DNA of 24,076 nucleotides from a virus, in the IMG/VR virus record IMGVR_UViG_3300045999_002012, positions 1-24,076 of that record; one strand, given 5' to 3'. Position 1 is the first letter of the stretch; every line of letters starts with the position of its first letter. Below, one piece after another: positions 1 through 24,076 of this stretch. A program made the position numbers and the translations under genes. The notes under the pieces were generated by a model. The model worked only from the letters and a program-made list of their open reading frames with translations, had not been told where the DNA came from and ran no database searches.

Positions 1-1
1 A

Positions 2-868
2 CAATCAATCGGACACCTTCTCGAAGCCGTAATGCATCTCCATGCATGGTATGAAGGAGAAGAAGCAGAGGGAGAAGTCGTGGAAGAAGAAACAATTATA
101 GAACGCGCAGCAGGATCAGATAAAGAAATGAAACCTGCTAAAGATGAAAAGAAACCTGATTTTCTAAAGCGCTGCAAAGAAGCAGGTATGGATGATGACG
201 CTGCCAAGGCTTGCTGGGATAAGTACATGGCCGCAGACACCGATGAAGTTGATGCAGAAAAGTCTGCTGAGATTTCTAAGTGCCTTGAGTGCGGATGCAA
301 CCAACCAGGAACCGATCACGGTCTAACAGTAACTAACGATTTTGCGAATGTCGCAAAGCCATCTCATGTAACAACAGCCGAGATGTATGCGCCAGGAGAA
401 ACTCCTAAGTCAGCCGAAGGCGAAGAGCCTGAAGTAAAGGCTAACGATGAGGAAGTAAAGGCTGAGGAAGTTGCAGAGGAAGCACCTGCCACCGAAGCCG
501 TAGAAGCAACAGAGAATTCTGCTGAAGTTAACCCAGCAGATGTAGAAGCCATCGTAGAGCAGGTGGTCAAGAGTGCAACACAATCTCTCAAATCAGAGAT
601 CGCGGAATTAGTTGCTGCAAAAGAGGCAGCGCTTTCCAAAGCGGTAGGTTTAGAGGCTGAGTTGGAACTTGCCAAGTCTCTCGCAGTGGCTGGTGGCCCA
701 AGCCGTACAGCCAAGCCGATCAATGTGAAAACAACGAACGACTTGCTAACCAAGGCTGCCATTTACAAAGCGAAAGCAAATGCAACAACCGACCCAACAC
801 TTGCTAAAGGCTACAAGACCCTTGCTGAGGAATTCTTAGCAAAGGCCGCTGAAGCCGATAACAAGTAA
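2..868 (+). CDS. Capsid maturation protease/scaffold, C-terminal part (5' end outside window)
   Basis: The reading frame is open from the first bases of the window, before the first ATG at 32, so this is most likely the 3' end of a longer gene. The visible part is strongly acidic and rich in Glu and Ala. It has a central segment (about 450-700) that looks coiled-coil, and an Ala/Lys-rich end. This composition and the place directly before the major capsid gene fit the scaffold half of a prohead protease-scaffold fusion, which guides capsid assembly and is then degraded. A Cys-rich stretch (codons about 173-298) contains a pair of Cys 13 residues apart and a C-x2-C-x-C cluster, which might bind metal. 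The protease catalytic residues are not in the window, so the protease half is inferred from gene order. It ends 22 bases before the capsid gene. Confidence 0.65.
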   Translation, partial: QSIGHLLEAVMHLHAWYEGEEAEGEVVEEETIIERAAGSDKEMKPAKDEKKPDFLKRCKEAGMDDDAAKACWDKYMAADTDEVDAEKSAEISKCLECGCNQPGTDHGLTVTNDFANVAKPSHVTTAEMYAPGETPKSAEGEEPEVKANDEEVKAEEVAEEAPATEAVEATENSAEVNPADVEAIVEQVVKSATQSLKSEIAELVAAKEAALSKAVGLEAELELAKSLAVAGGPSRTAKPINVKTTNDLLTKAAIYKAKANATTDPTLAKGYKTLAEEFLAKAAEADNK

Positions 869-890
869 CCTACCGAAAGGAACAAGCCCC

Positions 891-2576
891 ATGGCAACAG
901 AAATGCCAAAGGCTGCCGATCTCTTTGACGGTGCTACACCTTATGAAGCAGCGCAAAAGATGGAGGAGTACACCGATCTACTCGGAAAGTCCCTATCTAA
1001 CGCTTCTCATGTTCCAGGACAAGCACCTACACAAGATCCAATGGCAGCAATGGAAGCCCTTGCAGCATCTAAGTCTTTGACTGCTGATGCAGCAGCAGGA
1101 CTTCAGAATGCGCTCGCAGCACAACGCCTAGCGATGCAGGACATTCAGAAAGAAATCACTACAACTTCACCTCTTAGCACATCTTTCGCGGCATTCGACC
1201 TCGAAGCACCTGCTAAGTTGCTGACACCACGCCCAACTCCACTCCGTAACCGCATCCCTCGTAAGAAGGGTGTCGGTACTTCACACCGTGTCAAGAGAAT
1301 TCTTGGTTACACAGGTACAGGAACTGGTGGACAAGGACAGATTTGGCCAGGTATTACTGAGACAACTCAGAATAACTTTGCACCAGGCGGAGCCAACGGC
1401 CTCTACCTAGAGCGCGGTCCACAGATCTCTTACACAGCAGATGATCTAGTCTTGCCATACAACTCATACTCTCTATCTGATCAGGTTTCATTCGATGCCA
1501 ACTTCTCAGGCCTCGGATACCAAGACCTTCGTCAGTTGTCATCAACATCAACACTTTATGCAACAATGTTGATGGAAGAGCGCATGATGCTTATGGCACG
1601 CGGAACAGCAAGCGGATACTCAGGCGCTCTAGCAGCACCTACATTCACTCTTGCTTCACCTGTCGCTTCAGGATCACAGACAGCACTCGCTGCAACAACT
1701 TACTATGTGAATGTCACAGCAGACGCAGGTATTTCTGCTAACGGCTTCGGCGAGTCAATCCTCGGAACAGAAGCAAACACAGCAGTTGCATCAGGCGATG
1801 TTCTAACAATCACCGTAGCAACAGCAGTAACAGGCGCACTTGGTTACAACATCTATGTTGGAACAGCAACAGGCGCTGCAAACCTCAAGTACCAGGGAAC
1901 TCTAAAGGGAACTGGCACATTCACAATTCAGGGTGCTGGCGCAGCAGGTCTACTTGGTAACAACGCAGCATTCACAACAACAGGTGCAGCAGCATCTCGC
2001 GCAACGGCAGACACATCTGCTTATGCAACAGGTTATGACGGCATCCTTCCAACAGTCCTCGGACCTAACACAGGCTTCAACAACGCGATCAACTCTGCGT
2101 TCAGCACCTCTAACCCAGGCGTTGAATTCCAGAATGTATTTGCGAACCTTTACCAAAATGTAAAGGCTGATCCTGACATGGTTCTCCTAAACGGAAACGA
2201 TCGTAAGCAACTCTCAGATGCGATCAAGAACGGCTCAACAGCCAACTACCGTTTGGTAATCAACGATCCAGGCGCAGGTGGAACTACTTACGGTTCTATT
2301 GTTACTGGCCTACAGAATGAAGTAACAGGCAAGGCTGTTGATCTCATGGTTCACCCATGGCTCAACCAGGGCGTTGCTCCAGTTCTTTCATTCACACTCC
2401 CAATCCCTGACACCGAGGTTTCAGATGTTTGGGCAAACTTCCTCGTGCAGGACTATATGGGGATACAGTGGCCTGTCACACAATTTACCTACGATTTCTC
2501 CACCTATTTCCGTGGAACCTTCTTCTGCACCGCTCCAGCATGGAATGGCGCAGTCTCAGGTATCGTAAACGCTTAA
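891..2576 (+). CDS. Major capsid protein, HK97-type, with apparent inserted domain
   Basis: This 561-residue protein would form the icosahedral shell. Position after the scaffold gene, size, and an N-terminal Ala/Gln/Met-rich helical region (about residues 15-95) followed by mixed alpha/beta sequence support the call. Residues about 248-365 differ: they are Thr/Ala/Gly-rich beta-type sequence with features such as YYVNVTA and GYNIYVGTA, resembling a fibronectin-III or Ig-like domain. The fold seems to resume at about 375 (ATGYDGILPTV). Such domains are known as surface decorations within or fused to phage capsid proteins. The start ATG at 891 follows the purine-rich GAAAGGA about 11 bases upstream. 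The N-terminal helical region might be a delta domain removed on maturation, but this cannot be told from sequence alone. A hairpin terminator follows. Confidence 0.85.
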   Translation: MATEMPKAADLFDGATPYEAAQKMEEYTDLLGKSLSNASHVPGQAPTQDPMAAMEALAASKSLTADAAAGLQNALAAQRLAMQDIQKEITTTSPLSTSFAAFDLEAPAKLLTPRPTPLRNRIPRKKGVGTSHRVKRILGYTGTGTGGQGQIWPGITETTQNNFAPGGANGLYLERGPQISYTADDLVLPYNSYSLSDQVSFDANFSGLGYQDLRQLSSTSTLYATMLMEERMMLMARGTASGYSGALAAPTFTLASPVASGSQTALAATTYYVNVTADAGISANGFGESILGTEANTAVASGDVLTITVATAVTGALGYNIYVGTATGAANLKYQGTLKGTGTFTIQGAGAAGLLGNNAAFTTTGAAASRATADTSAYATGYDGILPTVLGPNTGFNNAINSAFSTSNPGVEFQNVFANLYQNVKADPDMVLLNGNDRKQLSDAIKNGSTANYRLVINDPGAGGTTYGSIVTGLQNEVTGKAVDLMVHPWLNQGVAPVLSFTLPIPDTEVSDVWANFLVQDYMGIQWPVTQFTYDFSTYFRGTFFCTAPAWNGAVSGIVNA

Positions 2577-2581
2577 CAACT

Positions 2582-2630
2582 GAATAAAGAAGGAGGGTGC
2601 GTCAGATAGTGGGCGCACCCTTCTTTATTC
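2582..2630 (+). terminator. Hairpin after the major capsid gene
   Basis: A long imperfect inverted repeat begins five bases after the capsid stop. The left arm is 2582-2601 and the right arm 2614-2630. The arms pair over 17 bases with a three-base bulge on the left and a 12-base loop. The outer stem is AT-rich (GAATAAAGAAG with CTTCTTTATTC in the right arm) and the inner stem is GGTGCG with CGCACC. The right arm supplies a T-rich 3' side but there is no long U tract after it. It probably acts as an attenuating terminator or RNA-stabilising stem that keeps capsid expression higher than the genes downstream. Confidence 0.7.
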
Positions 2631-2649
2631 CAAAAAGGAAGGGATTATC

Positions 2650-2925
2650 ATGGGCAGATATGTAGCACCTGACCGAGGTGTTAAAGAAACGGTAGTAGGC
2701 GGCAAGAGTTACTTTCCCGATCGCAGCGGTATCTACAATGTAGAAAGTCCGAGTGCGGGCAGGGCAATGAAGGCAGAGGGCTTCTTTGAAGCATCTCTTA
2801 ATCCTTACAGCGCTGGCGACCTCTCAAGAGGATTTACTTGCGTAGAATGTGGCTTTAACGGTTGGTTTCGCAAATGCGGTCGTTGCGGAATTGAGGCCAA
2901 AGACATCCCGCGAGATGGAGAATAA
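2650..2925 (+). CDS. Small protein with C-terminal zinc ribbon
   Basis: A 91-residue protein lies between the capsid and connector genes. Its C-terminal third carries two CxxC pairs (C64/C67 and C76/C79), the spacing of a small zinc ribbon or rubredoxin-like knuckle. The N-terminal part is polar without recognised motifs. A purine-rich site (AAAAAGGAAGGG) lies upstream of the ATG. The gene abuts the next one, whose ATG directly follows the TAA. I do not recognise a specific family. Small proteins at this position in actinophages are usually head-associated, so a head or neck role is possible but inferred only from position. Confidence 0.7.
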   Translation: MGRYVAPDRGVKETVVGGKSYFPDRSGIYNVESPSAGRAMKAEGFFEASLNPYSAGDLSRGFTCVECGFNGWFRKCGRCGIEAKDIPRDGE

Positions 2926-3810
2926 ATGACAACAGGCGTAACACTCGACACTTTCTCCGAGCGGCCATATTTGACGGTTGCGGAGTATAAGAACGCTCCG
3001 ACTTCGATCGACTATGACAACCTGGTGGTCGGTGGAAACGCTGCTGCTCAAGACGCGGAGTTGGCTCGGGTTATCCTTCGCGCTTCATCTTTCATGGATG
3101 AATATTTGAACCAAAACCTGGTGGCTAATCGCCAAACAGAAACCCAGCGCACTCGCTTCACTCCGCAGGGTTACATCTCCCTGCATCCAAATCAAAGCCC
3201 GATCATCTCGTTGGAGTCTTTTTACTACGGCCCAACGCCAAACCTTCTGTCGGCTTTGACCGACTGCTCAACCGCCTGGTTCGAGGCTCAACAGGTTATT
3301 ATCCCGATCTCATCCATGGCTTTGAACTGGTCAAGCCAGGGTCCTTTGGCCTTCGGTGGCGGATCGCCAACTCAGACAATCTTTACTAAGTACACCTATG
3401 TAGCGGGCTTCGTCAACAACCCGATCGTAAGCGCCACAGCAGGGGCCTCAAGCCTTGTTGTTGAGCGGGCGACTGGAATTGTGGCTGGCCAAATGCTGCG
3501 TATCTTTGATGGGGCTAACACCGAGACTGTTTATGTTTCTAGCGCCTATACCTATGGCAGCACAACCGTTTCTTTGGCTTCGCCTTTGCTTTATACCCAC
3601 GCCGCAGGAACTCAAGTGAGCAACCTGCCCAACGCGATCAAGGAAGCGTGCATCTTGATCACCACCGCCTTCATTAAGGTTCGAGGCGACAACTCTTTAA
3701 CCATGAACATCACAACCCAGCCGCAAGCGAGTCTGCCAGGGGCTACACGCTACGGCGGTGAGATCAGGTTGGCTTTGGACATGGTCGATAAGTACCGCAG
3801 GATCAGGTAA
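2926..3810 (+). CDS. Head-tail connector/adaptor protein (gp6-like)
   Basis: This 294-residue protein is the likely adaptor that docks on the portal ring at the neck. The N-terminal part (LTVAEYKNAP, then ARVILRASSFMDEYLNQNL at about residues 48-66) has the two-helix pattern of HK97 gp6-like connectors. The C-terminal part (NAIKEACILITTAFIKVRGD, about 237-256) is the second helical half of that fold. Between them, residues about 170-232 form a Val/Ser/Thr-rich beta segment (SLVVERATGIVAGQMLRIFD) that looks like an insertion. The last base of the stop at 3810 is the A of the next ATG, so the two genes are translationally coupled. Confidence 0.7.
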   Translation: MTTGVTLDTFSERPYLTVAEYKNAPTSIDYDNLVVGGNAAAQDAELARVILRASSFMDEYLNQNLVANRQTETQRTRFTPQGYISLHPNQSPIISLESFYYGPTPNLLSALTDCSTAWFEAQQVIIPISSMALNWSSQGPLAFGGGSPTQTIFTKYTYVAGFVNNPIVSATAGASSLVVERATGIVAGQMLRIFDGANTETVYVSSAYTYGSTTVSLASPLLYTHAAGTQVSNLPNAIKEACILITTAFIKVRGDNSLTMNITTQPQASLPGATRYGGEIRLALDMVDKYRRIR

Positions 3811-4298
3811 TGGCTGGCCGCGTAGGGGTCCGAAACACGCTCGCGGCGTTTATTTCCAACCCACAAATTCCAAACCTCAACCAGGTTTTTACTTCCTTTC
3901 CCAAGCGCATCAACTACCAGGTCAACTCTCAGCCTGGGCAATTGACTCGTTCGGCCGTTGTCATTTTCATCGCGGCTGAAACAGAAACACGCCTTGCGAT
4001 CGGTGGTGCGCATAGCGGTTGGAAGCGCGTGGATTACACACTTGTTTTGCAGATTTATACCCACTCCATGCATCGCAACGCTGAGGATGTAATGGATGAT
4101 TTTGATGTGCTAGTCGACAACATCAAAGAGCGGCTGCGTTCCGACCACAATTTTGGCGACCCAACGGGTAACCTAGTGTGGCAAGGAGCCGAACCGATCA
4201 TCAATGCACGCTACGGAGAAGTCTCAACTACCAATGAGGGCGCTTCCGAAGTGTTTGCTGAGATAGAATTCGATGTTACTGAAATGATCCAAGCATAG
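3810..4298 (+). CDS. Probable tail terminator / head-tail joining protein
   Basis: A 162-residue protein follows the connector and precedes the major tail gene, the usual place of the tail-terminator (gpU-like) or head-tail joining protein. The sequence is mixed alpha/beta: a strand segment (LTRSAVVIFIAAETETRLA), a strand (DYTLVLQIYTHS), a helix (AEDVMDDFDVLVDNIKERLRSD), and a closing strand (VFAEIEFDVTEMIQA). That order fits the small ferredoxin-like fold of tail terminators. No sequence motif is decisive, so the call rests mainly on position and predicted strand/helix order. It starts by a TAATG overlap with the upstream gene. Confidence 0.55.
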   Translation: MAGRVGVRNTLAAFISNPQIPNLNQVFTSFPKRINYQVNSQPGQLTRSAVVIFIAAETETRLAIGGAHSGWKRVDYTLVLQIYTHSMHRNAEDVMDDFDVLVDNIKERLRSDHNFGDPTGNLVWQGAEPIINARYGEVSTTNEGASEVFAEIEFDVTEMIQA

Positions 4299-4306
4299 GA
4301 GCAAAC

Positions 4307-4507
4307 ATGAAACTGAAATACAATGGAACAGATGAACGAGTGTTCCCATCGCTGGGGATCACAGTAAAACCAGGTGACGAGTTTGACGCACCCGAAGGCT
4401 TTACACACCCTGATTGCGCAGCACCAGGGGCAGCGAAGCCAGCAGTACCAACACCAGCCCCAACTAAGTCTGCCGCGTCAGACTCCGACTCTAAGGAGAG
4501 TGAATAA
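4307..4507 (+). CDS. Small acidic protein upstream of major tail gene
   Basis: A 66-residue protein. The N-terminal half (about residues 1-35) is a compact segment beginning MKLKYNGTDERVFPSLG, likely a small beta fold. The rest is a disordered Pro/Ala/Ser tail ending in acidic residues. An AGGAG site lies just before the ATG, and its stop overlaps the start of the major tail gene (TAATG). Small proteins like this occur at the same position in other actinophages, but I do not know their function. Confidence 0.65.
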   Translation: MKLKYNGTDERVFPSLGITVKPGDEFDAPEGFTHPDCAAPGAAKPAVPTPAPTKSAASDSDSKESE

Positions 4508-5493
4508 TGTCAGTACAACAATCCGTACGCTCGTACCTGGGTATCGCTAAAGAAGCAACCAAGGGTACGATCGTTGCACCGACCGATTTTATCCCAGTAG
4601 CAAAAGACAACATCAAGCCAGTCGATGTTGTTGATCCGCTCTACGACACAGGGCTTCGTGGCTCCAATGTTGTGAACTACAACTACCTACAGGGCCGCAC
4701 ACGCTCAACCTTTGACTTCGGCGGCGCAGTATTTGCCGACACAGTTGGTTACGCGATCGCAGGGCTTCTTGGATCGGTTGCTACAACAGGCGCTTCAGCA
4801 CCTTACACACACACGATTTCGCTTAAGAACAGCCTCACATCAGGTGCAGACGATCAGCCAATTTCATACACTTTGACTGACTTTTACGCAGCAGATGTTC
4901 GCTCATACCCAGGCTGCCAGTTCAGCGACTTCTCTTTGAAGTTTAACGCTGACGGAATGCTTGAGTACGATACAAAGACAACAGGCTGGCAGTCATCAGC
5001 AGTTTCTGATCCAACCCCTACATTCTCAACGCTTCTACCAACACAGGTATGGCGTGGAACTGTAAGCATCGGTGGCTCTGCCGTTTCCAACTCAATGACT
5101 GGAAACATCGACATGGCTCGTTCAGTCACTCCTGTCTATGGCATCAGCGCAACTCAGAACCCATACAACATTTTCTTGGGACCTCTAGAGGTAACAGGCA
5201 AGATCACTTTCATCATGGAAGATGACACAGAACTAACTCGCTACCTCAACAACTCACAGCCAGCCATCGTTCTTAACTGGGCATACGGCGCGGGTGCGGC
5301 AGCGGTTCAACTCCAAGCCACAATCACTAAGGGCGCTTATACAGCAGCCGTTATTGAACGAGGTGAGGACTTTGTGCAGGTCTCAATTGATCTAAACGGC
5401 CAGGGAAATACAACTGACGCTGGATCAACAGGGGGCTTTGCGCCAATCAAGTGGGTTCTACAGAACGCGAAAGCATCAGGAACCTACGCATAA
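4507..5493 (+). CDS. Major tail (tube) protein
   Basis: A 328-residue protein that would polymerise into the tail tube. Support: the opening (QQSVRSYLGIAKEATKGT, then PTDFIPV), typical of actinophage tail tube proteins; the beta-rich body with few charged helices; the size; and the position between the neck genes and the tail chaperones. The C-terminal region contains a segment (VERGEDFVQVSIDLNGQGN) of the kind seen in tube subunits. The start overlaps the previous stop and is preceded by AAGGAGAG. The gene is followed by a nested hairpin, in keeping with high-level expression separated from the chaperone genes. Confidence 0.85.
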   Translation: MSVQQSVRSYLGIAKEATKGTIVAPTDFIPVAKDNIKPVDVVDPLYDTGLRGSNVVNYNYLQGRTRSTFDFGGAVFADTVGYAIAGLLGSVATTGASAPYTHTISLKNSLTSGADDQPISYTLTDFYAADVRSYPGCQFSDFSLKFNADGMLEYDTKTTGWQSSAVSDPTPTFSTLLPTQVWRGTVSIGGSAVSNSMTGNIDMARSVTPVYGISATQNPYNIFLGPLEVTGKITFIMEDDTELTRYLNNSQPAIVLNWAYGAGAAAVQLQATITKGAYTAAVIERGEDFVQVSIDLNGQGNTTDAGSTGGFAPIKWVLQNAKASGTYA

Positions 5494-5499
5494 GGTCAA

Positions 5500-5553
5500 G
5501 AGCAGGGGGATTGGTTGATGGCGTACGCCTTCCCGCCATCCCGCCCCCTGCTC
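5500..5553 (+). terminator. Nested hairpin after the major tail gene
   Basis: A perfect 10-base inverted repeat (GAGCAGGGGG at 5500-5509, CCCCCTGCTC at 5544-5553) encloses a second perfect 7-base repeat (GATGGCG at 5517-5523, CGCCATC at 5534-5540). The two stems can coexist as one long stem with internal loops. There is no U tract directly after it (the sequence is CCCAATAAG), so it may be an intrinsic-terminator-like element, an RNA stabiliser or a processing site, not a classical terminator. Confidence 0.6.
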
Positions 5554-5586
5554 CCCAATAAGTTATGATCTAAGGAAGGCAAACTA

Positions 5587-5952
5587 ATGGAGGCAAAAAT
5601 GGCTGAGAAAATAACACTACCTTCGGGTGTAACTGTAACAATGAAGGACCCTAAATCATTACGCGTCAAGGATCGCAAGCGCGTTCTAAAGACAGCAGAT
5701 GTTGAAGGCGGAGATCTAACTCGCGCCATGGCTTTGGGCGATGCTTTGATTGCAATGCTTATTGAGGACTGGTCTTTGGACCTGCTCATTCCTGCTCTCA
5801 AGATCGACAACTTGGATGAGTTGGAAATGGCCGATTACGATGCTTTGGTTGATGCTACAAAGGATGCGCAGAAGTATCTGTTCCCATCTTTGGGCGAAAC
5901 ACCTGAGAACGAGCAAGACCCAAAAGCGGGTACCGACAACTCGAACGCTTAA
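5587..5952 (+). CDS. Tail assembly chaperone, short form (gpG-like)
   Basis: A 121-residue acidic, helical protein placed between the major tail and tape measure genes, the standard place for the tail assembly chaperone. It would bind the tape measure protein and recruit tube subunits during tail assembly. The N-terminal part is a short beta segment (ITLPSGVTVTMKDPKSLRVKDRK) followed by helices (LGDALIAMLIEDWSLD). The last codons hold the slippery site that makes the longer form. Two starts are possible: ATG 5587 (preceded by AAGGAAGG) and ATG 5599 (preceded by GGAGG at five bases). The second has the better spacing. Confidence 0.8.
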   Translation: MEAKMAEKITLPSGVTVTMKDPKSLRVKDRKRVLKTADVEGGDLTRAMALGDALIAMLIEDWSLDLLIPALKIDNLDELEMADYDALVDATKDAQKYLFPSLGETPENEQDPKAGTDNSNA

Positions 5953-6143
5953 GGTGGTGGCTTGAGGGTGGCGAGCGCCGACCTGATCTTGAGTACCCCG
6001 ATGAGGAGTGGTACTACTTTCAGTTCGCTGATCGCTTTGGATGGACACCCGCGCAAGTGGATGATCTACCCGCAGGGACCGCTGATTGGTTGTTGGGAAT
6101 AGCAGCAACTGTAACTAAGATGCAAAGCGAGGTGCGCGAGTGA
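5587..6143 (+). CDS. Tail assembly chaperone, frameshifted long form (gpGT-like); join 5587-5925 with 5925-6143
   Basis: A second frame, open only from 5907, continues past the stop of the short form to a TGA at 6141-6143. It encodes a Trp/Asp/Glu-rich extension (WWLEGGERRPDLEYPDEEW, then FADRFGWTPAQVDDLP and WLLG) typical of the gpT half of phage tail chaperones. The extension has no start codon or ribosome site of its own. A -1 shift at the CCCAAAA heptamer (5919-5925) joins the frames to give about 185 residues from the first ATG. The long form is normally a minor product needed in a fixed ratio with the short one. Its stop overlaps the GTG of the next gene. The shift is inferred from sequence; its efficiency is unknown. 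Confidence 0.8.
5919..5925 (+). promoter_or_regulatory. -1 ribosomal frameshift slippery heptamer
   Basis: The heptamer C CCA AAA fits the X XXY YYZ rule exactly in the frame of the short chaperone (Pro-Lys codons). It lies inside the only stretch (5907-5952) where both frames are open. After slippage the reading continues with AGC GGG TAC in the gpT frame. Pro-Lys slippery sites of this type are well known in lambda-like and actinophage tail chaperones. Confidence 0.8.
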
Positions 6144-6574
6144 CAATTGAGTTCACAAACCTGGCTCAATTCTTGGCTGCCTTCAATAGAACGGAAGCAG
6201 ATCTAAACAACGCTGCTCGTTATGCGATCGGCATGGCTGCGGCTTCAGTTGAACGCCAAGCCAAAAAGAACGCTAACACAGGCACGCACCCACGAGGACA
6301 AGGCCACATCCCTGGAACTGGACCTGGTCCGAATGTCATGACGGGTAACTTGCGCCGCTCTATTTATTCGCAAACAAAGATCGGCTTCGGTAATAGTTAT
6401 GTTGCTGAAGTTGGTGCTTCCATGGTTTACGCACGCGCAGTTGAACTAGGACTCCCTGAATGGAAATCGGGAGTAAAATACCCTTATCTTGCTCCTGCCG
6501 CTGAAAGCCTGAAACAATCAGGTAAACTTAACAGGACATTTACTGGCGCATTCGTGCAATACCTGAGGGGATAA
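6140..6574 (+). CDS. HK97 gp10-like tail/neck protein
   Basis: A 144-residue protein with the pattern of the HK97 gp10-like family: an N-terminal helical half (AARYAIGMAAASVERQAKKNAN), a Gly/Pro-rich loop with TGNLRRSI (residues about 70-77), and a C-terminal VYARAVELG plus PYLAPAAES motif. Members act at the head-tail or tail-completion interface. The GTG start overlaps the TGA of the chaperone long form by four bases (GTGA), so it is likely coupled to frameshifted translation. In most siphophages this family sits next to the connector genes, before the major tail gene; here it is between chaperone and tape measure. Confidence 0.7.
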   Translation: MTIEFTNLAQFLAAFNRTEADLNNAARYAIGMAAASVERQAKKNANTGTHPRGQGHIPGTGPGPNVMTGNLRRSIYSQTKIGFGNSYVAEVGASMVYARAVELGLPEWKSGVKYPYLAPAAESLKQSGKLNRTFTGAFVQYLRG

Positions 6575-6577
6575 GAG

Positions 6578-9520
6578 ATGGCATCTACGCTTCCTCCGCT
6601 ACTTATCCAACTAGTAGCCGATGTAAGTCAGTTAAAGACAGGCCTTGCTCAAGCACAGTCCGCGATCAAGGGCGTAGATGACAATGTAAAAAAGAGCAGC
6701 ACAGGCATGAGCAACTTTGTGGGCAACCTCAAGAAGGTTGGCGCTGCACTTGGTACCACATTTGCGGCTTCTCAAGTTGCCGCATTTGCTAAAGAGTCGA
6801 TCATGGCCGCAAGTAACATGGCCGAGTCCTTGTCTAAAGTGCAGGTTGTATTTGGTGAGGGCTCGGCCGAAGTCGAGGCCTTTGGTAAAAGCGCTGCGCA
6901 GAACTTAGGTATCTCAAACCAGGCTGCTCTCGAAGCGGCTGGAACTTACGGCAACTTATTCCAGGCATTTGGCTTGGGACAAGCAGAGTCGCAAAAGATG
7001 TCTACCAGCCTTGTTCAATTGGCTGCGGACATGGCATCGTTTAACAACACATCCATCGATCAAGCCATCACCGCTTTGCGTTCAGGTTTATCAGGTGAAA
7101 CAGAACCTCTCAAGCGGTTCGGTGTTGCCCTTTCAGAAGTTCGTCTGAAAGAGGAAGCCCTGCGAATGGGTCTGATTAAAACAACAAGTGGAACTCTGCC
7201 TGTTGCGATCAAATCTCAGGCGGCCTACTCATTGATCCTGAAAGACACGGCTTTGGCGCAAGGCGACTACGCCCGCACCGCCGATGGAACCGCTAACACG
7301 ATGAAAACCCTGCAAGCCAAAATGGAGGATGCAAAGGTCGCACTTGGCGATGCTTTGATGCCAGCCTTCCGTGGGCTGTTGAAAATATTAGACCTGCTCA
7401 TTCCTGTGCTTACCAAGGTTGGCGAGTTCTTTAAGGAGAACCAGGCCGAGGTCAAAGCCTTTGCGATCACCGTGGGTGTGTTAGGCGCTGCTTGGGGTGC
7501 ATACACGGTCATTATAAAAGCCGCGATTATCCAGCAGAAAATACTCAACCTAGTTCAGAAACTGAACCCGATCGGCTTGATTGTGATCGCCGTGGGACTT
7601 CTTGTTGCTGCGATGGTGAAACTATGGAATAGCAACGAGGCCTTTAGAAAAGCCGTGATCGCGGTGGCCAAAGTCGCTCTCAATGCCTTTGCCGCAATTA
7701 TTCCTATGGTTGGGGAGGTCTTTGAAGCAATCATGAAAGTGGTAACAGGGCCTTTGCGTGCCTTTTTGACCGCGCTTTCTAAACTTCCAGGAGTTGGTAA
7801 ATATGCCAAGGCTGGCCTGGACATTATGAATAAAGGTTTGAACGGCATCAGCGACTTTGCTAAGTCTGCGGCAAATAAAGCCAAGGAACTCTCCGCTGGC
7901 CTAGACAAGATGGGCGCTGCTGCTGAAAAGAATGGCAAGAAGGTAGACAAAGCAACCAAAGGTGCAAAAGATAAGCCAGGCGGTGTTGATCCAAAAACAG
8001 CAGAAGCGGCCAAGAAAGCGGCTGATGAAGCAAAAGAACGCGCCGAAAAGATGCTGGACATTGAGACGGATTTCATTAACAAGTCGATTGACGCGCATGA
8101 AAAGTATCAAGAAAAGGTGGCTGATTTACACAAAGCCTACGGAGAGGCAATCGCCGAGGCTGAGGAAGCCGATCGCGAACGCCGCGAGGATGCGCAAAAG
8201 ACTTACAACGCTGCCGTTGAGGATGCCCAAAAGGTTCACACCCAGGCTATGGTGGACATTGCCAAAGATTACGCAAAGAAAACTGCTGAGATCGAAGCAA
8301 CTCTCCAAAGAAAAATTGTAGATCTTAAAAAAGCAGCGGCTGATAAGTCGGCCGATTTACGCGCCAAGGCTTCTGAAAAAGAAGCATCTATCATTCAGCA
8401 ATCCGTTAACCGCCTACGCGATGCTTTTGCATCAGGCACATCATTCAGTTTGACCGAGGCTTTTAAGGGCAAGACTTCAGGCGGCTTGTTAGATCAAATG
8501 AAAAAGGAACTCAACGAAGCCAAGAAACTACAAGAGGGCGCTGCCTTCCTTGCGGGCCAAGGCTACGCTCAGACCTTTATCGAGCAGGTGGTGAAGGCTG
8601 GGCCTGAAGTCGGTAATCAGATGATCGATGAGTTAAAGAAATCCTCACCTGAACAACAGAAAGAAATACAAGACACCTTTATGAGCCTGGAGTCCATCCA
8701 GGACACAGGCTTAGACGCTTTGGCTAAATCCATGAGCAACGGAGCCAATCTTGCGACCTCTGAGTTGCGCCAGGCTTACGATCAAGTGGCAATTGATCTC
8801 AAGGAGTCTTTGGCAGAAGTTGATCGCGAATTGCTGGCTTCTTTGGCCGAGGCTCAGTCTGAATACACGATGGCAATGGAAGCGGCAAAGGCGGACCGAG
8901 ATGCTCGTATGTTGGAAGCCTCTAATGCATTACAAACCGCAATTGCAGAAGCCAAGGCTCGCCTTGAGACTTCTCTTGCCGAGTCCGCTGCGATATTAAA
9001 GAAGGCCCGCGAGGAAGCCCAAAAGAAACTCAATGAAGGATTAGCCGAAGCGCAAAAGGTTCTACAGAAATCTCTGCTTGATGCTCAACTAGCCTACGAG
9101 AAAGCCATCGATCAAATCGCTGCATCAACTGCTGCAAAGTTGGCCGCTCTTAAAGCGCAACTTGCGTCTGTGGCTGCCGCAACCGCTGCCCTTCAGTCCG
9201 CACAGTCCGCTTACGCTTCAACTGCCGCTGCTGGCGGAACCAAAACTGCAACCTATGGCGGCGGCGCTATTACTTCAACTATTCCTGTGGTTACAGGCGG
9301 AACAACCACAAACATTGCTCAAACTTTTAACACAACAAAGGTTGATCCATCTGATGTTCACCTTGCTACTGTTAGCGCAATTAAGTATGGAGAAGCCGTG
9401 ACCGTTAATACAACAACCCTGGCAGGAATTATGGCTGCAAGCGGAACCACATCTACTGCTTCAAAAACCAGCGTGCCTAGAGGCGCTGGCGGCGGCCGCT
9501 ACGGTTTGGTGATCGACTAA
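6578..9520 (+). CDS. Tape measure protein
   Basis: A 980-residue protein, the longest in the window, directly after the tail chaperone region. It sets tail length and is ejected with the DNA. The N-terminal part (to about residue 285) resembles the tail tape measure domain (VADVSQLKTGLAQAQSAIKG; SGLSGETEPLKRFGVALS). Residues about 288-347 hold hydrophobic stretches (AFAITVGVLGAAWGAYTVII and IGLIVIAVGLLVAAMV) that could insert in the host membrane. Two long Ala/Glu/Lys-rich coiled-coil tracts (about 440-605 and 725-885) follow, with a Gly/Thr-rich end. No lysozyme or peptidase domain is visible. The start follows GAGGGGATAAGAG. The stop overlaps the next ATG (TAATG). Confidence 0.92.
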   Translation: MASTLPPLLIQLVADVSQLKTGLAQAQSAIKGVDDNVKKSSTGMSNFVGNLKKVGAALGTTFAASQVAAFAKESIMAASNMAESLSKVQVVFGEGSAEVEAFGKSAAQNLGISNQAALEAAGTYGNLFQAFGLGQAESQKMSTSLVQLAADMASFNNTSIDQAITALRSGLSGETEPLKRFGVALSEVRLKEEALRMGLIKTTSGTLPVAIKSQAAYSLILKDTALAQGDYARTADGTANTMKTLQAKMEDAKVALGDALMPAFRGLLKILDLLIPVLTKVGEFFKENQAEVKAFAITVGVLGAAWGAYTVIIKAAIIQQKILNLVQKLNPIGLIVIAVGLLVAAMVKLWNSNEAFRKAVIAVAKVALNAFAAIIPMVGEVFEAIMKVVTGPLRAFLTALSKLPGVGKYAKAGLDIMNKGLNGISDFAKSAANKAKELSAGLDKMGAAAEKNGKKVDKATKGAKDKPGGVDPKTAEAAKKAADEAKERAEKMLDIETDFINKSIDAHEKYQEKVADLHKAYGEAIAEAEEADRERREDAQKTYNAAVEDAQKVHTQAMVDIAKDYAKKTAEIEATLQRKIVDLKKAAADKSADLRAKASEKEASIIQQSVNRLRDAFASGTSFSLTEAFKGKTSGGLLDQMKKELNEAKKLQEGAAFLAGQGYAQTFIEQVVKAGPEVGNQMIDELKKSSPEQQKEIQDTFMSLESIQDTGLDALAKSMSNGANLATSELRQAYDQVAIDLKESLAEVDRELLASLAEAQSEYTMAMEAAKADRDARMLEASNALQTAIAEAKARLETSLAESAAILKKAREEAQKKLNEGLAEAQKVLQKSLLDAQLAYEKAIDQIAASTAAKLAALKAQLASVAAATAALQSAQSAYASTAAAGGTKTATYGGGAITSTIPVVTGGTTTNIAQTFNTTKVDPSDVHLATVSAIKYGEAVTVNTTTLAGIMAASGTTSTASKTSVPRGAGGGRYGLVID

Positions 9521-10383
9521 TGCCAGCCGTAATTGCCAATTATTCGTTCTCATTTAACAACCAGGTCTTTGGCGGAACTGGATCGCCTTACCAAATCTTG
9601 AGCGTGGATGGCTTGGAAGGCTTGCCCGCCATTCGATCCCAAGATGACAACCGAGGCTACGCAGACGGTATGTTCTCGGGCCGCGACTTCTTGGGCGGCC
9701 GTTATATTTCCATGATCGTTCAGGTCTTGGGAAACGCTCAGGGATCGGCCCAGGCTAATCTGAACGCTTTACAGTTGGCCCTCTTGCCCCAGGCAAGCGG
9801 CACTACGCCCCTTTACTTTATCTTGTCAAACGCAGCAGGGGAGCAAGTCATAAACGCCCGCGTACGCGGCTTGAGCGCCTCTGTGGACCCCAACTACACC
9901 TACGGCTACATCGTTGCCCAGGTCAATTTCTTTTGCCCTGATCCACGGTATTACGACTCCAATATTCAGACCGCTACCCTAAATTACACTCCGCCTGGTG
10001 GCCGCACTTATAACCGCGTTTATAACCTGGTCTACGGTGGCGGATCGGTATTAATTACAACCAACATTGAAAACAACGGCTGGACTGCAACCTACCCAAC
10101 AATCGTGTTGAACGGTCCGATCATCAACCCGATCCTTGGCAACCAAACCGAAGGCTTGGCTTTGAACTTTACTTGCTCATTGACCAACACGGACTATTTA
10201 ACAATTGACTTATACAATAAGTTAATAACTTTGAACGGAAACCCTGCTCGAAACTTGCTGGCTTCGGGTCAATGGTTCTCTGCACAACCAGGGACTAACT
10301 TGTTCTACCTAACAGGCAACGCAGGTAGTACAGTAGTGGGTGTGACAGGTGCGACCGTGACTTGGCAATCGGCTTACATTTAG
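9520..10383 (+). CDS. Distal tail protein (Dit-like)
   Basis: A 287-residue protein immediately downstream of the tape measure gene, the canonical place for Dit, which forms the ring linking tail tube to baseplate. The N-terminal domain (YSFSFNNQVFGGTGSPYQIL, then GLPAIRSQDDNRGYADGMF and GGRYISMIVQVLG) and the segment YIVAQVNFFCPDPRYYDSN near residues 125-150 match the N-terminal belt domain of siphophage Dit proteins. The C-terminal half, with LALNFTCSLTNTDYLTIDLYN and TLNGNP, is the usual galectin-like beta domain. The ATG overlaps the tape measure stop. Confidence 0.8.
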   Translation: MPAVIANYSFSFNNQVFGGTGSPYQILSVDGLEGLPAIRSQDDNRGYADGMFSGRDFLGGRYISMIVQVLGNAQGSAQANLNALQLALLPQASGTTPLYFILSNAAGEQVINARVRGLSASVDPNYTYGYIVAQVNFFCPDPRYYDSNIQTATLNYTPPGGRTYNRVYNLVYGGGSVLITTNIENNGWTATYPTIVLNGPIINPILGNQTEGLALNFTCSLTNTDYLTIDLYNKLITLNGNPARNLLASGQWFSAQPGTNLFYLTGNAGSTVVGVTGATVTWQSAYI

Positions 10384-10391
10384 GAGAATAA

Positions 10392-11300
10392 ATGACAGTT
10401 AGAACCCCGCCCAGTTGGTTACAGAATGGATCGCACCCTGCTGAGAATGATCGCCTAACAACCCAGGCGCTTTGGGCTACCACAGGTATTATCAACAGCG
10501 CTTCTTTACTTGTTCATCAAAACACTCCTGCGGGTCTTTCTGTTGTTGTCGACTCAGGTTGGGCCGCAATCGTTGGAACTACGCAAGCCAACATGGGAAC
10601 TTATGTAACCTACAACGATGCAAGCGTTGTTCTTTCTTTGAACACAGCCGATCCAACCAACCCACGCATTGACCTTATTTGCGCAACTGTAAATGATGCG
10701 TATTACACAGGTTCGCTAAACAATGTGGTGCTTCAGGTTGTTGCGGGAACTCCTGCTGGATCTCCTGTTGCCCCAGCCCTTCCAGCCAACTCAATCTCGC
10801 TCGCAACTGTGGCCGTTGGTGCGGGCGCAACTGCTATTACAAACGCAAACATCACCGACACTCGCGTTTTGGTTACAACTAACATTCCTGAGTCGGGCGA
10901 CATCAGCGCAGTCAACGCTGGCACAGGTCTTTCAGGTGGTGGGTCAAGCGGATCTGTAACTTTGGCTTTAGATTACAAAGCGGCCACAACACTAACAATT
11001 AACGCACAAACAGGGACAACCTACACAACGGTTGCGGCAGACGCTTCTGCAAAGTTAGTAACTCTAACTAATGCTTCCGCAATAGCCGTAACAATTGCTC
11101 CAAGTTTGTATGCCGTTGGCGAGCAGATCAACTTTGCTCAACTCGGCGCTGGTCAAGTTACATTCCAAGGCGGCGCAGGTGTCACAGTTGTTTCAACTGG
11201 AGCAACTGCTGCTACCCCTAAGTTAAGAGTTCAATACTCAACGGCCACGGCCATTTGCACAGCCAGCAACACATGGTTAGTTGTGGGTGACATTGCATGA
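10392..11300 (+). CDS. Minor tail protein, modular (adhesin cassette gene 1)
   Basis: A 302-residue protein. The N-terminal domain (WLQNGSHPAENDRLTTQALW at about 9-28, then GLSVVVDSGWAAIVGTTQ and ANITDTRV) is of a type found in actinophage minor tail proteins near the baseplate. A linker (GDISAVNAGTGLSGGGSSG, about 177-195) leads to a C-terminal beta module of about 100 residues ending in KLRVQYSTATAI and WLVVGDIA. The linker and C-terminal module recur in the gene at 11551, so they are exchangeable parts. The ATG follows TAGGAGAATAA. The stop overlaps the next ATG (ATGA). It is likely part of the tail tip or fibre base. Confidence 0.65.
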   Translation: MTVRTPPSWLQNGSHPAENDRLTTQALWATTGIINSASLLVHQNTPAGLSVVVDSGWAAIVGTTQANMGTYVTYNDASVVLSLNTADPTNPRIDLICATVNDAYYTGSLNNVVLQVVAGTPAGSPVAPALPANSISLATVAVGAGATAITNANITDTRVLVTTNIPESGDISAVNAGTGLSGGGSSGSVTLALDYKAATTLTINAQTGTTYTTVAADASAKLVTLTNASAIAVTIAPSLYAVGEQINFAQLGAGQVTFQGGAGVTVVSTGATAATPKLRVQYSTATAICTASNTWLVVGDIA

Positions 11301-11551
11301 GCCGCCTTGCTTTAACCCCTACAAATGTTCCTGTTTCAGCCACGGACATTTCAATCCCAACTCTTAGGGCTGGCGATCTTTACTACAACACAACCGAAGG
11401 CTTAAAGGTTTATACAGGTTCAGCCTGGTCTGCCATGGGCGTTCCGCCGTTGACTGAAGTAGATGCGGGTGTGTTTGATAGCATTGCCCCTTATAATGGT
11501 GGCGATCCAACAACGACTTCAACGCAAAGCATAATTGGAGGTACTCCCTGA
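11297..11551 (+). CDS. Small tail-tip protein (adhesin cassette gene 2)
   Basis: An 84-residue protein joined by four-base overlap to the gene before and by TGATG overlap to the one after. The central segment (RAGDLYYNTTEGLKVYTGSA, residues about 24-43) is a common small beta motif in phage fibre proteins; a related segment occurs near residue 45 of the protein at 17236. It has too few residues to be an adhesin alone, so a connector or trimerisation role is possible. Confidence 0.6.
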   Translation: MSRLALTPTNVPVSATDISIPTLRAGDLYYNTTEGLKVYTGSAWSAMGVPPLTEVDAGVFDSIAPYNGGDPTTTSTQSIIGGTP

Positions 11552-12204
11552 TGGCAGTTGTAACGCAAATTCAAGTACGCAGGGGAACGGCCGCTCAATG
11601 GACTTCCACTAACCCAACGCTGGCTGCTGGTGAGTTTGGCTTTGAGACTGACACAAACAAACTGAAGTGCGGCAACGGATCTACCGTTTGGAACTCTTTA
11701 ACTTACATTAACAACGATGGTGACATTACAGGCGTGACCGCTGGAACTGGTATTTCAGGTGGGGGAACAAGCGGAACCGTCACAGTTTCTATTGACACTT
11801 CTGTAACCGCTGATTTATCAACAGCACAAACACTAACTAACAAGACTTTAACAACACCAACTCTAAGTGATCCAAAAATCAACCTGGCTTTTGATGCACA
11901 AACTGGCACAACTTACACAACTGTTCTAAACGATAACGGCCAAGTTGTGACCATGAACAACGCTTCGGCTAACACGCTGTCTATTCCAACCAACGCTTCA
12001 GTTGCTTATCCAATCGGAACACAAATAAATGTGCTGCAAATTGGAGCGGGGCAAACAACAATCCAGGCGGTCACAAGCGGAACAACAACTATTCTTTCAA
12101 CAGGCGCTGCGGCAGCCGCTCCTAAATTACGCGCTCGCTACAGCATGGCCACTTGCATAAAGTCGGCAACCGACACTTGGTATGTTGTGGGAGACATCGC
12201 ATGA
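11551..12204 (+). CDS. Tail fibre-type protein (adhesin cassette gene 3)
   Basis: A 217-residue protein. Residues about 3-50 hold the common phage fibre motif (IQVRRGTAAQWTSTNPTLAA, GEFGFETDTNKLKCGNG, TVWNSL), a repeat-type beta segment in many tail fibres. A linker (GDITGVTAGTGISGGGTSG) and a C-terminal beta module ending KLRARYSMAT and WYVVGDIA match the same parts of the gene at 10392. A short TLTNKTLTTPTLSDPKI segment between them is another well-known phage fibre motif. The gene ends with an ATGA overlap to the next gene. Receptor binding or fibre-shaft function is inferred. Confidence 0.7.
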   Translation: MAVVTQIQVRRGTAAQWTSTNPTLAAGEFGFETDTNKLKCGNGSTVWNSLTYINNDGDITGVTAGTGISGGGTSGTVTVSIDTSVTADLSTAQTLTNKTLTTPTLSDPKINLAFDAQTGTTYTTVLNDNGQVVTMNNASANTLSIPTNASVAYPIGTQINVLQIGAGQTTIQAVTSGTTTILSTGAAAAAPKLRARYSMATCIKSATDTWYVVGDIA

Positions 12205-12749
12205 GTCCAGTCTTAGGAATTATTGCCTCATCTAATCAGCAAGGCCGTGGTGGTGTTGTTGGTTCGTACGATGCTTTGGCTTCTTTTACCGTTCCTTCAG
12301 GTGGTCTTGCGTCAATAACTTTTGCAGGTATACCGACAGGTTATCGACATTTACAATTAAGAACATTTGTTCAACAAGCATCAAGCGGTGGATATGTTGA
12401 AATTCTTTTAAGCAATGCAACTTTTAATTATAGGCACTGGGTCTTTGGTAATGGAAGCGGTACTGCTTCTGCTGGCGCAGACACAACAAATGCGCCTGGT
12501 GTTTTTTCTACCGCTTTTTCAACTATAAATAATGGATTTGCTGGTTCTGTATTTGATATTTTAGATTATGCAACTACTAAGAATAAAACCACGCGTTCTT
12601 TAGGCGGTGCAGATAGCAATGGTTCGGGTTCGATGTATTTAATGTCAGGATTGTATACTTCTACAGGTCCAGTCACATCTATTACATTAAATGCTATTGT
12701 GCAAAACTTCACACAATTTTCTCGCTTCTCATTATACGGAGTGAAATAA
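12201..12749 (+). CDS. Putative receptor-binding domain protein, short paralogue (adhesin cassette gene 4)
   Basis: A 182-residue protein. I place the start at ATG 12201, which overlaps the previous stop (ATGA), not at an in-frame ATG at 12153 that lies inside the previous gene. It is beta-rich (SITFAGIPTGYRHLQLRTFV), has a central VFDILDYATTKNKTT segment, and ends PVTSITLNAI and FSRFSLYGVK. The same pattern forms the N-terminal domains of the next two proteins (MDYSN and TSITITAEA with FSLYGIA), so this is a single-domain member of a three-gene paralogous set without the glycine-rich tail. The region is visibly more AT-rich than the genes around it. Function in binding host surface is inferred. 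Confidence 0.65.
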   Translation: MSPVLGIIASSNQQGRGGVVGSYDALASFTVPSGGLASITFAGIPTGYRHLQLRTFVQQASSGGYVEILLSNATFNYRHWVFGNGSGTASAGADTTNAPGVFSTAFSTINNGFAGSVFDILDYATTKNKTTRSLGGADSNGSGSMYLMSGLYTSTGPVTSITLNAIVQNFTQFSRFSLYGVK

Positions 12750-12750
12750 C

Positions 12751-14121
12751 ATGGCTACTAATACTTATGTTGCTTTAGACACACAGACAATTGTTGGCAC
12801 ATCCACCACTTCAATTACTTTCACAGGTATAAGCGGTGCATACACTGATTTACGATTGATTATAAATTCTCAAAATCAGAACAGCACAAATCAACCTTAC
12901 ATTCAATTTAACTCAGATACTGGCACAGGCACAACCAATTATTCAACAACATCTGTACAAGGCAATGGATCAACAACTGCTTCCAATCGCCACACAAACA
13001 ACATAGGTTGGTATCCAGTTCCAGGTCCAGGAGTTGGAACTACAGGTAACTTTCAACCTTGGATTGTTGAAATTATGGATTACAGCAACACCACAACATT
13101 CAAAAGCGGGCAAAGCAGATTTAATAACTCGGCATCTATTCTTTCTATGAATAGTCATTTATGGCGCAGCACAGCAGCAATCACTTCTATCACTATTACC
13201 GCAGAAGCGGGCGCTGGATACCTAGTGCCAAATTCCACATTTTCTTTGTATGGTATTGCTGCTGCTTCTGCTGCAAGTCCTAAAGCGACAGGCGGAACTA
13301 TTTACGAAGATTCTACTTATTGGTATCACGCATTTGCATCATCAGGAACATTTACACCTAATCAGGCACTAACTTGCGATTACTTAGTAGTTGCAGGAGG
13401 CGGCGGCGGAGGCTCGCACAACAGCAATTTAGGAGGCTCCTCAGGCGGCGGTGCGGGCGGTTTACGCTCGACTGTAACTGCAACAGGTGGCGGTGGATCG
13501 CTTGAGTCACCATTATCTTTAATTGCGACTGCTTACGCCGTAACAGTTGGCGCTGGTGGTGCTGGCGCAGCAGGATCAGCCGCAGACGGCTCTGTTGGTA
13601 ACAATTCTGTTTTATCAACGATCACTTCTGCTGGCGGCGGAATAGGCAGAAAATACACTGGTCCTAAATTTGTGGGTGGTGATGGTGGTTCGGGTGGTGG
13701 CGGTTCAGGATATTCCGCAGCGCCAAGCGGTGTTGTAAACCCTGGCGGTGCTGCAACACCAGCAGGACAAGGTTATGCGGGCGGCGGCGGTTGGTATAGC
13801 ACATCGGTCGACCCACGCGGCGGTGGAGGCGGCGGAGCAGGTTCCGTTGGCGGAACTGCAAGTGACAGCGCATTTGGTGTTGGCGGAAGCGGTCTTGCTG
13901 TTGCGATCACTGGTAATTTGGTGACTTATGCAGGTGGTGGTGCTGGACCAGGTTGGACAACTAGCGTTCCTGGCGGTTCAGGTGGCGGCGGAGCGGGTAT
14001 TTACAACGGAATAGGTGTTGCAGGTGCTGCTGGTCTTGGTGCGGGTGGCGGCGGCGGAAGCACACCAGGCGGCGGTAACGGTGGATCAGGCGTTGTTATT
14101 ATCAGATACTTAAAGGCATAA
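12751..14121 (+). CDS. Tail adhesin with long glycine-rich C-terminal domain (adhesin cassette gene 5)
   Basis: A 456-residue protein. Residues about 1-170 are a beta domain paralogous to the previous protein and end in FSLYGIA. A joining segment (YWYHAFASSGTFTPNQALTC) leads to DYLVVAGGGGGG at about 210, where a glycine-rich domain of about 245 residues begins, with many GGGG runs and GGAG/GGSG repeats. It ends GGSGVVIIRYLKA. This architecture is known from phage tail proteins with a Gly-rich domain; polyglycine-II sandwiches of this composition form the host-binding tip of the Salmonella phage S16 adhesin. Receptor binding is therefore likely but unproven. An AAGGAGATC site for the next gene directly follows the stop. 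Confidence 0.72.
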   Translation: MATNTYVALDTQTIVGTSTTSITFTGISGAYTDLRLIINSQNQNSTNQPYIQFNSDTGTGTTNYSTTSVQGNGSTTASNRHTNNIGWYPVPGPGVGTTGNFQPWIVEIMDYSNTTTFKSGQSRFNNSASILSMNSHLWRSTAAITSITITAEAGAGYLVPNSTFSLYGIAAASAASPKATGGTIYEDSTYWYHAFASSGTFTPNQALTCDYLVVAGGGGGGSHNSNLGGSSGGGAGGLRSTVTATGGGGSLESPLSLIATAYAVTVGAGGAGAAGSAADGSVGNNSVLSTITSAGGGIGRKYTGPKFVGGDGGSGGGGSGYSAAPSGVVNPGGAATPAGQGYAGGGGWYSTSVDPRGGGGGGAGSVGGTASDSAFGVGGSGLAVAITGNLVTYAGGGAGPGWTTSVPGGSGGGGAGIYNGIGVAGAAGLGAGGGGGSTPGGGNGGSGVVIIRYLKA

Positions 14122-14132
14122 AGGAGATCATC

Positions 14133-15536
14133 ATGCCAGCAAATTATGTTCTCTTAGAAGAAGTCACATTAAGTATTGATACCGCATCAGTGATTTTAGA
14201 TAACATTCCTCAAACTGGTTATACAGATTTGATTGTAATATGCAGCACGCGTTCCTCGGCAAGTGCTTCTGCTTGGTCAGACATTATTATCAAACCAAAC
14301 AATTCAACTACTGGAATTTCAACAAGAGTTTTATACGGCACTGGTTCAACGGCTGCATCAACTACTTTTACTACTGGTATTCCCGCAGTAGGAGAAGGTA
14401 ATGCAGGAACAACAAACACATTTGGAAATACAGAAGTTTACATTCCGAATTACGCATCTTCTAATTTCAAATCATTTTCTGCAAACTCTGTTTCTGAAAA
14501 TAATGCTATCTCATCACTTAATCAAATAGGTACAATGCTGTGGTCTAATACATCAGCAATTACTTCATTAGTTTTCACAGATTTTGCAGGTGGTAATTTT
14601 GTAACAGGATCAACATTTTCACTTTACGGCGTAGCCGCATTAGGAACCACTCCTGTCATTATTCCTAAAGCATCAGGTGGAGATATTGTCACTAATGATG
14701 GTACTTATTGGTACCACGCTTTCTTAACATCGGGAGTGTTCACACCTGCTTTAGCGTTAAGTTGTGATGCTCTTGTTGTTGCGGGTGGCGGCGGCGGAGG
14801 TTGGAACTTAGGTGCGGGCGGCGGTGCGGGCGGACTTGTTTACACAACTCAATTGATACCTGCCACATCGCAAGCCATCACTATTGGCGCAGGTGGAACT
14901 GCTGGATTTCTTTCTTACGCAGAAGCAACAGCAGGAGGTAATTCGACAGTTGGATCATTGATAACTGCAAACGGCGGAGGTCGTGGAGGTTCAAGTTCCA
15001 GCACAGAGTCAATTCGTCTTGGTGGCGCTGGTGGTTCTGCTGGCGGTTCTGATGGGTATGCACCTGCGACTGGGACAACCACATTGACTGCTGGAGTAAA
15101 TCCAAGTCCTGCGGGTCAAGGTAACGCAGGTGGCGGCGCTTACGGAAATAACCTAGCGCCTTATGGAAATGGAAATGCTGGCGGTGGCGGTGGAGCGGGC
15201 GCTCCAGGTGGAACTGGATCAAACGGAAGCCCATGGCAAGGCGGTAATGGTGGTAACGGACTTGCCTATAACGCTTTTGGTGCGGCCACATCTACTGGAC
15301 AACTTTCAAGCGGCAGTTACTATTATGCTGGAGGCGGTGGTGGCGCAAGCCTTTCAACAGGAACACAACCAACTGGAGGTCTAGGTGGCGGCGGCTTAGG
15401 CGGCCGTGACGGTAATGAATTTCCAACTGCTGGAACCGCAAACACAGGTGGTGGCGGTGGTGGTTCACGCGGAAATAACGGTAATGGAACCAATGGTGGT
15501 TCGGGCATAGTCATTATTAGATACACTGTGGCATAA
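14133..15536 (+). CDS. Tail adhesin with long glycine-rich C-terminal domain, second copy (adhesin cassette gene 6)
   Basis: A 467-residue paralogue of the previous protein, in the same order: N-terminal beta domain ending FSLYGVAALG (about 165-174), a joining segment (YWYHAFLTSGVFTPALALSC), DALVVAGGGGGG, about 240 residues of Gly-rich sequence, and GGSGIVIIRYTVA at the end. The N-terminal domain and the Gly-rich loops differ clearly from copy one while the joints and the C-terminus are conserved. This is the pattern expected from duplication followed by diversification for different receptors. It has a strong AAGGAGATC ribosome site, and an almost identical one precedes the gene after it. 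Confidence 0.72.
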   Translation: MPANYVLLEEVTLSIDTASVILDNIPQTGYTDLIVICSTRSSASASAWSDIIIKPNNSTTGISTRVLYGTGSTAASTTFTTGIPAVGEGNAGTTNTFGNTEVYIPNYASSNFKSFSANSVSENNAISSLNQIGTMLWSNTSAITSLVFTDFAGGNFVTGSTFSLYGVAALGTTPVIIPKASGGDIVTNDGTYWYHAFLTSGVFTPALALSCDALVVAGGGGGGWNLGAGGGAGGLVYTTQLIPATSQAITIGAGGTAGFLSYAEATAGGNSTVGSLITANGGGRGGSSSSTESIRLGGAGGSAGGSDGYAPATGTTTLTAGVNPSPAGQGNAGGGAYGNNLAPYGNGNAGGGGGAGAPGGTGSNGSPWQGGNGGNGLAYNAFGAATSTGQLSSGSYYYAGGGGGASLSTGTQPTGGLGGGGLGGRDGNEFPTAGTANTGGGGGGSRGNNGNGTNGGSGIVIIRYTVA

Positions 15537-15545
15537 GGAGATCAC

Positions 15546-15887
15546 ATGGCGCATTTTGCAGAAATAGATGAAAACGGTGTAGTGCAGCGGGTGCTTGTTG
15601 TGCCTGACGCTCAAGAACACCGTGGGCATGAATTCTTGGCTGACGATCTTGCACTTGGCGGCACATGGGTGCAAACAAGTTACAACGCTCGTATAAGAAA
15701 GAATTACGCTGGCGTTGGTTACACCTTTGACGCAGATCGTGACGCTTTTATTGCTCCGCAACCTTACGCATCCTGGATTTTGAACGAGGACACCTGCCAA
15801 TGGGAAGCCCCTGTGCCATACCCTACTGACGGCGTTCTTTATATTTGGAACGAAGAGACTACTGATTGGGAGGCCGTAAATGGCTGA
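15546..15887 (+). CDS. Small protein of a family widespread in aquatic phages
   Basis: A 113-residue protein beginning MAHFAEIDENGVVQRVLVV, with TWVQTSYNARIRKNYAGVGY (residues about 40-59), DADRDAFIAPQPYASWILNE and CQWEAPVPYP. I recognise this as a compact version of a protein common in cyanophages and other marine phages, often near tail fibre genes. Its exact function is not known to me; association with tail fibres is suggested by position. AAGGAGATC lies just before the ATG. The next gene starts eight bases before its stop. Confidence 0.7.
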   Translation: MAHFAEIDENGVVQRVLVVPDAQEHRGHEFLADDLALGGTWVQTSYNARIRKNYAGVGYTFDADRDAFIAPQPYASWILNEDTCQWEAPVPYPTDGVLYIWNEETTDWEAVNG

Positions 15888-16116
15888 AACACCAAAGAAA
15901 CTAATTGTTGATCTTGCTAAAGGCACACAGGAATATGTCGATCTGACACCTGCCGAACTTGCTCAGCGCGATCAAGATGCGGCCGCTTATGCGGAAGCAC
16001 AACTACTACGCGAACAAGATGCTGCCGCAAAAGAGGCTCTTAGAGCGTCTGCTAAAGCAAAACTTGTTGCTGGCGAACCCCTAACAGAGGATGAAGCAGC
16101 CGTACTGGTAATCTAA
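15880..16116 (+). CDS. Small helical tail-associated protein
   Basis: A 78-residue protein, almost wholly helical and rich in Ala, Glu, Gln and Lys, with a likely coiled coil at about residues 24-62 and the C-terminal motif KAKLVAGEPLTEDEAAVLV. Proteins with this ending occur next to fibre genes in many phages, but I cannot name the function. Its start overlaps the upstream gene. Its stop codon forms part of a hairpin that covers the start codon of the next gene. Confidence 0.65.
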   Translation: MAETPKKLIVDLAKGTQEYVDLTPAELAQRDQDAAAYAEAQLLREQDAAAKEALRASAKAKLVAGEPLTEDEAAVLVI

Positions 16117-16143
16117 CGGTATGCCTACAACGACATACCGTTA
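16114..16143 (+). promoter_or_regulatory. Perfect hairpin over the start codon of the tail hub gene
   Basis: TAACGGTATG (16114-16123) and CATACCGTTA (16134-16143) form a perfect 10-base inverted repeat with a 10-base loop. The left arm contains both the TAA stop of the upstream gene and the ATG of the downstream gene. No Shine-Dalgarno-like sequence is visible before this ATG. The arrangement suggests that ribosomes finishing the upstream gene melt the stem and reinitiate, coupling the two genes. Confidence 0.65.
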
Positions 16144-17236
16144 TCTGTTCGTAGACCTTCCTACCAACACAATCATTGCTGAGTTGCCCTTAACGGCTGT
16201 GGCTTTTACTCAGCAGTTAAACCAGGCTGGAACTTTTACTGGTCGCCTTCTGCTATCGGGAGTCAACGCTGCCGCTTTTAATATCGACGCTTCCACAATC
16301 CCAGGCAAGTGCGGCATTTATGTAGACCGCAACGGCATCTTGGTATGGGGTGGAGTGATTTGGGGTCGCACTTACAACAGCGCCGATCAGACCCTGACCT
16401 TTAGCGCCCGCGAATGGATCTCTTACTTTGAGCGCCGCCGCATAACACAGACGGTTAACTTCAGCGCTATTGACCAGTTAGTGATTGCCAAGACCCTCAT
16501 GGAGGATGCGCAAGATGCACCTTATGGCGACATTGGAGTTCTTTACAATACCGCAGGGCAAACCTCATCAGGCGTTTTGATTGATCGCGTGTATTACGGC
16601 TACGAACTCAAGGGCGTGTTCAACGCCATCCAGGATTTATCACGCCAGGATGACGGCTTTGACTTTGACATTTATATTGAATATGACGGTGTAACTGGGC
16701 TTCCAACTAAGGCTTTCAATACTTACTATCCTCGCAGCGGAACGGCTTATGATCCAAATGACCCCGAGGCTGTTGTGTTTCAGTTCCCTGCGGGCAATGT
16801 TGTCGAGTACGAATACCCCGAGGATGGATCAATTGCGGCCAACACAATCTACGCTTTGGGCGCAGGTTCTAATGAAGGCAAGTTAATCTCCACCGCGCAA
16901 AATCTGTCCTTTCTAACCGATGGCTGGGCGCTTCTTGAGGACCAAGCCAACTACTCCGACATCACCGATCAAACGGTGCTTGATGAGTTGGCCTCGGCCC
17001 AGGTGATTGCCGTGTCGTATCCGCCAACCACTCTCAAGATGGTTGTGCCGCCGTATGTGATACCTGAGTACGGTTCATACAAAGTTGGCGATGATGCTCG
17101 CGTGCTGATCCAAGACAACCGCTTCCCCGAAGGCCTAGATGAGATTTATCGAATTGTAGGCATCTCGGTGCAACCTGGTGAGGATGGCCCTGAACGCGCT
17201 ACTCTTACTTTGACCCAGGGTTCAGGAGAAGCGTAA
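16121..17236 (+). CDS. Tail hub / tail-associated minor tail protein (Gp37-like)
   Basis: A 371-residue protein resembling the actinophage minor tail proteins that form the baseplate hub below Dit. Visible features: an N-terminal beta domain (TTTYRYLFVDLPTNTIIAEL; VAFTQQLNQAGTFTGRLLLS), YVDRNGILVWGGVIWGRTYN with FSAREWISYFERRRI at about residues 67-107, and a C-terminal segment (YKVGDDARVLIQDNRFPEGL, then YRIVGISVQPG). These fit the Siphovirus ReqiPepy6 Gp37-like family. No enzymatic domain is evident. Hub genes usually follow the Dit gene directly; here six adhesin-type and two small genes lie between. Its start is inside a hairpin and lacks a clear ribosome site. Confidence 0.72.
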   Translation: MPTTTYRYLFVDLPTNTIIAELPLTAVAFTQQLNQAGTFTGRLLLSGVNAAAFNIDASTIPGKCGIYVDRNGILVWGGVIWGRTYNSADQTLTFSAREWISYFERRRITQTVNFSAIDQLVIAKTLMEDAQDAPYGDIGVLYNTAGQTSSGVLIDRVYYGYELKGVFNAIQDLSRQDDGFDFDIYIEYDGVTGLPTKAFNTYYPRSGTAYDPNDPEAVVFQFPAGNVVEYEYPEDGSIAANTIYALGAGSNEGKLISTAQNLSFLTDGWALLEDQANYSDITDQTVLDELASAQVIAVSYPPTTLKMVVPPYVIPEYGSYKVGDDARVLIQDNRFPEGLDEIYRIVGISVQPGEDGPERATLTLTQGSGEA

Positions 17237-17856
17237 TGGCCTACATCAACCAACCACCAGCCTTGCAGCAGATGTTTGCCGATCTCGACAGCCGACTGCG
17301 CAAACTGGAAACGGCGCAACGCTTCACCGCCCCTGATGTTACAACCGAGCCAACCTACCCACGCGTAGGCGACATCATCTTTGATAACACCGAGGACTTG
17401 ATGAAGTATTGGAACGGCACAGCCTGGATTGAGTTTGCCGATAACAACCTGGGAACATCAATTGTTGTGACCACAAATGCTACGCTGAAAACGGTCAACA
17501 ACAACATTGTTTTCACAGGACAACCATTGACGATTGAGTCGCAGCGTATTGGCAAGATGATCACGGCCTACGCAGAGATTTTGGGAACAACTGTGACCAA
17601 CTGGGGAACTGGGCAGATTTATTTTCAGTTGCCCGCAGGATTTCCAACTTTTGCCCATGAGGTTGTGTCGGCTGGATCAATTACAGATGGAGGCACGACC
17701 TACACTATCTTTGGAGTGATAGCCCAGGGTGATAACAAGATGTACCTGTGGCATCCAACTTCAAACGGTGGATCAGATACTGTAACTTATAACAAGCCAG
17801 CCGTTCTAGACGCAACTTCTACCATTGTTATAAATGGCGTTGCTTTGATTGCATAA
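17236..17856 (+). CDS. Minor tail protein with N-terminal coiled coil
   Basis: A 206-residue protein. It opens with a short amphipathic helix (LQQMFADLDSRLRKLETAQR, residues 10-29), likely a trimerising coiled coil. A small beta motif (RVGDIIFDNTEDLMKYWNGT) of the kind also seen in the protein at 11297 follows, and then a beta-rich body ending in TSTIVINGVALIA. That layout is usual for actinophage minor tail or fibre-type proteins. The ATG overlaps the stop of the hub gene. It is the last structural gene before the lysis cassette. Confidence 0.65.
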   Translation: MAYINQPPALQQMFADLDSRLRKLETAQRFTAPDVTTEPTYPRVGDIIFDNTEDLMKYWNGTAWIEFADNNLGTSIVVTTNATLKTVNNNIVFTGQPLTIESQRIGKMITAYAEILGTTVTNWGTGQIYFQLPAGFPTFAHEVVSAGSITDGGTTYTIFGVIAQGDNKMYLWHPTSNGGSDTVTYNKPAVLDATSTIVINGVALIA

Positions 17857-17872
17857 TTGTTATTATTACAAC

Positions 17873-18091
17873 ATGACACCTAATGAATGGCTTGGCATCG
17901 GAGTTGCCGTCAGCACCCTTTTGGGATCGCTGGCAATTGCGGTGCGCTTCTTAGTGAAGCACTACCTGTCCGAATTGAAGCCCAATGGCGGAGCAAGCCT
18001 TCGCGATGAACAGAACAGACAGGGCGCAACAATCAAACGGCTAGAGGATCGCATTGATGAGATTTATCGCCTACTCGTTAATCGCGCTTAG
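17873..18091 (+). CDS. Membrane protein with C-terminal coiled coil (DUF2746-like; lysis cassette)
   Basis: A 72-residue protein from ATG 17873; an in-frame ATG at 17849 lies inside the previous gene and would add a non-hydrophobic, Tyr-rich start. Residues about 5-30 form one transmembrane helix (WLGIGVAVSTLLGSLAIAV). A short linker with PNGGASLRDEQNR and a charged coiled coil (IKRLEDRIDEIYRLLV) follow. This layout resembles the DUF2746-type actinophage membrane proteins found beside lysin genes, which may be holins or lysis regulators. No clear ribosome site precedes it. Function is inferred from position. Confidence 0.6.
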   Translation: MTPNEWLGIGVAVSTLLGSLAIAVRFLVKHYLSELKPNGGASLRDEQNRQGATIKRLEDRIDEIYRLLVNRA

Positions 18092-18239
18092 TCTTACAAG
18101 TTGCGGGTATCAAGGCTACACGCGTTATCCTTGCCAAGAATATGAGAACTGGACCAAAGCGGAATGCAATCCACCGCAATGTGAAGCAGTCGGTCAATGC
18201 ACTAAGGACCTACTACCGAATGTGGAAACCGATGGCTAG
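18057..18239 (+). CDS. Small phage lipoprotein
   Basis: A 60-residue protein starting inside the 3' end of the previous gene. ATG 18057 is nine bases after GAGG, while an in-frame TTG at 18054 is less likely. It has a type II signal peptide: MRF, a hydrophobic core (IAYSLIALSL) and the lipobox LTSC, so Cys15 would be lipidated. The mature part (GYQGYTRYPCQEYENW, then AECNPPQCEA and CTKDLL) has four more Cys and would be on the outer face of the membrane. Similar lipoproteins with YRYPCQ and NPP/KPP-C motifs occur in marine phages. The role could be in lysis or superinfection exclusion; neither is shown. Confidence 0.65.
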   Translation: MRFIAYSLIALSLTSCGYQGYTRYPCQEYENWTKAECNPPQCEAVGQCTKDLLPNVETDG

Positions 18240-18516
18240 AAAAAGACTCACACCCGAGGAATTGCACGCTCGCCTGATCGTCACTATTGGCATCCTACTT
18301 GCGTTGGTATTTGCAGGATCGGTCTTTGCCATGCTTTACGCTTTGGTATTTGTGACGCAACCTATGGCTCAAGCCCCTAACGATGCGGCGTTTATAGATC
18401 TAGTGTCGACTCTTTGCGTGTTTCTAACTGGCACCCTTTCAGGCATCCTGAGTGCGAATGGGCTAAAATCTAAACCAAAGCCAAAGGAGGGCGAAATCGA
18501 TGAGCCAACGCGATGA
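18232..18516 (+). CDS. Two-helix membrane protein, holin-like (lysis cassette)
   Basis: A 94-residue protein. I choose ATG 18232, which overlaps the lipoprotein stop by eight bases, because the in-frame extension to 18142 would lie inside the lipoprotein gene and is basic and unlike a start. The N-terminus is basic (MARKRLTPEELHARL), followed by a long hydrophobic helix (VTIGILLALVFAGSVFAMLY), a second hydrophobic segment (FIDLVSTLCVFLTGTLSGIL), and a Lys/Glu-rich tail. Size, two membrane segments, charged tail and location just before the endolysin gene fit a holin or antiholin. Confidence 0.6.
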   Translation: MARKRLTPEELHARLIVTIGILLALVFAGSVFAMLYALVFVTQPMAQAPNDAAFIDLVSTLCVFLTGTLSGILSANGLKSKPKPKEGEIDEPTR

Positions 18517-19015
18517 GTTTGTAGAAGTTGCGCTGAAGGAAGTCGGCACGATTGAAGGGCCAAAAGATAACGAAACCAAGTACGGCGCTTTCACCAAGGC
18601 CAACTTCTTACCTTGGTGCGGATCGTTTGTGATGTGGTGCGCAAACCAAGTAGCGCTAAAGATCCCAAACTGCGTCTCTACTCAAGCAGGAGCAAAAGCG
18701 TTCTTAGACAAAGGCCTATGGCAAGCGGCCGAGGAAGCAACCCCGCTACCTGGCGACATTGTTTTCTTTGACTTTCCAGGCGATGGGATCGACCGCATTT
18801 CCCATGTTGGAATTGTTGTAAAAGACAACGGCAACGGCACGATCACTTGCGTGGAGGGAAATACCAGCCCTGATAAGAAAGGCAACCAAAGAAACGGCGG
18901 CGAATGCTGCTTGAAGGTTCGCGCTTATAAGAAAAAGAACGGCAGTAAATTAGTCAAATCGCAGCCTGTAGCAATTGTGGGCTTCGGTAAACCAAAGTTC
19001 AAGGAGACCAAATGA
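18500..19015 (+). CDS. CHAP-domain endolysin
   Basis: A 171-residue cell-wall hydrolase that would cut peptidoglycan cross-bridges or the stem peptide at the end of infection. It is a single CHAP domain: catalytic Cys40 in PWCGSFVMWC, His102 in ISHVGIVV, and the third polar residue within VEGNTS (Glu119/Asn121). The helix before Cys40 and LPGDIVFFDF (83-92) fit the family. There is no signal peptide and no recognisable wall-binding domain; the tail is short and basic. A strong AAAGGAGGG site lies eight bases before the ATG, within the end of the previous gene. Its stop overlaps the next start (ATGA). Confidence 0.88.
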   Translation: MSQRDEFVEVALKEVGTIEGPKDNETKYGAFTKANFLPWCGSFVMWCANQVALKIPNCVSTQAGAKAFLDKGLWQAAEEATPLPGDIVFFDFPGDGIDRISHVGIVVKDNGNGTITCVEGNTSPDKKGNQRNGGECCLKVRAYKKKNGSKLVKSQPVAIVGFGKPKFKETK

Positions 19016-19254
19016 ACGCAAAGTTAAAAGCAGCACTTGAGTCATACGCACGATCCTTTGTAGTCGCGGCGATTGCCGTCTATTCAGCAGGGGAAACCGA
19101 TCTGAAAGCCATCCTTATTGCGGGTCTAGCCGCAGTTGCTGGCCCAGCGATCCGCGCAATTAATCCAAAGGACCCAGCGTTTGGCTTTATTGCTGACGCG
19201 GTTGATGTTGAGATCAAAGCGCTCGCTAAGAAGTCTAAAAAGAAAACCAAGTAA
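19012..19254 (+). CDS. Putative holin
   Basis: An 80-residue protein coupled by ATGA overlap to the endolysin. Two short hydrophobic segments are visible (SFVVAAIAVYSAG, residues about 15-27, and AILIAGLAAVAGPAI, about 33-47), followed by a soluble stretch and a Lys-rich C-terminus (KKSKKKTK). Small two-helix proteins with a basic tail directly next to a lysin are typical holins. The presence of another two-helix protein before the lysin means either could be holin or antiholin. It is the last gene before a strong terminator. Confidence 0.65.
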   Translation: MNAKLKAALESYARSFVVAAIAVYSAGETDLKAILIAGLAAVAGPAIRAINPKDPAFGFIADAVDVEIKALAKKSKKKTK

Positions 19255-19266
19255 ACCCAGCGAATT

Positions 19267-19304
19267 GCACCCGACTCTCTCCCGAGGTCGGGTGCTTTCT
19301 CTTT
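19267..19304 (+). terminator. Rho-independent terminator ending the late region
   Basis: A perfect nine-base GC-rich stem (GCACCCGAC at 19267-19275, GTCGGGTGC at 19287-19295) with an 11-base loop is followed by TTTCTCTTT. It lies 12 bases after the putative holin stop and separates the structural/lysis genes from the early-type genes. This is the clearest terminator in the window. Confidence 0.9.
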
Positions 19305-19346
19305 GTAAACTGTTAAGGTACCCTTTAGGCTCAAGGAGGCATCATT

Positions 19347-19592
19347 ATGTTGAATGATAAATTCATAGAAATCTTGTCCAAGAGGCAAATTAGGCGCGGC
19401 TCAGAATATTGTGCCTACCAGGATTTGTATAACAAACTAAGCAAAGAGGACCAAAAGGCTCTCGATAATGCGTGGGCAAAGAACTACCCTACAAACCTCA
19501 TTGTTCAAGCCTTGCGTGCAGATGGGCATAAGTGCAGTTCTGACACGATCCGACTTCATAGAAACGGCACTTGCAGATGTCCGAAAGAATAG
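19347..19592 (+). CDS. Small Cys/His-containing protein, possible DNA-binding
   Basis: An 81-residue basic protein, first gene after the terminator. The N-terminal half is helical (DKFIEILSKRQIRRGSEYCA; KEDQKALDNAWAK). Residues about 47-72 could form a helix-turn-helix (YPTNLIVQALRADG and SSDTIRLHRNG). Cys22, Cys63, Cys76 and Cys78 with nearby His61 and His71 could bind zinc. A strong AAGGAGG site lies seven bases before the ATG. The gene is probably first in its transcript, but I could not find a convincing promoter in the short gap. Regulatory function is a guess from composition and position. Confidence 0.6.
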   Translation: MLNDKFIEILSKRQIRRGSEYCAYQDLYNKLSKEDQKALDNAWAKNYPTNLIVQALRADGHKCSSDTIRLHRNGTCRCPKE

Positions 19593-19831
19593 ATGCGCTG
19601 TTAAAAGAACGCGGCAGAATGTATGGCGAGGCCGTTGATAACTTCACGGCTGTTGGCAGAGGTTGGGGCGCAATCCTTAACATCGAGGACATTCCGCCCT
19701 ACCAAGTCGCCCTGATGATGGACTTCCTCAAGACCATTCGTTGCGCGATCAACCCGATGCATGAGGACTCTTGGCAGGACAAAGCGGGCTATTCGGAACT
19801 AGGGAAACGGATCGCTCTCGATGAGTCTTAA
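19577..19831 (+). CDS. DUF6378-like phage protein
   Basis: An 84-residue protein from ATG 19577, which overlaps the previous gene's end; an in-frame TTG at 19571 is less likely. The sequence (ERGRMYGEAVDNFTAVGRGW, then IPPYQVALMMDFLKTIRCAI and HEDSWQDKAGY) matches a small conserved family in phages of several hosts that I know as DUF6378. The function is unknown; members often lie among nucleotide-metabolism and replication genes. Its end overlaps the start of the metallophosphoesterase by 11 bases, so the two are probably co-translated. Confidence 0.7.
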   Translation: MSERIDALLKERGRMYGEAVDNFTAVGRGWGAILNIEDIPPYQVALMMDFLKTIRCAINPMHEDSWQDKAGYSELGKRIALDES

Positions 19832-20855
19832 AGATCAATTTGATGAGATGCCCGAAGGCGTAGAGTCCAACGATGTAAAAGAATTACGCCAGGCCATGCT
19901 TCGATTGCAGAAGCAACTGAAACAATCTAAAGAACGCAACGAGGACCTGGTCTTTGCCACTCGCCAAGCAGCCTACGATGCAATGCTTACTTTTGGAAAG
20001 ATACCGCCAGTTCCAGCCGTGACTATTGATAAACGCAAGGCAAAGGGCGAAGTTGCGCTGTGGCACATGACGGATTGGCAAGGCGCAAAACGCACCGCAA
20101 CTTATAACTCTCAAGTTATGCGCAGACGCGTGATGGAATTTGCAGAGAAAGCCGTCAGGATTACCGACATTCAACGCGCTGATCACCCTGTAAAAGAAGT
20201 AACAATTGCTTTTGGCGGGGACATGGTTGAAGGCTTGTTCAACTTCCCAAGCCAGGCTTTCGAGATTGATAGCACTCTATTTGAGCAATATGTAAATGTT
20301 TCGCGGCTTTGCGTGGATGTGGTCAGGTTTGCCCTGGCTAATTATGAAAAGGTCACCGTGGTCCCCGAGTGGGGAAACCATGGCCGTATCGGATCGAAGC
20401 GCGACAATGTTCCACGATCCGATAACTTTGACCGTATGTGTTATGAATTAGCCCATCAGTTGCTTCAAGGCGAAAAACGCCTGGTGTGGCAAGACTGCCC
20501 CGAGGACATTCAACGCATCGAGATCGGCAACTACCGAGCGCTCTTGATCCATGGAGATGAAGTTGGCCGCAACGGTTTTGCTTCTCCTGGCGCGATAGTT
20601 CAACACGCAAACAAGTGGCGCTCGGGTTCTTATCCTTGGGAGTTTAGAGATGTTTACATTGGCCACTATCACACGCACGCCGAGTGGTCGATGGCCAACG
20701 GACTGGGTGCGGTGTATCAAACAGGTTCAACGGAGTCCGACAATCGTTATGCGGGTGTGATGCTTGCGGCAAGCGCAACTCCATCGCAGCGGCTGCACTT
20801 CATTGATCCAGTCAAAGGTCGCGTGACTGCTGCTTACAAGGTTTGGTTAGATTGA
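19821..20855 (+). CDS. Calcineurin-like metallophosphoesterase
   Basis: A 344-residue putative phosphoesterase or nuclease. Residues about 18-50 look coiled-coil. The metal-binding motifs follow in order: a degenerate first motif at TDWQ (Asp85), GGDMVEG (Asp134), WGNHGR (Asn186/His187), IHGDE (His244), and GHYHTH (His282, His284). The first motif usually reads D-x-H; here it is DW-Q, a variation seen in phage members. Related phage proteins may process DNA ends or nucleic-acid phosphates, but the substrate cannot be told here. The stop region overlaps the 3' end of a minus-strand gene by nine bases. Confidence 0.78.
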   Translation: MSLKDQFDEMPEGVESNDVKELRQAMLRLQKQLKQSKERNEDLVFATRQAAYDAMLTFGKIPPVPAVTIDKRKAKGEVALWHMTDWQGAKRTATYNSQVMRRRVMEFAEKAVRITDIQRADHPVKEVTIAFGGDMVEGLFNFPSQAFEIDSTLFEQYVNVSRLCVDVVRFALANYEKVTVVPEWGNHGRIGSKRDNVPRSDNFDRMCYELAHQLLQGEKRLVWQDCPEDIQRIEIGNYRALLIHGDEVGRNGFASPGAIVQHANKWRSGSYPWEFRDVYIGHYHTHAEWSMANGLGAVYQTGSTESDNRYAGVMLAASATPSQRLHFIDPVKGRVTAAYKVWLD

Positions 20856-20930
20856 GGCTTCTGCCGCATCCACAGCGTCATCAACAGAGTAGGAATGTTC
20901 CTTAGAACAATGTCCACATTCTTTGCACAT
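20847..20930 (-). CDS. 27-residue Cys/His-rich microprotein on the minus strand
   Basis: A short reading frame encodes MCKECGHCSKEHSYSVDDAVDAAEASI. The N-terminus has three Cys and two His within 12 residues (C2, C5, C8, H7, H12), a possible metal site, followed by a small acidic helix. Its ATG overlaps the TGA of the gene at 20931-21139 (TGATG), and a GAGGATG site lies upstream inside that gene, so it should be translated by coupling. Its 3' end overlaps the convergent metallophosphoesterase gene by nine bases. No family is recognised. Confidence 0.55.
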   Translation of the reverse strand: MCKECGHCSKEHSYSVDDAVDAAEASI

Positions 20931-21139
20931 CAGTCATCCTCATAGTCATCACCGTAATCGCTAGTGATCAACCTCATGTCAGAAATGTCGATGCCGTTAT
21001 CTTTTGCTTTATCCATCGCTTCTTTGAAAGTGGAAAGGCAACGGCTAGTTAGATCGGTGACCATGTCGGGATATTGGGCCTCTGTTCCCAACTCAACGGC
21101 AAGGCCGCCTAGACGGATGGATATTTGTGAATAAGCCAT
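20930..21139 (-). CDS. Small conserved-looking phage protein on the minus strand
   Basis: A 69-residue protein. The start is ATG at 21139, preceded by AAAGGGGG at a good distance; an in-frame extension to 21217 would run through the tandem repeat and is unlikely. The sequence (MAYSQISIRLGGLAVELGTE, then LTSRCLSTFKEAMDKAKDNG) shows a strand-type opening and an amphipathic helix, ending in a very acidic tail (DYGDDYEDD). I have a weak memory of similar proteins in actinophages but know no function. It is the first gene of a two-gene minus-strand unit, opposite to everything else in the window. Confidence 0.65.
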   Translation of the reverse strand: MAYSQISIRLGGLAVELGTEAQYPDMVTDLTSRCLSTFKEAMDKAKDNGIDISDMRLITSDYGDDYEDD

Positions 21140-21283
21140 GGTGGACCCCCTTTCTGAAATTATGCCTGTAATTACGCCTGTAATGTATCCGCCACGCCCG
21201 ATCCAGGGTGCTTCCAATTGTCGGTGGGGTGTGCCAAGGTATGCCTTACAAGGGCGGAAGCCCCCCTACAGAAAGGAAGGCTC
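21140..21283. promoter_or_regulatory. Divergent intergenic region
   Basis: This 144-base gap lies between the minus-strand unit and the rightward gene at 21284. It holds the tandem repeat at 21159-21182, a small GGGC-GGAA-GCCC hairpin near 21252-21263, and the two ribosome sites at its ends. Promoters for both directions would be expected. I see a possible leftward -10 (CATAAT complementary to 21159-21164) and a weak rightward pair (TTGTCG 21218-21223, TATGCC 21240-21245), neither strong. Confidence 0.4.
21159..21182. repeat. Tandem 12-bp repeat, possible operator
   Basis: ATTATGCCTGTA (21159-21170) is followed directly by ATTACGCCTGTA (21171-21182), differing at one base, in the divergent intergenic region. 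On the minus strand the first copy contains CATAAT, five of six bases of a -10 box, about 20 bases from the start of the minus-strand gene. The repeat could be a binding site for a regulator of the minus-strand unit or of both directions. Confidence 0.5.
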
Positions 21284-21844
21284 ATGGCCGAGAAATACAG
21301 CCTTGAGGATTACGAAACGGTCGAAGCGCGTCTACGCCGTCTATACGAAAAATACCCAACAGCCCGATTGCTTACAGACCTGATCTACCAGGATGAGCGC
21401 CGCTTTATCTGTAAGACATTCCTCTACCTTGATCCAAAAGACAGCACCCCACATTCAACTGGCTATGCCGAGGAGATTGTTGGCGCTGGGTTTGTAAATA
21501 AAACATCAGCCCTTGAGAACTGCGAGACCTCGTCAATTGGCCGATGCATAAGCAACTCCGTTCTTTGCCTTGGCGCACCAGTTGGCAAGCGCCCATCGCA
21601 AGAGGAGATGCAAAAGGTCGAGCGCTACAAAGCAGAACCACGCAAAGCACCAGTCAAGAAACTCTCCTGGACCGATGATCAGTTGAAACTTGCCGAGGCA
21701 GCCATTCAGACGGTTGCAGCGATGAGCGACAAAGAGAAGTTGCGTGAGTTGTGGACTGGAAGCGCCGAGATCATTGACGCGCCAGTAAACGGAACCACCC
21801 TGAAGGATGTAATCAATGCACGCGTTGCGGAACTAAGTGCATGA
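21284..21844 (+). CDS. Putative ssDNA-binding/recombination (Erf-like) protein
   Basis: A 186-residue protein. ATG 21284 is preceded by GAAAGGAAGG; the in-frame ATG at 21218 would add a Cys-rich stretch through the intergenic region and is rejected. The N-terminal half has YEKYPTARLLTDLIYQDERR, FICKTFLYLD and TGYAEEIVG, then TSALENCETSSIGR (residues 74-87). This last motif is characteristic of a phage family usually placed with ERF/Rad52-like single-strand annealing or ssDNA-binding proteins. The C-terminal part is helical and charged. Its place upstream of a Cas4-like nuclease supports a recombination or replication role. The stop overlaps the next ATG (ATGA). Confidence 0.5.
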   Translation: MAEKYSLEDYETVEARLRRLYEKYPTARLLTDLIYQDERRFICKTFLYLDPKDSTPHSTGYAEEIVGAGFVNKTSALENCETSSIGRCISNSVLCLGAPVGKRPSQEEMQKVERYKAEPRKAPVKKLSWTDDQLKLAEAAIQTVAAMSDKEKLRELWTGSAEIIDAPVNGTTLKDVINARVAELSA

Positions 21845-22215
21845 CAGGCGATCTTGAACTGCCGCTCACTCCATACGCTGGAACATCGGGCTGGTCGGGT
21901 ACAACGACCAGCCACGATCGTGCAGTCCAAGAGGACACGGATGGAACTACAAAGGGCCGTCAAAATGTCACCTTGCGGATGATCAACGCATCCAAAACTT
22001 ATGGAATGACCTGGAAAGAACTAGCAGATGAAACAGGCTGGCATCACGGCCAAGCCTCGGGCGTTCTTTCTGTTTTGCACAAAGAAGGATTGATCGAACG
22101 GCTTGCGGAGCGGCGTGGCAAATGTGCCGTCTACATCGGGTTAAATTCGGTCAACGGTCGCAAGACCTCAGTTCGTAAAATCAAAAGTTGTAAGCATTGT
22201 GGAGGCGAATTATGA
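21841..22215 (+). CDS. Winged-helix DNA-binding protein
   Basis: A 124-residue protein. After a flexible N-terminus (LPLTPYAGTSGWSGTTTSHD), residues about 40-98 form a winged helix-turn-helix: GMTWKELADETGWHHGQASG (helices 2-3), LSVLHKEGLIERLAER, and the wing RRGKCAVYIGL. It ends with a CxxC pair (C117, C120). Similar proteins are frequent in actinophages. It may control transcription of the early genes or of the host. It overlaps its neighbours on both sides by ATGA junctions, so it is in one operon with the ssDNA-binding-like protein and the small genes following. Confidence 0.72.
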   Translation: MTGDLELPLTPYAGTSGWSGTTTSHDRAVQEDTDGTTKGRQNVTLRMINASKTYGMTWKELADETGWHHGQASGVLSVLHKEGLIERLAERRGKCAVYIGLNSVNGRKTSVRKIKSCKHCGGEL

Positions 22216-22331
22216 GCGAAAAAGAAGCGGCGTTTTGGGATTGGTGGAACAAGATCGAGCCGTACAAAGACAACTACAACCTGCGCATGGCATTTGACGC
22301 GGGTTATGACGCTGGAAAAGGAGATGTGTGA
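22212..22331 (+). CDS. 39-residue protein
   Basis: A short frame with GGAGG before its ATG, overlapping the previous stop (ATGA) and the next start (TGATG). It encodes an aromatic-rich peptide (EAAFWDWWNKIEP, then YNLRMAFDAGYDAGKGD). The tight junctions on both sides and the strong ribosome site support translation. The FDAGYDAGK ending is a pattern common in small actinophage proteins. Function unknown. Confidence 0.6.
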   Translation: MSEKEAAFWDWWNKIEPYKDNYNLRMAFDAGYDAGKGDV

Positions 22332-22618
22332 TGAGCGATAAAACTAAGAAGTTTGAACCAAGCGCTGGATTTGTGGTGTCGGTTCACATGAATAAGTTAG
22401 GGATCAGGGCTGTTGCCGCTGAGTTGGATGGGGTCTTTGCGGAGACTTTAGCCGAGGCTATGGATCGGGCTGGCTTTCAGTTCGTTCCCGATCCATTTAA
22501 CCTGACCAACGATGCCAAGAAGGTGATCGAGTTGGAAGAGCGCCAAAAGACCGCTGGATTAACACTTGTAAAGGAGGCGGGCGATGATGACCCAAGTGGT
22601 GACACCCCAGCAAATTGA
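22331..22618 (+). CDS. Unknown 95-residue protein
   Basis: ATG 22331 overlaps the previous stop (TGATG); a GTG one codon earlier is also in frame. The sequence has a compact N-terminal region (FVVSVHMNKLGIRAVAAEL), a central helix (ETLAEAMDRAGFQFV), and an acidic, probably disordered tail (EAGDDDPSGDTPAN). The next gene starts inside its last 35 bases. I recognise no family. It lies among early-type genes. Confidence 0.6.
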   Translation: MSDKTKKFEPSAGFVVSVHMNKLGIRAVAAELDGVFAETLAEAMDRAGFQFVPDPFNLTNDAKKVIELEERQKTAGLTLVKEAGDDDPSGDTPAN

Positions 22619-22955
22619 GTCGCGCCTTTACGCTTTATCAAAGGAAGTAGACGAAGCCCACCAGGGTTTGGTTGATACCGAGCGCGAGTTTCATCAGACA
22701 ACGGCCGAGTATGAAATAGCGATGGCACGCACACGCATTTCTTTGGCCAGCAAGTCATCCCCGACTGGAAAGAATTACACGGTTGGCGAGCGCGAAGACA
22801 TGGCGATTATTGAAAATGCCGACCAGCATTTTAAGATGGCAACCATGGAAGCCCAGGTAAAAGCCGCACGCGCAAATGTGCAGCGGTTAAAAACCCAGGT
22901 GGAGATCGCCCGCTCAATGTCGGCCTCAGTTCGATCCAGCATGGAGTTGTCATGA
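22584..22955 (+). CDS. Coiled-coil protein upstream of the Cas4-like gene
   Basis: A 123-residue, almost wholly helical protein with heptad-like spacing (IESRLYALSKEVDEAHQGLV; HFKMATMEAQVKAARANVQR; LKTQVEIARS). A conserved-looking loop (LASKSSPTGKNYTVGERED, residues about 54-72) interrupts the coil. AAAGGAGG lies five bases before ATG 22584 and eight before ATG 22587, so either may be used. Similar coiled-coil proteins precede Cas4-family exonuclease genes in other actinophages; a partner role is possible but unproven. Confidence 0.65.
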   Translation: MMTQVVTPQQIESRLYALSKEVDEAHQGLVDTEREFHQTTAEYEIAMARTRISLASKSSPTGKNYTVGEREDMAIIENADQHFKMATMEAQVKAARANVQRLKTQVEIARSMSASVRSSMELS

Positions 22956-23098
22956 GCATTGATCCAAACGACTGGAAAATGGCAGAGCGCATTGCTGAGA
23001 ACAGCAACATTTACAAAACACCTCAAGAGGTACTCAACGCTTTTGAAGCGTTTATGAAGCAAGTCCAAGACAACGAGGAAGGTCAAGACGATGATTGA
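22952..23098 (+). CDS. 48-residue acidic protein
   Basis: A short frame starting with an ATGA overlap and ending eight bases inside the Cas4-like gene. The sequence (MSIDPNDWKMAERIAENSNI, then TPQEVLNAFEAFMKQ) predicts two helices and ends in an acidic tail (NEEGQDDD). The tight packing and the lack of any alternative gene in the 135-base interval support it as real. Function unknown. Confidence 0.6.
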   Translation: MSIDPNDWKMAERIAENSNIYKTPQEVLNAFEAFMKQVQDNEEGQDDD

Positions 23099-23762
23099 TT
23101 TACAAGGGATGCTTATCAAATCCCTGGAAGCCTACGACTCGCAGCGCGATCGTTCGCAACAGGTGGAAGTTGGACCTTCAAGTATCGGTGGATGTCGCCG
23201 TCAGGTTTATCACATCCTGAAACAAAGCCCAAAGGTCAACACCGAAACGGAGTCGCTTGCTTCGATTTTGGGAACTTTTATTCACGCAGGAATTGCAGAC
23301 TCGATCAAGCGTGAGGACCCATTTGGGGACAACTTCATCATCGAGCAAGAGGTTACCTTTGGGAACCTTAAGGGCCATGTTGATCTATTCATTAAAGACC
23401 TCGGCCTGGTGGTCGACTGGAAAACAACCAAGAAAGCCTCCTTGCGTTACTTCCCCAAGATGCAGCAGCGATTACAGGTGCAGGTCTACGGTTATCTTTT
23501 ATCGCAAAACGGACACGAGGTAAAAAATGTTTCTTTGGTTGCCATTCCACGCGATGGAATTATGACCGAGATCCGCGCCCATGTTGAACCCTACGATGAG
23601 AACCTGGCCCTGGAAGGTTTGGCTTGGCTCAACGATCTAAGAGCGCTTGTTGCTCTCAACGGACCCGCGCCCGAACCAACCGAGCGTTTAAGTTTCTGCG
23701 CCAATTACTGCGATTACTACGACCCGACTGGAGAAATTGGATGCCCAAGTATGAGCAAGTAG
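23091..23762 (+). CDS. Cas4-like PD-(D/E)XK exonuclease with iron-sulfur cluster
   Basis: A 223-residue RecB-family nuclease. Motifs in order: first cluster cysteine Cys35 in SIGGCRRQVYH; His65 in GTFIHAG; Asp98 in GHVDLF; Asp109 and Lys111 in VVDWKTT; QVQVYGYLLS (about 129-138), the motif with conserved Gln/Tyr; and three C-terminal cysteines (Cys203, Cys207, Cys218) completing a four-Cys cluster as in Cas4. It probably processes DNA ends in recombination or replication together with the ssDNA-binding-like protein upstream. No other Cas gene or CRISPR array is present, as is usual in actinophages. The WhiB-like gene starts within its last 22 bases. Confidence 0.85.
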   Translation: MIDLQGMLIKSLEAYDSQRDRSQQVEVGPSSIGGCRRQVYHILKQSPKVNTETESLASILGTFIHAGIADSIKREDPFGDNFIIEQEVTFGNLKGHVDLFIKDLGLVVDWKTTKKASLRYFPKMQQRLQVQVYGYLLSQNGHEVKNVSLVAIPRDGIMTEIRAHVEPYDENLALEGLAWLNDLRALVALNGPAPEPTERLSFCANYCDYYDPTGEIGCPSMSK

Positions 23763-24076
23763 ATTGGGATCAAGCAGAATGTCGTGGGGTTTACACCGAG
23801 TTGTTTTATCGAGTGGAGGAAGAGCGGAACCAAACCGCCTACCAATACATCAACGCAGTTCGATCTATCTGCGGGCGTTGCCCTATTCAGCGCGACTGCC
23901 TGTCCTACGCCTTTGGCAACGAGGACTATGGGGTGTGGGGCGGTTTGACCAGCCTGGAGCGGCGATCAATGGCCGAACCCGACAAGTACCCCATCCAGTT
24001 GCGCAGGGCGCTGGAAGCCTTAACAATGTTCGGTATTAGTTACAAAGAAGTGAGGGAAACTTATGAGCATTCGGTT
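23741..24076 (+). CDS. WhiB-like transcription factor (3' end outside window)
   Basis: A frame from ATG 23741 stays open to the window edge (112 codons seen). It has the four iron-sulfur cysteines of WhiB proteins (Cys14, Cys44, Cys47, Cys53, with C-x2-C-x5-C) and the GVWGG turn (64-68) after EDY, then a basic segment. The order is the whole WhiB core. WhiB proteins are limited to actinobacteria and their phages; they bind the primary sigma factor and change transcription, and phage versions can also block superinfection. The gene overlaps the nuclease gene end by 22 bases in another frame. An ATG at 24063 after GAGGGA might start a further gene. Confidence 0.85.
   Translation, partial: MPKYEQVDWDQAECRGVYTELFYRVEEERNQTAYQYINAVRSICGRCPIQRDCLSYAFGNEDYGVWGGLTSLERRSMAEPDKYPIQLRRALEALTMFGISYKEVRETYEHSV

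Follow-up and report, generated by a model that had tools for sequence, protein, structure and literature searches.

Three neighbouring beta-sandwich genes as candidate chains of one receptor-binding appendage in phages of probable freshwater actinobacterial hosts

In cyanophage Pam3, the fibre gp24 and the chaperone gp25 form a 3:3 homotrimeric complex (7YPX) with a helical stalk and a TNF-like domain, gp25 being a single chain of 162 aa whose C-terminal domain is helical; its authors relate gp24 to gp38 of Salmonella phage S16 by DALI, at 2.7 Å over 52 Cα atoms (PMC9608196). In virophage DSLV2, the tripartite tail proteins are encoded by three consecutive related genes that fall into clades by position, and a 1:1:1 heterotrimer is backed by AF3, co-purification and EM (PMC12724248). 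In mycobacteriophage Mysterious, cryo-EM reveals a heterotrimer of the beta-sandwich proteins gp35, gp36 and gp37, which bear consecutive gene numbers and are clamped to the distal tail protein (PMC13252515, preprint). The A-1(L) baseplate wedge is another heterotrimer-related case, and searches for heterotrimers in an open-licence library did not bring up the triple described below.

The window, that is, the whole 24,076-nucleotide stretch of virus record IMGVR_UViG_3300045999_002012 analysed here, carries three neighbouring genes, ad1, ad2 and ad3, occupying slots 1, 2 and 3 of a tail cassette read from the plus strand. Upstream lies the conserved flank, a distal tail protein (Dit, 9520..10383; Pfam SPP1_Dit 9.5e-8, phrog_33 Dit 1.5e-20), followed by a fibre gene with an Mtd_N N-terminus (11551..12204; Pfam Mtd_N 3.7e-17), whose stop overlaps the ad1 start (ATGA). 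The ad1 product (12201..12749, 182 aa) consists of an N-terminal peptide (MSPVLGIIASS...) and a tipless beta domain. The ad2 product (12751..14121, 456 aa) consists of a beta domain (about 12751-13275), a joint (YWYHAF, 13318-13335) and a Gly_rich_2 tip (13342-14109), and ad3 (14133..15536, 467 aa) repeats this plan, with a beta domain at about 14133-14660, the YWYHAF joint at 14706-14723 and the tip at 14733-15524. Two small genes follow: K (15546..15887, 113 aa; phrog_7759 2.9e-41), a proposed tip chaperone, and J (15880..16116, 78 aa), which overlaps K by 8 bases, is judged helix-rich from its sequence and is proposed from gene linkage to be an assembly partner of the beta triple. The cassette ends at a minor tail protein (16121..17236; phrog_1885 8.6e-60), the conserved downstream flank, which served as the anchor for a second group of loci. 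The Dit is 92-96% identical in L055, L058, L063 and L065, loci with differing cassettes, and the whole cassette, set between conserved tail genes, is exchanged among phages.

The three genes likely encode the three chains of one A:B:C heterotrimeric receptor-binding appendage, with J and K as helper genes, a reading based on genetics and analogy. Like the DSLV2 proteins, ad1-ad3 are three consecutive paralogs with positional clades; unlike them, they have no PF07484 match (Pfam, E up to 1) and are rejected as members of that family, the virophage proteins having this collar domain and a gp37-like fold. The available portion of the DSLV2 report makes no mention of the Gly-rich tip, J or K of this phage (PMC12724248). 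Mysterious resembles this phage, by description only, as an actinophage siphovirus with beta-sandwich proteins from neighbouring genes, but ad2 and ad3 are tipped, and tips are not mentioned for gp35-gp37 in the available portion of the preprint (PMC13252515).

The earlier note had described three tandem paralogs sharing a beta domain that ends in FSLYG, the first without a tip and the next two extended by glycine-rich sequence, and this description is confirmed. BLASTP detects the shared domain between ad2 and ad3 (E 6e-21) and between ad1 and ad2 (7e-9), with a weaker hit between ad1 and ad3 (only 0.011), and F-S-L-Y-G closes it in all three. An iterated profile seeded with 23 sequences that represent all three slots retrieves 201 beta-domain ORFs in 135 sequences, which are the window, its copies L001 and L002, and L003-L134. 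Taken alone, the domain is without family matches: at E up to 1, ad1 hits neither Pfam nor PHROG, and at E up to 0.01 the beta parts of ad2 and ad3 hit no PHROG. At full length, ad2 and ad3 match phrog_2295, of unknown function, over residues 17-454 (3.6e-52) and 54-466 (4.4e-44), respectively. The fold matches of the domain are generic sandwiches only, the best being a GH32 C-domain (Z 8.0), with galectin at 7.4.

Beyond the beta domain, ad2 and ad3 each match Pfam PF21722 Gly_rich_2 at 64.4 bits against a cut-off of 24.3 (E 2.1e-17 and 2e-17). The joints YWYHAF..SG.FTP and LVVAGGGGGG and the end VIIRY, reported earlier as conserved, are present in both. They are not peculiar to this genome, since 68 aligned slot-2/3 proteins keep the same joint consensus. 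The fold comparison of the tip covers the ad2 model (pLDDT 90.9), which matches the Pam3 fibre gp24 (7ypx_A) over residues 188-456 with Z 15.3, 28% identity, 184 aa and 2.8 Å, and the tail tip of mycobacteriophage Bxb1 (9d93_Qb) over residues 191-454 with Z 14.8, 30% identity, 178 aa and 3.1 Å. The glycine-rich part thus has a known phage tail fold, which supports the reading of it in the earlier note as a tip, and the match suggests a polyglycine-II lattice in the modelled tip. The Bxb1 protein shares this fold in an actinophage tail tip, but its match is limited to the Gly-rich half. S16 gp38, the comparison drawn in the earlier note, likewise bears a Gly-rich tip but caps a gp37 trimer, and its structure (6F45) is not among the 50 matches listed for the ad2 model.

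The beta-domain genes (B), some of them carrying Gly-rich domains (G), occur as fixed sets. In viral contigs, complete B runs, counted with identical copies, comprise three genes in 44 instances and six in 4; three further runs of one gene (L009, L011 and L030) are contig-edge artefacts, each preceded by a truncated Gly-rich fragment where the contig begins. A second sample, anchored on slot 1, yields 43 runs of the order 1-2-3, two of 1-2-3-1-2-3 and one of 1-2-3-2-3; the last (L214) conceals a natural slot3-FN3-slot1 fusion that joins two sets and is the only one of 446 beta ORFs with two beta domains. A search for a second fusion of this type returned only the L214 contig itself. Across 55 cassettes, the B count is 0, 3 or 6 only. 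For 156 of 159 domains, the nearest relative shares the slot, and on the slot tree the labels change 3 times, where 2 is the minimum and shuffling gives a mean of 75. The slot-1 clade has an SH-aLRT of 99, most inner branches of the tree being weak (90 of 156 open). Slot-specific residues occupy the same columns, for example column 173, with L in slot 1, R in slot 2 and D in slot 3. The three genes are therefore old lineages kept in a fixed 1-2-3 order and as whole sets. Since relatives keep them as an ordered set of three, their products probably assemble jointly into one fibre.

The suggestion of ongoing duplication in the earlier note does not hold: it is ruled out by the slot tree, in which genes group by slot and not by genome. 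A scenario in which one adhesin gene recently duplicated in tandem and came under diversifying selection would fit tandem paralogs with diverged bodies, but is hardly credible, as the slot tree, with its three old lineages in fixed order, already contradicts it and the tips show no concerted evolution. The ad2 and ad3 tips of the same genome are 49.6% identical on average, no closer than tips of different genomes (49.0-50.7%), so that concerted evolution is rejected. Selection on the tips also speaks against a recent duplication: in the four pairs of shared tips analysed, loop dN/dS stays under 0.3 (about 0.15-0.25, and about 0.03-0.12 in the core). Strong purifying selection on the Gly-rich loops, which the earlier note had set against its own proposal, is thus found in part. 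The low loop values indicate that tip variety arises mostly by replacement and not by fast point change.

The earlier claim of exchange stands. Slot 2 of the window and of L004 share 78% identity in the beta domain and 51-57% in the tip (two alignments), whereas slot 2 of L012 and L014 share 41% and 92%, respectively. The exchange seams fall at about residues 150-195, a stretch that opens where the beta domain closes and runs up to the joint. Around the joint, the DNA of L005 is 90-96% identical to that of L015 and L020, against 36-63% in the beta body. Tips and beta bodies are exchanged between phages, and within ad2 and ad3 the swaps take place near the conserved joint.

The two ends of the proteins are divided between the slots. 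An N-terminal extension of at least 10 aa is found in 101/101 slot-1 proteins, 4/101 of slot 2 and 8/101 of slot 3 (median in slots 2 and 3, 2 aa), and a C-terminal extension of more than 100 aa in 0/101, 47/101 and 55/101, respectively, lengths being counted from the first ATG, GTG or TTG unless an anchor motif fixed the start. Among the 101 slot-1 proteins, only 55 have the P-x-L-G type of anchor motif and 10 have a second motif; none is recognised in 36. Over slots 1-2-3, the tip patterns in the first sample are -GG (36), --- (14) and --G (2), and in the second --- (30), -GG (8) and --G (6), with other long extensions in 3 sets. In both samples, no slot-1 protein carries a Gly tip, and slot 2 has one only where slot 3 does too. 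The anchor is thus separated from the tips, slot 1 bearing the former and slots 2 and 3 the latter.

This division bears on the unlikely arrangement in which the cassette encodes three separate homotrimeric fibres, exchanged as one unit, directed at different glycans and kept together for multivalent or broad host recognition, much as the earlier note had it. Phage receptor-binding fibres are usually homotrimers, slots 2 and 3 each bear their own tip variant, and joint travel as one cassette could also give position-wise clades. In Pam3, the fibre, which shares this Gly-rich fold, is itself a homotrimer (PMC9608196). Against separate fibres, an N-terminal extension is regular in slot 1 only, leaving slots 2 and 3 without a visible means of docking; the genes of complete runs come in threes or multiples of three, always in the same order, bar the edge artefacts and the L214 fusion; and tip placement follows rules. 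In the favoured A:B:C heterotrimer, the three paralogous lectin-like beta-sandwich domains would pair, the slot-1 N-terminal peptide would attach the trimer to the tail close to the distal tail protein, and slots 2 and 3, which lack the anchor, would be held through their pairing with slot 1. Their C-termini would present interchangeable Gly-rich tips that contact the host surface. Such a heterotrimer would allow a phage to carry two different tips on one fibre, each renewed on its own.

The T4 long tail fibre is built of stacked segments, and a comparable stack of homotrimeric layers in one long fibre, with slot 1 proximal and slots 2-3 distal, agrees with the polarity from anchor to tips; the slot3-FN3-slot1 fusion of L214 also shows that end-to-end chaining is possible. 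This arrangement is nevertheless very improbable: all layers would have the same fold, slots 2 and 3 are without N-terminal connectors, and C-terminal tips on both slots are unexpected for a middle layer.

The small genes behind the triple follow different parts of it. J is present if and only if B is present in 55/55 cassettes (independent pairs 7/7, p 0.0156) and lies within 2.5 kb after 89 of the 91 runs that are followed by at least 1.2 kb of sequence, the exceptions being L044 and the second set of L183. In both L096 and L117, six B genes share a single J, and L139 has a J-like ORF without any B gene. No PDB match was obtained for J, and a named-phage search with it returned nothing. K occurs with G in 52/55 cassettes (independent pairs only 5/5, p 0.0625), an adjacency to fibre or adhesin genes like that of TFA chaperones, and follows 48/51 tipped runs versus 1/40 tipless ones. 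The tipped runs without K behind them are L042 and L183, with K elsewhere in the locus, and L044, where K is absent from the locus. By profile, G occurs without K in L093, L095 and L115, of which only L115 has a short gene matching K (tblastn 5e-6). In the K regions of other phage records, a Gly-rich ORF is present in 12/12 and directly adjoins K in 9, the others being L135, L141 and L143.

The K model (pLDDT 95.6) has as its best PDB match the Pam3 chaperone chain 7ypx_a, with Z 6.0 and 2.1 Å over 54 of 113 residues, a match that Foldseek rates as weak (E 0.24, prob 0.91); the next, 5h3k and 5yvq_B (Mu), reach Z 2.7. Both the ad2 tip and K thus point, K weakly, to partners of the same Pam3 complex. 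Unlike gp25 as described for Pam3, the K model is without the C-terminal helical trimerisation domain, having one helix only (21-34), and J is a separate gene. K is proposed to chaperone the Gly-rich tip with a fold like the N-terminal domain of Pam3 and Mu tail fibre assembly proteins, and J to assist the assembly of the triple. We hypothesise that a TFA-type chaperone is split between K and J. J as a relative of the helical domain of gp25 found no such match in PDB sequences and is entertained as a hypothesis only. For both small genes, phrog_7759 (K) and J, linkage suggests a function, and for K so does the fold.

In the broader proposition, on which we are evenly divided, an undescribed beta-sandwich family forms obligate A:B:C receptor-binding hubs in freshwater actinobacterial tailed phages, with one docking chain, two chains with swappable tips, FN3-like serial chaining and a chaperone split between J (hub) and K (tip). 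The host is an actinobacterium, probably one of the freshwater Nanopelagicales: this lake virus carries a WhiB gene, an actinobacterial MAG contig carries 1-2-3-J, and the 177 records matched by the minor tail protein come mostly from Arthrobacter and Streptomyces phages, the best 20, all Streptomyces phages, being about 28-34% identical to it. Profiles made from the alignments of K, slots 2/3 and slot 1 gave nothing useful in a sequence search of the PDB. Among named phages, there is no match to whole ad2 at E up to 1e-5 or to the beta part of ad3 at E up to 0.01, ad1 matches OX376640 and OX376641 only, and tipless slots 2 and 3 match these two and one doubtful Erythrobacter phage (E 0.3). 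The triple family is common, with at least 587 slot-1 relatives confirmed in an IMG/VR scan. Two cultured 'Ca. Planktophila' phages, the isolates E7 and F5, carry 1-2-3-J-K, which agrees with the proposed host and makes the proposed assembly accessible to experiment.

The tandem adhesin genes ad1 (12201-12749), ad2 (12751-14121) and ad3 (14133-15536) are present in the window at the positions given in the earlier note, and the homology proposed there among their beta domains is borne out. BLASTP links ad2 to ad3 (E 6e-21) and ad1 to ad2 (7e-9), ad1 to ad3 at only 0.011, and a profile built from 23 seeds of all slots detects 201 ORFs in 135 sequences. The glycine-rich tips of ad2 and ad3 are likewise recovered, as C-terminal halves assigned to Pfam Gly_rich_2. 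Full-length ad2 and ad3 match phrog_2295 (unknown function), and no Pfam or PHROG model matched the beta domain by itself. Upstream, two fibre-like genes (10392-11300 and 11551-12204) share a C-terminal domain ending VVGDIA, with reciprocal profile matches.

Across relatives, the beta-domain genes occur in sets of three. The first sample comprises the window, L003-L054, which were gathered with ad2 and ad3 as queries and are therefore biased toward tipped sets, and L055-L134, the best 80 of 263 relatives of the flanking minor tail protein, a query neutral as to cassette. The second comprises Planktophila phage E7 (L135) and L147-L226, the best 80 of at least 587 relatives, from the slot-1 alignment. 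Runs cut by a contig edge are counted separately. In the first sample, complete runs have length three in 44 cases and six in 4, identical copies included; three runs of length 'one' also counted as complete, but a truncated Gly-rich fragment sits upstream. In the second, with identical runs and two loci with contigs already included left out, slot-specific profiles assign the order 1-2-3 to 43 complete runs, 1-2-3-1-2-3 to two and 1-2-3-2-3 to one; each of the nine cut runs, taken from its left end, gives 1 or 1-2. The 1-2-3-2-3 run contains a 433-aa gene (L214:7090-8391), a natural fusion of a slot-3 domain, an FN3-like stretch and a slot-1 domain; six domains therefore stand in order within this run, one chain joining two triples.

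The domains group by slot. The nearest neighbour belongs to the same slot for 156 of 159 domains (50 non-identical runs of 55), and slot labels change 3 times on the tree, against a minimum of 2 and 75 in shuffles. A branch with SH-aLRT 99 separates slot 1 from the rest; of 156 inner branches, 90 are weak. Between slots 2 and 3, HNH endonuclease genes (Pfam HNH_3) are seen at L004:5731-6276 and L168:7849-8397, the former starting MAQNYVL, as do some slot-3 proteins; homing into the receptor cassette is possible.

The slots also differ in their extensions, as counted in 101 sets that include some from cut runs. Slot 1 is extended by 10 or more residues at the N-terminus in 101/101 sets, slot 2 in 4 and slot 3 in 8; C-terminal extensions of more than 100 residues occur in 0, 47 and 55 sets, respectively. 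The slot-1 anchor carries a P-x-L-G type motif in 55/101, another motif in 10 and none in 36; MPI(I/L)G stands at the same place at the start of single-gene Gly-rich cassettes (seven loci examined). Gly-rich tips occupy slots 2 and 3 in 36 sets of the first sample and 8 of the second, slot 3 alone in 2 and 6, and neither in 14 and 30; three further sets of the second sample carry other long extensions. Non-Gly-rich tips seem to be plugged onto slot 3 in L116 (636-2315; an FN3-like stretch, fn3 E 0.0024, below the cut-off, then a further region) and L154 (574 aa), both without K.

A possible parallel is complement C1q, a heterotrimer assembled from the products of three tandem genes. In a virophage, three consecutive tail proteins assemble 1:1:1 into a heterotrimer and group according to gene position (PMC12724248), and gp35/36/37 of mycobacteriophage Mysterious, beta-sandwich proteins, form a heterotrimer that the distal tail protein clamps (PMC13252515, preprint). 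Because the gene logic here is the same as in these two tail systems, the best reading is that slots 1-3 would form a heterotrimer.

Two small genes behind ad3, K (15546-15887, 113 aa) and J (15880-16116, 78 aa), follow different parts of the set. Each of the 55 cassettes that run intact from the distal tail protein Dit to the minor tail protein, near-copies retained, holds 0, 3 or 6 beta genes. J accompanies the beta genes without exception and is missing wherever they are missing (55/55), and K occurs in 40/43 cassettes with Gly-rich domains and 0/12 without (agreement 52/55); in the three exceptions a short gene of 65-96 aa occupies the place of K, one matching K by tblastn (5e-6). On the tail-protein tree, beta genes, J, Gly-rich domains and K change 11, 11, 8 and 11 times, and independent pairs agree in 7/7 cases for beta genes with J (p 0.0156) and 5/5 for Gly-rich domains with K (p 0.0625). 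Over both samples (97 non-identical runs, 91 with at least 1.2 kb downstream), J lies downstream of 89/91 runs, and K of 48/51 tipped versus 1/40 tipless runs. K is absent behind the run of L042 and behind the second L183 set, being located elsewhere in each locus; L044 has a tipped run without J or K, and E7 a tipless run with K and stand-alone Gly-rich genes upstream.

Among named phages, 41 records contain a relative of K. A Gly-rich ORF is present in all 12 of these K regions that were examined, directly adjoining K in 9; the two are separated by the beta triple and J in E7, by two genes in L143 and by 2.8 kb in L141. Planktophila phages E7 and F5 were grown on 'Ca. Planktophila' strain LanE-43 (PMC10202952), and OX376640 and OX376641 bear their names. 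The E7 order is two Gly-rich genes, slots 1-2-3, J and K. F5 carries this set of modules at the ends of its record, with slots 2, 3 and J identical as proteins, K at 96%, and slot 1 seen in two pieces (100% identity across 138 residues, 98.5% across 67). The order 1-2-3-J is also found on an actinobacterial MAG contig.

In the ad2 model (pLDDT 90.9, pTM 0.71, 68 rows), the Gly-rich half resembles two solved structures, the Pam3 fibre (Foldseek E 4.3e-6, Z 15.3) and the Bxb1 tail tip (E 4e-5, Z 14.8). For the beta half, the hits are limited to generic lectin-like sandwiches, none above Z 8.0, and the resemblance may be no more than a common arrangement. For the K model (pLDDT 95.6), the best match is the chaperone chain of the Pam3 complex, at Z 6.0 for 54 residues (Foldseek E 0.24, prob 0.91); next come Mu Tfa and a protein that looks unrelated, each at Z 2.7. 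Tip and K thus match the two partners of a single solved complex, the match of K being weak. The beta part of the Pam3 chaperone binds TNF-like and Gly-rich domains and the helical part trimerises (PMC9608196). K and J could be a split version of this chaperone, with the share of J hypothetical; among PDB sequences searched, J gave no structural match supporting the helical part.

The cassette varies between conserved flanks. Dit (9520-10383), an 84-aa gene and the minor tail protein (16121-17236) are 90-96% identical between the window and L065, J and K 83% and 89%, slot 1 51%, and the beta domains and tips 44% and 52% in slot 2 and 45% and 56% in slot 3. L055, L058 and L063 have flanks 90-96% identical to the window, yet lack tips and K wholly. 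Beta and tip identities correlate weakly (r 0.25, 2,920 pairs); in several pairs the two values lie far apart, some with the beta domain and others with the tip the more alike, and breakpoints fall between the beta-domain end and the joint, the conserved segment before the tip. Shared tips are under purifying selection, weaker in loops than in the core (four pairs; dS 0.5-1, rough). Immediately downstream lies a further variable module (17236-17856), 98% identical in L065, 89-91% in L060, L063 and L064, and 47-48% in L055, L056, L058 and L062, with the minor tail protein steady at 89-92% across those loci.

The window, 24,076 bases long, spans an entire IMG/VR virus record, which may itself be a fragment. 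A WhiB-family gene at its end (23624-24076, open; Pfam Whib 3.1e-15) and the relatives of the minor tail protein, in phages of Arthrobacter, Streptomyces and Microbacterium, point to an actinobacterial host. A PD-(D/E)XK / Cas4-like nuclease gene lies at 23091-23762.
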